From NCBI RefSeq assembly GCF_002367995.1, contig NZ_AP018207.1, positions 4,885,938 through 4,949,937 on the forward strand: a DNA stretch of 64,000 bases, given 5' to 3'. Origin of the DNA: Calothrix brevissima NIES-22. Its GTDB lineage: Bacteria > Cyanobacteriota > Cyanobacteriia > Cyanobacteriales > Nostocaceae. Both the position numbers and the translations under genes were made by a program. Positions within the stretch are counted from its first letter, which is position 1, and each line of letters begins with the position of its first letter. This document shows, in pieces, positions 1-64,000 of this stretch. The notes under the pieces were generated by a model that was not told the DNA's origin, did no database searches, and saw only the letters and a program-made list of their open reading frames with translations.

Positions 1-102
1 GAAATAATCGAACGGGACATAAATCTAAACAGTGACGGCTAAGAAACCCAGTGCGACGGACTAAAGAATCTGTAAGTAAATTTCTGTAATAACTTATCTA
101 AT

Positions 103-148
103 AAAAAGACGCTTTCTTGCTGTAAAAGGAATTAGCAAGGAAAGCGTC
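103..148 (-). terminator. Rho-independent terminator of rps1
   Basis: Read on the minus strand, arms at 134-148 and 108-121 pair almost perfectly (GACGCTTTCTTGCT against its complement, one bulged base) around a 12-base loop. They are followed by a T run, seen as plus-strand A at 103-107. The hairpin lies about 40 bases past the stop codon of the minus-strand S1 gene. Confidence 0.8.
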
Positions 149-186
149 TCAAAAATGAAAATCAATTGTGTGATGAATAAAAGCAG

Positions 187-1089
187 CTATTGGTCAGCTT
201 TTTGATTAGCACGATTCGCACGCGCTTCAGCTGAAGCCATCACTTCATCCATATTCTCTAAAACTTCACCGGGGAAATTCTCTAAAACTCTGGTAGAAAG
301 TGCAACTCTTCCCTTACCTTCATCTAAGTCAATAATCACAGCTTTAATTGGCTGACCAATTTGAAATACTTTATCTAGAGACTCAATAAACTTTTGGCTG
401 ACTTGCTTAATATGCAATAAAGCACTGACACCATCTAAATCGATAAATACGCCAAAAGGTTTAATACCTGTGACTTTACCTTCGACTAATTGACCGAGTT
501 CTAATAAGCTAAAGCTACTCGAACGAGTTGCTAGACGCTGGGACAGGATCAGCTTTTTGTTATTGCGGTCTACTTCTAAGAAACCAGCTGTGAGAGTTTG
601 ACCTTTGAGTGCTTCTAAATTATCACGCTCAATCAAGTGCGATCGCGGAATAAATCCCCGCAAAGATTGAATATCGACAGTCACACCACCTTTATTTACC
701 CCAGTCACCCGCACTGGTACAGTCTGGGAATTTTCCTGCATTTGCGCCAATCTTTCCCAGATATGCTGAATTTCTAACTGTTTCCGTGACAGGGTTACTT
801 GTCCTTCTGCATCCTGCTCGCGGATAATTAAAAACTCTAGTTCTTCTTGCAGTGGTAAAACTTCAGATAAATCGGTAACTGCTCTCAAAGAAGCCTCATC
901 ACGGGGAATAAAAGCTGACGATTTACCACCAATATCAACATAAGCGCCATCATGGTCAAACTGGAACACTTTACCATGTACTATCTGCCCTTTTTGAAAC
1001 TGGTAATCGTGTTTTTCCAGCGCTTTGGCAAAATCGTCCATTGTAAATGGCGAGTTGGCTGTTTGAGAACGTTTCGATTCGGAATTCAT
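187..1089 (-). CDS. rps1: 30S ribosomal protein S1 homologue (three S1 domains)
   Basis: RNA-binding protein of the ribosomal S1 family, which helps mRNA bind the 30S subunit. The 300 residues hold three S1/OB-fold repeats at about 32-103 (KGQIVHGKVFQFDHDGAYVDIG), 122-185 (VPVRVTGVNKGGVTVDI) and 199-270 (GQLVEGKVTGIKPFGVFIDL). The third is closest to the consensus. Three domains rather than six is the usual cyanobacterial and plastid form. Cyanobacteria carry two paralogues, and the short acidic-poor C-terminus suggests the shorter one (Rps1B type), but this was not tested. The gene stands alone, followed by a strong terminator and preceded by TTGTCAG heptamer repeats. Confidence 0.85.
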   Translation of the reverse strand: MNSESKRSQTANSPFTMDDFAKALEKHDYQFQKGQIVHGKVFQFDHDGAYVDIGGKSSAFIPRDEASLRAVTDLSEVLPLQEELEFLIIREQDAEGQVTLSRKQLEIQHIWERLAQMQENSQTVPVRVTGVNKGGVTVDIQSLRGFIPRSHLIERDNLEALKGQTLTAGFLEVDRNNKKLILSQRLATRSSSFSLLELGQLVEGKVTGIKPFGVFIDLDGVSALLHIKQVSQKFIESLDKVFQIGQPIKAVIIDLDEGKGRVALSTRVLENFPGEVLENMDEVMASAEARANRANQKADQ

Positions 1090-1112
1090 GACGTTTGAAG
1101 ATAAATTAATAT

Positions 1113-1147
1113 TTGTCAGTTGTCAGTTGTCAGTTGTCAGTTGTCGG
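1113..1147. repeat. Heptamer tandem repeat (TTGTCAG)5
   Basis: Five consecutive heptamers; the last is TTGTCGG. This is a short tandemly repeated sequence of the kind scattered through Nostocales intergenic regions. Related heptamers occur at 9180-9207, 42018-42068, 47800-47845 and 60424-60464. Confidence 0.85.
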
Positions 1148-1255
1148 TTAGTTTGGTTTTTTGGTTTCCAAAATTCACAACTAGAGAACCTTCTGGATCT
1201 GTTGTTTTGGGCTAACTGCTGACTATTGATGGCTGACAACTGATGGCGGAGGTTT

Positions 1256-1996
1256 TTAGGCCAGTTGACCAAAGAGTTGTTTTACCTGCTCCCAAGCTTC
1301 GGCTGCAACTTTAGGATTATAGCTGGCGCGACGGTCACAGAAAAATCCGTGATCAGCTCCATCGTAGCGAAAGACACGGTGCGCAATTTTGTATTTTTCT
1401 AACGCTCCTGCAATTTCGTCTACCTGTTCCGCAGGAATACTAGCATCTTCCATACCAAATAAGACATAAAGTGTACCTTGAATATCTTGAGTACGGGTTA
1501 CAGTGGGGTCACCACCCCCTGGTGTACGGGTAGTAATTCCTGCACCATAAAAGGAAGCAGTGGCTTTGATATCTGGTAGGGTAGCAGCAAGATATGCTAC
1601 ATGACCACCAAAACAGAAGCCAATACAGCCAAAGCTATCTTGTTTAACATTTGGCAGGGTTTTGAGGTGATCGATTGCCGCTTGAATATCGCCCAATAAC
1701 TCAGAGGCTTTAGTTTGCATGGCATAGCCTCTACCAATTTCGATATCTTCAGAAGTATAGCCAGTTTCAAAGCCCGGTGCTTGGCGTTGGAACAGTGCAG
1801 GAGCGATCGCCACATAACCCTCCTTGGCGATCCGTTCTGTGACATCGCGAATATGCTCGTTCACCCCAAAAATCTCCTGTAACACGACAATTGCTGGGTA
1901 AGAACCTGATGCCTGTGGTTGTGCTAAGTAAGCTACTATTGAAAGATTATCTTGAGAAATTTGAACTGTTGTGGTGTCGATTGCTTGCTCTGTCAT
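1256..1996 (-). CDS. Dienelactone hydrolase family protein
   Basis: Alpha/beta hydrolase of the dienelactone hydrolase family, 246 residues, the typical length. The catalytic triad is readable: nucleophile Cys128 in GFCFGGH, Asp184 in GMEDASIP and His216 in DGADHGFF, with the family Glu near 41 (LQEIFGV). Cys rather than Ser as nucleophile separates it from ordinary esterases. No signal peptide is visible, so it is probably cytosolic. The true substrate is unknown; cyanobacterial members are not tied to chlorocatechol breakdown and no aromatic-degradation genes lie nearby. It is single and divergent from the plmA-type regulator. Confidence 0.85.
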   Translation of the reverse strand: MTEQAIDTTTVQISQDNLSIVAYLAQPQASGSYPAIVVLQEIFGVNEHIRDVTERIAKEGYVAIAPALFQRQAPGFETGYTSEDIEIGRGYAMQTKASELLGDIQAAIDHLKTLPNVKQDSFGCIGFCFGGHVAYLAATLPDIKATASFYGAGITTRTPGGGDPTVTRTQDIQGTLYVLFGMEDASIPAEQVDEIAGALEKYKIAHRVFRYDGADHGFFCDRRASYNPKVAAEAWEQVKQLFGQLA

Positions 1997-2173
1997 AATA
2001 GTTTTTACCAGGGTTGCACGAACATTTGATATAAATATGCCAGTATCTCGAAGCTTTCTGCCATCAGATTATCAACTAACAAAAGTCAGTATACGAGAGA
2101 TTTTCCTTAGAGAAATTCCAAGTAGCAGATGCAGCTGGTAACATGCCGCTATTAGCACTTAAGAGGTTTGGTG

Positions 2174-3157
2174 ATGATTCAGTTCCGTATTCAGCCAGAC
2201 AGTGAAATTCCCGCATCCACCCAGCTGTTTAATCAAATCCGGTTTGCGATCGCTTCCCGGCAATATCCACCTGGGTATAAACTACCAAGCACGCGGGCAC
2301 TGGCAATGCAAACAGGTTTACACCGCAATACAATTAGTAAAGTTTATCGTCAGTTAGAAGAAGACGGATTTGTCGAAAGTCTAGCTGGTTCGGGAATTTA
2401 TGTCCGCGCCCAAGGCCATGAGGGTGGTAGCAAATTGCAATCACCCATCCTCAAACAACATCCCGAAGCAGATAAAATTGTCCAGCAAGCACTTGATGAA
2501 CTACTTTCTCAAGGCTGTTCGCTATCGGAAGCGCGAGAATTATTTTTAGCAGAAATAGATTGGCGCTTGCGTTGTAGCGCCCAAGTGCTTGTAGCTGTAC
2601 CTACTTACGACATCGGTGCAGGGGAGTTAATGGTTTATGAATTAGAAAAAGACTTGCGCATACCGATCCAGTTGATCCGAATGGAAGAATTATCATCTGT
2701 TCTAGATAAAACTTCCTCGGCTACAGTCGTCACTAGTCGGTATTTTATTAGCGAGGTAGAAAGCATCGCCGCGCCAAAAGCGGTGAGGGTAATTCCTCTA
2801 GATATCTACGACTATTCTAAAGAACTAAACCTACTGAAAACCTTACCTAAAGAAAATTGCGTCGGCATAGTTAGCCTGAGTTCTGGAATCGCCCGCGCGG
2901 CTGAAGTGATTCTTCACGGGTTGCGGGGAGATGAACTACTGGTGATGACTACCCAACCAAAAGACGCTTACAAACTGCAAGCGATTGTCAAGCGGGCTGA
3001 GGTAATTATCAGCGATCAACCAAGTTTTGCCCTAGTGCAAGCAGCAGTACAAGCTGCTGCGGAAGATATTATTCGTCCGCCCAAGTTGATTAAGGTTGAT
3101 AATTATATTGGTGCTAAGTCGATTAATTTATTAAAACGGGAATTGGGTTTAGGTTAA
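2174..3157 (+). CDS. plmA: GntR-family regulator, PlmA type
   Basis: DNA-binding regulator of 327 residues. The N-terminus is a GntR winged helix (about 10-78, with LPSTRALAMQTGLHRNTISKVYRQ and the wing SLAGSGIYVR). The C-terminal 200 residues lack the aminotransferase, FadR or UTRA signatures of other GntR classes. That layout and length match PlmA of Anabaena, which was described as needed for plasmid maintenance and later found to bind PII-PipX. The ATG at 2174 is preferred over in-frame TTG and GTG codons just upstream, because AAGAGG at 2161-2166 is well spaced for it. The PlmA name rests on remembered family features, not an alignment. Confidence 0.7.
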   Translation: MIQFRIQPDSEIPASTQLFNQIRFAIASRQYPPGYKLPSTRALAMQTGLHRNTISKVYRQLEEDGFVESLAGSGIYVRAQGHEGGSKLQSPILKQHPEADKIVQQALDELLSQGCSLSEARELFLAEIDWRLRCSAQVLVAVPTYDIGAGELMVYELEKDLRIPIQLIRMEELSSVLDKTSSATVVTSRYFISEVESIAAPKAVRVIPLDIYDYSKELNLLKTLPKENCVGIVSLSSGIARAAEVILHGLRGDELLVMTTQPKDAYKLQAIVKRAEVIISDQPSFALVQAAVQAAAEDIIRPPKLIKVDNYIGAKSINLLKRELGLG

Positions 3158-3578
3158 TTTTTATCTCTGTGTCCTTTGTGGTTATTTTTGCTCGCCCAAA
3201 GGCGCAGCGAAAAGTCTGAGCGGAGGCTTCCTCCGATCAGAACTTTTCAAGACAGAGGCGCAGAGAAAAGAAATTAGGAGAGCGATCGCATTCCCCAACC
3301 AAGAACGCCTCATCTCTCCCACCTTCTCAAACTTGGATTTAACTGCTGCACAAATTCTGGCAGGACGATAAAATAATTCGTAATTTGTAATTCGTAATTT
3401 AAAATTGAGTATTCTGAATTGGCGATCGCTATTTAAATTTTAGTAATTAAATAATATTTTGACGCCCTCAATAAATTAGCTATTTTTTAAATTATTAATT
3501 TCTCAAAAAACAGTAAACCTTATGCAATTTATCCAAAAATTACGAATTACGAATTAGTAATTATTCAAGGTTGTAATC
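3158..3578. other. Intergenic gap with dispersed repeats
   Basis: No gene seen. It holds one long hairpin (3209-3248) and a HIP1-containing AT-rich stretch. AATTCGTAATT-type repeats lie at 3377-3401 and, inverted, at 3536-3562, and together bracket the promoter region of the DUF4058 gene. Similar AATTCGTAATT repeats recur at 25083-25106. Confidence 0.6.
3209..3248. repeat. Palindromic dispersed repeat
   Basis: Left arm GAAAAGTCTGAGCGGAGG pairs with the reverse of CCTCCGATCAGAACTTTTC over almost its whole length. The GAAAAGT/ACTTTTC ends recur in another hairpin at 23848-23890, so this looks like a small dispersed repeat and not a terminator (no T tract). Confidence 0.6.
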
Positions 3579-4367
3579 ATGGCTTCACCATTTCCGGGGA
3601 TGAACCCCTATTTAGAGAATCCCTTATTTTGGTCAGAAATCCACAATCTGCTCATAGCTGCTATTTTCCGCAAATTGAATCCCCAATTGCGTCCTAAATA
3701 TAAAGTTGCCATTGAAAAGCGAATCTACCAAACAGTTGATGAAGATTCTTTACTAGTGGGTGTTGCTGATGTCGCAGTGCAGAATACGCAACAAAAATCA
3801 TCGCCAGAACCAGCTAATATCGCTGTCGCATCACCATCTATCGCAGCTGTAACAGTTGATGTTACTATGCCAGAAACCGTCAAAGAGACTTACTTAGAAG
3901 TGAGAGATGTAGCTACCCAAGAAGTCGTCACTATAATCGAAATTCTCTCGCCAAAAAACAAACGTCCAGGTGAAGGACGAAATGCATATACAAAAAAGCG
4001 GTTACAAGTTTTAGGAAGTTATACCAATTTAGTAGAAATTGATTTGCTGCGAGATGGAAAGCCAATACAGCAACTACAAAATAATTTGCAAACTGACTAT
4101 AGAATTTTGGTAAGTAGTGCCACTAAACGTCCTAAAGCCGATTTATATCCATTTAATTTACCAGATCCTATACCTTCTTTTCTGTTACCTTTACGTGAAG
4201 GTGATACAGAACCTTTAGTAGATATTCAAACCTTAATTAGTGAACTCTACGACGAAGGTAATTATGATTTAGTGATTGATTATAGTCAAGAACCTGCACC
4301 TGGGATTTCACCAGAAAATTTAGCTTGGTTAGATGATGTTTTAAAAGAGAAAGGATTGAGAAATTAA
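3579..4367 (+). CDS. DUF4058 family protein
   Basis: 262-residue cytosolic protein of a family common in cyanobacteria and without assigned function. The diagnostic N-terminus MASPFPGMNPYLE is intact, followed by a beta-rich core with EVVTIIEILSPKNKRPGEGR. That segment resembles the E-x-K part of restriction-like (PD-(D/E)XK) folds such as Uma2; this resemblance is only an inference. The full length looks right. It lies between repeat-rich DNA and the MITE-like element, and no operon partner is evident. Confidence 0.85.
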   Translation: MASPFPGMNPYLENPLFWSEIHNLLIAAIFRKLNPQLRPKYKVAIEKRIYQTVDEDSLLVGVADVAVQNTQQKSSPEPANIAVASPSIAAVTVDVTMPETVKETYLEVRDVATQEVVTIIEILSPKNKRPGEGRNAYTKKRLQVLGSYTNLVEIDLLRDGKPIQQLQNNLQTDYRILVSSATKRPKADLYPFNLPDPIPSFLLPLREGDTEPLVDIQTLISELYDEGNYDLVIDYSQEPAPGISPENLAWLDDVLKEKGLRN

Positions 4368-4437
4368 TAAATAAAAATTACGTAAGTGTCACAAAAGATT
4401 CTTTTTTTGTAGTAAGGGATTCAGCCCTTATTATGCA

Positions 4438-4614
4438 GAAAACAAGGGAGCATCCCAATTTTGACGCAATACCCTTCTAGGGTATTGCTATACCAACAAA
4501 GCCTGCCTTCGCAGGCTAAAAATTTGATAGCCTGCGAAGGCAGGCTTCGTATTTCTAGCCCCACCCTTATAGGGTGAGGGCGTTTTTCCACATTTGGGAT
4601 GCTCCCGAAAACAA
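4438..4614. mobile_element. MITE-like element with 8-bp target-site duplication
   Basis: A 161-bp unit (4446-4606) begins with GGGAGCATCCCAA and ends with its exact 13-bp inverse TTGGGATGCTCCC. Direct copies of GAAAACAA stand immediately outside at 4438-4445 and 4607-4614, the mark of a transposition event. Inside are three more hairpins: 4466-4488 (GCAATACCC arms), 4500-4546 (18-bp arms, AGCCTGCCTTCGCAGGCT) and 4562-4576. There is no reading frame of any size, so it is non-autonomous. An 8-bp duplication fits several IS families, and the parent transposase is not in this window. Confidence 0.8.
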
Positions 4615-4636
4615 CAATTTTGATTTTCTAACCTTG

Positions 4637-7600
4637 GTTTCAATGCCTAATAGGAATTAGTTGAAATTTCCACAGTTTTTGATGTTGCTGGGACTTGGCA
4701 AAATCTGTTTCAATCCCTAATAGGGATTATTTGAAATTTCAACTCTAGGCTTGCGATCGCCACCCCAAGTCGGTCTTGGCTTACGTTTCAATCCCTAATA
4801 GGGAGTAAATGAAATTTCAACGTTGGAGGCAACGCTAATATAGGAGGAAAGATGTTTCAATCCCTAATAGGGAGTAAATGAAATTTCAACGTATATCGTT
4901 TTGTTCGCCAGTATTCTCGTAAATGTTTCAATCCCTAATAGGGAGTAAATGAAATTTCAACAGAAAACAAAGCATTACTGATTGACAGGTAATCTCCGTT
5001 TCAATCCCTAATAGGGAGTAAATGAAATTTCAACATGACTGATCAGGAGTTGATTGATAAAGGTTTTAGTTTCAATCCCTAATAGGGAGTAAATGAAATT
5101 TCAACCAAGGGCGTAGTTAAGATTCCTCAAAATCCAAAGGTTTCAATCCCTAATAGGGAGTAAATGAAATTTCAACTGATTGTTTGGGGGGTTGTTCCTA
5201 CTTCTTTTCAAAGTTTCAATCCCTAATAGGGAGTAAATGAAATTTCAACAAATAAATAATAAGGAAACTAAGAAATGAAATGTTTCAATCCCTAATAGGG
5301 AGTAAATGAAATTTCAACTGATGACACATTAGAATCTTATAAATTTGCGAATTATAGTTTCAATCCCTAATAGGGAGTAAATGAAATTTCAACGACAGTC
5401 TTTGCCTAGCGTCAAGTTTAGATTGGGTTTCAATCCCTAATAGGGAGTAAATGAAATTTCAACCCTGGTGCGATGGCGACACACAAGTTTTTTACAAAGA
5501 AGTTTCAATCCCTAATAGGGAGTAAATGAAATTTCAACCTAAGTATCTCGTCTTTAGCAGGTTTATGTGACTTATGTTTCAATCCCTAATAGGGAGTAAA
5601 TGAAATTTCAACTCTAAGCCTAGAGAAGTAGAGATTAAGTAGAGAATAGTTAGTTTCAATCCCTAATAGGGAGTAAATGAAATTTCAACTTGACTGATGC
5701 CATTGAGTCGGCCTTAAGCCGATGTTTCAATCCCTAATAGGGAGTAAATGAAATTTCAACAAAATGTCAAGCGTTACTGGCGCGATGAAATTCCGTTTCA
5801 ATCCCTAATAGGGAGTAAATGAAATTTCAACGCGCGATATGATCGTAATTCCTTATGCCCAACCAGTTTCAATCCCTAATAGGGAGTAAATGAAATTTCA
5901 ACCCCCAAGTATAAGCCCGTGCTTTTATCCTAGTTAAATCAAGTTTCAATCCCTAATAGGGAGTAAATGAAATTTCAACGGCAGGGTTGACTCTGGCAAA
6001 CATCAACCCTGATTTGTTTCAATCCCTAATAGGGAGTAAATGAAATTTCAACTATGAGGATGAAATTAGCATCCTTCAGCAACAATTAAGCCGTTTCAAT
6101 CCCTAATAGGGAGTAAATGAAATTTCAACTAGTGCAACATTATCAGGAAAATTTACTATTGCAGCTGTTTCAATCCCTAATAGGGAGTAAATGAAATTTC
6201 AACTATATAAAGGGCAGCGAGGTACTTCTGTAAGAGTCGTTTCAATCCCTAATAGGGAGTAAATGAAATTTCAACGAAAGTGCGATCGCGGATGGGCAAA
6301 CACCCGGCGAAATTCAAGTTTCAATCCCTAATAGGGAGTAAATGAAATTTCAACCTTGGATGAATCCACAGCCAAAATTTAATAGGGTGTTTCAATCCCT
6401 AATAGGGAGTAAATGAAATTTCAACTTTACGCTTGTTATGCGCTTCTAAAACTGAAGGTTTCAATCCCTAATAGGGAGTAAATGAAATTTCAACTGACAA
6501 ACACAGGGATAGAAGCGTCTTGGCACTGCCTGTTTCAATCCCTAATAGGGAGTAAATGAAATTTCAACTTGCTTGATCCGACAAAGTACCCGTCCGGGTA
6601 ATTGTTTCAATCCCTAATAGGGAGTAAATGAAATTTCAACCAGTGGAGAGACATTTACTTCGTACTTGCAGCAATTGTTTCAATCCCTAATAGGGAGTAA
6701 ATGAAATTTCAACTTGTAGTCGCATATATCTCATTTTGATGCCTCTAGTTGTTTCAATCCCTAATAGGGAGTAAATGAAATTTCAACGAAAGTGCGATCG
6801 CATCTGGTAAATCGCCGGGGGAGATTAGTTTCAATCCCTAATAGGGAGTAAATGAAATTTCAACAGTACAGCTTGCATTTCAAAGTGCGATCGCCTCTGG
6901 GTTTCAATCCCTAATAGGGAGTAAATGAAATTTCAACCCAATCCTTGGAAGAATGCCAAGCCAGTTGCGGGTTTCAATCCCTAATAGGGAGTAAATGAAA
7001 TTTCAACACATAGAAGTTCGTTGGGTTGGTCACGCGGAAGTTAGGTTTCAATCCCTAATAGGGAGTAAATGAAATTTCAACTTAAACTAGTTCCCGCTCA
7101 CACTCAAGTTGAAGTGTGGTTTCAATCCCTAATAGGGAGTAAATGAAATTTCAACGGAATCTATCCCCAGACACCATAGTCGGGTACAGAGAGTTTCAAT
7201 CCCTAATAGGGAGTAAATGAAATTTCAACTGACCTTAAGCTTGATTCCTTATGGGAGCTAGCAAGTTTCAATCCCTAATAGGGAGTAAATGAAATTTCAA
7301 CCACGAGAGTCAAGGGGTTATTTACCTCCATTAAGGTTTCAATCCCTAATAGGGAGTAAATGAAATTTCAACGAACAGGTACGATTTATGGGGAAATTGT
7401 AACGGCAATGGTTTCAATCCCTAATAGGGAGTAAATGAAATTTCAACCCTTTTCGCAAATTTCTTGACTGTACGACCATAGTTTCAATCCCTAATAGGGA
7501 GTAAATGAAATTTCAACGAGTAGCAGCGTTGACGCATTCCGCACTCCCTACGTTTCAATCCCTAATAGGGAGTAAATGAAATTTCAACGTTTTTCTCTCA

Positions 7601-7946
7601 GATGCTCAGGCTTTTATCCTTGGTTTCAATCCCTAATAGGGAGTAAATGAAATTTCAACGTTAGACGGCCAGATTTCATTGTCTGACTACTGCGTTTCAA
7701 TCCCTAATAGGGAGTAAATGAAATTTCAACCTCAGCCTTTTAGCTTTGATTTTTTAGATTTATTTGTTTCAATCCCTAATAGGGAGTAAATGAAATTTCA
7801 ACAAAATTATCAAATGTACCTGAACGCATCGCCCGTTGTTTCAATCCCTAATAGGGAGTAAATGAAATTTCAACCCAGCTTTATTACGCTCCTTTTTTAG
7901 GATGAATAAGTTTCAATCCCTAATAGGGAGTAAATGAAATTTCAAC
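4637..7946 (-). CRISPR. CRISPR array, 46 repeats of 37 bp and 45 spacers
   Basis: The plus-strand repeat starts GTTTCAATCCCTAATAGGG and ends AGTAAATGAAATTTCAAC. Its reverse complement ends GGGATTGAAAC, the usual 3' end (ATTGAAAC tag) of cyanobacterial type I-D/III repeats, so the array should be transcribed leftward. The polarity agrees: the two leftmost repeats (4637-4673 and 4707-4743) are the degenerate trailer copies, and the repeats from 4785 to 7946 appear identical. Spacers run from 32 to 42 bases. CCCTA/TAGGG forms the repeat stem. No cas gene lies in the window, so the array must rely on Cas proteins encoded elsewhere. The subtype is inferred from the repeat only. Confidence 0.98.
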
Positions 7947-8198
7947 GGCGGAAGCCTGAAAGTTAAGCAATATGAGGTTTTCAAGGTTCTGGTGCGCGGA
8001 TGAGTAAATCATAACACAAGCAATAGAGAACAAGCAAACCCAAAATCGCTGAAAGCCTTTCTGTGTAAGGTGCGCGGGCGATAGATAAGTAATTAATCTG
8101 TGAAAGTCTTACAGATAAGGAGTTTCAGCTATGTGTACCAAAATCCTATTTTCCACACCTACCCATCCGCGCATTCTACAGAGAAAATCGTCATTTCC
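7947..8198 (-). promoter_or_regulatory. CRISPR leader
   Basis: The 250-bp gap next to the youngest repeat carries no gene and should be the leader. TGCGCGGATG at 7993-8002 recurs inverted at 8164-8173 (CATCCGCGCA) and in a variant form at 8071-8080 (TGCGCGGGCG). The region is otherwise AT-rich and runs up to the stop codon of the neighbouring hydrolase gene. Confidence 0.7.
8008..8037 (-). promoter_or_regulatory. Putative sigma-70 promoter for pre-crRNA
   Basis: On the minus strand TTGCTT (8032-8037) and TATGAT (8008-8013) are separated by 18 bp. Initiation near 8001 would give a leader RNA of about 55 nt before the first repeat. This is a match by eye; no transcription data were used. Confidence 0.5.
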
Positions 8199-9110
8199 TT
8201 AATTAACTGCTACGGGAATTTGCAAAAAATCCCCTACAATTCGCAGGTAAGTAGAAGCATCTTCTAACATCGGAAAATGCGCTGTATCGGGAATCATCGC
8301 AAACTCAACATTATCACTCATCGCCGCAGCTTGTCGTCCCATTGCAGCCGGAATAATCTTGTCATACTCCCCCGCAACTAACAGTACTGGTACTGTCAAT
8401 TTAGCAAACTCCTGGGGCATGACTTCCGATTGGGCTTTACTCACAGAAGTAAAAATTGTCCCTAAAGCCGCATCATAATCAGCTTCGAGAAAATCTTGTA
8501 AAAAAGCTTGGCGTTCGGCTTTGGGTATGGAGCGATGCAGAAACCTCGCCATAAACATTCTGTCAACAAAGGGTATTTTTCCTAACCACTGAGGACGAAA
8601 TTTAACTACATAGCCGCCAAATTTATGAAAAGCTGCAAAGGCTTTTTCGTCATATTCAAAAATTCCGCTACAAGTCAAAATTCCCCGTTCAACTTTCTGG
8701 GGATAGCGGTTAAAAAACAAAGCTGCAACTGATGCGCCCATCGAGTGAGCGTTAATATAAACAGGCTGAAGCTGCAATTGTTCTAACAATGCAGCCAAAT
8801 CATCAGCATATTCTTCTAATTCATAAGTTAATTCTTGAATTGCTGCTGCTTCTTCAGCAAGCGATCGCGATTCCGCCACAGATTCGCTAGCTTGGACTAT
8901 ACTTGGTTTACCACGAGAACGCCCAAAGCCTCGTAAATCATACAGCAAACAATCAAATTGATCTACTAAAGCATTAGCTGTACTGCCCCAGTACCTAGCC
9001 GAACCAGCCCAACCGTGGATGAAAACCATCACTGGCTTTACCCAGGAATTAGATGGTTTTCTCACCCACTCATAATAATGCTCAACACCACGAACATTAA
9101 TGTAAGGCAT
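8199..9110 (-). CDS. Alpha/beta fold hydrolase
   Basis: 303-residue hydrolase with a complete Ser-Asp-His triad: Ser123 in AHSMGAS, Asp250 in GEYDKIIP and His278 in DTAHFP. The oxyanion-hole motif HGWAG sits at 32-36. A cap region of roughly 150-225 separates the core strands. There is no signal peptide, so it is probably a cytosolic esterase or lipase-like enzyme; the substrate cannot be told from sequence. It starts MPYINVRGVEHYYEW and lies between the CRISPR leader and clpX, with no shared operon evident because heptamer repeats fill the gap to clpX. Confidence 0.8.
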   Translation of the reverse strand: MPYINVRGVEHYYEWVRKPSNSWVKPVMVFIHGWAGSARYWGSTANALVDQFDCLLYDLRGFGRSRGKPSIVQASESVAESRSLAEEAAAIQELTYELEEYADDLAALLEQLQLQPVYINAHSMGASVAALFFNRYPQKVERGILTCSGIFEYDEKAFAAFHKFGGYVVKFRPQWLGKIPFVDRMFMARFLHRSIPKAERQAFLQDFLEADYDAALGTIFTSVSKAQSEVMPQEFAKLTVPVLLVAGEYDKIIPAAMGRQAAAMSDNVEFAMIPDTAHFPMLEDASTYLRIVGDFLQIPVAVN

Positions 9111-9207
9111 TGGTCATTTGTCCTTTGTCATTAGTCATTTGTTTTTTTATTATTGATTATTTTTTGGTGCTAAAAACTATTGACTGTTGACTATTGACTG
9201 TTGACTC

Positions 9208-10551
9208 TTATGCTGATTCTGGCTTGGGTAGGGAAGAGGGATGTACTAAAAGTTCGGCTGTGGAACGCTTCTCTACCATTTCTCGCGTCACTGTACAGCG
9301 AGTTACGTCTTTACGAGATGGTAACTCATACATGACATCTAACATCAGTTCCTCGACAATGCCCCGTAATGCTCTCGCACCGGTTTTGCGGCGATATGCT
9401 TCTTGAGCGATCGCTCGCAAGGCTTCTGGTTTAAAGTCTAATTGGACATTATCCATCTTCAGCAGTTTTTGGTACTGCTTGACTAAGGCGCTGCGTGGTT
9501 GGGTGAGAATCGCCATCAAAGCTTCTTCATCTAACGGATCTACCACAGCTACCATTGGTATCCGTCCGATAAATTCTGGAATCATACCGAATTTGACCAA
9601 ATCATCCGGTTCTAGATACCTTAGGGTATCTGCTGCCCGTTTTTCTTTGGTTTGCCCTTCGCCAGGTTGTACAAAGCCAATTGACTTTTTACCCACTCTC
9701 TGATCTACGACCTTCTCTAAACCAACGAAGGCTCCACCACAGATAAACAGGATGTTGCTGGTGTCAATCTGGATGCAATCTTGATAGGGATGTTTCCGGC
9801 CGCCTTGGGGTGGTACATTAGCGATCGTGCCTTCCAGCATTTTCAGCAAAGCTTGCTGTACGCCTTCACCAGAGACATCGCGGGTAATTGAAGGGTTCTC
9901 ACTCTTGCGGGCAATTTTATCAATTTCGTCGATGTAGATAATTCCCCGTTGGGCTTCTTCCACATCCAAATCTGCCACTTGTAACAGTCGGAGCAAGATG
10001 TTTTCTACGTCTTCGCCCACATAGCCTGCTTCTGTTAAAGTTGTGGCATCAGCAACCGCAAAGGGGACATCAAGAATTTTTGCTAGGGTTTGCGCTAAGA
10101 GTGTTTTGCCACAGCCAGTAGGGCCGATTAACAAAATATTCGACTTTTGCAGTTCTACAGCGTCTTCTGTCCCTGGTTTACCACTCGCTTTCGACTGAAC
10201 TATTGCCAGCCGCTTATAGTGATTGTAAACCGCTACTGACAGGACTTTTTTAGCTTCGTCTTGACCAATAACATGTTCGTCTAGATACTTTTTAATCTCT
10301 CTAGGCTTAGGTATTTGGTTAAACGAAAGACTGGAAGAGCGGGTACGGCGTTTTTGCGGAGGCTCGGACTTAGGTGCTGGTTGGGACGCGGCCGCACCAT
10401 TAGTATCGAGTAATTCCTCATCAAGTATTTCATTACACAAGTCAACGCATTCATCGCAGATGTAGACTCCCGGCCCTGCGATCAATTTACGCACCTGCTC
10501 TTGAGACTTGCCACAAAACGAACATTTTAAATGGGAGTCGTACTTAGACAT
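9208..10551 (-). CDS. clpX: ATP-dependent Clp protease ATP-binding subunit ClpX
   Basis: AAA+ unfoldase that feeds substrates to the ClpP peptidase. At 447 residues it has the N-terminal zinc-binding domain (Cys10, Cys13, Cys32, Cys35), a Walker A box GPTGCGKT, Walker [12 protein letters not shown], the ClpP-docking IGF tripeptide ([10 protein letters not shown]) and the sensor-2 motif GARALRG. It lies 9 bp after clpP and reads in the same direction, so the two should be co-transcribed. Residues 50-75 form a Pro/Ser/Arg-rich linker that is longer than in E. coli. Confidence 0.97.
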
Positions 10552-10560
10552 ACCAGCCTC

Positions 10561-11259
10561 TTATTTCAGAATGGTGACGTTTTCCCCTGGTGTGGGAATA
10601 TTTTGTCTGGAAATGACTTGGTCAATCAAACCGTAGGTTTTCGCTTCTTCTGCCGACATAAAAAAGTCGCGTTCTGTATCTGCTTCAATTCTTTCTAAGG
10701 GTTGACCAGTATGCTCAGACAGTAACTGATTTAATTTACCCTTAATGTAAAGAATTTCTCTGGCTTGAATTTCGATGTCAATGGCTTGCCCTTGCGCACC
10801 ACCAAGCGGTTGGTGAATCATAATCCGAGAGTCGGGTAAAGACATGCGCTTACCCTTAGTCCCTGCTGTGAGCAAAAAAGCCCCCATGCTAGCGGCTAAT
10901 CCAAAACAGATAGTTACAACATCGGGACGGATTTGTTGTATTGTATCATAGATTGCCATGCCTGCGTAGACCGAACCACCAGGAGAATTTATGTATAGCT
11001 GAATGTCTTTTTCAGAGTCTTCAGCATCCAGGAATAATAATTGAGCAACAATCGAATTGGCAACAGCATCATCGATTGGTGTTCCCAAAAAGATAATCCG
11101 CTCTCTAAGCAGGCGGGAGTAGATATCAAATGCCCTTTCTCCCATACCCGATTGTTCTACCACCATCGGTACAATGTTGTTTGGGCCGCTCAAGTGAGAA
11201 TTGATATTGATTCGACTTAAGCTGTTAATTGGGTAATTTCCCGACTGCGATAAAAGCAT
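10561..11259 (-). CDS. clpP: ATP-dependent Clp protease proteolytic subunit ClpP
   Basis: Serine peptidase of the ClpXP complex. The catalytic Ser is in [11 protein letters not shown], His in [10 protein letters not shown] and Asp in the stretch [16 protein letters not shown]. The ATG at 11259 gives 232 residues. Later in-frame ATG 11166 ([13 protein letters not shown]) would give a shorter form that begins where most ClpP proteins begin, and an upstream alternative start at 11304 would lengthen it. No start has a clear Shine-Dalgarno sequence, so the N-terminus is uncertain. Cyanobacteria have several clpP genes; the one paired with clpX is usually called clpP2. Confidence 0.93.
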
Positions 11260-11499
11260 AAAAAAACATTTGACAACTAAGTGGGACAAACATCGAAGCA
11301 GCAATACACTGCCTCTTTCACTAATTTAGATTTTTATTGGGGCTATGTGTTAACCATTATGCCTTATCTAAATTTTTCTCGTGTAACCCAGTATCTCGCG
11401 AAGATAGCACTAGATGTGGTGATTTCTTTAACATTTGTTAACCATTCTAGCGGGAAAATTGGGATGTGGGGCATGGGGCATTGGGCATGGGGCATTGGC

Positions 11500-11525
11500 T
11501 AGAGACGCGATTAATCGCGTCTCTA
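11500..11525. repeat. Perfect palindrome in the clpP-tig gap
   Basis: TAGAGACGCGATT is followed directly by its exact inverse (AATCGCGTCTCTA), a 26-bp perfect palindrome without a T tract. Half-copies (TCGCGTCTCT) occur at 15055-15065 and 27152-27163, so it belongs to a dispersed repeat family. It is preceded by GGGCATGGGGCATT repeats. Confidence 0.7.
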
Positions 11526-11543
11526 CAATTGTCTCCCTAATGC

Positions 11544-12962
11544 CTATTCTCCTTCAGTTGCAGCCGCTTCGCTAGTTTCTGCTGTGCTTTCTGATTCTGC
11601 TTGTGCTTCTACTTCCTCGTCTGGGGTAGTTAAAGAACCTTCAGGAACAAGTTCAACTGTTGAGTGTTCTAAAAGCCAGTCCATGATTTTATCGGTGGCT
11701 AGTTCGTTTTCCACGATTGAACGCAGTCTATCTTCGTCTACTTCTTCGTCTGGGTACTCCTGAATTAACTCTGTGACTCTAGCTTGAATTTCTGCGTCTG
11801 TCACCTCGAGAGATTCGCGTTTGCTGATTTCCCGTAAGGCGAGGGAACGTTGCAGGCGTTCAATGGCTTCATCGCGCGATCGCGCCCGTAACTGGGAAAT
11901 AATATCTTGGGTGAATAATTTCCGCACATCCAATCCTTGCTGTGACAGCCTGATAGCTGTTTGTGTCAGCATGGCATCGACTTCTTGCTCAATTAAAGTT
12001 CCGGGTAAGTCAACTTTAACCTGCTTCAGTAGTTCTGCTAATAAAGCTTCTTGCTGATTGGTTTTGGTTTTCTGTTCTGCTTCTTTTTGATAGCGCTCTT
12101 CTAAAGAAGCTCGTAATTCCGCTAAGGTATCAAAGTCACTGACTTCTTGGGCAAAGTCATCATCTAATTCTGGTAATTCTTTTTCCTTAATTTCCTTCAG
12201 CGTCACGGTAAACACAGCTGGTTTACCTGCTAACTCTTCATTGGCATAAGGATCGGGGAATTGAGCAGAAATTTCTTTGGTTTCCCCTGGATTCATGCCC
12301 ACAATCCCAGAGACAAATCCGGGAATAAACCGATCCTCGTATAATTCCACCTGAAAATCCGATGCTTCGCCGCCGGGAATCGGGGTAGGTTCGGCGGATT
12401 CGTCTTCACCCTCAGCTTTAGCCAATACGCCTTTAAAATCTAAAACTGCAGTATCGCCAATTTGGGCTGCACGCCCTTCCACAGGAATTAAAGTGCCGAG
12501 TTTTTGGCGTTCTTGATCGAGAACTTCATCAACGCGAGCTGGATCGTATTTAATTTCCTCAGCTTTGGCTTGTAAGCCTGTGTATTTCTCTAGCTCGATT
12601 TCTGGTTCTACATCCACAGCCGCAGAAAAAATTAGCGGTTGCCCTGGTTGATAATTTTTAATTAATTCTTCAAAGTCAGAGCGTAACTGAGGTTGCCCAA
12701 TAGCTTTAATGTCTTCTTGTTTAACAGCTTTTTCTATGCCATCTTGAATTAATTCTTCTAGGGCAGCGGCTTTAATCCGAGTGGTACCTAGTTGCTGTAG
12801 CAATATTTGCCGAGGCACTTTGCCTTTGCGAAACCCAGGAATATTGGCGGTACTGGCTAGGTTTTTAATTACCTGTTCGTAGGTTTGTTTGGTAATCTCT
12901 GGTGTAATCTCTATTTCCAGCCCTATTTGACTGGCGGGAAGTTTTTCCTGGGTGACTTTCAT
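11544..12962 (-). CDS. tig: Trigger factor
   Basis: Ribosome-associated chaperone and peptidyl-prolyl isomerase, 472 residues. The ribosome-docking signature GFRKGKVPRQILLQQLG is at about 43-59. An FKBP-type domain follows at about 165-265 (IGDTAVLDFKGVLAKAEG through FPDPYANEELAGKPAVFTVTL), and then the long helical C-terminal arm. The tail of about 35 residues is very acidic (DEEVEAQAESESTAETSEAAATEGE). It lies upstream of clpP and clpX in the same direction, the conserved order in cyanobacteria, though a 285-bp repeat-bearing gap separates tig from clpP. Confidence 0.96.
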   Translation of the reverse strand: MKVTQEKLPASQIGLEIEITPEITKQTYEQVIKNLASTANIPGFRKGKVPRQILLQQLGTTRIKAAALEELIQDGIEKAVKQEDIKAIGQPQLRSDFEELIKNYQPGQPLIFSAAVDVEPEIELEKYTGLQAKAEEIKYDPARVDEVLDQERQKLGTLIPVEGRAAQIGDTAVLDFKGVLAKAEGEDESAEPTPIPGGEASDFQVELYEDRFIPGFVSGIVGMNPGETKEISAQFPDPYANEELAGKPAVFTVTLKEIKEKELPELDDDFAQEVSDFDTLAELRASLEERYQKEAEQKTKTNQQEALLAELLKQVKVDLPGTLIEQEVDAMLTQTAIRLSQQGLDVRKLFTQDIISQLRARSRDEAIERLQRSLALREISKRESLEVTDAEIQARVTELIQEYPDEEVDEDRLRSIVENELATDKIMDWLLEHSTVELVPEGSLTTPDEEVEAQAESESTAETSEAAATEGE

Positions 12963-13940
12963 GCTTTGTCTCTGAATTTCTGGTATTTTTAACTCCGAGT
13001 ACAGACAAGCACGCGATCGCTCGCTGCTGTTCGTTGCTATCTCTTGGCTGGATCGGGGATGATGAGAATCCTACTCTCAATCTCTGCCCGGCAGCAGAGA
13101 TCCAGTGTACTGCTAATGGCAAATGACTGAACACTTTAGTGCAATAAGTTTACCCATCGCCTCCATCCTCAAGACTGTTGCCCGATCCCCAACCATAAAG
13201 TTAAGCTGATACGCACCTAAATCAAATATTCTGGCGTTATGACTGTCAAGGGTCAATAGTCCAGGGTCAAAGGCTAGCTTGGACTTTGGACTCTTGACTT
13301 TTGACAACCTGAGTGCGAAATATACAATTTGAATGCGTAACAGCTTATCTACTGATATTGGGGGTTGCACACTCCATATCTAAGCACATAAGTGGATTTA
13401 TGATTCAGAGGGCTAACAGCGTGATATCCTGGTCTTCAAGTAGGAATTTGCATTTCCAGTTGGGATTTATTGGCACTGATGGCACTACTGCATCGCTCAG
13501 TTAATTGTTTTGCTGGTTTTCGTTCACTTGGATCATAGTACATCCATCATCTAGGCAGCACAATTTCTCAGACAAAATTGTTGACTGAACTGGAAAATTA
13601 TGAAACCCCAACAATAATTAATTACAGAATTTTAATTCTTTGATCGCTAATAAATTCGTTGTATAATAATATAACTTAAAATAAAAGTAACAAAATATGA
13701 ATGTCAGCAAAAGAAAGTAAATAAGCGAAAAGCAAAGCGTTACTAAATTTATTAAAATCAAAAAATCTTAAACAATGTCCATCGGCAAAGCCTTTGGAAG
13801 CATAAAAAAGTAATAAAAATATTAAAAATATATTTAATGTTAATCTTTTTTACTACTACGATTCCTTAAGGAAATAAGTTTTGTATTTTTTGCATCTGTT
13901 CAATAAATCATAAAATAACCTCTTAAAGGAGGAAGTAAGG
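12963..13940. other. Divergent intergenic region tig/asd
   Basis: About 980 bp without a convincing gene; short frames here lack Shine-Dalgarno sequences and family features. The left half holds a HIP1 site and direct repeats of a TCAAGGGTC / AGGGTCAA kind near 13245-13300. The right half (13560-13900) is strongly AT-rich and probably contains the asd promoter and a long leader. Confidence 0.55.
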
Positions 13941-14978
13941 TTGTCTAAATCCTATAATGTAGCTATTTTGGGCGCAACTGGTGCCGTGGGTACGGAGTTG
14001 TTGGAATTACTGGAAAGTCGGAATTTTCCGGTAGCAAATTTAAAATTGTTAGCCTCCGAGAGGAGTGTAGGGCGCACAATCTCCTTTAAAGGAGAAAGTT
14101 TAGCAATAGAGGCGGTAAGCGATCGCGCCTTTGAAGGTATAGATATAGTCCTCGCCAGTGCTGGCGGTTCCACATCTAAAACTTGGGCACCAAAAGCCGT
14201 AGAACAAGGCGCAGTTGTCATCGATAACTCCAGTGCCTTCCGGATGCAAGAATCTGTACCTTTAATTGTTCCAGAGGTAAATCCCCAAGCCGCAGAGGCG
14301 CATCAAGGCATCATTGCCAACCCTAACTGCACGACAATTTTAATGGCAGTGGCAATCTGGCCGTTACACCAAATTCAACCAATCAAAAGGCTGGTAGTAG
14401 CTACCTATCAATCTGCCAGTGGTGCCGGTGCTAAAGCAATGGCAGAAGTGCAAACCCAATCCCAGGCAATATTAGACGGCAAAACCCCAGTTGCCGAAGT
14501 ATTACCTTATCCGTTAGCATTTAATCTCTTTCCCCACAATTCTCCCTTAACCGATTGGGGCTATTGTGAAGAAGAAATGAAAATGGTTAACGAAACCCGC
14601 AAAATCTTTGGTAACCAACAAATAAGAATTACTGCCACTTGTGTGCGGGTTCCCGTACTGCGCGCTCACTCAGAAGCAGTTAATATAGAATTCGAGACCC
14701 CCTTTAGCCCAGAGTCAGCTAGAGAAATTTTAAGCCACTCTCCTGGAGTTAAGTTGGTAGAAGATTGGCAGGCAAATCACTTCCCCATGCCAATTGAAGC
14801 TACTGGTCGAGATGAAGTTTTAGTAGGCAGAATTCGTCAAGACATTTCTCATCCTTGTGGCTTAGAACTATGGCTATGTGGCGATCAAATCCGTAAAGGT
14901 GCAGCATTAAACGCAGTGCAAATTGCTGAGTTATTAGTAGAGAAAAATCTACTAAAACCATTAGCTATTAGTCATTAG
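13941..14978 (+). CDS. asd: Aspartate-semialdehyde dehydrogenase
   Basis: Reduces aspartyl phosphate to aspartate semialdehyde, the branch point to lysine/diaminopimelate, threonine and methionine. In 345 residues it has the NADP-binding GATGAVG (11-17), catalytic Cys130 in NPNCTT and the active-site His in LRAHSEAV. The start is TTG: AAAGGAGG at 13925-13932 lies 8 bases before it, and the protein then begins MSKSYNVAILGATG as expected. It is followed 158 bp later by dapA, which uses its product directly. Confidence 0.96.
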   Translation: MSKSYNVAILGATGAVGTELLELLESRNFPVANLKLLASERSVGRTISFKGESLAIEAVSDRAFEGIDIVLASAGGSTSKTWAPKAVEQGAVVIDNSSAFRMQESVPLIVPEVNPQAAEAHQGIIANPNCTTILMAVAIWPLHQIQPIKRLVVATYQSASGAGAKAMAEVQTQSQAILDGKTPVAEVLPYPLAFNLFPHNSPLTDWGYCEEEMKMVNETRKIFGNQQIRITATCVRVPVLRAHSEAVNIEFETPFSPESAREILSHSPGVKLVEDWQANHFPMPIEATGRDEVLVGRIRQDISHPCGLELWLCGDQIRKGAALNAVQIAELLVEKNLLKPLAISH

Positions 14979-15137
14979 TCATTGGTTATTAGTCATTAGT
15001 CAATTGTCATTAGTCAATTGTCATTGGATTTAGACAAATGTACAGACAAGGGTTATCGCGTCTCTGACAAATGACAATTATGAAATAAAACCACCAAGTG
15101 ACAAACAATAAGAAGGATAATCAGGAGTAGAAAAAGG

Positions 15138-16022
15138 GTGGGAGATTTTGGTAAAGTTTTAACCGCTATGATTACGCCGTTTAAAGCAGACGGCAGCGTC
15201 AACTATGATGTAGCGGCAGAACTAGCAGCACATCTAGCGAATAACGGTACAGATACATTGGTGGTATGTGGTACAACAGGTGAATCTCCTACCCTAACTT
15301 GGGATGAGGAGTATCAGCTGTTTGTGGAAGTGTTGCAGGCGGTAGCCGGAAAAGCCAAAGTCATCGCCGGCTGTGGTTCTAATTCCACTAAAGAAGCGAT
15401 CGCCGCCACCCAAAAGGCAGCTAAAATAGGAGTACATGGGACTTTACAAGTCGTGCCCTATTATAATAAACCGCCCCAAGCTGGACTTTACCAGCACTTT
15501 CAGGCGGTAGCGCAAGCCTGTCCCGACTTACCTATCCTGTTGTATAACATTCCCGGTCGTACTGGACAAAACCTCAGTTCAGAAACAGTTGCCCGGTTAG
15601 CGGAGATTAATAATATTGTTGGTATAAAAGAAGCTAGTGGGAGTTTAGACCAAGCCAGTGAAATTCGTCGCTTGACACCAAAAGAATTTCAGATTTACGC
15701 TGGAGATGATTCTTTAACTTTGCCTTTGTTAGCGATCGGTGCTAAAGGTGTGGTGAGCGTAGCTTCGCATCTGGTAGGAAACCAACTACAGCAGATGATC
15801 CAAGCCTTTGGTGTCGGAAAAATTGAGGTGGCGACTGAAATACATCTGCAACTTTTTCCACTGTTTAAAGCTTTATTTTTAACGACAAATCCCATTCCCG
15901 TAAAAACAGCATTAAAAATCCAAGGTTGGGAGGTTGGTTCAACTCGGCTACCGTTATGTGAAGCTGAACCAGAAATTAGTCACAAGTTAGAGGTGGTTCT
16001 CAAAGAACTTAGTTTAATCTAA
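15138..16022 (+). CDS. dapA: 4-hydroxy-tetrahydrodipicolinate synthase
   Basis: Condenses pyruvate with aspartate semialdehyde at the first committed step to diaminopimelate and lysine. The 294 residues show Schiff-base Lys164 (VGIKEASG), Tyr136 ([10 protein letters not shown]) and the substrate-binding GTTGES (45-50). The GTG start at 15138 is supported by AGGAG at 15123-15127. Position between asd and rnj recalls the asd-dapA-rnj linkage also found in Bacillus. The asd-dapA gap holds ATTAGTCATT-type short repeats. Confidence 0.96.
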
Positions 16023-16310
16023 GTACCAGCTTGTTACTTACTAGCAAGTTCAGTGTTACTACAGATACATAAGAAACAAGGAAAATACATAATTTTTACC
16101 AGGTACAGTAGCAAGGCCTGTGTTACGACTGAATAGCTATAATATGAATCCTTCAGCGTAAAATCCATTTTTATTGAACAAACAATAGAAAAATCTGATT
16201 TAAACTAGGCTGCTTTGGGAATGTCCGGATAAGACAGCTAATGTTGTCTTTGATACAAGATGCTAACTTTATTAACTTAAATTAACCACAAACAACAATT
16301 CAAGGAGCAA

Positions 16311-18083
16311 ATGGCTAAAAACGATACAAGCTCCGCCCTAAAAATTATTCCTTTGGGCGGATTACATGAGATTGGTAAAAATACCTGTGTTTTTGAGTAC
16401 GACGACGAAATTATTTTATTAGATGCAGGTTTAGCCTTTCCCACAGAGGCAATGCATGGTGTAAATATTGTCCTGCCAGATACCACCTATCTCCGGGAAA
16501 ATCGCCATAAAATTAAAGGCATGATTGTTACCCACGGTCATGAAGACCACATAGGCGGGATTGCATTTCACCTGAAACAATTTGAAATACCTGTAATCTA
16601 TGGCCCCAGACTAGCAATGGCGATGCTAGAAGGGAAATTAGAAGAAGCTGGAGTACGCGATCGCACAGAGTTAAGATCTGTTTTACCCCGAGATGTCGTC
16701 AGAATTGGCAAATCCTTCTTTGTCGAATATATTCGCAACACCCATTCTATTGCTGATAGCTTTACCGTAGCGATTCATACACCCATAGGTATAGTTATCC
16801 ACACCGGAGATTTTAAAATCGACCACACCCCAGTGGATGGGGAAAGATTTGACTTACAACGATTAGCAGAACATGGCGAAAAAGGCGTGCTTTGTTTGTT
16901 GAGCGATTCAACAAACTCAGAAGTACCCGGATTTACCCCTTCAGAACGTTCTGTTTACCCCAATCTTGACCGGGTATTCGCGCAAACCCCAGGACGATTA
17001 TTTGTCACTACCTTTGCTTCTAGCGTCCATCGCATCAACATGATTTTGGAACTGGCGCAGAAGTACAACCGCACAGTCACAGTTGTTGGTCGTTCAATGT
17101 TGAATTTGATTGCCCATGCGCGTAATCTAGGCTACATCAAATGTCCCGACCATCTGTTGCAACCGCTACATACTGTCCGCAGTCTACCTGATGAAAATGT
17201 GTTGATTCTCACGACAGGTTCTCAGGGCGAACCAATGTCAGCAATGACGCGGATTGCGAATAAAGAGCATCCCCATATTAAAATTCGCCCAGGGGATACG
17301 GTAGTATTTTCCGCTAACCCAATTCCCGGAAATACCATCGCTGTGGTTAACACCATAGATAAACTGATGCTCCAAGGTGCAAACGTTGTCTATGGACGGG
17401 AGAAAGGAATTCACGTTTCAGGACACGGTTGTCAAGAAGACCAAAAACTGATGATTGCTTTAACCAAACCGAAGTTTTTCGTACCATTTCACGGCGAACA
17501 TCGGATGTTAGTGAAGCACGCGCAAACAGCGCAAAGTATGGGTATTCCCGAAGAAAATATGGTGATTCTCCAGAATGGCGATATTGTGGAGTTGACAGAA
17601 GACGCAATTCGTGTATCTGGTAAAGTGCCCTCAGGAATTGAATTGGTAGATACTACTAGTTCTGGTATGGTTAGCGCTAAGGTATTACAAGAACGTCAGC
17701 GCATGGCTTCAGAAGGTATTGTCACCATCGCCGCAGCTATTGATTGGAGTGGTAAATTATTAGCCAAGCCAGAAATTCACCTCAGAGGTGTGGTAACCAG
17801 TATAGAGCGATCGCTCCTGCAAAAATGGGTACAACAGCGAATTGAAGAAATTTTGAGCGTTCGTTGGTTAGAATTTACACAACCCGGTGAAGGAGAGCAA
17901 ACGGAAGTCGATTGGGGTGCTTTGCAAGGGATGTTAGAAAGAGAATTGCAACGCTCCATCCGTCGGGAATTGCAATGTCAACCTACAGTAACATTATTAA
18001 TGCAGATTCCTGATGAGCCACCTGTCAAAGTCAGCGATGGAAGAAGACGCCGGCCTAGGACTGCTGCTCAGGTAGCATCGTAA
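16311..18083 (+). CDS. rnj: Ribonuclease J
   Basis: Metallo-beta-lactamase/beta-CASP nuclease with 5'-3' exo- and endonuclease activity on RNA, a main RNA-turnover enzyme in cyanobacteria beside RNase E. In 590 residues it shows the zinc motif HGHEDH (75-80), the second metal site GDFKIDHTPVDG, the beta-CASP signature SDSTNSEVPGF and HVSGHG, followed by a C-terminal domain. The basic tail GRRRRPRTAAQ is in keeping with RNA binding. AAGGAG lies only 3 bases before the ATG, a short spacing. The 288-bp gap after dapA leaves room for its own promoter. Confidence 0.95.
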   Translation: MAKNDTSSALKIIPLGGLHEIGKNTCVFEYDDEIILLDAGLAFPTEAMHGVNIVLPDTTYLRENRHKIKGMIVTHGHEDHIGGIAFHLKQFEIPVIYGPRLAMAMLEGKLEEAGVRDRTELRSVLPRDVVRIGKSFFVEYIRNTHSIADSFTVAIHTPIGIVIHTGDFKIDHTPVDGERFDLQRLAEHGEKGVLCLLSDSTNSEVPGFTPSERSVYPNLDRVFAQTPGRLFVTTFASSVHRINMILELAQKYNRTVTVVGRSMLNLIAHARNLGYIKCPDHLLQPLHTVRSLPDENVLILTTGSQGEPMSAMTRIANKEHPHIKIRPGDTVVFSANPIPGNTIAVVNTIDKLMLQGANVVYGREKGIHVSGHGCQEDQKLMIALTKPKFFVPFHGEHRMLVKHAQTAQSMGIPEENMVILQNGDIVELTEDAIRVSGKVPSGIELVDTTSSGMVSAKVLQERQRMASEGIVTIAAAIDWSGKLLAKPEIHLRGVVTSIERSLLQKWVQQRIEEILSVRWLEFTQPGEGEQTEVDWGALQGMLERELQRSIRRELQCQPTVTLLMQIPDEPPVKVSDGRRRRPRTAAQVAS

Positions 18084-18269
18084 AGAATTTAAGATAAGAA
18101 ATCTCACGCATTCGACGAAGTCGTTCCCGTAGGGTAGGCGCAAAGACGCAAAGTTTTTCTGAGTGTCTTTGCGTTTTGGTGTGAGAAAAATGGCTTAATT
18201 TTGGTGCGGAAAATTTGTTTTTTCTCTGCGCCTCTGTGTCCTCTGCGGTTGAAAATCATCTTTGATTAC

Positions 18270-19466
18270 TTAATGAATCCAAAGATAAGTCCAAATTAAA
18301 GTACATAATGTTAACGGTACACCAAAGCGTAAATGCTCGATAAATGTTAACTTATAGCCTACATTTGTAGCAGCTTCGACAACTATTAAGTTAGCGACTG
18401 AGCCAAATAAGGTGAGATTACCTGCTAATGTAGATCCGGCTGCTAGCAATAGCCAATATTGGGTATTATCCTTGGGGATCAAAGGATGCAATAAGAGTAC
18501 AGCCGGAACATTGGAAATTAGATTAGATAAAATAACAGTTACACTCAAAAAACTTGCAGAAGTATTGACTGCATGAGTAAATAATTGCAATAAATTTAAT
18601 TTTTCTGTAACTCGCGTCAAAATAAACAAGCCGGAAAACATCACTAGCAAATTCCAATCGATTCTTTGGAGAATGCGCTGTGGTTTGATTCGTCGTGTAA
18701 TCAACAAGAGACTAGCAGCAACTAAAGCCGACTCCGCTAGCGGTAAACCAACAGCAAAGGCGATAAGTAATCCTGTGGTGATGACTAATGTTTTATTAAA
18801 TAAAGGTTTGTAAATCCGATGGTTTCCATCTGCTAATTGCTGACAAGGTTGGATAGAACGAACATCAGGATAAAGTAACAATAGCAAGCCTATCTGAATT
18901 ACTAAGCCAATTAAGGCGACTGGAGCGAGTGCGCGAAGGAAATCTAGGTAGGGAATGCCTGAGAAAGAACCTATTAAAATGTTTTGAGGATTACCACTCA
19001 AAGTGGCTACAGAACCTATATTAGTTGCACCTGCGATCGCTAATAAATAGGGTATGGGATTTAAACTCAAGGCTTGAGTTAAGCCCAAAACTAAGGGTGT
19101 AAAAATTAATGCTATAGTATCGTTAAGAAATACGGCAGAGAGGATACCGCTACCAAAGGTTAGAGCAATTAATAAGCCAAGAGGACTGCGGGTAATGCTC
19201 AATAATATAGAGAGCGATCGCCCAAAAAATCCGGCGTAAGTTAGACTAGCATTGACTACCATCATACTCAGCAAAAATACGATGGTATTAGCATCAATAG
19301 CTTGCCATGCTTCTGTTAAATTGACAGCACCCAGCGCAATTAAAAAAGCAGAACCCACTAGAGCAATTGTGGCACGATTCATGCGTAATCCAGGGATGTA
19401 GCCCAACGCTAACCCCAGGTAAGTCAACCCTAGTACGCCATAGATTGCAAATTGTCGGATAATCAC
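18270..19466 (-). CDS. Anion permease, SLC13/ArsB-type (IT superfamily)
   Basis: Inner-membrane secondary transporter of 398 residues with about ten hydrophobic segments. Two half-repeats show the motif pair characteristic of the ion-transporter superfamily: ATNIGSVATLSGNPQNILIG near 145-165 and GSTLAGNLTLFGSVANLIVVE near 350-370. The repeat pattern (N-x-S-x-x-x-x-x-G-x-x-x-N) fits ArsB, NhaD and SLC13 carriers, so arsenite, sodium or a carboxylate/sulfate are all possible cargoes. There are no arsenic genes nearby, so no substrate is named. No operon partner. Confidence 0.8.
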   Translation of the reverse strand: MIIRQFAIYGVLGLTYLGLALGYIPGLRMNRATIALVGSAFLIALGAVNLTEAWQAIDANTIVFLLSMMVVNASLTYAGFFGRSLSILLSITRSPLGLLIALTFGSGILSAVFLNDTIALIFTPLVLGLTQALSLNPIPYLLAIAGATNIGSVATLSGNPQNILIGSFSGIPYLDFLRALAPVALIGLVIQIGLLLLLYPDVRSIQPCQQLADGNHRIYKPLFNKTLVITTGLLIAFAVGLPLAESALVAASLLLITRRIKPQRILQRIDWNLLVMFSGLFILTRVTEKLNLLQLFTHAVNTSASFLSVTVILSNLISNVPAVLLLHPLIPKDNTQYWLLLAAGSTLAGNLTLFGSVANLIVVEAATNVGYKLTFIEHLRFGVPLTLCTLIWTYLWIH

Positions 19467-20032
19467 TCGCGTTACTTAGTGATGGAGGAGACAGGGACTG
19501 GAAAGTAGGAGAAAGAGTAAAAGAAATTTCTTTCTAATGGTTGACATATATAACAGCACATGGTAGAAAACTGCTGTTCAGTTAATAACAGTTCTCCAAA
19601 ATCTTGCTATATCATTCACCCCATCTTTACTTGCCTATAACCTTGTATCTGTTTAATTGTTACAGACAGGCAGCGCAATAGGATTCTGCATCAGCTGTGA
19701 GATTTGTATAGAATCTAGCAGTTAGTATTTTTACTCAGTGTTATACTATCTAATAAAGTTTTGTAACAAAAATTGCAAAATCAATCCAAAGATAGATGTC
19801 TTCACTAAAATCTTAACTATGTCAAGTTATGAACAAGATCGGAAGATCACACTTCCGCTTCCGGGAAAATTGCGTTTAACTTGACGTAGCTATAAATTAG
19901 TTCCGATTTAAGTGGCTACGGATAACATCAGATTGCATCTAGTAGAAACAAGATTTTTCCGGGAACAGTCTAAGCCACTATGTATATGTTCATCGTAAAG
20001 GTGAATACCCTCCATCAAATAGAGGAGTAAGC
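19467..20032. other. Intergenic region upstream of the Mo-nitro_C gene
   Basis: 565 bp with no gene seen. It contains AT-rich DNA and TCAAGTTATG / TTAACTTGACGT sequences around 19815-19890. The purine-rich AGAGGAG at 20021-20027 is the probable ribosome binding site of the next gene. The rest carries nothing recognised. Confidence 0.5.
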
Positions 20033-20410
20033 ATGAAGGTATTCGATAATACCACAAAAAGAATTTTCTTGGCAAGCTGGGTATCTATTAACCAAGCAGA
20101 AGCTACTAATACCCCAGTAAACCAGCTGCCACATCCTGCTACTAAGTCTTCTGGCGATATCCTCCAGCCCCTACGACAAAAAGTAGACAGCATTCAAGTA
20201 CGCGATCGCAAATTAGCGCACCGCTTGTGTCAGTTAATCCCGGCTCAGTGTCCTTTTGAGCGTGATGTCAAGTTATTTGGCAAGACTTTATTTCATATTC
20301 CGCCAATGTGTAAGCTGAATCCTTTATATGAAGAAGTAGTTGGCTTACGTTTCCGGGCGTTATGCTATCTAGCTGATGAATGTGGAGAGGATATTTCTCA
20401 GTACTGTTAG
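20033..20410 (+). CDS. Mo-dependent nitrogenase C-terminal domain protein
   Basis: 125 residues matching the small cyanobacterial family called Mo-nitro_C (Mo-dependent nitrogenase, C-terminal). The core runs from about 48 to 123: VRDRKLAHRLCQLIPAQCPFERD, then IPPMCKLNPLYEEVVGLRFRALCYL. Conserved Cys at LCQLIPAQC, MCKLNP and CYLADEC are visible. Despite the name, members are stand-alone proteins and a role in nitrogenase is not shown by this sequence; no nif gene is nearby. The start at 20033 has AGAGGAG at good spacing. Confidence 0.75.
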   Translation: MKVFDNTTKRIFLASWVSINQAEATNTPVNQLPHPATKSSGDILQPLRQKVDSIQVRDRKLAHRLCQLIPAQCPFERDVKLFGKTLFHIPPMCKLNPLYEEVVGLRFRALCYLADECGEDISQYC

Positions 20411-21065
20411 GGGCTAGGGACTAGGAGCTAGAGAAGAGAGATTTTCTGGTGATTAGTTGATTTGTAAGTTGCAAGTTATTATTTCTCAAATCTGAGTCAA
20501 TAAATTAAACAAGAGTCCAGAATTCAAGCAAGCTGCTAGTTAATTCTGGACTCTTGAGCAATTTGATACCAATTTGAAAACAGAATGCGACAGATGGTAG
20601 GGGCATGGCACATTGGTGTCAACTTAAGCTAAAAGCTATATACGGCGCGTGTTGTACAAAAACTTTCGCCCTCATCCCCTAACCCCTTCTCCCCCAGGAG
20701 AAGGGGAATTAAATCTCTTACTCCCCTCTCCCGGTGGGAGAGGGGTTGGGGGTGAGGGCAAAAACCTTGCTACAAAGAGGGTTTCACGTTAAGTTGACAC
20801 GTAGGGGCATGGCAATGCCCCTACGTGTCAACTTGATCTAGAAATAGCTTTACTCTAAGCTTCCTAATCCGCCTGAGAATTCATTCTCAGGCTAATAGCC
20901 CAAGTCTACTGAAGTAGACTCAAGATTTTGAGGATATTTAGTCATCTTCAGATGACTTTGGCTATTAGCAAGGAACTTCAGTTCCTTGCTGTAAGCGGCT
21001 TTAGTGTTAAGTTGACACCAATGGGCATTGCCATGCCCTCTAGAATATATTAATTGCCGCTCAGA
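20411..21065. repeat. Mosaic of nested inverted repeats
   Basis: 655 bp without a gene. GGGCATGGCA...GGTGTCAACTTAA at 20601-20627 is matched inverted at 21008-21038, and again twice in the middle (20787-20832), so two fold-back units lie end to end. Inside the first is a long GC-rich fold-back, 20668-20759 (GCCCTCATCCCCTAACCCC against GGGGTTGGGGGTGAGGGC). Inside the second are four short hairpins in a row, annotated separately. This looks like layered insertions of non-autonomous elements. Confidence 0.75.
20871..20990. repeat. Row of four hairpins with TTC/TGAA loops
   Basis: Arms: GCCTGAGAAT (20871-20892), AGTCTAC (20903-20920), AGTCATCT (20940-20957) and AGCAAGGAACT (20967-20990). Three have a two-base TC loop and one a TGAA loop. 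GCTAATAGCC at 20891 pairs with GGCTATTAGC at 20960, nesting the middle two. The stems differ in sequence but share loop and spacing. Confidence 0.75.
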
Positions 21066-23069
21066 CTAATTTTTGATCCGCCTTACTTGCCATTTTTGAA
21101 TAGCTTCTTGCGCATCTTCATAAGCAGATGTCATCTCTGGGATTAAAGCCGCAGTTTCAATTGCTGCATTCAGTTCCCCTTTGACAGCACGATTTTTTGC
21201 CAAATCCAAAATTTTCTCGCTCCATTGATTGATGGATTTTTGCGCAACATCGAAGCCTGGTTGTCCTGGCGGAACTTTCTTGGCTACTTCAATAGCACGA
21301 TTATATGTAGATGCTTGTCCTGGTCTAATTAAAGCATTAGCGGCATCTAAGACAGTTTTATTACTGACATACTGCTTGGCTTCTAGTCGCCATTGGTTAA
21401 TCAGTGCTTGGGCTTTGGGATACAGTTCTTCTTCTTTAGTAATTAATTGTGCCGCAGCGATCGCATTTGCATACTGTTTTTGTTGGGCGCGACCTTCTGC
21501 TAAATCTAAAATCATCCGACTCCAGATTTTAATGTCTTCTTGGGCTTGTTCGTAAAGCGGTTCCCCTGATTGTATTTTCCGCGCAGTAGCGATCGCTAAA
21601 CTTAAATCGCTGGCTTGAGTTTCCCGCAAAGACATTTTCGCCAAGTCCAATACAGCTTTATTGCGCTGTTGCGATTCGGAATTCGCAACTGTGGCTGTAG
21701 ATTTAGCTGTGGGTGATGGTTTTGGCGATTGAGTTGGTGGTGTTGGGTTAGTAGAATTCGAGACTGCGGTAGTATTGGGCAAATTAGTTAGGTCTTTCGC
21801 CTCATTAGTCGCCGTATTAGCCGATGTGGTCAATACTTGAGACGTTTTCAATCTGGTTTGATTGCGGAGAAAAACTACTGCAACTAAACCTAAGATTAAT
21901 AAACTTCCTCCTAGCCACCACAAAAGCTGGCTCCAAAATGATTTTTTTACCTGAGTCCCAGGTGCTTGAGAAATAAAACCTGAGGAAGAAGCGGGAAGAG
22001 ACTGTTCCTCATTACTCGTCGGTGACGCAGCTGGGAGTACCTGGGATTGCTTTTGTGTCACTGATTGGGAAGCTACATTCCCCCCAAACCCTTGGGCTGC
22101 TTGATTTGGAGATTTCTGGCTGACGGCTGTAAATTGTGGCGGCTTTCCTGGGGGAGATTTGGGACTGATAGTAGTTTCTAACCCAGAAATTGCTTGATTA
22201 TTGCTCGTTGTTTGAACTTTTGTGGCAGTTTTGGCAGAATTCGCAGTGAGAGAAGGTGCTGCACGGGCTACCGCAAAAGATTCTTCAGGAAAAATCACGT
22301 TTCCTACATCGCTTCTAGCTGGTGTAATTTTGCTGCGCAATGGCGGTAAAATTACTTGCTGCGGCGATGGTACAACCGCAACGGGGTTTTGTGCTGGTCG
22401 CCAATGATGCTGACATAATTCTGGGGTGAGTATGCTCAGTTGATTGACTAAATTCCCCAGGTTACTACCATGTCCAGAAGCTAAAGCTTGTAATAATGCT
22501 GCGGTGAAGAATCCATTACCTAGTTCTCGGCTTTCGTGGGAAAATTGCTCTGGTTGGCAAGAAAGAATTGTTGCTAATTGTAGCTCTTGAGCCAGTTCGA
22601 GAGTTTCTTGACCAACGGGAGCATCAGCTTGGGTACCAAAAGCGCGGTTGATATCCAGGATGAGCATTACATTTAACTCAGTTAGCTGCAAACTCTGTAA
22701 GAGCGATCGCAATTCTATGCCAGTTTCCTGAACTAAATCGGGATTTCCCTCGACCGGCATTAAATAATCTTGTCCCTTGTAGTTAATGGCATAGCCGCTA
22801 AAGAATAACCAAAGATAGTCCTGTGGTTGCCAATAATTTGCGGCTAAATCCTCTAATAACAGCAGGATATTCTCGCGCGTCGGATAAGTAGATTTGTCTC
22901 TCATTATCGGTGGCGAGGTATCCGTCATCAGTAGGCAGTTTTGCGGTAAAAAACCTGCCTCTGTAGCCAAAAAGTCTTTCAGCGCTTCGGCATCGGCTTG
23001 AGCGCAACTTAAAGGTTGAAATAAATGATATTGATTGATGCCAATAGTAATCGCCCAGTAATTTACCAT
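21066..23069 (-). CDS. Caspase-domain protein with dead catalytic dyad (pseudo-orthocaspase)
   Basis: 667 residues from ATG 23069 (MVNYWAITIGINQY), preferred to an upstream TTG at 23120. Residues 1-220 are a caspase/metacaspase p20 fold. At the catalytic His the family has SGHG, but here it reads FFSGYA (Tyr93). At the catalytic Cys the family has D-x-C, but here it reads LDINRAF (Asn141). So the protease is very probably inactive. A Pro/Ser/Gln-rich linker (260-375) leads to one membrane segment (380-401). After a second low-complexity stretch, the C-terminus carries about four helical repeats with the pattern A-x-x-I...Y-x-x-A-Q-x-x-I-x-x-W. The p20 side is probably cytoplasmic and the repeats on the other face. 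Function is unknown; a scaffold or decoy role is inference. Confidence 0.85.
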   Translation of the reverse strand: MVNYWAITIGINQYHLFQPLSCAQADAEALKDFLATEAGFLPQNCLLMTDTSPPIMRDKSTYPTRENILLLLEDLAANYWQPQDYLWLFFSGYAINYKGQDYLMPVEGNPDLVQETGIELRSLLQSLQLTELNVMLILDINRAFGTQADAPVGQETLELAQELQLATILSCQPEQFSHESRELGNGFFTAALLQALASGHGSNLGNLVNQLSILTPELCQHHWRPAQNPVAVVPSPQQVILPPLRSKITPARSDVGNVIFPEESFAVARAAPSLTANSAKTATKVQTTSNNQAISGLETTISPKSPPGKPPQFTAVSQKSPNQAAQGFGGNVASQSVTQKQSQVLPAASPTSNEEQSLPASSSGFISQAPGTQVKKSFWSQLLWWLGGSLLILGLVAVVFLRNQTRLKTSQVLTTSANTATNEAKDLTNLPNTTAVSNSTNPTPPTQSPKPSPTAKSTATVANSESQQRNKAVLDLAKMSLRETQASDLSLAIATARKIQSGEPLYEQAQEDIKIWSRMILDLAEGRAQQKQYANAIAAAQLITKEEELYPKAQALINQWRLEAKQYVSNKTVLDAANALIRPGQASTYNRAIEVAKKVPPGQPGFDVAQKSINQWSEKILDLAKNRAVKGELNAAIETAALIPEMTSAYEDAQEAIQKWQVRRIKN

Positions 23070-23262
23070 CCCCTCTGTGTCGCTTCTTGTTTGCTTGAAA
23101 TTGCTGTTGGCTTTGCCCAAAAAACAAAGTTAACCTATGTCTTATAGTCTAGGAGATTCTTATCGTCACCCTGATATTATGTGATTTTTATTACATAAAA
23201 TAGCCGGAAATTACTTTCACTCAATTTAAATTAAAGATTCTGTAGACAGGAGCGAAAAAATC

Positions 23263-23727
23263 ATGAGTAGAAGTGTTGCTCATCAACTATCATCGATCAT
23301 TTCCTTTTCAGTTATTAGCCAAATTGCCAGAAAAATCCGGATAGTTCAGTTAGGAGTTTTGCTATTTTCGGCGGTTCCGGTGTGGTTTGCTTATGAGGCG
23401 ATCGCCCCGCAGATGGTAAGAGCTTACACAGCCAGAGTTGACTTGGCAATCGATCGACTACCAGAGGAAAATTACGAAACCATACTCAGAAGGGCAGAAG
23501 CAGTAGCCAGAGCCGCAGCTCAAAGGAGCTTCGACCAAGATATTTTAGTTACAGATGTATCCGTAATTGTCTCCGTACAAAGTCTAGGAGCGATCGCCCC
23601 AGTTTTAGCCTTAGAAGTAACTCGTCAACAATGGCGTACTCGTCCCGATGCGCAACGTTGGGCAACTTATTTTAAAACAGCGCGATCGCTTCTGTTATTT
23701 GACCCCAAGCCCACAGAGAAAAAGTAG
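23263..23727 (+). CDS. Conserved hypothetical membrane-anchored protein
   Basis: 154 residues, not assigned to a named family. One hydrophobic segment at about 29-50 (IVQLGVLLFSAVPVWFAYEAIA) is followed by a soluble part of about 100 residues with ETILRRAEAVARAAAQRSF and VTDVSVIVSVQSLGAIAPVLALEV. The latter has alternating strand character. AGGAG at 23249-23253 is 9 bases before the ATG. It is divergent from the caspase-like gene and followed directly by GGACAAGGA nonamer repeats. Confidence 0.65.
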   Translation: MSRSVAHQLSSIISFSVISQIARKIRIVQLGVLLFSAVPVWFAYEAIAPQMVRAYTARVDLAIDRLPEENYETILRRAEAVARAAAQRSFDQDILVTDVSVIVSVQSLGAIAPVLALEVTRQQWRTRPDAQRWATYFKTARSLLLFDPKPTEKK

Positions 23728-23741
23728 GGAAGAGAGACAAA

Positions 23742-23795
23742 GGGGACAAGGAGGACAAGGGGGACAAGGAGGACAAGGGAGACAAGGGGGACAAG
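23742..23795. repeat. Nonamer tandem repeat (GGGGACAAG type, 6 copies)
   Basis: Six 9-bp units of the form G-R-G-G-A-C-A-A-G. The same nonamer family recurs at 43717-43758, 44591-44644, 55139-55178, 61407-61478 (complement) and 46970-47010 (complement), always between genes. Confidence 0.85.
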
Positions 23796-24016
23796 GAATT
23801 TTAGATTTTAAATTTGCAATTGTGGATTCCAATCTAAAATCCGTCTTGAAAAGTTTGCTCAACGGGGGGAACCCCCGCACGCAACTTTTCGCAAAATCCA
23901 AAATTGTTTCAATGCCCCATGCCCCATGCCCTATGCCCAATTCCCATTTTTATGTTGCCAGTGTCAATTGATGGCTTAGAATAAAAAGGTTGTCAAGAAT
24001 TGCGATATCCGCTATC

Positions 24017-24193
24017 ATGGCTGTTCCAAAGAAGAAAACATCTAAGTCTAAAAGAGATAAACGCCGAGCTAACTGGAGACATAAAGCTGCTGTTGAAGCG
24101 CAAAAAGCTCTTTCACTAGGTAAGTCGATTTTGACTGGACGCTCTACATTTGTCTACCCAACTGCTGAAGAAGAAGAAGAAGCAGAAGACTAA
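24017..24193 (+). CDS. rpmF: 50S ribosomal protein L32
   Basis: 58-residue ribosomal protein starting [20 protein letters not shown] and continuing [21 protein letters not shown], the cyanobacterial/plastid L32 pattern. The C-terminal zinc-ribbon cysteines of many bacterial L32 proteins are absent; the tail is acidic (EEEEEAED), as is normal for this lineage. The frame is open further upstream, but the ATG at 24017 gives the expected N-terminus. It is followed 32 bases later by a terminator-like hairpin. Confidence 0.95.
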
Positions 24194-24225
24194 TAATAAT
24201 GTCGATAGTTAAGAAAGGCACGAAC

Positions 24226-24250
24226 AGCGCTGTTAAGTTGGCGCTTTTTC
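24226..24250 (+). terminator. Probable terminator of rpmF
   Basis: AGCGC (24226-24230) and GCGCT (24241-24245) form a short stem around a 10-base loop, followed by TTTTC. The stem is weak (5 bp), but position and T run fit. Confidence 0.5.
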
Positions 24251-24490
24251 GTTGCTTTTCTCATGGCATTATCCATACATAGTTATAGTTAATTGGACAA
24301 TCTCCATTAACTATTGCCTATGGGTGATGAGCAAATAATTTATCGAAATTAAGCTATCTGTAGTTTCTGGATTTTTAGTATTCTGCGCAATTGATATTTT
24401 TTATCCTTTTTGAGTAGCGCAGATGCTCAAATCCTTAGAAAATTATCTCAAGAAAACCAATTATCTTGAAAAATTAATTTTTCTGAGATT

Positions 24491-25084
24491 ATGTTAGGAA
24501 AATTTTTTCAGAAACCAGAGCAAGAAGATAACGAACGGGTTCCGCCTGGTCAATATTTGGCTAAAGGCTTTCCCGTTTTAACTTATGGTGCAACACCAAA
24601 GATAAATATAGAAGAATGGGAATTTAAAGTTTGGGGTTTAGCCAAACCTGCTACTTTTACTTGGGCAGATTTTATGGCTTTACCTCAATCTGAATTCACC
24701 GCAGATTTTCACTGTGTGACGCGCTGGTCTAAACTTGATGTTAAATGGACTGGAATTAAAGTTACAGACTTTATGAGTTTGTTAGAGGTTGATCCCCAAG
24801 CAGTTCATGTAATGGAACATTGCTATGGTGGCTACACTACTAACATCTCAATGGCAGATTTTGTCCGGGAAGAAAATTTCTTTGCTTTTCAACTATTTGG
24901 TGAACCTTTACCAGCAGAACATGGCGGGCCGATGCGCTCAGTTGTTCCCCATCTTTATGCTTGGAAAAGTGCTAAGTGGATTAATGGGTTAGAGTTTCTC
25001 AAGAGTGAAGAACTGGGTTTTTGGGAACGTAATGGTTATCACCAACGGGGTGAACCTTGGGCGGAAGAAAGGTATAGTTACTAA
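24491..25084 (+). CDS. Molybdopterin-binding oxidoreductase (sulfite oxidase/MsrP-like domain)
   Basis: 197-residue stand-alone molybdopterin domain of the sulfite oxidase family. The Mo-ligand Cys75 sits in DFHCVTRWS, and HGGPMRSVVPHLYAWKSAKW is the family active-site loop. There is no twin-arginine signal, transmembrane segment, heme or dimerisation domain, so it looks cytosolic and lacks the partner parts of MsrP (YedY) or plant sulfite oxidase. The substrate is unknown. It begins right after an AT-rich 240-bp gap and stands alone. Confidence 0.85.
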   Translation: MLGKFFQKPEQEDNERVPPGQYLAKGFPVLTYGATPKINIEEWEFKVWGLAKPATFTWADFMALPQSEFTADFHCVTRWSKLDVKWTGIKVTDFMSLLEVDPQAVHVMEHCYGGYTTNISMADFVREENFFAFQLFGEPLPAEHGGPMRSVVPHLYAWKSAKWINGLEFLKSEELGFWERNGYHQRGEPWAEERYSY

Positions 25085-25283
25085 TTCGTAATTCGTAATT
25101 CGTAATTAATAAGAATTGCTGAGAAATAGTCTAAAAAAACACTACCGAGCATGTCAATTTTTTGGCTGGGTAGTATCTTTGTATTTGCGAAAATTTATGA
25201 CATTAATATTGTTTTCATCCGCTTTGTAGGTACGCACTCTGAATACGATAACGTAGATGCGGCAACAATTTGAGGTAATGTGT

Positions 25284-25691
25284 ATGCTCGAACTCCGACC
25301 AATCCGAAATGAAGCTGATTATCGTGCTGCACTTGATGAAATAGAAAGATTATTCGATGCAGAACCTAATACAATAGAGTGCGAAAAGCCCTTCGGGCAT
25401 GGCTTCGCTTACCGCTTAGAAATTTTAACAACGCTAGTAGAAGCATACGAACAACAACACTATCCAATTGCAGCACCAGAACCAATAGAAGCTATTTTGT
25501 ACTATCTTGAATCTCGTGGTTTATCTACTCACGATTTAGAACCTATTATTGGAAGTCTGGAAGAGGTTGCAGCAATTTTAAATCGCCAGCAACCACTAAC
25601 ATTAGAGATGATTCGGCGTTTAAATCAACAATTGGGAATTCCTGCTGATGTGTTGATTCAACCATACTCTCTCATGAAAAATTCAGCTTAA
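25284..25691 (+). CDS. HigA-like antitoxin/transcriptional regulator (solitary)
   Basis: 135 residues. RPIRNEADYRAALDEIERLFDAEP opens the protein, and EAILYYLESRGLSTHDLEPIIGS through LNQQLGIPADVLIQPY forms the XRE-type helix-turn-helix, as in HigA antitoxins. ATG 25284 follows GAGG (25272-25275); in-frame ATGs at 25257 and 25278 are alternatives. No HigB toxin frame is present on either side. Residues encoded by 25381-25415 (CEKPFGHGFAYR) do not fit the family and coincide with a palindromic dispersed repeat inserted in frame. Confidence 0.75.
   Translation: MLELRPIRNEADYRAALDEIERLFDAEPNTIECEKPFGHGFAYRLEILTTLVEAYEQQHYPIAAPEPIEAILYYLESRGLSTHDLEPIIGSLEEVAAILNRQQPLTLEMIRRLNQQLGIPADVLIQPYSLMKNSA
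25381..25415. repeat. Small dispersed repeat inserted in frame in the antitoxin gene
   Basis: GCGAAAAGCCCTTCGGGC and the following ATGGCTTCGCTTACCGC form the AGCCCTTCGGGC / GGCTTCGC palindromic pattern seen in several intergenic repeats of this genome. It replaces a family stretch of only a few residues and keeps the reading frame. Confidence 0.6.
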
Positions 25692-25708
25692 TGCAAAATG
25701 TGAATTAA

Positions 25709-27091
25709 TTAACCCAGGAATCGCTTGAGGAAAGCTAACTTTCCTTGATAGGGAGCGTAACGCCAATTTAAATCAAATAAAAACGAGTTTTGCAAGACGC
25801 TTTTGCGGTGGGAAAAGGTGTCAAAACTAGCTTTCCCGTGATAACTACCAATACCACTATCACCCACACCGCCAAATGGTAAAGATGAAACACCATATTG
25901 CATGATTGTATCGTTAAGACAAACCCCACCGGATGTTGTTTCCTGCAAAATACGCTGTTGGAGATTTTTGTTTTGCGAAAATAAGTATAAAGCTAGGGGT
26001 TTGGGTCGAGAGTTAATTAGGGCGATCGCTTCTTTGATGTCATCATATTCAATAATGGGTAAAATCGGCCCAAAAATCTCTTCCTGCATAATTGCATTAT
26101 CTAAAGAAACGTTCTCAAGCAGCGTGGGAGCTATGTAACGTTCTGCCGGGTTCGTTTCTCCACCAATGATAACTTCACCATTGTTTAGAAGATTTACTAA
26201 TCTATCAAAGTGTTTTGCAGAGATAATACGAGCATAATCAGGACTAGTTTCTGGGTTATCTCCATAAAATTCTTTGATAGTTTTCTTTAGCCCATCTACT
26301 AAATTTGTTTTAATTTTTTTATCAACTAAAATATAGTCAGGGGCGATACAAGTTTGTCCAGCATTTACAAATTTACCCCAAATAATCCGCTTGATGGTGT
26401 GTTCTAAATTAATTTCCGTATCTACAATACAAGGGCTTTTACCGCCTAATTCTAAAGTAACTGGTGTAAGGTGTTTTGCTGCTGCTTCCATGACAATTCT
26501 GCCGACATTTGTACCACCAGTAAAAAAGATATAATCAAATTTTTCTGCTAACAGATTTTGGCTGGTTTCTACACCACCTTCTATCAGTGCAATATATGCT
26601 GGATCAAAATATTTAGCAATTATCCCAGCCAGCAAACTAGAGGTATGAGGCGCAAGTTCTGAAGGTTTGAGAATTGTACAATTTCCCGCCGCGATCGCAC
26701 CAACTAAAGGCCCAATCATTAAATTAAATGGATAGTTCCAAGGGCCGATAATTAAAACTACTCCTAAAGGATCTGGATAAATTTTAGCTGAGTATTGCAA
26801 AAATTCTAGAGGAACTGCGGCTTTTTGCGGCTTAGTCCAAGTTTTGATATGCTTAATTGCGTAATCAATTTCTTTATATACTAAAATTTCTGTAGCATAA
26901 GCTTCAAATTCTGGTTTATTTAAATCGGCTTTTAATGCTTGAATTATTGCTTGTTCATTTTCCAGAACTGCTTGTTTCAAAATTTTAAGTTGTTCAATCC
27001 GAAAAGCAACATCTTTAGTTTTACCAGTTTGAAAAAATTCGCGTTGTTTACGAATAATATCGTTGATAGAAATTGATGATTCAGTAATCAT
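25709..27091 (-). CDS. Aldehyde dehydrogenase (class 3 / fatty-aldehyde type)
   Basis: NAD(P)-dependent oxidation of an aldehyde to its acid. 460 residues from ATG 27091; an upstream start at 27127 would add an unlikely peptide. The catalytic Cys is in NAGQTCIAPDY, the general base Glu in LELGGKSP, and the cofactor loop is FFTGGTNVGRIV. Length and the LPFGGVGDSGIGSYHG end fit the ALDH3 branch. In cyanobacteria a member of this branch (AldE) oxidises alkanals and apocarotenals; that assignment here is plausible but unproven. It is a single gene. Confidence 0.88.
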   Translation of the reverse strand: MITESSISINDIIRKQREFFQTGKTKDVAFRIEQLKILKQAVLENEQAIIQALKADLNKPEFEAYATEILVYKEIDYAIKHIKTWTKPQKAAVPLEFLQYSAKIYPDPLGVVLIIGPWNYPFNLMIGPLVGAIAAGNCTILKPSELAPHTSSLLAGIIAKYFDPAYIALIEGGVETSQNLLAEKFDYIFFTGGTNVGRIVMEAAAKHLTPVTLELGGKSPCIVDTEINLEHTIKRIIWGKFVNAGQTCIAPDYILVDKKIKTNLVDGLKKTIKEFYGDNPETSPDYARIISAKHFDRLVNLLNNGEVIIGGETNPAERYIAPTLLENVSLDNAIMQEEIFGPILPIIEYDDIKEAIALINSRPKPLALYLFSQNKNLQQRILQETTSGGVCLNDTIMQYGVSSLPFGGVGDSGIGSYHGKASFDTFSHRKSVLQNSFLFDLNWRYAPYQGKLAFLKRFLG

Positions 27092-27189
27092 GTTTTTTAA
27101 AGAGGCTAGGCAAGGGAAGGAGGACAAGAGAGATAATTATACAGACAAGGGTTCATCGCGTCTCTAACAAATGACAAATGACAAATGAC

Positions 27190-28335
27190 TCATATTTTTA
27201 TAGGTAGCATAACAATAAATACACTACCTTTACCCAACTCAGATTTAACTAAAATATTGCCTTGATGAGCTTCAACAATTCGCCGGGAAAGATACAGTCC
27301 TAAGCCACTACCAGAACTCTTGTGACTTCCTTGACGAAAACGCTCAAATAATGTAGTTTTTTCTTCAGGTGAAATACCGGGGCCTGTGTCTTCTACTTCA
27401 ACAATTAGGAATTCACTAAAAGCGGAATTTTCCACAGCATTTAAATACGACTTTTTGCTGCTTTGGGTTGTTGCACCAAGATGAATATTTACTGAGCCAG
27501 AATCGGTAAATTTTATGGCATTACCAATTAAGTTAGTAAATAAACGATGTAATTCTAAGCGATCGCCCATGACTGAATTGACGGTTAACTCTTGAGCAAT
27601 TTCTAAATTCATCGACAGTGATTTTGCTTCAGCTAAAGGTGTTAATTCCCCGACTACCTCCTCTAATAACTGGCGGAGGTTCACTGGTTGAAACGCCAAG
27701 GTTTTGCGACCAGCTTCAAAGCGATAAACTTCCAATAAGGTATTAACCATCGAAAGCAAGTTGGTATTGCTGCGCGCCATGATGGTGATTACTTCATGCA
27801 TTTGGGGAGATAAGGCTCCCAACGCACCCTGCTGAAACAGCATGAGTACGCGATCGGCGGCTACTAGGGGGGTGCGTAAGTCGTGGGTGAGACGGGAAAC
27901 AAAATCTTCGCGCTGGCGAGCAATTTCATCCCGTTCATCGATACTGTGTTTTAAGCGTAAGAGCGATCGCACCCTTGCTAATAATTCATCCACCGTCACA
28001 GGCTTGCGGATAAAATCATCAGCACCTAAATCTAATCCCTTAGCAACATTTGGCGCATCGTGAGCAGTAATCAGCAGTATGGGAATATATTGCTGCATAG
28101 CAGTATTTCCACGTATACGCCGAGTAACTTCGTAACCATCCATTCCCGGCATCATTAAATCCAGCAATACCAAATCACAAGGAGATGCTTCTAATTGTGA
28201 TAAAGCCGACGCACCATTTTCTGCTGTGCTAACGGTGTAGCCTTCTTCCTCCAAAATAGTTTTGATTAAAAACACATTATCTGGAGAATCATCTACAACC
28301 AAAATTTTGTCAGAGCGAGAATTTTGTGAGTTCAT
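27190..28335 (-). CDS. Hybrid response regulator-histidine kinase
   Basis: 381-residue soluble two-component protein with the receiver first. REC spans 9-125 with acidic pocket Asp15/Asp16, phospho-acceptor Asp59 (LLDLMMPGMDG) and Lys111. HisKA follows with His151 in LTHDLRTPL. The HATPase domain has the N box LFTNLIGNAIKF, G1 EDTGPGISPEE and G2 SGSGLGLYLSRRIVE. There is no membrane span or sensor domain, so its input is presumably phosphoryl transfer from another kinase. No paired regulator is adjacent. Confidence 0.9.
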   Translation of the reverse strand: MNSQNSRSDKILVVDDSPDNVFLIKTILEEEGYTVSTAENGASALSQLEASPCDLVLLDLMMPGMDGYEVTRRIRGNTAMQQYIPILLITAHDAPNVAKGLDLGADDFIRKPVTVDELLARVRSLLRLKHSIDERDEIARQREDFVSRLTHDLRTPLVAADRVLMLFQQGALGALSPQMHEVITIMARSNTNLLSMVNTLLEVYRFEAGRKTLAFQPVNLRQLLEEVVGELTPLAEAKSLSMNLEIAQELTVNSVMGDRLELHRLFTNLIGNAIKFTDSGSVNIHLGATTQSSKKSYLNAVENSAFSEFLIVEVEDTGPGISPEEKTTLFERFRQGSHKSSGSGLGLYLSRRIVEAHQGNILVKSELGKGSVFIVMLPIKI

Positions 28336-29011
28336 GTAGCGGGTCTCGGTAAAATTTCCGGTTTGTAATATTAGATATATTTATATCAATTTTAGTTAAC
28401 CTTCTCTGGAATAAAGATTATTTACTTAAAAGCTGCAATAGATTTTTTTATTTTATCTTATATAAAATTTACTAGTTTTTCATAGGTAAATAATTACTTG
28501 CTAATTTAACTATTTTGGGTTAAATTTTCAAACTAAATGGGTAGCTAGTTGATATATCGTAAACATTTTGACATTTGAACATAGACACAGGTTTAGCTGC
28601 GAAAGTAAGCCTTGAGCCTGTGCCATATTCTCCTTATTTGAGACTAATCATTAATTTCTGAATGACTCTCTTGTATGGATTCAGGTAGATATTTTATAGG
28701 TTTTTTGAGCAAAACCCAATTGAGATACAGTGCTAGAACCTGCATTTTCAGGAATTGGTTCAGGCGTTGATAGTTATTATCCTTCAAAACCCAAGCCCAG
28801 AATTTTTCCAGCAGTAAGATTATCTAGGGTTTGCTGAAATTCGTCTGTGGAAGGAATTGCGTAGACGCAAAGCGGCTTGTCGTTCGCGCAGCGTCTCGAA
28901 GAGAAGACATCGCACTCTCACCACAAAACAGGCGATCGCCACTTTACTATTAAATTAATTATCACTTTCTTGGCGTGGATCTTCTTGGGGAGGATGCCAA
29001 CCAACTTGCAC
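28336..29011. other. Intergenic region with gene debris
   Basis: About 675 bp. The left half is AT-rich and probably promoter DNA for the kinase. From 28808 on it holds a fragment related to the end of the Rpn-family gene, then a palindromic repeat (about 28861-28910, GTAGACGC...GCGTCTC), then a second duplicated fragment at 28911-28939. Confidence 0.6.
28779..28861 (-). pseudogene. C-terminal remnant of an Rpn-family gene
   Basis: On the minus strand this encodes AIPSTDEFQQTLDNLTAG, then a few more residues and a stop. The intact gene ending at 29758 encodes AIPSTSEFQQLLDNLTTGE. At DNA level 28808-28861 agrees with 29765-29818 at about 45 of 54 positions. Nothing upstream of it continues the gene; a palindromic repeat follows instead. 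Confidence 0.65.
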
Positions 29012-29410
29012 TCAAAGCCGACGAGATTTTTGAATGAACCCGTTACTATGACGTTGATCGTTCATATCAAGTCGATTACAGGTGGCTCGACCTGTTGGGG
29101 TTATTCCTACGATTTTTGTTCCATCTACAGTCCAGATAAAATGTTCTGACCACTGTTGTGTACGAGGATTAAATAGAGGTATTTCTTTTTGAGTTTGCGG
29201 GTCAATTCCTGATGTAAAATTATAGCGACGTTCATTGCAACGACGGCAACATAAAGCTAGATTTTCCAGTTCATCCGAGCCACCTAAAGACTGTGGAATG
29301 AGATGATCGACAGTGAAGCGGTCAGTATTTACAAATTCTGGGGAGTGGCAATATTCGCAGAGGTATTTTGCTCTGTCAGCGATGATTTCTCGGATGGATT
29401 GGGGAACCAT
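29012..29410 (-). CDS. HNH endonuclease
   Basis: 132 residues. The HNH fold is complete: zinc-binding Cys18 and Cys21 (CEYC) with Cys55 and Cys58 (CCRRC), catalytic His36 in VDHLIPQSLGG, Asn50 and Asn59 (RRCNERRYN). The C-terminal half (IPLFNPRTQQWSEHF) is typical of small cyanobacterial HNH proteins of unknown biological target. Its first 27 codons overlap, in another frame, the end of the upstream small gene, so the two are translated from one message. Confidence 0.88.
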   Translation of the reverse strand: MVPQSIREIIADRAKYLCEYCHSPEFVNTDRFTVDHLIPQSLGGSDELENLALCCRRCNERRYNFTSGIDPQTQKEIPLFNPRTQQWSEHFIWTVDGTKIVGITPTGRATCNRLDMNDQRHSNGFIQKSRRL

Positions 29411-29652
29411 TTTGATTCAGCAGCTAAAACAGAATTAGCGTAGGTAAAAATCTGCGCTAACTCAGATATACCATCTAATTCCGCTTTTTCTTCATCTGTG
29501 ATTAATCCAGATTTGCTCCGTTCTAGGAGATCATCTGAACGTGCTTGCAGTTCATCGGTAAACTTAAAAAAATTAAGATTATTAACTTTTTCTAGTTTGA
29601 TTCCTGTTCCCAACCAATATGAAGGTTCAATCATCAATTTCGGAGTCATCAT
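29329..29652 (-). CDS. Small conserved protein overlapping the HNH gene
   Basis: 107 residues, no named domain: MIEPSYWLGTGIKLEKVNNLNFF, then a helical stretch with ERSKSGLITDEEKAELDGISEL. Its last 27 codons overlap the start of the HNH gene by 82 bp out of frame, so its C-terminus (SSANIATPQNL) and the HNH zinc knuckle (LCEYCHSPEFV) are encoded by the same bases. This pairing looks familiar from other cyanobacterial HNH loci, which is memory rather than a search. A regulator or antitoxin-like role is possible but unproven. Confidence 0.65.
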   Translation of the reverse strand: MMTPKLMIEPSYWLGTGIKLEKVNNLNFFKFTDELQARSDDLLERSKSGLITDEEKAELDGISELAQIFTYANSVLAAESKWFPNPSEKSSLTEQNTSANIATPQNL

Positions 29653-29728
29653 AAATTGAACATGGAATGCTGCACTTTGATTTTAGCTTTTAAAAAGTGC
29701 TAATGCTGATGCCCTCAAGAAAAGCGAT

Positions 29729-29757
29729 CGCACTCTCACCACAAAATAGGCGATCGC
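29729..29757. repeat. Duplicated 29-bp segment with HIP1
   Basis: Begins CGCACTCTCACCACAAAATA and ends in GCGATCGC. It matches 28911-28939 at 28 of 29 positions in direct orientation and lies just past the stop of the Rpn-family gene. Confidence 0.7.
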
Positions 29758-30711
29758 TTATTCTCCAGTAGTGAGATTATCTAAGAGTTGCTGAAATTCT
29801 GATGTTGAAGGAATTGCGATCGCTCTTTTATGAAGTGTCTTTAATACCGATGGTTCTTCTATGCCATTGATAGCTTCCACAATAGCATTTGGCACTTCTC
29901 CAAACCGCGTTTCTAAAACTTCAATCACGCTTTCTCTAGCATTTTCGACAATACCTTCTTCTTTTGCTAGACGTTCAATACTAGTTACGTACCGCATTCT
30001 ATTTGTCTCCTCGTAATTTCTCACTACTGTTTTGAAACTACTTGCCAATTCTTTTGGCAAAACCATCACCCAGTCGATAAACCGAAATAATTCTTGAATA
30101 TCTTGTCGGCTATATCCCCTTTCAAAAAGACTTCTGACTAGGCTTAGTTTCCACTGTAGCCGACTTTCTGGGTTTCGTTGCGTCGCTTTGGTTTTGAGAT
30201 GCGCCATCACAATTATCCCAAAGGGATTGGTGGTTTGCTCTAGGGTTTCCCAAGCTTGTTCATAGTCCAATAACTTCGCGACGGGAAACTCTAAGCTGAC
30301 ACGACATCCCGCCAGTTCATAGCTGTAGCTGGAAGGTCGCCAATTTGCTTGTTCATCGGCTAATACAGCCAAGCTGATGACTCGCTGTTTATGGCGGTCA
30401 AACAAGCGGTAATTGTAGGTGTACATTCGTTCAGCAAATTGGCTGTCATATTGTCCTTGGACTTCTACGTGAACTAATACCCAAGCTTCTTCCCCGTCAA
30501 GTAACCAAACTTTGGCGACTTTATCAACATAACGCCGCCCAATTTCTGCATCAGGTTCTAGCTGTTGCAGTTCTGTGTCCAGAAATTCATAAGGTCGCGT
30601 CCAGTCGATCGCGTCGTAAGCTAGGGTGAAAAAGAATTCCAAAAAGCGGGGAAAATATAGCTCAATGATTTCTTTCCAAGGACTATCGTAATCAGTAGAT
30701 TGCTCGGTCAT
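29758..30711 (-). CDS. Rpn-family PD-(D/E)XK nuclease/transposase-like protein
   Basis: 317 residues resembling the Rpn (recombination-promoting nuclease, YhgA-like) group. The N-terminal nuclease-like core runs from FLEFFFTLAYDAIDWTRPYEFLDTELQQL to EEAWVLVHVEVQGQYDSQFAERMYTYNYRL, with D, E-x-Q in the expected order. The C-terminal half is helical (SRQDIQELFRFIDWVMVLP; ESVIEVLETRFGEVPNAIVEAI). The start codon is 3 bp beyond the ureC stop, so it may ride on the urease transcript. A partial copy of its end survives at 28779-28861. Confidence 0.7.
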   Translation of the reverse strand: MTEQSTDYDSPWKEIIELYFPRFLEFFFTLAYDAIDWTRPYEFLDTELQQLEPDAEIGRRYVDKVAKVWLLDGEEAWVLVHVEVQGQYDSQFAERMYTYNYRLFDRHKQRVISLAVLADEQANWRPSSYSYELAGCRVSLEFPVAKLLDYEQAWETLEQTTNPFGIIVMAHLKTKATQRNPESRLQWKLSLVRSLFERGYSRQDIQELFRFIDWVMVLPKELASSFKTVVRNYEETNRMRYVTSIERLAKEEGIVENARESVIEVLETRFGEVPNAIVEAINGIEEPSVLKTLHKRAIAIPSTSEFQQLLDNLTTGE

Positions 30712-30714
30712 GGA

Positions 30715-32430
30715 TTAAAACAAAAAGTATCTTTGCGCCATTGGTAAAATTGTCGCAGGTTCACAAATCAACAATTCGCCATCAGCCCTGACTTCATAGG
30801 TTTCTGGATCTACTTCTATATGGGGTAGCGCATCATTTAGTTTCAAATCCCGCTTAGTTATTTGGCGTGTCCCGGAAACTGCTACCGCCGATTTTTGTAA
30901 ACCTAATTGACTGGGAATCTCCCTTTCTAACGCGGCCTGAGAAACAAAAGTTAATGATGTGGCGTGACGCGCACCTGCAAAACTGCCAAACATCGGCCGC
31001 ATGTGTACTGGTTGCGGTGTGGGAATGCTGGCGTTAGCGTCGCCCATTTGCGACCATGCAATCATTCCGCCTTTAATGACTATTTCTGGCTTCACACCAA
31101 AAAAGGCTGGTCGCCACAAACATAAATCTGCAAGTTTACCCTCTTCCACTGACCCCACATACTGGGCTATTCCGTGGGTAATGGCTGGGTTAATGGTGTA
31201 TTTAGCAACATATCTTTTTGCTCGAAAATTGTCTGCTCTTTGCTCCTCTCCTTGCAGGTTAAGGATTCCCCGTTGCAGCTTCATTTTATGAGATGTCTGC
31301 CAGGTGCGAATTATGACTTCACCTACCCGCCCCATTGCTTGGGAGTCGGAAGAAATCATGCTAAACGCGCCTAAGTCGTGCAAAATATCTTCGGCGGCGA
31401 TGGTTTCCCGACGGATACGAGACTCAGCAAAAGCGACATCTTCCGCGATCGCCGGATCGAGGTGATGACATACCATCAACATATCCAGGTGTTCGTCTAA
31501 AGTGTTGAGAGTGTAAGGGCGTGTGGGGTTAGTGGAAGATGGGAGAACATTCGCCTCGCCACAAACTTTGATAATATCTGGTGCGTGTCCACCGCCAGCG
31601 CCTTCGGTGTGGTAGGTGTGGATAGCACGATTTTTGAAAGCTGCGATGGTATCTTCGACAAATCCGGCTTCGTTGAGGGTGTCGGTGTGAATTGCCACTT
31701 GTACATCATACTCATCAGCGACGCTAAGACAAGTGTCAATAGTTGCGGGTGTGGTTCCCCAGTCTTCATGCAGCTTTAACCCCATTGCACCAGCTTGTAC
31801 TTGTTCCACAAGTCCTTGGGGTTGACTGGCGTTACCTTTACCTAAAAACCCTAAATTGACAGGGAACGCATCAGCAGCTTGCAACATCCGATACATATTC
31901 CAAGGGCCTGGGGTGCAGGTGGTGGCGTTTGTACCTGTAGCGGGGCCTGTACCACCACCAATCATCGTGGTAATTCCGGAGGCGATCGCCACTTCTATCT
32001 GCTGCGGACAAATAAAATGAATATGGCTATCGATACCCCCAGCAGTGAGAATCATTCCTTCCCCAGCTAAGGCTTCGGTTCCGGGGCCAATAATAATATC
32101 GACATTATTTTGAATATAAGGATTTCCCGCTTTACCGATTTTAAATATTTTGCCGTCTTTAATGCCAATATCGGCTTTAACTACACCCCACCAGTCAAGA
32201 ATTAAAGCATTTGTAATTACTAAATCTACAGCACCATCAGCGTTAGAAATGGGGGATTGTCCCATCCCATCGCGGATGACTTTACCGCCGCCAAATTTCA
32301 CTTCATCGCCGTAGGTAGTGAAATCTTGTTCTACTTCAATAAATAATTCTGTATCCGCAAGTCGGACGCAATCGCCTACTGTGGGGCCATAGGTTTCTGT
32401 ATAAGCACGGCGAGACATTTTGTAAGGCAT
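30715..32430 (-). CDS. ureC: Urease subunit alpha
   Basis: Catalytic subunit of nickel urease (urea to ammonia and carbamate). 571 residues from ATG 32430, with AAGGA 7-8 bases upstream. Nickel ligands are present: HIHF, the carbamylated Lys in MGLKLHEDW, and the His of [11 protein letters not shown] and [12 protein letters not shown]. The flap motif VCHHLDP with the catalytic His completes the site. ureB, ureA and ureD lie upstream on the same strand but are separated from ureC by 814 bp that contain two plus-strand genes. The nickel chaperones ureE, ureF and ureG are not in the window. Confidence 0.97.
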
Positions 32431-32467
32431 AATACATTCCTTGAAACTGAGGTTAGAATCGAGTTTA

Positions 32468-32928
32468 AACGCAAAGGGGCGCAAAGGTAAGCGCAGAGGT
32501 ACGCGGAGTATGGATGAGAATGATTTGAGTGGGACAATTATTGGTTGTGGAATGCGAGTACATACGGCATTGGGGCCGGGGTTGTTGGAGTCAGCTTATG
32601 AGGAGTGTTTGTATTATGAATTGAAGAAGAGGGGATTTAATGTTGGTAAGCAAGTTCCAATACCTCTTGTGTATGAAAAAGTGCAATTAGATTGTGTTTA
32701 TCGATTAGATTTAATAGTAGAAAATAAAGTAATTATTGAAGTGAAATCTGTAGAATCTATTCACCCAATTCACTCCGTACAACTTTTAACTTACCTTAAA
32801 CTCACAAATTGCAAACTGGGTATGCTGCTCAACTTTAACGTTCTCCACCTTAAAGAAGGCATTAAACGTGTGGCAAACAAACTCTAACTCCGCGTACCTC
32901 CGCGTTTCCCTCAGCGCCCCTCTGCGTT
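32468..32928. mobile_element. Inverted-repeat-bracketed GxxExxY cassette inside the urease cluster
   Basis: The 41-bp segments 32468-32508 and 32888-32928 are inverted copies with 35 of 41 positions identical; the inner 13 bp (GAGGTACGCGGAG) are exact. The left copy ends one base before the ATG and the right copy starts right after the TAA of the gene between them. No target duplication is evident. Similar CGCAGAGG-type tracts occur singly elsewhere in the window, so the pair could also be two copies of a common dispersed repeat. Confidence 0.55.
32510..32887 (+). CDS. GxxExxY protein
   Basis: 125-residue member of the GxxExxY family (named for the motif seen here as [10 protein letters not shown]). 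The rest of the family pattern is present: [34 protein letters not shown], which has the D-x(n)-E-x-K arrangement of PD-(D/E)XK nucleases, and the tail [19 protein letters not shown]. The biological role is not known. It opposes the urease genes and separates ureB from ureC. GCGGAG in the left inverted repeat may act as its ribosome binding site. Confidence 0.85.
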
Positions 32929-32980
32929 AAAAATAATTGGGTTTATGCTATAAATAAGCGTTCTTGGAGGCGTTAACATC

Positions 32981-33193
32981 ATGACCATAGCAGAGGTAAT
33001 TTCCATAGTCCGCAAGCTTTCTCCATCAGAAAAACTCAAGCTAATTCGCATCCTTCTCAAAGATTTAGATACAGTCGAGGATATTTCTCCGTTGGAACCA
33101 TTCAAAACCTATGATTTACCTACTCTGTATAATAGCTTCGGGGCTGGTACAGTCTTGATGAAAGCACTCCAAAAAAAGGATTCCCGTAATTAA
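32981..33193 (+). CDS. Small hypothetical protein, antitoxin-like
   Basis: 70 residues. MTIAEVISIVRKLSPSEKLKLIRILLKDL forms an amphipathic helical N-terminus like that of many small cyanobacterial antitoxin-type proteins. The C-terminal half (ISPLEPFKTYDLPTLYNSFGAG) is extended. GGAGG near 32966-32970 precedes the ATG. No toxin frame follows; the next gene, ureB, is on the opposite strand. Function not known. Confidence 0.6.
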   Translation: MTIAEVISIVRKLSPSEKLKLIRILLKDLDTVEDISPLEPFKTYDLPTLYNSFGAGTVLMKALQKKDSRN

Positions 33194-33244
33194 GCTGTAT
33201 GCGCTTCAAGAACCTTTTTAAACAGCAGAGTAACTCGGATATTT

Positions 33245-33550
33245 TTAGATGCTTCCGTTAATTTTGGCGTTAAATCCGTAGACTTGACGAGTACCAACCA
33301 AGGGAACTAAGGTTACTTCTTTTTCATCCCCTGGTTCAAAGCGAACTGCTGTACCTGCGGGAATATCGAGGCGCATTCCTCGCGCTTGTTCTCTATCAAA
33401 ATTCAAGGCTGAGTTAACTTCAAAAAAGTGAAAATGTGAACCAACTTGTATCGGGCGATCGCCTGTATTTCCTACTAGTAATTTAATAGTTTCACGACCA
33501 GCATTTAATTCAATTTCTCCATCTGGCGTAATAATTTCCCCTGGAATCAT
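33245..33550 (-). CDS. ureB: Urease subunit beta
   Basis: 101-residue structural subunit of urease. [20 protein letters not shown] opens it, and the family signature [24 protein letters not shown] is intact. It lies 18 bp after ureA. In most cyanobacteria ureC follows directly, but here the next urease gene is more than 800 bp away. Confidence 0.95.
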
Positions 33551-33568
33551 ACCTTACTCCCTTACAAA

Positions 33569-33871
33569 TTAACGAATCGGATTATGCACAGTTACTAACT
33601 TTGTCCCATCAGGAAAAGTTGCTTCTACTTGCACTTCATGCACCATTTCCGGCACACCTTCCATCACATCATCTCGCGTTAACAAAGTTGTCCCATAACT
33701 CATTAATTCCGCAACAGTTTGTCCATCTCTTGCACCTTCTAAAATCGCAGCAGAAATATAAGCAACTGCTTCGGGATAATTTAATTTCAAACCTCTATTT
33801 TTACGTCTTTCTGCCACTAAAGCAGCAGTAAAAATTAACAACTTATCTTTTTCCTGCGGCGTAAGTTGCAT
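33569..33871 (-). CDS. ureA: Urease subunit gamma
   Basis: 100-residue structural subunit of urease, starting [20 protein letters not shown] and carrying the family stretch [21 protein letters not shown] and [21 protein letters not shown]. It is 39 bp after ureD and 18 bp before ureB, so the three form one transcription unit. Confidence 0.96.
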
Positions 33872-33910
33872 TTCTCCCTCCTCTGCGTTCTCTGCGCCTC
33901 TGCGGTTCCT

Positions 33911-34756
33911 TCAAACCTGCCAAACTCTAGGTACACAGCTACCACGACTCAAAAAATTAACCCGTAGCATCTGCCAAACAGACGTAAACCAGTTTCGCAC
34001 CTCAGACGACGAAGCACCGCGATATCTACATAAAAGTCCATGTTGTAGTCGCGACACCCCCACCTCTCCTGCACCATCCCATAAATTGCGGGCTTTTGCC
34101 ACTATTTCTGAGTCAACTGGATTACCCACCCAGACTAGACTACCTACAATTGGTTGTCCAGCCAAGCCGTGGGGACTGTGGAAAACTTCTTCGTTACCAG
34201 GTAAATATTGCCGATCGATCCATAAGGGTACACCTTGCTGCCAAATTTCGGTATGCGATCGCCATTCTCCTTGCAAGAATTTCTCTCCTCTAGCACTGCG
34301 CCCTAATCGCGTAATTTCCCAGCCTAACCAACTGGCTTCGGTTGCTAATTCTACCCGTAAATCTTGCCGATAAATCGCACTGTTAAACAAAATTGTTGCT
34401 TGGGGTAACCACTCCAAACAAGCGCCAGCATCGACTTTGATGTCGATAATTTGTCTAGCTTGCAGTCCATTACTGCGGTAGATTTTACTAGCTGCTGCTG
34501 TAGTGATTAATGCTTGGGCGTGGGGTTGGAGATGGAAATTGAGAGAAAGGCGATCGCCTCCCACAACTCCCCCAGCCGTATGTAAAATGACGCTATGGCA
34601 AACCTTTTCACCTTCTGGATAAAACGGACGCTGTACCTTTAGCGGTGCTTGCTGATGGTTGTAAATTAGCTGGGTGGCATTTTTGCGATCGGCGTAGACT
34701 AAATTAAGTTTGCCATGCCAAGTATTAGCAACTTCTTTTTCGAGAATTTCACTCAT
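33911..34756 (-). CDS. ureD: Urease accessory protein UreD
   Basis: 281-residue chaperone that, with UreF and UreG, prepares apo-urease for nickel and CO2 uptake. Family segments present are HTAGGVVGGDRLSLNFHLQPHAQALITTAAASKIYRS and ACLEWLPQATILFNSAIYRQ. It is first in the ureD-A-B run. The 5' region carries GCAAAGGCGC repeats at 34785-34813; no clear NtcA box was found by eye. Confidence 0.95.
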   Translation of the reverse strand: MSEILEKEVANTWHGKLNLVYADRKNATQLIYNHQQAPLKVQRPFYPEGEKVCHSVILHTAGGVVGGDRLSLNFHLQPHAQALITTAAASKIYRSNGLQARQIIDIKVDAGACLEWLPQATILFNSAIYRQDLRVELATEASWLGWEITRLGRSARGEKFLQGEWRSHTEIWQQGVPLWIDRQYLPGNEEVFHSPHGLAGQPIVGSLVWVGNPVDSEIVAKARNLWDGAGEVGVSRLQHGLLCRYRGASSSEVRNWFTSVWQMLRVNFLSRGSCVPRVWQV

Positions 34757-35068
34757 TAATTTTGTGTAGTAGCAGGGGTAATAATCTCACGCAAAGGCGC
34801 AAAGGCGCAAAGTTTTTTCTGAATGTTTTTGTACAGAGCGAAAAATTAAGGAAGATTATCCTTGTGGTAGTCAAAATGTCAACTTGTGCGATCAAGCATG
34901 TAAACAGAACCACTTTTTAATGAACCGCAAAGACGCAGAGGACACAAAGATAATTTGCATGTCTGAACATTGAAACTGTTACTTTCGCTGAGTTTCTGGG
35001 AAATCTATAAATGTAGACCCTAAAATCTATAAATGTAGACCCTAAAATTTTTCAGTCAATCATAAATT
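34757..35068. other. Divergent intergenic region ureD/parA
   Basis: 312 bp. It holds GCAAAGGCGC-type dispersed repeats near 34785-34813, a CGCAAAGACGCAGAGG tract near 34925-34940, and the 22-bp tandem repeat before parA. Promoters for both genes must lie here. Confidence 0.6.
35001..35044 (+). repeat. Perfect 22-bp tandem repeat upstream of parA
   Basis: Two identical units begin AAATCTATAAATGTAGACCC (35001-35022 and 35023-35044), followed by a further AAAT. They end 24 bases before the parA start. Position suggests an operator or iteron/parS-like site bound by ParA or its partner. Confidence 0.8.
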
Positions 35069-35926
35069 ATGACAGCTAAAGTGATTAGTATTTGCAACCT
35101 CAAGGGCGGAGTTGGCAAAACTACCATCGTCATGGCATTAGCGGAATATTTGGCAGGCGATACCATGTACAAAAAGCGTGTACTTGCTATTGACCTTGAT
35201 CCTCAAAGTAATTTGACTAGTGCTTTAATGTCTGAAGATGTTTGGGAAAAAGAATTTGAAAGTAAAAAATTGACACTGCCTTATTTATTTAAAGATCCTG
35301 AATATTTTTTAGAAAATATTAAAAATGAAAATTTTATAGTTAAACAAAATATTTCAAATGTTAGAAACAGAAATTCTTTTGCTCATTTACATCTGATACC
35401 TAGTAGCCCAAGGTTATTTGAAATTCAGGAACAATTGCCATCAGGCTATTATTCTTTTAACTTTAAACCCGTTGAGCTTATTCGTACAATCCTCAAACCT
35501 TTGTTGAATAATTATGACTATATTTTAATAGACTGTGCCCCAAATATTAACACAGTAGTTAAAAGTGCCTTTCTAGCTAGTAGTGCTTGTATAATACCCT
35601 GTGTACCAAACCGAATGTCAATTCATGGATTAGATTTATTACTTGAACATATTGAAAAGTTTAATAGAGATTATGTACATAACTTAAAACCACTAGGAAC
35701 ATTAATTTCTCGTTACAACCGAACTATAGCCCAAAGTGAAAATTTAAACTCTATTATTGTTAATCCTTTCTATCCACCAGTTTTTGAAACGAAAATTTTA
35801 GAAAGAGCAAAAATTGCAGAAGGTTTAGAATTGAGTAATTATTTGACATATAAACAAAAATATGATGATTCTCACGATTCTATGGTGAAGTTAGCTAAAG
35901 AAGTGATTCAGAGAGTAGGTAAATAA
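35069..35926 (+). CDS. ParA/Soj-family ATPase
   Basis: 285-residue deviant Walker-type ATPase used to move plasmids, chromosomes or protein cargo on the nucleoid. Deviant Walker A KGGVGKTT (about 11-18) keeps the signature Lys, Walker A' IDLDPQSNLTSAL follows, and Walker B is YILIDCAPN. The gene is markedly more AT-rich than its neighbours (for example 35290-35370), which hints at acquisition. Its stop overlaps the start of the next gene by one base. Chromosomal par genes normally sit near gid/rnpA, which are absent here. Confidence 0.88.
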   Translation: MTAKVISICNLKGGVGKTTIVMALAEYLAGDTMYKKRVLAIDLDPQSNLTSALMSEDVWEKEFESKKLTLPYLFKDPEYFLENIKNENFIVKQNISNVRNRNSFAHLHLIPSSPRLFEIQEQLPSGYYSFNFKPVELIRTILKPLLNNYDYILIDCAPNINTVVKSAFLASSACIIPCVPNRMSIHGLDLLLEHIEKFNRDYVHNLKPLGTLISRYNRTIAQSENLNSIIVNPFYPPVFETKILERAKIAEGLELSNYLTYKQKYDDSHDSMVKLAKEVIQRVGK

Positions 35927-36345
35927 TGGAAGCATCACAAATTGCCAATTTATTAAGAGCCATTGCAGAACTTGTAGAATCCGATCCACAAGTCGCCAAG
36001 GCTGTAGACAAATGTCTAGCTAAGAGTTTAAATTCTCATAAAAGTAAAGATTCATCCAAGACAACACAAAAGCAGCCAAATCCTAGTAAGACTCTAGAAA
36101 ATGGCGATGTTATTCTTGCTGAATGTCGGCAAATTTTACGCGAACAGGGTGAAGAACAACTAAGGCTTTACTTAACTGATTTAGGGGAGCAGGTTAGAGA
36201 ATTATTGAAACACGGACAACTTGACCGAAATCGCTCTATACGTCGCCGGAAAGATTTAAGTAGTATTATTGAGCATATTATTCAGGAATTGCAAGCTCAA
36301 GATAAAAGTGGAAAATTACTTGCAGCATCAATTTCTAAAACATGA
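35926..36345 (+). CDS. ParA partner protein (uncharacterised)
   Basis: 139 residues, translationally coupled to parA (TAATG overlap). An N-terminal helix (SQIANLLRAIAELVESDPQVAKAVD) and a low-complexity Ser/Lys/Gln linker (45-75) precede a helical C-terminal region (QGEEQLRLYLTDLGEQVRELLKH, then SIRRRKDLSSIIEHIIQEL). There is no ParB CTPase motif, ribbon-helix-helix signature or McdB-type terminal Trp. The arrangement suggests the cargo adaptor or DNA-binding partner of ParA. Function unproven. Confidence 0.7.
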   Translation: MEASQIANLLRAIAELVESDPQVAKAVDKCLAKSLNSHKSKDSSKTTQKQPNPSKTLENGDVILAECRQILREQGEEQLRLYLTDLGEQVRELLKHGQLDRNRSIRRRKDLSSIIEHIIQELQAQDKSGKLLAASISKT

Positions 36346-36378
36346 CACATATTTAAAAATAAACCGTTTTTATTACTC

Positions 36379-37185
36379 CTAATTCTGGTGTTCTAACCAA
36401 GCTACCAAATCAGTAACTACAGAAAAATCGAGCAATTCTTCTCCCAAATCTTCTAACTGTTCAGCAGATAAATTCCGAACTTGCTCAAGCAATGATGCAT
36501 CCAAATCACCAAAACGCCGTTTAAGCTGACGGCTAATCAATTTCAATGCTTCTTTTTGAACGATATCTTGATAAATTACAGATTCTTTCATAATATCCTC
36601 CCGTAAAAATTGCTGAACTAAATCTTTCTCAAACCGCAACCCTGCCAAAATTTCTATACAACCTGCTATATTTTGTCGCTGCTCTCTATTAGAAATTGTA
36701 GCGACTCGTTCGGCAACTTGGGCAAGCAGTCCTTGAGGTGAGTCGGTTCTGGTTAATGTTGCTAGAGGTAACAGTGCAGGATTTGCCAAAAATGCTGCTG
36801 AATCTTGCTCCCATAATCTAACTACTCGATATTGATGAATTGTTGTGTCATCTCGATATTCTTCAGTAAAAGCCATTTCGTTAGTAGTTTCCTGCAAAAA
36901 GATGATTACTTGGGTTACAGGACATCGATATTGACGCTTCAACCTCACAGAATAATCAAGCATTCGGAAGTTAAGCGGCGGATCGGATATCGCTAATGTT
37001 TGAAATTCAATATGTAAAATTTTGTTAGCTGCTTGCAGAAATGTCACAGAATCTGCACGAATTGGTTCTAGTGTCAGTTCAGTTTTTAAGATTTCAATTT
37101 GTGGCGTGTCTACTCCTAGCAACCAACGGACAAAATCTGCTGGGTACTGTTCGGCTAAATATTTACAAGCGTTGTCGTAACTCAA
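36379..37185 (-). CDS. DUF4351-type Rpn-like protein
   Basis: 268 residues. The N-terminal half (YLAEQYPADFVRWLLG, then RADSVTFLQAANKILHIEFQT) fits the PD-(D/E)XK-type core of Rpn-like proteins. The C-terminal half (LKLISRQLKRRFGDLDASLLEQVRNLSAEQLEDLGEELLDF) is a DUF4351 module. The apparent start is TTG at 37185 without a good Shine-Dalgarno sequence; the family usually begins at this residue. A second, diverged Rpn-type gene is at 29758. Role unknown. Confidence 0.75.
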   Translation of the reverse strand: MSYDNACKYLAEQYPADFVRWLLGVDTPQIEILKTELTLEPIRADSVTFLQAANKILHIEFQTLAISDPPLNFRMLDYSVRLKRQYRCPVTQVIIFLQETTNEMAFTEEYRDDTTIHQYRVVRLWEQDSAAFLANPALLPLATLTRTDSPQGLLAQVAERVATISNREQRQNIAGCIEILAGLRFEKDLVQQFLREDIMKESVIYQDIVQKEALKLISRQLKRRFGDLDASLLEQVRNLSAEQLEDLGEELLDFSVVTDLVAWLEHQN

Positions 37186-37242
37186 GTTATTTGGGTGTTA
37201 CACGATATTAATTTATTTACTATAATTCTGCGATTTGATAAT

Positions 37243-37281
37243 ACAAAAAAACAGCCGCCTCCTTTAAGGAAGCAGCTGTTT
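37243..37281 (-). terminator. Rho-independent terminator of groEL
   Basis: On the minus strand AACAGCTGCTTCC pairs with a near-exact inverse (one or two mismatches) across a TTAA loop and is followed by at least seven T (plus-strand A run 37245-37251). It lies 25 bases past the groEL stop. Confidence 0.85.
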
Positions 37282-37305
37282 TGACAAATAGGGGGCTAGA
37301 AAGTA

Positions 37306-38949
<1,644 letters not shown>

Positions 38950-39053
38950 CTAATTGAGGGAGTAAATCAAGTAAATCAAGTTTGTCTGTAAATTTTGGTA
39001 ATAGATTGCTGGACATTGGGCACGATCGCCATGCCACAGGCTCCAAGACCTAA

Positions 39054-39365
39054 TTAGCTCACAACTGCTAAAATATCTTTTTCAGAAAGCAGGACGTACT
39101 CTTCAGTACCTAGCTTGACATCAGTGCCAGCATACTTAGAGTAAAGAACTTTGTCACCGACTTTGATTTCGAGTTCTTGACGAGAACCGTCATCATTGCG
39201 CTTGCCAGGGCCAAGGGCGACTACTTCACCTACTTGGGGCTTTTCCTTAGCGGTATCGGGCAAATATAGACCACCTGCGGTCTTTTCTTCGGAGGCGCTC
39301 ACTTTCACGAAAACGCGATCGCCTAATGGTTTAACTGTAGAAACGCTTAAAGATATTGCTGCCAT
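39054..39365 (-). CDS. groES: Co-chaperonin GroES
   Basis: 103-residue lid of the chaperonin. [34 protein letters not shown] includes the mobile loop, and [29 protein letters not shown] the base. It is first in groES-groEL. A CIRCE element lies 17 bp upstream of its start. Confidence 0.97.
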
Positions 39366-39381
39366 ATTAATTTCTCCAGAG

Positions 39382-39408
39382 TTAGCACTCTCAACTCCTG
39401 AGTGCTAA
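39382..39408 (-). promoter_or_regulatory. CIRCE operator (HrcA binding site)
   Basis: TTAGCACTC, nine bases, then GAGTGCTAA: an exact match to the CIRCE consensus. It sits between the groES start and its upstream region, so the operon should be repressed by HrcA and released on heat shock. hrcA itself is not in the window. Confidence 0.95.
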
Positions 39409-39880
39409 TTTACCGAAGACAAGCGTACAATGGCAACATTTCCTTGTGTACGGGTTCCCGAACTAGGGGCAGAGGGTATGGGGTAGGGAGCAGGGAGAAG
39501 GAGGCAGGGGGCAGAGGGACAAGGAGGACAAGGGAGCAAGAGTAAATAACAAATCTCTATGCTCCATCACAAATGACAAATGACAAATGACAAATGACTA
39601 AATGACTAAATGACAAATGACAAATGACTAAATGACAAATTATCCAATGCCCAATGCCCCATGACGGCAGTTGCTTCAAGTCGGCAAAGCCGCCCAACGC
39701 ACTGCCTCCCCCATGCCCAATACCCACTTATCGATACTCTTCAAACATATACTTAAGTATAAATACTTATTTATTGTAAAACTTCAGGTTCTGTTTCTGA
39801 AGTTACGAATATTTTTATATCCACAAATTTATTTGCAAAGCTAGGAAATTGTTATAGAACTGTAATCAGGGAGCCGCTCG
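39409..39880. other. Repeat-rich intergenic region
   Basis: 470 bp without a gene. CAAATGA heptamers run through 39568-39640, GGACAAGG-type units lie near 39505-39535, and GTCGGCAAAGCCGCCCAACG begins a dispersed repeat at 39680-39702 that recurs inverted at 42101-42123. The right end is AT-rich promoter DNA. Confidence 0.7.
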
Positions 39881-40276
39881 ATGAGTGACAATACAGTGAT
39901 CCAGTGCAGCCATAAAATCCCCAAAACCACTCAATTTCTAGACAATAAAGCTTGGCGTAATTGTGTAGAAACTGTAGGACTTGCAAAGATTCAAAGACAT
40001 ATTTCCCTTTGTCCTGAACAGACAGTTAGCCACTGCTGCTCAAAACAAGCTAGTCTGGAATCCGGGGAATACTTAAAAAAGCGATTGCCCAAGCCCAAGC
40101 GCTATCAGTCGCTAAACAGTAATCCCACTTGTACCTTTACCTTGAAAACTCAAGTCAATAGCTTGCGGGTTTCTGGTTCTAGACCGATAATGGTGGTTTA
40201 CCCGGATGGTGTCTGGTATCGTCAAGCAACCCAGGAAGCGATCGAGCGGATCGCCCAAACACTTGATAGGCAATAA
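39881..40276 (+). CDS. Ferredoxin-like protein with lost cluster cysteines
   Basis: 131 residues. HISLCPEQTVSHCCSKQASLESGEYLKKRL and the end MVVYPDGVWYRQATQEAIERIAQ match the cyanobacterial thioredoxin-like [2Fe-2S] ferredoxin family. In the family the segment before the latter reads close to NCLRVC; here it reads NSLRVSGS, so two of the four cluster ligands appear replaced by Ser. A normal iron-sulfur cluster is therefore unlikely. The comparison is from memory of the family. It stands alone between two repeat-rich gaps. Confidence 0.65.
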   Translation: MSDNTVIQCSHKIPKTTQFLDNKAWRNCVETVGLAKIQRHISLCPEQTVSHCCSKQASLESGEYLKKRLPKPKRYQSLNSNPTCTFTLKTQVNSLRVSGSRPIMVVYPDGVWYRQATQEAIERIAQTLDRQ

Positions 40277-40687
40277 GGTGGTGGAAGAATATGCATTTTT
40301 AACCCATCGGTTGCCAGAAACTGCTCTGGTTGCTTGTGAATATCTGAGCAAGGCTTAACATCCGAAGGATTTCGTAATTAAGTAGTAAGCGCTCTGAAGC
40401 GGTGGTTGGTTTTGAGCTAGGGTCATCTTCAGCCAATACTGATCTTGTGAATCGGAAGGATTATTATTTAATCAGCATTTTTTCACCCGCCACTTTCAAA
40501 GCGATATATAATAACGCATTATAATTACTACTGCTCTACGTATCCTTACTGGACTATCGCCTATAAGTTAGTAGTTTCCTAAACAGTGGTTTTCACTGGT
40601 AAAACTTCCGACCAGCATTAGGCAAGTTAAGTGGGAAAGACAACATCTCAAATAATCCACCATAGAGGATAAATATACAAGACCTTG
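40277..40687. other. Intergenic region upstream of the response regulator
   Basis: 410 bp without a gene. AT-rich after 40440; TATATAATAACGCATTATAA near 40505-40525 is a possible -10 region. Nothing else recognised. Confidence 0.45.
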
Positions 40688-41365
40688 ATGGACCGAAGCG
40701 CGACAAGTGCCACTGCTATGAAAGAGCCCAGCATGAAAGATCACAAACGACTTCTACTGATTGATGATGACCCTAACCTCATCTTGCTGGTGAAGGATTA
40801 CTTGGAATTCCGGGGATATGAAGTCATCACCGCCGAAAACGGAAGGGAAGCTCTAGAAATTTTAGAGCATGATGTTCCAGATATGATTATCTGCGACGTG
40901 ATGATGCCGGAAATGGACGGATACACTTTTGTAGAACAAGTCCGGCAAAATGAACGTACTAGCTGGATTCCCGTTCTATTCCTTTCAGCTAAGGGACAAA
41001 GCGCAGACCGAGTGAAAGGTCTCAATAAAGGTGCTGACGTTTATATGGTCAAGCCCTTTGAACCAGAAGAACTCGTAGCGCAAGTAGAATCTTCTCTGAA
41101 GCAAACTATCCGTTGGAAAGAACACCAAGCAAAAGGAGGGGAAAATGGTTCCCGTATCCAGGTTCCCTTCGACGTACAGCTAACTCCTACTGAACTGAAA
41201 GTAGTACAGTTTGTGGCTAGGGGTTTAGCTAACCGCGAAATTGCTGAAGAATTAAATGTTAGTCAGCGTACCGTTGAAAGCCATGTGTCCAACATGTTGG
41301 GCAAAACCAATCTCCATAACCGCACTGAATTGGCGCGGTGGGCGATTGAAAATCAAATGGCGTAA
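40688..41365 (+). CDS. NarL/LuxR-type response regulator
   Basis: 225-residue two-component regulator. The receiver (about 20-140) shows the acidic cluster LLLIDDDPN, phospho-acceptor Asp70 in ICDVMMPEMDG and Lys in MVKPFEPEELV. The C-terminus is a GerE/LuxR helix-turn-helix (LTPTELKVVQFVARGLANREIAEELNVSQRTVESHVSNML). In-frame ATGs at 40718 and 40733 could also be used, as the first 16 residues are poor in family features. The cognate kinase is not adjacent; target genes unknown. Confidence 0.88.
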   Translation: MDRSATSATAMKEPSMKDHKRLLLIDDDPNLILLVKDYLEFRGYEVITAENGREALEILEHDVPDMIICDVMMPEMDGYTFVEQVRQNERTSWIPVLFLSAKGQSADRVKGLNKGADVYMVKPFEPEELVAQVESSLKQTIRWKEHQAKGGENGSRIQVPFDVQLTPTELKVVQFVARGLANREIAEELNVSQRTVESHVSNMLGKTNLHNRTELARWAIENQMA

Positions 41366-41910
41366 ATAGCTATCAGCATTCAGCCGTCAGTTTTTAACTG
41401 TATATTTGACTGCTGATAGCTGATAGTTTACCTTGGTATCCTTCTGCTCACAAGATGAATTAGCGACAAAATTTCAACCCAATTTGTACAATTTTGGCAT
41501 CTAATTCCCAGACCGATAACTTATGAATTGTGAAGCATGAGATTAAATTTCCTAATTGCTACTTCATAATTCATAACTCACAATTGAGTCCCGGCTCCCT
41601 AATTCTGGCGACTCTAGCATTTTGATAAAGTACAAATGCGGAATCTTCACCCGCACTTGCAATTTTTGGGTAAAATTGGTGATTTTGCCTGTGGATTATG
41701 AGTATTTTCTGGCTCACAAGTTGATAATTCTCTCTGTTTTCATGAATTCACGGCCTTTGAGTGAGGGCAAACTTGATAGATGATGTAAATTTGCCCCATC
41801 TTGGCTGAGATGATGGAGAGATATGACTATTATCGATAGGTAGCACTCGCTTGTTTATCTCTGAGTCAAGGTCAGCATCGCCTCATTGTGTTGCACCATG
41901 AAAATGAACT

Positions 41911-41944
41911 AATCACCCCTACTTTGTTGAGGGGTGATTTTCTA
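41911..41944 (+). terminator. Strong hairpin terminator without an adjacent gene
   Basis: AATCACCCCT (41911-41920) and AGGGGTGATT (41930-41939) form a perfect 10-bp stem with a 9-base loop, followed by a T-rich tract. It is 545 bp past the nearest plus-strand stop codon, so it may end a non-coding transcript. Confidence 0.7.
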
Positions 41945-42017
41945 TTTACAGCAGTAGTTAGATAGATTAGGACATTAAGCTAAGACAAAATCCTCACAAT
42001 AAAAGGTTTTTAGGTCT

Positions 42018-42068
42018 GTCAACAGTCAACAGTCAACAGTCAACAGTCAACAGTCAACAGTCAACAGC
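42018..42068. repeat. Heptamer tandem repeat (GTCAACA)7
   Basis: About seven consecutive copies of GTCAACA between the terminator at 41911 and asnS. Same repeat class as at 1113 and 60424. Confidence 0.9.
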
Positions 42069-42229
42069 TATGTCTCACGCAGAGGCGCAAAGACAAGCTA
42101 GTGCGTTGGGCGGCTTTGCCGACTTGTAGACACCCGAAGGGTGGCTTCCCGGAGGGTAGCAACTGGCGTGCAGAGAGAAGAGGGAGTTTTTGTATTCTCT
42201 TGCTTTACGCCTTTGTGGTTTGGAGTCAG

Positions 42230-43621
42230 TTAAAACTCAGCATTTTGTGGGGTACGAGGGAAGGGTATGACATCCCGAATATTTCCCATACCTGTCATGA
42301 ATTGCACGAGTCTTTCAAAACCTAAACCAAAACCTGCATGGGGAACTGTACCGTAACGGCGCAAATCGAGATACCACCACAAATCTTCTGGTTTCATTCC
42401 TTGGGCTATAATGCGGCGTTCGAGAACATCTAAGCGTTCTTCCCGTTGAGAGCCGCCGATGATTTCGCCGATTTTTGGCGCGAGAATATCCATTGCGCGC
42501 ACGGTTTTTTCATCATCGCTGAGGCGCATATAAAAAGCTTTGATTTGCGCTGGGTAATCGGTGACGATGACAGGCTTTTTAAATAGTTGTTCGGCTAAAT
42601 ATCTTTCGTGTTCTGATTGTAAATCTAAGCCCCAACTGACAGGATAATCAAACTTCACATCGGCTTTTTCTAACAGTTTGATGGCATCTGTGTAAGTCAG
42701 GCGTTCAAATTGATTGTTAATAATATTTTCTGCCGTTGCTAACACAGAATTATCAATTCTTTGATTGAAAAATTCCATATCTTCCGGGCATTTTGCTAAG
42801 ACATATTCAAATATATATTTGAGAAACGCCTCAGCTAAATCCATATCACCTTCTAAATCGCAAAAAGCCATTTCTGGCTCAACCATCCAAAATTCAGCTA
42901 AGTGGCGGGAAGTATTAGAATTTTCGGCGCGGAAGGTGGGGCCAAAGGTGTAGACGTTACCAAACGCCATCGCCATAACTTCGGCTTCTAACTGTCCGCT
43001 AACGGTTAAATATGTGGGTTTACCAAAAAAGTCTTGGCTGTAATCTATGGCTTGGTTTTCTGTGCGGGGAATATTTTTTAAATCCAAGCTGGTGACGTTA
43101 AAAAGTTCACCTGCGCCCTCGCAATCGCTAGCGGTGATGATGGGCGTATGTACCCACAAAAAGCCTCTTTCTTGGAAAAATTGGTGAATTGCGGCGGAAC
43201 AAGCGTTACGAACGCGAAAAACTGCACCAAAAGAATTAGTACGCGATCGCAAATGTCCAATAGTGCGCAAAAATTCAAAGGAGTGGCGTTTCTTTTGCAA
43301 TGGGTATGTTTCGGGATCAGCTTCTCCGTAAAGTTTCAGCTTTTCGGCTTTGAGTTCAATTCGCTGTCCTTTACCTTGAGAAGCGACTAAAACCCCAGCG
43401 ACTTCTACCGCCGCACCTGTATTTAAATTTTTGATAGTAGTTTCATATTCTGGTACATCCTCGTTAATCACAACTTGTAAATTAGCTAAGGATGAACCAT
43501 CGTTAATTTCAATAAAAGCAAATCCCTTCAACTCGCGTTTTGTCCGCACCCAGCCTTGAACTAAGAGAGACTCATCAGGTTGACCACTACGTAATATTTC
43601 TGCAATGCGTCGGTTCAGCAT
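42230..43621 (-). CDS. asnS: Asparagine--tRNA ligase
   Basis: Class II aminoacyl-tRNA synthetase charging tRNA-Asn. 463 residues from ATG 43621 ([30 protein letters not shown]); the frame is open 19 codons further upstream but that peptide is unlikely. The OB-fold anticodon-binding domain is at about 15-110, motif 2 is [25 protein letters not shown], and motif 3 is [16 protein letters not shown]. It stands alone, with nonamer repeats upstream. Confidence 0.96.
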
Positions 43622-43809
43622 CTTATACAACTTATTTTTAGCAACGTCAAGAATACGGATATTAGAGAATCTTAACAATTATCCCCAGTGAAAATCCAAA
43701 ATTTCCCATAGGTTCAAGGGAGACAAGGAGGACAAGGAGGACAAGGGAGACAAGGAAGAAAATGGATTATTGACCATTGACCATTGACTATTGACCATTG
43801 ACCAATGTT

Positions 43810-44178
43810 TTATCTCACCCAGGACTTTAATATCCAGCCTATGATAACGCCCATTCCCCCAAAGCGGACGGCTTGCCAGAAAGGTTTCTTGAAAGTACGC
43901 CAAGAAAATAACTGGCTTTCTAGATTTATTTCTAGCACTTCCAATTGCTGTTTAATCTGCCGTAACTCGGCTTTGATTTCTGAGGTGGGGTTTTTAGATT
44001 GCTGTAAGTCTTGACGACGCTGTTGTAGTTGTGCTTTATGTTCCTTGTCGCTTTGTACTTGATTGTAACGTTCTTTTAAGGAGACAAGCGATCGCTCTAC
44101 TTCTTGCAATTCCTGTGCAAATTCTGAGTCTGAATCGCCCTCTGGCGAAGAATGCGAAAACTGTTGAGGCGGCTTCAT
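43810..44178 (-). CDS. Coiled-coil protein with C-terminal hydrophobic segment
   Basis: 122 residues from ATG 44178 (MKPPQQFSHSS). Residues 25-90 are a charged coiled coil (ELQEVERSLVSLKERYNQVQ, then QQRRQDLQQSKN, ELRQIKQQLEVLEINLESQ). The end FWQAVRFGGMGVIIGWILKSWVR is one membrane segment. No named family recognised; it looks like a small conserved membrane-tethered protein. Convergent repeats separate it from asnS. Confidence 0.65.
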   Translation of the reverse strand: MKPPQQFSHSSPEGDSDSEFAQELQEVERSLVSLKERYNQVQSDKEHKAQLQQRRQDLQQSKNPTSEIKAELRQIKQQLEVLEINLESQLFSWRTFKKPFWQAVRFGGMGVIIGWILKSWVR

Positions 44179-44294
44179 TTTGCAATAGTAAACTATGATT
44201 AAATGTGAGTCTGCCAATAGTCAATAGCCTAAATTTAGACTATCGATTTACTCAGCACTTAGCACTCAGCATTTAGTACTCAGCACTTAGAGTC

Positions 44295-44585
44295 ATGTCT
44301 CAACCTACCCAGCTGCCCAAAACCAGTCAACTGAATGAATTTAGCACTTTGGAACTAGCCCAAGCCCTCATGGAGAGGTTAAGCATTTCCCCTAATGATT
44401 GGCATCGCCTCAAGTCTAACCGCAATTCTCGCGCGCGGGAACAAGCCGCAGCTGCAATTGTCTTTCTTTTAAAAGATCAGCCACAAGAAGCACTGGCTAG
44501 ATTAGAGCAAGCTACTGGTTGGTTAAATCGTTCTATTTCTGCACCCCCCTGTCCGAGTCATGGGGAGAAGAAGTCAGCCGAGTGA
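44295..44585 (+). CDS. Small conserved cyanobacterial protein
   Basis: 96 residues, mainly helical, no named domain recognised: TLELAQALMERLSISPNDWHRLKSNRNSRAREQAAAAIVFLL, then QPQEALARLEQATGWLNRSIS. The pattern of a DWHRLK turn between two helices appears specific. It is cytosolic in character. Divergent from the coiled-coil gene; nonamer repeats follow its stop within a few bases. Confidence 0.6.
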   Translation: MSQPTQLPKTSQLNEFSTLELAQALMERLSISPNDWHRLKSNRNSRAREQAAAAIVFLLKDQPQEALARLEQATGWLNRSISAPPCPSHGEKKSAE

Positions 44586-44676
44586 TTTGAGAGGACAAGG
44601 AAGACAAGGGGGACAAGGAGGACAAGGGGGACAAGGAGGACAGGGAAGCAACTAACCAATGCCCAATACCCTAACT

Positions 44677-45132
44677 TTAACGCCGCAGAGATAGCCGAGG
44701 TCGAGTTTCTAGCTGTTTGCAAAGTCTCAATTCTGTGCCTTTGCGGTTCCACTCTACCTGATCGAAAATCTGGTGGAGAAGACAAAGGCCTCGACCACTT
44801 TCAGCTTCGTCTGGCGGTAGATAGTCTACTGGATCGGTATCACAATCAGCATCGGCAACGGGTGCAAAGCCTCTGCCTTGGTCTGATATAACCCACCAAT
44901 ATTGATTATCTATTAACGAAAAGCGAACTACAACGGTTTTACTAGGATCGAGATTATTGCCATGTTTGGCTGCGTTTACTAAGGCTTCTTGTAGCCCTAG
45001 GCGCAGTTCTGCTTGTAGTTGTTCGGGAATTTCTGCCAAGAGTAGATCTAAGATTGGACACAGATAAAGGGTTGAGGCAAAACTAATAGTGCCCCAATAA
45101 CGTCCAACTGGACGGAGCGAGATGGTAATCAC
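44677..45132 (-). CDS. Anti-sigma-factor-type ATP-binding protein (RsbW/SpoIIAB-like)
   Basis: 151 residues forming a GHKL ATPase domain of the kind used by serine-kinase anti-sigma factors: N box LQEALVNAAKHGNN, G1 ISDQGRGFAP, G2 ESGRGLCLLHQIFD. A shorter spacing between boxes than in histidine kinases fits the RsbW class. No sigma factor or anti-anti-sigma partner is next to it, so its target is unknown. Followed on its 5' side by a 425-bp gap. Confidence 0.85.
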   Translation of the reverse strand: MITISLRPVGRYWGTISFASTLYLCPILDLLLAEIPEQLQAELRLGLQEALVNAAKHGNNLDPSKTVVVRFSLIDNQYWWVISDQGRGFAPVADADCDTDPVDYLPPDEAESGRGLCLLHQIFDQVEWNRKGTELRLCKQLETRPRLSLRR

Positions 45133-45557
45133 AAGAGAAACCCCATAGCTTTCAGTTAGCTAGACATCAGTTTGCTAATCAGGCACCCTGATAAAAGTTG
45201 AGGTGGTCATGTTGCCTTCAAACTTGCGTCTTTAAAACTAAATATTGAAAATGCTAGGGAGCATTGACTCCACTTATGAATGCTGATTGCTAAATATTTA
45301 AATCGGTTTAGAGAAAACTCTAAATACAGTCAGTAACTAAAAAATGCTGGGTTTTATAAATAGCATTTTATGTTATGTCTGTGGGCCGATTCACAGTTAA
45401 AACAATCTGTTTCATAATTTTTAGAGTCGATGCAACGTCAGTTTTTTTAAAGATATTCAAACTTATTTTTAGCTTAATTCAATTTTAGCATTTTTACTAT
45501 GCAATAGACTACAAATTTAAAATTTGTGTTTTTTGTCAAGGTGGTAGTACCCCTGTT
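45133..45557. other. Intergenic region, nothing recognised
   Basis: 425 AT-rich bases between the starts/ends of two minus-strand genes. Presumably it contains the promoter of the anti-sigma-type gene; no repeat, hairpin or reading frame stands out. Confidence 0.5.
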
Positions 45558-46925
45558 TTAATGTGATAACACAAGAAAAGCAGCCGCTTCCACATGAGAA
45601 GTTTGGGGGAAAAAATCTGCTGGCTGTACTCGTTTGAGCGTATAAAGTCCATCTTGACAAAGTAATTGCAAGTCACGAGCTAGGGTAGATACTTTACAGC
45701 TGACGTAAACAATTCGGGATGGTTTCACCTGTCGTAAAGTTTCGATGACAATGCGATCGCATCCTTTGCGCGGCGGATCAAGTAATACCACATCTGGGAC
45801 ATTTTCCATCTGTGGCAGCAATTTTTCTACTGCTCCAGTTTGGAAGCTGACATTATTAATTCCATTGCATTGCGCATTCAAAATTGCTTGTTGTACCGCC
45901 TCTGGCTGTACTTCTAGCCCGGTTGCTAGACGGACTTGTTTCGCCAAGGGCAAAGTTAAAGTCCCAATTCCACAGTAGGCATCCACCAACACCTCATACC
46001 CTTGAAGATTCAGCTCTGACTGAATTACTTGCAACAGTGCCTCTGCTGTTTCAGTATAAACCTGAAAAAACGTATCGGGTAGTATTTGGAATTCCAAATC
46101 AGCAAATTTTTCTCGCAAATATGGCATACCCGCAATACAGCGAGTCTCCCGTCCAAAAATCGCATTTGTGCGAGCTGGGTTGCGATTTAAGGACACTCCT
46201 ACCAATTTGGGGTAGCGTTTTAGCCATTCTTGGGCTTGGGCTTCTATACCAGGTAAATTCCAGTCTTTAACTACCAAAGTTAACAAGATTTCCCCGGTGC
46301 GGCGTCCAATACGTAAACCGAGATGGCGAATTTGCCCTTGATGGCGTTGTTCGTGATAAATTTGCCAACCTCGATTTTGAATATCCTGCTTAACTTCAGC
46401 CAAGATGGGATTTAATCGCGAATCTTGGACGGGACATTGATTTAAGTTAATTAGATGGTGGCTAGCTTTTTGGTAGTAACCTGCTTGTACCTGTCCTGTA
46501 GCTGATTTATCTAGGGGATATGTAGCTTTGTTGCGATATCCCAAATCGGAATTAGGGACAAGTACGGGATCTACAGGTGGTTGTTTAAAACCGCCAATGC
46601 GTTCCAAGGCTTGAATAACTTGATTGCGCTTGGCCGCTAATTGAAACTCATAATTAATATGTTGCCATTGGCAGCCGCCACATTTATCAGCCACAATGCA
46701 ACTAGGCCTTTGACGGTGGGGCGATGGTTGCAATAACTTTTGCAACTTACCATGAGCATATTTCGGTTTAACATGTACCAATCGAACGATCGCGCGATCG
46801 CCTGGTACAGTATCGGGAATAAAAACTACGCGATCGTCATATCTGCCGACACCATCACCAGTGTCGCTCAAATCCGCGATCGTCACTTCAATTAATTCAC
46901 CCTGTTGCCAAATTTTGTTAGTCAT
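45558..46925 (-). CDS. rlmD: 23S rRNA (uracil-5-)-methyltransferase RlmD
   Basis: SAM-dependent m5U methyltransferase of the TrmA/RlmD family, 455 residues. An N-terminal TRAM domain (about 5-65) is followed by the iron-sulfur cysteines Cys76, Cys82, Cys85 (CIVADKCGGCQW) and one in NQCPVQ. The SAM fold has VDAYCGIGTLTLPLA, VLLDPPRKGC and the catalytic Cys in YVSCKVSTLARD. TRAM plus cluster fits the U1939 RlmD branch, but specificity (U747 or U1939) cannot be read from the sequence. Confidence 0.9.
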   Translation of the reverse strand: MTNKIWQQGELIEVTIADLSDTGDGVGRYDDRVVFIPDTVPGDRAIVRLVHVKPKYAHGKLQKLLQPSPHRQRPSCIVADKCGGCQWQHINYEFQLAAKRNQVIQALERIGGFKQPPVDPVLVPNSDLGYRNKATYPLDKSATGQVQAGYYQKASHHLINLNQCPVQDSRLNPILAEVKQDIQNRGWQIYHEQRHQGQIRHLGLRIGRRTGEILLTLVVKDWNLPGIEAQAQEWLKRYPKLVGVSLNRNPARTNAIFGRETRCIAGMPYLREKFADLEFQILPDTFFQVYTETAEALLQVIQSELNLQGYEVLVDAYCGIGTLTLPLAKQVRLATGLEVQPEAVQQAILNAQCNGINNVSFQTGAVEKLLPQMENVPDVVLLDPPRKGCDRIVIETLRQVKPSRIVYVSCKVSTLARDLQLLCQDGLYTLKRVQPADFFPQTSHVEAAAFLVLSH

Positions 46926-47132
46926 TAGTCATTAGTCAATGGTCAATGGTCATTTGTCATTTGTCATTGTTTCTCCTTGTCCCCCTTGTCTTCCTTGTCT
47001 CCCTTGTCCCCCTCAATCCCCAATCCACATTGTCAATCGTGTAATTTCAATACATACCGGCTTTTAGCCCTTCACTTGTGTACCTCAGAGTCGTTAAACT
47101 AGCAAATAATATTTCGCGTGATTGCAATAATC

Positions 47133-47618
47133 ATGACTGTAATTAGCCAAGTTATTCTCCAAGCCGACGACGAACTGCGTTATCCCAGCAGTGGTGAACT
47201 AAAAAGCATCCAAGCTTTTATGCAAACCGGTGTAAAACGCACCAGGATTGCTAGCACTCTAGCTGAGAACGAAAAAAAGATTGTTCAGGAAGCAACCAAA
47301 CAATTATGGCAGAAGCGTCCTGACTTTATTTCTCCTGGTGGCAACGCTTACGGCGAACGTCAGCGTTCTCTGTGTATTCGTGACTTTGGCTGGTATTTAC
47401 GCCTGATTACCTATGGCGTACTTGCTGGTGACAAAGAGCCAATTGAAAAAATCGGTTTGATTGGCGTGCGGGAAATGTACAATTCTCTGGGCGTTCCCGT
47501 ACCTGGGATGGTAGAAGCGATCGCTTCTCTCAAAAAAGCCTCCCTTGACTTACTTAGTGCAGAAGATGCTGCAGAAGCAGCACCATACTTTGATTACATT
47601 ATTCAGGCAATGTCTTGA
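47133..47618 (+). CDS. apcD: Allophycocyanin alpha-B subunit
   Basis: Phycobilisome-core pigment protein that acts as a terminal energy emitter, notably toward photosystem I. 161 residues from ATG 47133 ([23 protein letters not shown]); a GTG at 47118 is in frame but less likely. Phycocyanobilin attaches to Cys81 in [14 protein letters not shown]. The [12 protein letters not shown] opening and [25 protein letters not shown] region separate ApcD from ApcA. It is unlinked to apcA/apcB/apcC, as usual. Confidence 0.93.
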
Positions 47619-48146
47619 TACAAAGTGTGCGCACTTTCAAGTAGTAGATTTTTTTTCTACTGAGCGTGAGTGCTAAATCTCAGTACTCAAATTCGATAAC
47701 ATTCCTAATTTGATCATACTATCCCCACAACAGGTTGTGGCTGTGGCAAGTTCTCTGTCAAGTTATCAACCATTTGTGGGGAAATTTTATGGTTGGTCAT
47801 CAGTCAACAGTCAACGGTCAACGGTCAACGGTCAACGGTCAACTGACAACTGACCAAACAACAAAAAACCGACAGTCTTCGATAAAAGACTGTCGGCAAA
47901 TATTGTGTTCCCTATTAATGACTCGGCTAGAGTTCAGTTATAAGGAAGTATTGCAGCTTGCTCATAATTGAGAGACGATCTTAATCATGAGTGCTTGTGA
48001 TTGTTATCACTAGATGGTCACAGCCCGTCTGTATCTGTTTAAGCAATTGCTTGCGATTCCAAGGAAAAAGCACATCGCGGTAATAGGAACTGTAATTTAA
48101 GTCACACAGTCTTACATTATGTAAACATCGATTTAGATTCAGGAAT
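47619..48146. other. Intergenic region with a minus-strand terminator
   Basis: 528 bp. It contains GTCAACGGTCAAC heptamers (47800-47845), the minus-strand terminator at 47862-47896, and about 240 bp to its right with no gene on either strand, which could encode a small RNA (see findings). Confidence 0.55.
47862..47896 (-). terminator. Strong minus-strand terminator without a coding gene
   Basis: CCGACAGTCTT (47869-47879) and AAGACTGTCGG (47886-47896) form a perfect 11-bp stem. Read leftward, six T follow (plus-strand A at 47863-47868). The nearest gene to its right is on the plus strand, so no protein gene explains it. Confidence 0.75.
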
Positions 48147-48809
48147 ATGCATCTTTACTCTAAAAATATCCTGATTGGCGCAATCCTCTTAACATCATCT
48201 TTGGGTTGTGCAGCACCAATCAATAACCAACTGTCCTCAGATGCTAGTGCTACACCTACACCTACTGGGATTCAAACCAGTTATAACTCAGCCAGCAATC
48301 GACCAGCCACTAAAACTGCCACTATTAGTGTAGAAGGGGAAAAAGTTCCCGTTACGCTCAAACTGTATGACCAATACAGCGATTTATTTACCACTTACTT
48401 TCCCGATAAAGAATTTATCGCTGAAGGTTTGAGTTCTGGTGAAGGTACAGGAGTCAGGTTTATTGCTAATTTTGGCGGTAGCAGAAATGATAATGCTTAT
48501 GTCCACATTGCTTTTTTAAATGATGTCAAAACTCTGGGTCAATTAAAAAGCTTTGTGAATGGTAAAAATGGTTTAATTGCAGCGAATAAATGGCGGGTTG
48601 TTAACCGCAATCAAAAGGTTGCTTATTCTTGGGCAAAAGAAAAGATTGTTTTCAGTTACAGTAAAAATATAGTAGGAAGTCTGTACCTTGGGCAGCAAAA
48701 CGGTAAGGTTTTCTATGCGATCGCGCAATTTCCTGTAGAATATGGTGATGGCTTTCCACCTAGAGCAGATTTAATTTTACAGAATCTGCAAGCTACTGGT
48801 GTGAAATAA
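48147..48809 (+). CDS. Putative lipoprotein
   Basis: 220 residues with a lipoprotein signal: MHLYSKNILIGAILLTSSLGC, the lipobox SSLGC placing lipid on Cys21. A Ser/Thr-rich spacer (25-55) precedes a soluble domain (about 60-215: VTLKLYDQYSDLFTTYFPDKEFIAEG, GSRNDNAYVHIAFLNDV, NGKVFYAIAQFPVEYGDGF). No family recognised. It should be anchored in the plasma or outer membrane facing the periplasm. Single gene. Confidence 0.75.
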   Translation: MHLYSKNILIGAILLTSSLGCAAPINNQLSSDASATPTPTGIQTSYNSASNRPATKTATISVEGEKVPVTLKLYDQYSDLFTTYFPDKEFIAEGLSSGEGTGVRFIANFGGSRNDNAYVHIAFLNDVKTLGQLKSFVNGKNGLIAANKWRVVNRNQKVAYSWAKEKIVFSYSKNIVGSLYLGQQNGKVFYAIAQFPVEYGDGFPPRADLILQNLQATGVK

Positions 48810-49041
48810 ATTATGCTGCCAATGAGGAAGTTATCTCTAATATTACCTGTGCCCACTTCAAATAATATTGGAGGTAAATCAATGGATTTCCTAACAGCAC
48901 AAAATGGTTATGTATCTACCCATCTATAGGATGATTTTTTAACCTAGTATAACTTTAAGTAGTAGATTTATCATCCATATTCCTTTAAAATTTGCTTGAT
49001 TTAATCCGGAGTTGGTGAAGAGAGATTAACTGGCAATAGAG

Positions 49042-49764
49042 ATGATGAATCAACTAAAAGCTTGCACCTTAACGTTTTTACTGGCTGGATTTGTTTTTCC
49101 CCAACAGAGTCTTGCTGCTAATGTACCACCGCTTTCAAACCAGCTAAAACAAGTAATCCAGTGGTTTACGGGAAAATTTGATAATTCTCAAAATGTAGCC
49201 AGCAATCCAGGAATACCATTGATTAATATGCGGAATTGTTCAGTGCAATTAGCTGGTGGTGGGACTGATGGTACAGAAAGTGTTTATTTGGAACAGCAAA
49301 GTCCTGTATTTAACCGAGTCCGCTTTTATTCCTTTGGCTTAGGCAGTGGTACGATTAACCTGGGTATTCGTAGCTTTATCAATCCCAACAGTTTGAGTGG
49401 AATTTGCGATCGCCCTGCATCCGAAAGAATTATTAGCCAGGATAATCTCGCAGCTGCTGTATGTAGTCTCAATCTCACCTATGAACCAAATCGCTATGTG
49501 GGAAATAATGCACCAAACGGTTGTCCGACAATCACTGGCGGTAAGGTAGTATCTGATGTTTCTATCCAAGCCAACAGTATCAACTCATTAGACCAAATTT
49601 TTGACAGCAGTGGTAAGTTGTTGGCTGGTTCGCGTATAAATTTTCAGCGCATAGCTACGGTTCCTGAATCTTCACCTTTAGCCGGATTTGCGATCGCTGG
49701 TGCTGGCTTAATATTTCTAAATAAGAGAAAGCAAGCGGGTAACAGGGTTAAATCCGTTAAATAA
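49042..49764 (+). CDS. Secreted CpeT/CpcT-like protein with PEP-CTERM-type tail
   Basis: 240 residues. A signal peptide (MMNQLKACTLTFLLAGFVFPQQSLA) is followed by a CpeT-like domain (about 35-210): QVIQWFTGKFDNSQN, ESVYLEQQS, NRVRFYSFGLGSG, LNLTYEPNRYVGNN, GCPTITGGKVVSDVSIQ, SLDQIFDSSGKLLAGS. CpeT/CpcT proteins attach bilins to phycobiliprotein beta subunits, normally in the cytosol. The end VPESSPLAGFAIAGAGLIFLNKRKQ is a PEP-CTERM-like sorting tail (VPE, hydrophobic span, basic end). Export argues against a role in bilin attachment; function unknown. Confidence 0.7.
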   Translation: MMNQLKACTLTFLLAGFVFPQQSLAANVPPLSNQLKQVIQWFTGKFDNSQNVASNPGIPLINMRNCSVQLAGGGTDGTESVYLEQQSPVFNRVRFYSFGLGSGTINLGIRSFINPNSLSGICDRPASERIISQDNLAAAVCSLNLTYEPNRYVGNNAPNGCPTITGGKVVSDVSIQANSINSLDQIFDSSGKLLAGSRINFQRIATVPESSPLAGFAIAGAGLIFLNKRKQAGNRVKSVK

Positions 49765-49773
49765 TCATAAAAA

Positions 49774-49842
49774 TCAAGGGTGCTGATGCACCCTGTTATC
49801 TTTGTAAAGTTGTAAGACTTCTGTTAAAGTCAGATAGCGCAT
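49774..49842 (-). pseudogene. Truncated Doc/Fic-type toxin remnant
   Basis: The minus-strand ATG at 49842 overlaps the antitoxin stop (TAATG), as in a toxin-antitoxin operon. It encodes MRYLTLTEVLQLY, the start typical of death-on-curing toxins, then KDNRVHQHP and a stop formed by the terminator hairpin. Only about 13 residues of toxin survive. Confidence 0.65.
49777..49800. terminator. Hairpin terminator, probably bidirectional
   Basis: AGGGTGC (49777-49783), loop TGAT, GCACCCT (49788-49794). Leftward it is followed by TTGATTTTTAT; rightward by GTTATCTTT. It should end the minus-strand antitoxin message and may also end the CpeT-like gene. Confidence 0.7.
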
Positions 49843-50039
49843 TATGCTAGCCGCTTGTAAAGTTCAGCATTTTTATTGAGTACGTATTCCATCGCCTCAG
49901 AAAATGATGTTTCTGGTTGATTAAGTAATTCTTCAACACTCATTAACACTAATTCTTCTACTGATATACCAAGACGAGTAGCTTTTTGTTGCAACTTCAG
50001 CAAATGATCATCGGGAACGTTGATTGTAATGGTATTCAT
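49842..50039 (-). CDS. Antitoxin-like protein (Phd/ParD type)
   Basis: 65 residues: MNTITINVPDDHLLKLQQKATRLGISVEELVLMSVEELL has the beta-strand plus two-helix pattern of ribbon-helix-helix antitoxins. The C-terminus (SFSEAMEYVLNKNAELYKRLA) would wrap the toxin. The toxin that should follow is reduced to a remnant, so this is an orphaned antitoxin, possibly kept for self-regulation or for neutralising a toxin elsewhere. Confidence 0.75.
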   Translation of the reverse strand: MNTITINVPDDHLLKLQQKATRLGISVEELVLMSVEELLNQPETSFSEAMEYVLNKNAELYKRLA

Positions 50040-50222
50040 GGTTTGATCTGAGGCTTGAAAATACCATTACTGTAGCACTGTAACTTATATCCCAAAAGCG
50101 CGATCGCACTTTTGGAAGTTTAGTTATGAGAAAGCGATCGCATCGAAATTATTGATAACTGCCAAATATTTCAGCAATTAATTTTACCATTGCCTTTAAC
50201 TTTGGCAATCATACATTCATGT

Positions 50223-50477
50223 TCATGATTTTTGATTTTGTGACTTAAATCTACCTGCAATAAACTCTCGCTTATTTAAATGTTTAGTCTTACGTTTGGT
50301 AACTCGCTTTCGCCACATATAGAAACTAGATTCTTTCATTTGCTGCCGCATTAAGACAATTACCTGTTTCTCTTTTAGCCCAAACTGAGTTTCAATAACA
50401 TCAAAAGGTGTTCTATCTTCCCATGCCATTTCAATGATGCGATCAATGGTTTGCTGATCAAAATTTGGTAACTTCAT
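50223..50477 (-). CDS. DUF2805/TIGR03643 family protein
   Basis: 84 residues. DRIIEMAWEDRTPFDVIETQFGLKEKQVIVLMRQQMKESSFYMWRKRVTKRKTKH matches the TIGR03643 (DUF2805) family, a short helix-turn-helix-like protein with a basic C-terminus (RKRVTKRKTKHLNKREF). The family is widespread in bacteria and uncharacterised; DNA or RNA binding is a guess from the basic character. Single gene. Confidence 0.8.
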   Translation of the reverse strand: MKLPNFDQQTIDRIIEMAWEDRTPFDVIETQFGLKEKQVIVLMRQQMKESSFYMWRKRVTKRKTKHLNKREFIAGRFKSQNQKS

Positions 50478-50641
50478 GATGAGAGCTTGTCAGGTCAATT
50501 CGAGCTATATCTATTTTACTTGAGGCGGCAGAGGGAGTAAGTAAAAATTTGAATAAGGGTGTCTGCCGAGATATCCACAAAATAGGACAGGTTATAAACT
50601 GTGGTGACAGAAAACTTCGGTTTCTTAAGGATGGAACATAA

Positions 50642-50896
50642 ATGATAAAACTCAAACTTGCTATTATTGCGATGGTAATCGTCATATTCTCTGTTCCCGC
50701 CTACTATTCTAAGTCGGTTCTCGATTGGGCAGCAGAAGCAGGTGGATTTGGTTCTTGCTCTTGGTGTTCCCAAACCCACCCTTTCTACATAGCAACAAAC
50801 CAGGAAATAGCTGACTTTTTTACTCTTTGTTGTCTTACCGGAGGACTAATAATTTCCATCTGGGTTATGCTGCTCAATTTTGAAAAGAATAATTGA
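50642..50896 (+). CDS. Small two-span membrane protein
   Basis: 84 residues, no family recognised. Hydrophobic spans at about 5-22 (LAIIAMVIVIFSVPAYY) and 60-80 (FTLCCLTGGLIISIWVMLL) flank a loop with CSWCSQTHPFY, a Cys-x-x-Cys that could hold a disulfide outside the membrane. AAGGATGGA lies about 8 bases before the ATG. Its stop overlaps a TTG that could start the helix-turn-helix fragment behind it. Confidence 0.5.
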   Translation: MIKLKLAIIAMVIVIFSVPAYYSKSVLDWAAEAGGFGSCSWCSQTHPFYIATNQEIADFFTLCCLTGGLIISIWVMLLNFEKNN

Positions 50897-51009
50897 GTAA
50901 GGGACAGCTGAGTCAGCGTCTTGGCGCTACTCGCGAACTTCTCGGTTTAACCCAAGAGCAATTTATTGAGCAGTTACCTGCATTTGCATCATTTAAACCG
51001 ATAGAATAA
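50893..51009 (+). pseudogene. XRE helix-turn-helix fragment
   Basis: TTG 50893 overlaps the stop of the preceding gene (TTGA) and opens 38 residues: [33 protein letters not shown]. The first 25 residues match the start of an XRE/Cro domain (helix 1 and the turn into helix 2). The recognition helix is missing, so it is a broken regulator or a very short peptide. Confidence 0.45.
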
Positions 51010-51037
51010 TGCTCTGTCCTTTTGGTGCATTATTTCC

Positions 51038-53395
51038 ATGACCGCCAAATCCTCTGCTCCCTTTTCACCCAAAGAAATCGCCGCCGAAGGTTTGAAACCA
51101 GAAGAATACGAGGAAATTGTCCGACGGTTAGGGCGACACCCTAACAAAGCTGAACTCGGCATGTTTGGGGTGATGTGGTCAGAGCATTGTTGTTATAAAA
51201 ACTCCCGCCCTTTACTCAAACAGTTTCCCACAACAGGCCCCCGCATTTTGGTTGGGCCTGGTGAAAATGCTGGTGTTGTAGATTTAGGCGACGGATTGCA
51301 ACTTGCGTTTAAAATTGAATCCCATAACCACCCCTCAGCAGTTGAACCCTTCCAAGGTGCGGCAACGGGAGTCGGAGGTATCCTCAGAGATATCTTTACA
51401 ATGGGTGCGCGTCCCATCGCTTTATTAAATTCCCTGCGCTTTGGTTCCCTAGAAGATGTGAAAACTCAAAGGTTGTTCCAAGGTGTTGTGGCTGGGATCA
51501 GTCACTATGGTAATTGTGTTGGAGTTCCCACTGTCGGCGGTGAAGTTTACTTTGACCCCGCTTATTCTGGAAATCCCTTGGTAAATGTCATGGCTTTGGG
51601 ATTGATGGAAACGCCAGAAATCGTTAAATCTGGTGCTTCTGGAATTGGTAACCCCGTCCTATATGTCGGTTCCACCACAGGACGCGATGGTATGGGTGGC
51701 GCAAGTTTTGCTAGTGCAGAATTAAGTGATGAATCCATCGATGACCGTCCGGCTGTGCAAGTAGGCGATCCATTTTTGGAAAAGTCGTTAATTGAAGCTT
51801 GTTTAGAAGCCTTTAAAACAGGTGCGGTTGTCGCCGCTCAAGATATGGGTGCTGCGGGTATTACCTGTTCGACATCAGAAATGGCGGCTAAAGGTGGCGT
51901 CGGAATTGAACTGGATTTAGATAAAATTCCGGTGCGGGAATTGGGGATGGTTCCCTATGAATATCTGCTTTCGGAATCCCAAGAAAGAATGCTGTTTGTC
52001 GCCCATACAGGACGAGAACAGGAGTTAATTGATATTTTTCACCGTTGGGGACTTCAGGCGGTTGTCGCGGGTACAGTGATTGCAGAACCGATTGTGCGGA
52101 TTCTGTTTGAGGGGGGAATTGCAGCCGAAATTCCGGCGGATGCTTTGGCAGAAAATACTCCCCTATATCATAGGGAATTGTTGGCGGAACCTCCCGAATA
52201 TGCGCGTCAAGCATGGGAATGGAAAGCTGATTCTTTACCTACCTGCAATAATGCGGGGATTGAAATTGATGGAAGTCTGCAAAGTTGGAGTGATATTTTG
52301 TTAACTTTGCTGGATACTCCTACCATTGCTTCTAAAAGCTGGGTTTATCGCCAGTATGACCATCAAGTGCAGAATAATACGGTGATTTTCCCTGGTGGTG
52401 CTGATGCGGCTGTGGTGCGCTTACGTCCTTTAGAACCTCCCGGAAAGCTAGGGGCTAAAACAGGTGTTGCTGCAACGGTAGATTGCAATCCACGCTATGT
52501 TTATCTTGACCCTTATGAAGGTGCTAAGGCGGTGGTGGCTGAAGCTGCGCGCAATCTTAGCTGTGTGGGTGCTGAACCTTTGGCGGTGACGGATAATTTG
52601 AATTTTGGTAGCCCAGAAAAACCAATTGGTTACTGGCAATTAGCAGAATCTTGTCGCGGTTTAGCTGAAGGTTGTCAGGAATTGGCTACGCCTGTAACTG
52701 GTGGAAATGTTTCTCTTTATAACGAAACTCTGGATTCCCAAGGCAATCCCCAGCCGATTTATCCTACTCCAGTTGTGGGTATGGTGGGATTAATCCCGGA
52801 TATCAGCAAAATTTGCGGTCAAGCTTGGCAAAGTGTTGGCGATGGAATTTATCTTTTAGGTGTGCTGCCTACATCTGATGATAATTTGGGCGCTTCTGAA
52901 TATTTAGCCGCAATTCATAAAACTATTGCTGGGAAACCTGTAAAGGTGGATTTTGAGTCGGAACGCCGGATACAAAAAGTTTGTCGTGAGGGGATTCGTG
53001 CAGGATGGATACGTTCAGCCCATGATTGCGCTGAGGGTGGATTAGCTGTGGCTTTAGCGGAATCTTGTATTGCTGCTAATTTAGGCGCACAAATTACTCT
53101 AGATATCTCAGCTAATCAATCAATCAGGTTAGATACTTTGCTATTTGGCGAAGGTGGGGGACAAATTTTAGTATCTGTAAGTTCAGAACAACAAGAAATT
53201 TGGGAATCCTACTTACAGGAACATCTCGATCAACAATGGCAAAAACTAGGCACTGTGGTTAATTCAGAGATGGGTTTGGGGGTCTTAACCTCTGATAACC
53301 AAACCTTAATAACCGCTAGTATCAACGATATGAGCGATCGCTTTTCTGATGCGATCGCTCGACGGTTAGCAGTTCAAATAACTACCCCTAGTTAA
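51038..53395 (+). CDS. purL: Phosphoribosylformylglycinamidine synthase subunit PurL
   Basis: ATP-dependent amidation of FGAR in de novo purine synthesis, working with PurQ and PurS (not in the window). 785 residues, the length of the cyanobacterial small Pur[21 protein letters not shown] carries the active-site His, and [28 protein letters not shown] the nucleotide site. The second half repeats the fold ([36 protein letters not shown]). purF follows in the same direction after 236 bp. Confidence 0.97.
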
Positions 53396-53631
53396 TTCGT
53401 AAAATCCCCCCTATCCGAATTACTAACCTCAATTAGCATAATTACGGTACTGTTTTAATGGAGAGTTAAAGTTTTGTTAAGAAAACTGCGGCTCTCCAAT
53501 CGCATCAATTTTGGATTGCGAATTTTAGAGACTGATACAAATTTTCTCAAATTTCTCAAATCTCTAAGACTGCCAATTTTGATATCGCCTAATCCCAGTG
53601 ACTTGACACCACCACCAGGAGCAAAGCTAGC

Positions 53632-55125
53632 ATGATTCCCCACGATTCCAATATGGATGACTACCCCCAACAATCAAGCAACCAAATTAATCAAGAAGAT
53701 CGTCCCGATAAGCAAGAAGAAGCTTGTGGTGTTTTTGGTATCTACGCACCAGGAGAAGATGTTGCTAAATTAACTTACTTTGGATTGTATGCACTCCAAC
53801 ACCGGGGTCAAGAATCAGCTGGTATCGCTACATTTGAAGGTACAACCGTCCACCTCCATAAGGATATGGGGTTGGTGTCTCAAGTCTTTAATGAATCGGT
53901 TCTGCAAGAGTTACCAGGTAACTTGGCTGTGGGACACACCCGTTACTCAACTACAGGTTCTAGCCGCAAAGTTAACGCCCAACCTGCTGTAGTTGACAGT
54001 CGCTTAGGAAAATTAGCATTAGCACATAATGGTAATTTAGTCAATACTGTACAGTTGCGGGAAGAATTGCTGCAAAGCCAATGCAACCTAGTAACCACAA
54101 CAGACTCAGAAATGGTTGCATTTGCGATCGCGGAAGAAGTCAATGCTGGTGCTAATTGGGTAGATGGTTGTATCCAAGCTTGTCGCCGTTGTCAAGGTGC
54201 TTTTAGTTTAGTAATTGGGACTCCTGATGGGGTAATGGGAGTACGCGATCCTAATGGGATTCGTCCCTTAGTTATTGGGATATTAACAGGCGAACCAGAG
54301 CGTTATGTCTTAGCTTCGGAAACTTGCGGCTTAGATATCATTGGTGCAGAATACCTGCGGGATGTCCTACCAGGAGAGTTAGTTTGGATCAATGAAGAAG
54401 GTTTAACTTCTATTCAATGGCAGCAACAATCCCAGCGCAAGTTGTGTATCTTTGAAATGATTTACTTTGCGCGTCCTGATAGCCTGATGCATGAGGAAAC
54501 TTTGTACAGTTACCGGATGCGTTTAGGACGAAGACTTGCAGCAGAATCGGCGGTTGAGGCTGACTTAGTCTTTGGCGTTCCTGATTCAGGGATACCTGCG
54601 GCTATTGGCTTTTCTCAAGCTTCTGGTGTCGCCTATGGTGAAGGATTGATTAAAAATCGTTACGTGGGACGCACCTTTATTCAGCCAACTCAAACCATGC
54701 GCGAATCTGGTTTGCGGATGAAACTCAACCCGCTTAAAGATGTGCTAGCCGGTAAGCGAGTGGTGATTGTGGATGATTCCATTGTCCGAGGAACCACCAG
54801 CCGCAAACTTGTCAAGACTTTGCGCGAAGCCGGTGCTGTGGAAGTACACATGCGAATTTCTTCGCCACCAGTCACTCATCCTTGCTTTTATGGGATTGAT
54901 ACCGATACCCAGGATCAGTTAATTGCGGCGACTAAATCAGTAGCCGAAATCGCCAAGCAATTGGAAGTTGATAGCCTCGCTTATTTAAGCTGGGAAGGAA
55001 TGCTAGAAGCAACCAGAGAAGATACTAATAGTTTCTGTTCTGCTTGTTTTACAGGCGATTACCCTGTGGCGATTCCTGAGCAGGTGAAGCGTTCTAAGTT
55101 GATTTTAGAGAAGGCGACAGTTTAG
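53632..55125 (+). CDS. purF: Amidophosphoribosyltransferase
   Basis: First committed step of purine synthesis (PRPP plus glutamine to phosphoribosylamine). 497 residues. The N-terminal nucleophile Cys32 (ACGVFGIY) is exposed after removal of a 31-residue propeptide. The PRPP loop VVIVDDSIVRGTTSRKL is present. Cysteines in RKLCIFEMIYFARPDS and SFCSACFTGDYP fit the [4Fe-4S] Bacillus-type enzyme. AGGAG at 53619-53623 sets the ATG. Linked to purL. Confidence 0.97.
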   Translation: MIPHDSNMDDYPQQSSNQINQEDRPDKQEEACGVFGIYAPGEDVAKLTYFGLYALQHRGQESAGIATFEGTTVHLHKDMGLVSQVFNESVLQELPGNLAVGHTRYSTTGSSRKVNAQPAVVDSRLGKLALAHNGNLVNTVQLREELLQSQCNLVTTTDSEMVAFAIAEEVNAGANWVDGCIQACRRCQGAFSLVIGTPDGVMGVRDPNGIRPLVIGILTGEPERYVLASETCGLDIIGAEYLRDVLPGELVWINEEGLTSIQWQQQSQRKLCIFEMIYFARPDSLMHEETLYSYRMRLGRRLAAESAVEADLVFGVPDSGIPAAIGFSQASGVAYGEGLIKNRYVGRTFIQPTQTMRESGLRMKLNPLKDVLAGKRVVIVDDSIVRGTTSRKLVKTLREAGAVEVHMRISSPPVTHPCFYGIDTDTQDQLIAATKSVAEIAKQLEVDSLAYLSWEGMLEATREDTNSFCSACFTGDYPVAIPEQVKRSKLILEKATV

Positions 55126-55252
55126 GAAGGTAAGGGAAGGAGGACAAGGGGGACAAGGGGGACAAGGAGGACAAGGGGGATAAAAATCAATCCCCCATGC
55201 CCCATGCCCTATGCCCAAGCTAAAATAGGTAAATACCCCAGAGAAATATCTC

Positions 55253-55819
55253 ATGAACCAGCAGATAAGTGAGAGAGTGCGCTGGACTAACGCTGATTTA
55301 AAGTTGTTTCCAGATAACGGAAACCGCTATGAAATTATTGATGGGGAATTATTGGTGACGAGAGCGCCTCACTGGAAACATCAAAAAACTTGTGTCAGAA
55401 TTAGCGGGGTTTTGGATAACTGGTCACAAGTTAGTGGCTTGGGAGAAGTTGTAATAGCTCCAGGGATAATTTTTGACGACAATGATAGTGTAATTCCTGA
55501 TGTTGTCTGGGCTAGCAACGATAAACTAGCTACTGTGTTAGACGAAGCGGGACATTTGACTGCTGCTCCAGAATTGGTGATAGAGGTGCTATCTGCGGGG
55601 ATGGAGAATGAAAAGCGCGATAGAGAACTTAAACTGAAGCTTTATTCATCGCGGGGTGTCAGGGAATATTGGATTGTGGATTGGCGCAAACAGCAGATAG
55701 AAGTCTATCGCAGAGAACAAGGAATTTTAAAGTTAGCCGCAACTTTGTTTGAGGATGATGAGTTAACATCACCGTTATTGCCTGATTTTAATTGCGCGAT
55801 CGCTCTTGTGTTTAAATGA
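55253..55819 (+). CDS. Uma2-family endonuclease (DUF820)
   Basis: 188-residue PD-(D/E)XK-fold protein of the Uma2 family, very numerous in cyanobacteria and of unknown target. Nuclease residues are visible: Asp in VIPDVVWAS, Glu in PELVIEVLSAG, and the helix KRDRELKLKLYSSRGVREYWIVDW. The opening RWTNADLKLFPDNGNRYEIIDGELLV is characteristic. It is convergent with a second Uma2 gene and follows nonamer repeats. Confidence 0.85.
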   Translation: MNQQISERVRWTNADLKLFPDNGNRYEIIDGELLVTRAPHWKHQKTCVRISGVLDNWSQVSGLGEVVIAPGIIFDDNDSVIPDVVWASNDKLATVLDEAGHLTAAPELVIEVLSAGMENEKRDRELKLKLYSSRGVREYWIVDWRKQQIEVYRREQGILKLAATLFEDDELTSPLLPDFNCAIALVFK

Positions 55820-55851
55820 CAAATTTAACAAGCGATCGCGTAACATCAAAC

Positions 55852-56547
55852 TTAAGCCTCTGGTTCTATACCTAAAGCTCTTAACTGTTCGGCTAATCTG
55901 TCTGCGCGTTGGCGTTCCTGTTCAGCCCTTTCATGTTCTAGTTCAGCACGCTGGCGTTCTTGTTCAAAGCGTTGAGAAATTTCCTGATAAGTTAAAAAAC
56001 GTTCGCCATCAGGACGGTAGAGTTGTAAACCTTCAGGTGGAAGCGTAAATTTAATTTTTAATCGAGGACTCACCCAATCAGCCATTTGCGGGATGGTATC
56101 TAATCCATCTTCTCCCCTTAGCCAACCTTGCAAATTATGGCTATCCGGATCGTAAATGTAATACTCTTCTACGCCGTAGCGGTCAAAGAAAAGTAATTTC
56201 TTGTCCATTTCAACTGCTGTGTTGCTAGGAGAGAGAATTTCAAACACTACTTGAGGTGCTATTCCTGATTCTTTCCATTGTAGGTAAGACAAGCGATCGC
56301 CTTTTGGTCTACCTAATACCACCATCACATCTGGCGCGACAGCAATTGTATTTCGTCCTTCTACCGGATACCAGAACAAATCCCCAGCTATAAATACATT
56401 AGGATCGTCAGCAAATAGCCAATCTAAATTCTGTTGAATTTCTACAATCCAGCGAAATTGTATCGTATTATTTGCCACTGGCTGTCCATCATTATCCGGG
56501 TAGATGACTTCTGACTGGGTTGGTGATGGGATACGGTAAACCACCAT
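55852..56547 (-). CDS. Uma2-family endonuclease with coiled-coil tail
   Basis: 231 residues. The Uma2 core (about 1-185) has VAPDVMVVLG, PQVVFEILSPSN and KLLFFDRYGVEEYYIYDPDSHNLQGW. The last 45 residues are a highly charged repeat (FEQERQRAELEHERAEQERQRADRLAEQL) that should form a coiled coil for self-association. Such tails are frequent in this subfamily. Faces the other Uma2 gene tail to tail. Confidence 0.85.
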   Translation of the reverse strand: MVVYRIPSPTQSEVIYPDNDGQPVANNTIQFRWIVEIQQNLDWLFADDPNVFIAGDLFWYPVEGRNTIAVAPDVMVVLGRPKGDRLSYLQWKESGIAPQVVFEILSPSNTAVEMDKKLLFFDRYGVEEYYIYDPDSHNLQGWLRGEDGLDTIPQMADWVSPRLKIKFTLPPEGLQLYRPDGERFLTYQEISQRFEQERQRAELEHERAEQERQRADRLAEQLRALGIEPEA

Positions 56548-56727
56548 ATATATAACCTCAGCAGGATTTTTGGTAAATATGCTTTCAAATTAGCAGATCC
56601 TGAGCTTATGCAGCATTGCTGAATCAGGATTTGCCAAGAAAAACAGTACGATTGTTCTATTATAGACGCAGTAAAGATAGTATTATTAAGGACTGTTTCA
56701 CGCCTTCCTCACAATCAGCTTGCCGAT

Positions 56728-59631
56728 ATGTCAGATCAAAAGCTAGCCGAATCCTTAAATGGACATCTTCCGCACAAGAGCCACCTCAACCAGAATACTA
56801 TCCGGATTCGGGGTGCTAGGCAGCATAATCTGAAAAATATTGATTTAGAATTACCACGCGATCGCCTAATCGTGTTTACTGGCGTTTCTGGTTCGGGTAA
56901 GTCTTCTTTAGCCTTTGATACCATCTTCGCTGAAGGACAACGCCGTTATGTAGAATCCCTCAGCGCCTACGCAAGACAATTTTTGGGACAATTGGATAAG
57001 CCTGATGTCGAAGCGATTGAAGGCTTAAGTCCGGCGATTTCCATCGATCAAAAGTCTACTTCCCATAACCCCCGTTCGACAGTCGGGACGGTAACAGAAA
57101 TTTACGATTATTTGCGCTTGTTGTTTGGGCGCGCAGGTGAACCCCATTGTCCGATATGCGATCGCTGTATTTCGCCGCAAACCATTGATGAAATGGTAGA
57201 TCGGATTATGGATTTAGGCGATCGCACTCGCTTTCAAATTCTCGCCCCTGTAGTCAGAGGTAAAAAAGGCACACACCGCAAACTATTATCTAGTTTGGCG
57301 TCTCAGGGTTTTGTCCGGGTGCGCGTTGATGGCGAAGTTAGAGAATTATCCGATTCCATTGAATTAGACAAAAATTTTATTCACACAATTGAAGTAGTTA
57401 TTGACCGTTTAATTAAAAAAGATGGCATTCAAGAACGTTTAGTTGATTCACTTTCTACCTGTCTCAAACTATCAGGTGGAATTGCCAATATTGTCATCGG
57501 TCATGCTCAAGAACAAACCACCAATGACCCAGAAGAAGAATTAGTATTTTCTGAGAATTTTGCTTGTCCAGAACATGGGGCGGTAATGGAAGAATTATCG
57601 CCGCGATTGTTCTCTTTTAACTCTCCTTATGGGGCATGTCCTCATTGTCATGGCTTAGGCAGTTTAAAACGATTTTCACCTGATTTAATCGTACCAGATA
57701 TTGAAGCGCCAGTTTATGCCGCCATTGCTCCTTGGTCAGAAAAAGATAATTCTTATTATTTAGAATTACTTTATGCTTTAGGGCAAGCTCACGGTTTTGA
57801 ATTACAAGTACAATGGGGTAAATTAACTCCCGAACAACAACAAATTATTTTGTATGGAGAAGAAGCAAATACCGCAGCCGAACGGAAACAGAATTTTAAA
57901 GGCGTAGTTCCTATTCTGCAAAGACAATATGAAGGTGGTTCCGAGTTAATTAAGCAAAAATTAGAAGATTATTTAATCGATCAACCCTGCGAAGTTTGTC
58001 ACGGAAAGCGATTAAAACCAGAAGCTTTAGCAGTTCGTTTAGGACAGTATAAAATCTTAGATTTAACTGGCGTTTCCATTCGCGATTGTCGCCAGAGAAT
58101 TGAACAATTAAAATTGAGCGATCGCCAATTTCAAATAGCTGATTTAGTCCTGCGCGAAATTAAAGCCAGATTGCAATTTTTACTCGATGTTGGCTTAGAT
58201 TATCTCACCCTCGATCGTCCCGCCATGACTTTGTCTGGTGGCGAAGCTCAACGTATTCGTCTCGCCACACAAATCGGTTCTGGCTTAACAGGAGTTCTTT
58301 ACGTTTTAGACGAACCAAGCATAGGTTTGCATCAGAGAGATAACAGCAGATTACTCAACACTTTAACCAAATTACGCGATTTAGGTAATACCTTAATCGT
58401 CGTAGAACACGATGAAGAAACCATTCGCGCAGCTAACTATATAGTTGATATTGGCCCTGGTGCAGGAATTCATGGCGGTCATATTGTCGCCCAAGGTGAT
58501 TTACAAACTTTGCTCACAGCAGAAGCTTCCTTAACAGGTGCTTATTTATCAGGAAGAAAAGTAATTCATACCCCAGCAGAACGCCGCGAAGGAAACGGAC
58601 GCAGTTTAATAATTAAAAATGCCCATCGGAATAATTTAAAAAATATCGATGTGGAAATTCCTTTAGGTAAACTCGTCGCCGTTACTGGTGTTTCTGGTTC
58701 AGGAAAATCTACATTAATTAACGAATTACTTTACCCCGCATTACAACATCATTTAACAAAGAGAGTTCCCTTACCTAAAGAATTAGAAGAAATCAAAGGC
58801 TTAAATTCTATTGATAAAGCCATAGTCATAGATCAATCACCAATCGGAAGAACACCACGTTCTAACCCTGCAACTTATACAGGTGTTTTTGATGTAATTC
58901 GGGATGTATTTTCCCAAACAGTAGAAGCCAAAGCCAGAGGTTATAAACCCGGACAATTTTCGTTTAACGTTAAAGGTGGACGTTGCGAAGCATGTAGCGG
59001 ACAGGGTGTAAACGTCATTGAAATGAACTTTTTACCCGACGTTTACGTCCAATGTGAAATTTGTAAAGGTGCAAGATATAACCGCGAAACTTTGCAAGTG
59101 AAATACAAAGATAAAAACATTTCTGACGTTCTCAACATGACAGTTGAAGAAAGTTTAGATTTCTTCCAAAACATTCCCAAAGCTGTAAATCGCTTACAAA
59201 CCTTACTTGATGTTGGCTTAGGTTATATTCAATTAGGTCAACCAGCAACCACCTTATCTGGTGGCGAAGCACAACGGGTAAAATTAGCCACAGAATTATC
59301 ACGCCGTGCGACAGGTAAAACACTTTATTTAATCGATGAACCAACAACAGGATTATCTTTTTATGATGTCCACAAATTACTAGATGTAGTCCAACGTTTA
59401 GTAGATAAAGGTAATTCAATTTTAGTAATTGAACATAATTTAGATGTAATTCGTTGTGCCGATTGGGTGATAGATTTAGGCCCAGATGGCGGTGATAAAG
59501 GCGGAGAAGTAATTGCAGCCGGGACACCTGAAGAAGTAGCGAATAATCCTAAATCTTACACTGGAGAATATTTACGTCAGGTTTTAAAGCAGTATCCACC
59601 ACAGCAATTACAGCCTGTTTCCAAAAAATAA
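56728..59631 (+). CDS. uvrA: Excinuclease ABC subunit A
   Basis: Damage-recognition ATPase of nucleotide excision repair, 967 residues. It has two ABC modules: Walker [10 protein letters not shown] with signature [12 protein letters not shown], and GVSGSGKST with [12 protein letters not shown]. Zinc modules are [16 protein letters not shown] and CEACSGQG...[10 protein letters not shown]. An N-terminal extension of about 20 residues precedes [20 protein letters not shown]. uvrB is not in the window. A hairpin follows the stop. Confidence 0.97.
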
Positions 59632-59682
59632 ATTATCTAGTTATGGGCACATATATTATGTCCATAACTAGATAATTATTTC
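59632..59682 (+). terminator. Hairpin after uvrA
   Basis: ATTATCTAGTTATGG (59632-59646) and CCATAACTAGATAAT (59662-59676) form a perfect 15-bp stem, followed by TATTTCT. AT-rich with a weak T tract, so either a terminator or an mRNA-end stabiliser. Confidence 0.6.
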
Positions 59683-59964
59683 TAATAATAATTATCTATA
59701 AACTTGCACTAAGTTATTACCTCTCTCTTTCTTGGCGTACTTGGCGTACTTGGTGAAGCAGTCCGTTCTTGGGGGTTTCCCCCATGAGGAACTGCTGAAC
59801 CCGAAGGGCGGTTCATTTATAAATATTAAGTGCATCGTCACAGAGAAATAGTATAGATTAGTGAGATTAATTTACAAAAATAACACAACATAGGGGTAGG
59901 GGCAAGGCAGTGCCTTGCCCTTAATAATTAATGCTGCTCCAATACTATTTAAATCAGTATTAAT
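59683..59964. other. Intergenic region with palindromic repeats
   Basis: No gene. A palindromic dispersed repeat covers about 59757-59816 (GCAGTCCGTTC ... GGGGGTTTCCCCC ... GAACTGC) and a second hairpin GGGCAAGGCAGTGCCTTGCCC-like unit lies at 59899-59920. Confidence 0.6.
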
Positions 59965-60246
59965 CTATTGTGAATACTGAACTTTGAATACAATAAGACC
60001 AATCAATACAACCAGACCTAAACCTCTGCGAAAATAATTAACACCGTCAAATAATTCCAGCCACGCCCAAGTAAACAAAGAGCCAGTTGCAATTACATCT
60101 AACACTGTATGGACTGTACCACTTGTAAAAACGAGAGACAGTAAACTACTAACTATCCAAACAATCAGTGGTGGATTTGGTGCTTGAGCTATAACAATAT
60201 TGCCCTCGCGATCGCGGAAAGTTTTATCAACTAATGTATTGTCCAT
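59965..60246 (-). CDS. Small conserved membrane protein
   Basis: 93 residues from ATG 60246 (MDNTLVDKTFRDREGNIVIAQAPNPP); the frame extends 21 codons upstream but the Met at 60246 starts the conserved-looking part. Three hydrophobic spans: PPLIVWIVSSLLSLVF, VLDVIATGSLFTWAWLELF and GLGLVVLIGLIVFKV. No family name recognised. Single gene between repeat-rich gaps. Confidence 0.6.
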   Translation of the reverse strand: MDNTLVDKTFRDREGNIVIAQAPNPPLIVWIVSSLLSLVFTSGTVHTVLDVIATGSLFTWAWLELFDGVNYFRRGLGLVVLIGLIVFKVQYSQ

Positions 60247-60423
60247 AATTTCAAATTTAATCGCAAACCTTCTCATCAGATTAAACCATTTATACAAATG
60301 CCATTTCATCTATCTAATTGCTGAGATGATAGATGCAAACCCTACTGATATATGCATATATTAAAAGGCATAGCAGACAAAATGAGCTATAGTTGCTTGC
60401 TGAATAAAAACATATTTATAGCT

Positions 60424-60464
60424 GTTGGCTGTTGACTGTTGACTGTTGACTGTTGACTGTTGAC
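60424..60464. repeat. Heptamer tandem repeat (TGTTGAC)n
   Basis: GTTGGCTGTTGACTGTTGAC and further copies, five to six units, between two minus-strand genes. Confidence 0.85.
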
Positions 60465-60538
60465 AGATGTGAAAGGCTTTTATTTTCTAGATTTTATTTT
60501 AGCTTGATGACCTAATATATCTGGCTACTGCTATAAAT

Positions 60539-61300
60539 TTAAGTTTTTTCTTGAGCGCCTAACATTTGTAAAATCTTATCTCCCCGATCCAAATCGCCAA
60601 CTAAGCGGCGAATGGGATGGGGCCAGACTTTCACTAGAGTAGGGGTAGCAGTTACTTGATCGATTTCTGCTTGTTCGGGATTAGTTAAAACATCAACAAC
60701 TTTGAGCGTATAAGGTTGAGCGAGCGATCGCTCTAATAATTCGTGTAAATTATGTAAAATCTTTTCTGTGGCTGCACTATGTCCCGCAACAAACAAGCGC
60801 AACACGTAAGCTTGAGTTTTTAAGGGGAGATTTTGTACCTTTTTCGCTACCCGTTCACTCTGAAAAGTCGGTTCAGCAATATCTAATTGCACAATCAAAT
60901 CGTGGTCTTCCCAAAGCTGGGGAAATGAAGCGCGGTAAGTTGACAATACCATGCGATCGCACAATCCATCAGGCCAGGGTGCTGCTTGCCATACTAAATC
61001 CCCTGTACCAAAAATCGCATTCAATACAGCCTGATGTTTTAACACTGCTGGATAAGCTTCCGCAAAAGTTCTGACTTGTTGCGTGCGCGGATCTAACCAA
61101 TGATCCACAGTCGCAGTATAACAAGGCACTAAAAAATGAGGCGGTTCTACTAAGTCTAAAATTTCCTGTAAAGCAGCGCACAAATGCAAATGCCATCGAC
61201 CTTGTTTACTAGGGTCGATGGTATAAATCAAATCTCCACCGGGTGTAAATAGAGCAATACCTTTAAATAGCTGATTGTGGGATAGTTTGCCTTGATTCAA
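60539..61300 (-). CDS. KaiB-like domain protein with uncharacterised N-terminal domain
   Basis: 253 residues. The C-terminal part (about 163-247) is a KaiB/SasA-sensor thioredoxin-like domain: AYVLRLFVAGHSAATEKILHNLHELLERSLAQPYTLKVVDVLTNPEQAEIDQVTATPTLVKVWP. The N-terminal 150 residues (LFTPGGDLIYTIDPSKQGRWHLHLCAALQEIL through LCDRMVLSTYRASFP) are a conserved-looking domain I cannot name. It may respond to the clock or simply reuse the fold. It lies just downstream of pilT on the same strand, separated by tandem repeats. Confidence 0.75.
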   Translation of the reverse strand: MNQGKLSHNQLFKGIALFTPGGDLIYTIDPSKQGRWHLHLCAALQEILDLVEPPHFLVPCYTATVDHWLDPRTQQVRTFAEAYPAVLKHQAVLNAIFGTGDLVWQAAPWPDGLCDRMVLSTYRASFPQLWEDHDLIVQLDIAEPTFQSERVAKKVQNLPLKTQAYVLRLFVAGHSAATEKILHNLHELLERSLAQPYTLKVVDVLTNPEQAEIDQVTATPTLVKVWPHPIRRLVGDLDRGDKILQMLGAQEKT

Positions 61301-61330
61301 CGTCTTTCAGAAAAATAGAGAAATGAATTA

Positions 61331-61393
61331 TGGGCATTGGGCATTGGGCATGGGGCATTGGGCATTGGGCATGGGGCATTGGGCATGGGGCAT
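61331..61393. repeat. GGGCATTGGGCATGGGGCATT tandem repeats
   Basis: Seven-base and eight-base units of the GGGCATT / GGGGCAT type in mixed order over 60 bp, followed at 61407-61478 by about eight TTGTCTCCC/TTGTCCTCC nonamers. The same two repeat types sit together at 23742-23940. Confidence 0.85.
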
Positions 61394-61518
61394 AGTTCAC
61401 AATTCTCTTTGTCTCCCTTGTCTCCCTTGTCTCCCTTGTCTCCCTTGTCTCCCTTGTCCTCCTTGTCCTCCTTGTCCCTCTCCTTCTGCCCTCTGCCTTC
61501 TGCCTTCTGCCTTTTTAA

Positions 61519-62844
61519 TTAAACTCTGCCTCGGAGGAATTGCGCCATTTCGTTAGGAGTTGGTGACATTTCCAAAGCGGTTTCTTCAGTGATTCGCCCG
61601 TCTTGGTAGAGGTTGTATAACGACTGATTCATCGTAATCATGCCATCAAAGCTGGCTTGTTTCATCAGTTCGCTAATTTCATCGTACTTACCGTCTTTGA
61701 TCCACTCCTTAATTGCCTCAGTGTTAATTAGGATATCGTGGAATGCTGCCCGCTTACCATCTGTGGTGCGGCACAAACCTTGGGCAATTACAGACACTAG
61801 AGACTCAGAAATTGCCACCCGCATGGCTTCCTGTTCGTCCCCAGAGTAAAGATTTAATATCCGCTCAATGGTTTTGACTGCGCTATTAGTGTGCAGGGTT
61901 CCCATAACTAAGTGACCTGTCTGAGCGGCTTTTAAGGCGGTATTTACTGTTTCTTTATCCCGCATTTCCCCTACCAGAATCAAATCTGGATCTTCCCGCA
62001 AAGCTGCTTTTAAGGCGTTATCAAATTTGCGGGTGTGCATTCCCACTTCGCGCTGTTTAATTAAGGATCTTTGGCTTCTGTGCACAAATTCAATCGGGTC
62101 TTCGATGGTAATGATGTGCTTCGGCATTTCTTTATTGATATAGTCAATCATTGCCGCCATCGTTGTAGATTTACCAGAACCAGTAGGCCCGGTTACCAAA
62201 ATCAACCCTTTATGAACGTGACAGATATCTCGAAATATTGGAGGTAAGCGCAACTGATCGATGGTTAAGATTTTTAGCGGAATTAACCGCAATACCATTG
62301 CATAGCCTTTGAGGGAGTCAAAAATATTAATCCGCACGCGAGCAAATTCATACTGAGTTGCGCCGTCAAACTCTAAATGCTCTTGAAATCGCTGAATTTC
62401 CCCTTCTGTTAATACTTCCCGCATCCAACTGATAAAGGTTTCTTTATCAGTTTCGGGATAACTTGTCGGTTCAATTTCCCCTCGGTTGCGAAAGCGGGGT
62501 ACTTCACCTACACCCAAGTGAATGTCAGAAAATCCTTTATCGTAAGCTTCCTTAATGATGAATTCTAAAGTCACACTGGGAGTGCTGTTTTGTTTGGGTG
62601 CAGCATTAGGGATTGGTGGTGGAGTTCCCGGCCGATGAGTCGTTCCTGGGTTAGGAGTTGGTATCGGCGGTGGCGGTGCAGCACTCATTCCCGGAGTGTT
62701 TGACAGATCTAATGTTTGTGTCGCTTGACGTTGGGTGCTTAAGGTTGGGGGTGCTGGTGGCGGTGGCGGTGGTGGTGGTGGTGCTGGTGGCGCTGGACGT
62801 GTAGCAGCTGAATTAGGACTTGGTGGACGCTGTAAGTCTGTCAT
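61519..62844 (-). CDS. pilT: Type IV pilus retraction ATPase PilT
   Basis: Hexameric ATPase that disassembles type IV pili and drives twitching and DNA uptake. 441 residues: a Pro/Ala-rich N-terminal extension of about 90 residues (with a run of eight or nine prolines) that ordinary PilT lacks, then the PilT core. Walker A GPTGSGKSTT, Asp box ITIEDPIEFVH, Walker B LILVGEMRD, His box TGHLVMGTLHT and the PilT-specific ALREDPDLILVGE are present. The extension may tether it to the membrane machinery. Confidence 0.95.
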   Translation of the reverse strand: MTDLQRPPSPNSAATRPAPPAPPPPPPPPPAPPTLSTQRQATQTLDLSNTPGMSAAPPPPIPTPNPGTTHRPGTPPPIPNAAPKQNSTPSVTLEFIIKEAYDKGFSDIHLGVGEVPRFRNRGEIEPTSYPETDKETFISWMREVLTEGEIQRFQEHLEFDGATQYEFARVRINIFDSLKGYAMVLRLIPLKILTIDQLRLPPIFRDICHVHKGLILVTGPTGSGKSTTMAAMIDYINKEMPKHIITIEDPIEFVHRSQRSLIKQREVGMHTRKFDNALKAALREDPDLILVGEMRDKETVNTALKAAQTGHLVMGTLHTNSAVKTIERILNLYSGDEQEAMRVAISESLVSVIAQGLCRTTDGKRAAFHDILINTEAIKEWIKDGKYDEISELMKQASFDGMITMNQSLYNLYQDGRITEETALEMSPTPNEMAQFLRGRV

Positions 62845-63539
62845 ATTTCTTTACAATGAAGAGAACAAAACATAAATTAGTCAGAAGTCACCGTAAATCG
62901 GCTGAAGGTGCTTCTGCGTTGAATCGTCTGTGTTTGTGAGTCAATTCCTGTGGAGCGCTAGCGTCAGTATTTTTTATTACTTTCTTTTTGGCATCGATAT
63001 ATTCCAATTAATTTTTATATATTATCTATACACCTGTTTAACATACTTAAACCCTGCATAAACATCAGGGATATTACATATAAATATATGTATTTAAATT
63101 AACTTTTGTTTTTGTTCGATATTTGCGGCTGTTTAAATGAGAAAGTTCATCTCAGATTTAGACAAAAGTGGATAGCAATTAACAGCACAAAACATTAGCA
63201 GATATTTTATTCACACACATCTGAGAATTATGAGAATAGTAGTCTGTTAATATAAGAAATGTTAAGCGCTATCGTCCTTAAAGAGCGATCGCACATCTTT
63301 CCAGCAGAGTTCGTTGAGCTTCTATACCGGAAGATAGATGTTGATACCAAGCATTTTCTCTATATGTAAACTGGGCTTTACATTCATAATTACAAAAAAT
63401 TAACTGTAAAGTTTAGTAAAGAAATGCTCATTTAACGAATAGGTTTTTATATACTTAACTTCTAATTAATAGTTTCAGTTTCTTCGGAAACCGAAAAAAT
63501 TGCAGTTCAGTTTTTGCTCTGTATTTGGGAGGAAAAGTC
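62845..63539. other. AT-rich intergenic region
   Basis: About 695 bp without a gene. It separates pilT (leftward) from a small membrane-protein gene (rightward) and must hold both promoters. One HIP1 site near 63285; TTTCGGTTTC-like inverted bases near 63475-63498. Nothing else recognised. Confidence 0.5.
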
Positions 63540-63914
63540 ATGGTTTCGGCAGATAGCTCTAATCTCAATAAGACCTACTCCTTGTTAACGATCAAAAGTT
63601 TTTTGATCTGGACTTTCACATTGGCAGTATGTTTGTTAGTTGTCGGATTTCCATTAGTTGTTTTGATGGCTACGGTCGGGTGTCTGTTGTCGATTGTGTT
63701 GCAATCTGTGATGCCTGTTAGTGCAGTTTTGTTAGTAGCAGGCGGCTTAATTTTATTTAATGTTATGGCAGTCGTATTTGCGGCTGGAATACTAACTGCG
63801 AAAGGAGTTCATCCAAAAGAAATTAAATGGTTAAGTTGGTTGCATGGAGAAGCAGAACAAATTCAAACTACAGTCTATGCTTCTTGCCCATTAACTTGTG
63901 AAATCAAAATGTAA
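63540..63914 (+). CDS. Small integral membrane protein
   Basis: 124 residues from ATG 63540, preceded by GGAGG at 63528-63532. Two to three membrane spans (FLIWTFTLAVCLLVVGFPLVVLMATVGCLLSIVL and SAVLLVAGGLILFNVMAVVFAAGIL) are followed by a cytosolic tail (GVHPKEIKWLSWLHGEAEQIQTTVYASC). No family recognised. A strong terminator follows 30 bases after the stop, so it is a complete single-gene unit. Confidence 0.65.
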   Translation: MVSADSSNLNKTYSLLTIKSFLIWTFTLAVCLLVVGFPLVVLMATVGCLLSIVLQSVMPVSAVLLVAGGLILFNVMAVVFAAGILTAKGVHPKEIKWLSWLHGEAEQIQTTVYASCPLTCEIKM

Positions 63915-63943
63915 TTAATAAATTCGACAAACAGTACATCTGC

Positions 63944-63964
63944 CCGGTTCAGCCGGGTTTTTTC
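63944..63964 (+). terminator. Rho-independent terminator
   Basis: CCCGG (63944-63948), loop TTCAG, CCGGG (63954-63958), then TTTTTT. Ends the small membrane-protein transcript. Confidence 0.85.
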
Positions 63965-64000
63965 ATGTTTAATTGTCAAGAGTCAAGAGTCAATAGTCAA

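Follow-up and report, generated by a model that had tools for sequence, protein, structure and literature searches.

The window, a 64,000-nucleotide stretch of the Calothrix brevissima NIES-22 genome, contains a CRISPR array and its leader region, which are listed in Table 1 together with the spacers discussed below. The leader region is kept on the right of all four arrays that we read in this genome, and one of the three other arrays with such a right flank adjoins cas genes. This conservation on the right side suggests leftward transcription of the array in the window. Its two leftmost repeats (4637-4743) are degenerate, which is to be expected where an array is oldest. The 37-nt repeat is the same as that of the array beside the cas genes, and through this repeat and the conserved leader the array is linked to type I-D cas genes. 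The four arrays, which share one repeat type, yielded the set of 137 spacers used throughout; the genome holds about 215 copies of the repeat, and about 76 reverse-strand copies lie outside this set. Two spacers from different arrays (C1:703875 and C1:4479907; loci L032 and L202) are identical over 34 bases, and the neighbouring spacers C1:4478976 and C1:4479048 have 20 of 21 bases in common; in these pairs, too, one target may have been sampled twice.

Table 1. Features of the window, with positions counted from its first nucleotide, and the matches of individual spacers
Feature	Positions	Strand	Description or match
CRISPR array	4637..7946	-	46 repeats of 37 nt and 45 spacers of 32-42 nt
Leader region	7948..8191	-	75-79% identity over 234-245 bp with the right-hand flanks of three further arrays in this genome
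Spacer S1	6276..6317	-	Matches famX genes at ExAIADGxxPxEI; best 33/42 at homologous famX codons
Spacer S2	6788..6827	-	37/40 in a same-genus famX gene, G396:C1:5204806-5204845
Spacer S3	6865..6900	-	No other place within 3 mismatches in 217 genomes
Spacer	7008..7044	-	33/37 in L183:5626-5662, a 473-aa IS110-like gene of the G396 element
Spacer	7082..7118	-	31/37 in L183:7350-7386, same G396 element
Spacer	6355..6388	-	29/34 in L133:12307-12340, an open frame of 952 aa that lies about 4 kb away from famX; PAM side GTG
Spacer	6714..6750	-	31/37 near famX in L179 and L159; PAM side GTC
Spacer	5464..5501	-	30/38 near famX, L200:13540-13577; PAM side GTT

The type I-D locus (C1:690000-722000) gave PADLOC matches for Cas10d (Csc3), Csc1, Csc2, Cas3', Cas6d, Cas4 and Cas1, the last being the sole Cas1 gene found in this genome. 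Type III-D genes (Csx10, Csm3-like, Csm2-like and Cas10) lie together about 8 kb from the I-D genes, and an array with the same repeat is located between the two groups. A CARF-RelE gene (L032:465-1628) adjoins the III-D genes; CARF-RelE-like proteins are partners triggered by cyclic oligoadenylate.

Spacers S1 and S2 lie where the original prediction had placed them and are read in the same frame as ESAIADGQTPGEIQ (S1) and ESAIASGKSPGEI (S2), with 10 of 13 residues identical. At the DNA level their first 14 bases are identical, and 29 of 40 bases agree. When all spacers were compared with each other (137 spacers, 9,316 pairs), the S1-S2 pair scored 18 versus at most 8 in the reversed control, and two other pairs scored higher (34 and 19). 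One reverse-strand frame is nearly as alike (9 of 12 residues), so S1 and S2 alone cannot fix the reading frame.

To find the targets, we searched the peptide in 388 genomes of the order and the spacer DNA in 217 genomes of the family. In the Calothrix genome itself, the merged peptide was found only in the three spacers S1, S2 and S3. It turned out that the motif search in the genomes of the order returned unrelated genes and two proteins ending in ERAIALGKSPNEIQ and ENAIALGKSPAEIE, and led to a gene family which we call famX; the other short open frames matching the motif showed no relation to one another or to famX. In a search that presupposed nothing about famX, with up to 3 mismatches allowed, S2 was found in the 217 whole genomes only in itself and in one famX gene (G396), and S1 was found nowhere besides itself. 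We then compared the spacers with famX at the homologous codons, keeping 81 distinct sequences from 121 aligned rows. The best match of S2 is the G396 gene, which reads 'EIAIASGNSPGEIR', and the best match of S1 is shared by four tied famX genes, e.g. 'ESAIADGESPTEIE'. A translated search for the motif had been proposed against cyanophage, plasmid and Nostocales proteins, and it succeeded in the last of these only. S1 in phages and S2 in plasmids gave short chance matches; the degenerate motif, the 18-20-nt cores of S1, S2 and S3, and the famX alignments were not found in viral contigs, nor were the 20-aa motif and the 55-aa famX tail in plasmids and phages. We take these negative results as weak because few Nostocales phages are known.

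The famX database search gave 67 relatives from cyanobacteria, mostly from genera such as Anabaena, Nodularia and Trichormus, and where the source names them they are labelled "hypothetical protein" or "uncharacterized protein". The famX profiles match 85 of the 388 genomes of the order (E ≤0.01; some over part of the profile only) and 74 of the 217 genomes of the family, including 5 of 8 of the same genus. No famX gene was found in the Calothrix genome itself among the first-look candidates scored (8 of 22 and 30 of 84), and self-targeting was dropped on this ground. About the function of famX, the arm DNA-binding domain PF13356 is matched by 18 of 48 famX proteins at E ≤0.05 (best 2e-5), with three of them scoring 12.6, 21.9 and 16.6 bits, which is under the curated cut-off of 27 bits, and the integrase profile phrog_1 is matched by 16 of 48 at E ≤0.05. 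The predicted structure is a three-strand sheet and a helix (pLDDT about 96). Foldseek against structure libraries gave no match at E ≤0.001, and the fold is still compatible with an arm domain; a sequence profile search of solved structures with famX gave weak matches only (best E 0.13). A domain of famX is predicted to be similar to the arm-DNA-binding domain found in integrases. Besides, five dispersed copies of the famX motif occur on one chromosome of G430 (L186-L190), in homologous blocks which are broken at different points.

Generally, famX is accompanied by a recombinase gene. Among 83 distinct famX loci, 5 were too short to judge, and in 69 of the remaining 78 a recombinase frame lies convergent to famX at a distance of up to 1.5 kb, with no tandem arrangement; the frames counted have 49-255 codons from stop to stop, some of them cut by locus ends. 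The residues R, K, HxxR and Y are kept in all 11 aligned examples (H169 is Y in one), and all 11 match PF00589, which are the marks of a tyrosine recombinase. Pfam found no core-binding domain in the recombinase of about 193 aa. In one element, famX corresponds to the N-terminal part and the recombinase to the C-terminal part of the integrase profile phrog_1. The boundaries of the putative famX element were not found. Beside the G396 recombinase there is a 7.1-kb stretch (L183:11600-18700) in which only 122 bases match the Calothrix genome. A part of about 1.5 kb is found again (87%) next to the famX gene of G395, so the stretch may be cargo. A collagen-repeat protein is encoded in it. Keyword searches of the literature showed no report of the famX-recombinase gene pair among the papers listed, which does not prove that there is none.

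To see whether other spacers are aimed at the same neighbourhoods, we matched all spacers to the famX loci (L064-L206 without L193, L202 and L203, many of them overlapping; wider flanks of seven genomes joined the set after the first matches). With the threshold set at 76%, 13 of 137 spacers have a match in these loci (1.017 Mb, overlaps counted), versus none of 137 in control chromosome (39 stretches of 20 kb, 780 kb, taken at round-number positions of our choice in six relatives) and none of 137 reversed spacers. The control is ordinary chromosome, so the comparison marks the famX loci as foreign targets and does not mark them as favoured over other mobile DNA. In G396, where 60 kb were read, all matches lie within 5.8 kb: six spacers, which belong to three arrays, match there, and their targets are famX, the recombinase, the IS110-like gene (twice; so classed by both Pfam and PHROGs) and two small open frames. 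The strongest match, 34 of 34, lies in this recombinase gene. Spacer 5832-5865 (26/34, no GTN) is counted among the 13 and treated as noise, and spacer 6053-6092 (28/40 in L183) is below the 76% line.

The protospacer adjacent motif (PAM) of type I-D systems is GTN, and a one-base slip at the PAM cut is possible, as described for Synechocystis (PMC10212523). Of the 13 matches, 8 have GTN flush with the crRNA 5' side, where the background frequency of GT is 0.053 (binomial 6e-8), and two more show it with a one-base shift. A type I-D GTN PAM on the crRNA 5' side is therefore found. S1 and S2 are among the five matches with no flush GTN, and on the crRNA 5' side the best relatives listed for them have ATT and TCC. 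In famX, GTN lies at the opposite end instead, where it is the valine codon before the motif. Of 81 distinct famX sequences, 61 have this GTN, including the closest relative of S2 and three of the four tied closest relatives of S1, and its fixed place would explain why S1 and S2 have the same first base. The other reading, which we regard as unlikely though the best of the alternatives, is that both spacers were inserted normally, with GTN on the right (sense NAC) in their true sources, and that the shared left edge is coincidental. Normally oriented sources could exist, since NAC directly follows the S1 end in 8 of 81 famX genes and the S2 end in 4 of 81, and of the 11 other matches 10 use the crRNA 5' side when the two shifted ones are counted. 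However, normal insertion leaves the shared edge unexplained and has the 61 of 81 famX genes and the closest relatives against it. Neither flipped nor normal insertion is proven.

For the strand, the crRNA would pair with the mRNA in 10 of 12 matches when the longest open frame of at least 60 codons is taken as the gene (p 0.039; spacer 6714-6750, with a longest open frame of 37 codons, is left out of the count). This is a tendency only, because the spacer that fits the recombinase gene exactly has the opposite orientation and the genes matched by S1 and S2 are not independent. The original prediction had read the crRNAs as antisense, as RNA-targeting type III systems require. With leftward transcription and the leader on the right, the antisense orientation stands for S1 and S2; it is no sign of a type III system alone, because the only Cas1 found sits with the I-D genes, about 8 kb from the III-D genes, and the 34-of-34 match is on the other strand.

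The third spacer, S3, had been said to encode the same peptide and to be a further sample of the same gene family, and neither claim is supported, so that the sampling of diverged genes of one family, here in putative mobile elements, is retained for S1 and S2 with their common famX codons. S3 gives VQLAFQSAIASG only when it is read from its second base. It agrees with S2 in 18 of 20 bases around the HIP1 octamer and in 10 of 12 outside it; the remainder of S3, to the left of this stretch, has no counterpart in S2. Agreement of at least 10 of 12 is seen in about 3 of 10,000 HIP1-site pairs of the Calothrix genome (210 oriented sites) and in about 26 of 10,000 pairs at the loci of the relatives (1,372 HIP1 sites, a set that holds homologous copies), and because of these frequencies the S2-S3 likeness is graded as unusual yet short. 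The best DNA match of S3, 26 of 36, was in a control stretch (3.75 Mb of fetched sequence, both strands counted). It is somewhat more doubtful still than normal insertion of S1 and S2 that S3 came from an unsequenced famX relative, which would make the array hold three samples of the family. The adjacency of S3 to S2 in the array, their common bases around HIP1 and the presence of 'QSAIAQGKSP' in the famX protein P0044 speak for such an origin; against it, the first five residues of S3 (VQLAF) agree in no more than 2 of 5 positions with the corresponding stretch of any famX gene compared, and the 217 genomes hold no near match to S3 apart from S3 itself. We leave S3 out of the best explanation; its likeness may be due to HIP1 only.

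It is very improbable that HIP1 and its favoured flanks, and not homologous genes, cause the likeness of S1 and S2. As predicted, the octamer is present in S1, S2 and S3 alike, and AGT stands fairly often in front of HIP1 (16 of 210 oriented sites in the genome). But the likeness extends beyond the octamer, also as predicted: 21 of 32 bases outside HIP1 agree between S1 and S2, the two match a single gene family at identical codons, among them those for PGEI, which lie away from HIP1, and a fourth HIP1 spacer of the array (4744-4784) has no further likeness to the three. HIP1 alone is thus contradicted as the cause for S1 and S2. Hardly credible at all is an origin of S1 in a gene of 1,070-1,110 codons, which we take to be an RND-type efflux pump, whose relatives reading ...IAEGKAPGEIQ showed 50-59% peptide identity in the motif search, because famX has the better DNA match and the pump loci are absent from the best 14 rows of the same comparison.

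With these alternatives weighed, we consider it quite probable that S1 and S2, which match the same famX codons, derive from integrative elements in which famX would act as a separate arm-binding partner of a catalytic-only recombinase. The immune memory probably drew at least two times on diverged versions of a single mobile element. The idea of the original prediction, right for two of the three spacers, thereby extends to a set of spacers directed against one element family. In the mechanism we propose, the cut that yields a spacer would be made beside GTN by the I-D machinery (Cas1-Cas2-Cas4), and the valine codon before the famX motif would supply this GTN at a position fixed by protein conservation; two encounters with diverged relatives would then give spacers sharing one edge. 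S1 and S2 would have entered the array in the reverse of the normal direction, and their crRNAs would pair with the mRNA; such crRNAs would suit the III-D effector and probably not I-D DNA cleavage. The III-D effector would tolerate some mismatches, and in this way it could cover diverged famX relatives. More tentatively, and short of an even chance in our judgement, the split-integrase element family may be widespread in Nostocales, with adaptation returning to the GTN valine codon and a host having both I-D and III-D keeping the reversed spacers because they are usable by its RNA-targeting effector.

In conclusion, a likeness between spacers seen by eye leads to their target, an uncharacterised and widespread integration module of filamentous cyanobacteria, and the famX-recombinase pair is a candidate split integrase that can be tested. 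The findings suggest that a PAM can be kept in place by the constrained codons of a mobile gene, which would let CRISPR sample diverged elements at homologous sites. They also suggest that a host with both I-D and III-D effectors may retain spacers which are usable by the RNA arm only. The putative split integrase and the putative same-edge sampling at a conserved valine codon are new, and the rest fits the known biology of type I-D and type III systems.

Several features can be compared with known systems. In multi-effector compatible arrays, one repeat type serves both a PAM-selected type I and a type III system (Vink et al. 2021, PMC8482600), and the arrays here are alike in having one repeat type with DNA-targeting type I and RNA-targeting type III. 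Besides, that study reports a coding-strand bias for type I arrays co-occurring with type III systems, with which the tendency towards crRNA-mRNA pairing (10 of 12 matches) agrees. Unlike there, the pair here is I-D with III-D ("III-D" has no occurrence in its main text), and S1 and S2 appear to have the PAM at the wrong end with the RNA-pairing strand kept. Type I-D adaptation in Synechocystis shows a GTN PAM, Cas4-dependent selection and a commonest spacer length of 35 nt (PMC10212523), and the present system is like it in these respects and in the possible one-base slip. For I-D adaptation that review reports neither a strand bias nor data on priming, whereas here most matches pair with the mRNA and several spacers target one element. 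The complex tyrosine integrases of phages and integrative conjugative elements carry the AB, CB and CAT domains in one protein (PMC8138268). Here, as there, an arm-binding-like domain and a PF00589 catalytic domain would serve one mobile element, but they are encoded by two separate convergent genes, and the recombinase has no core-binding domain by Pfam.
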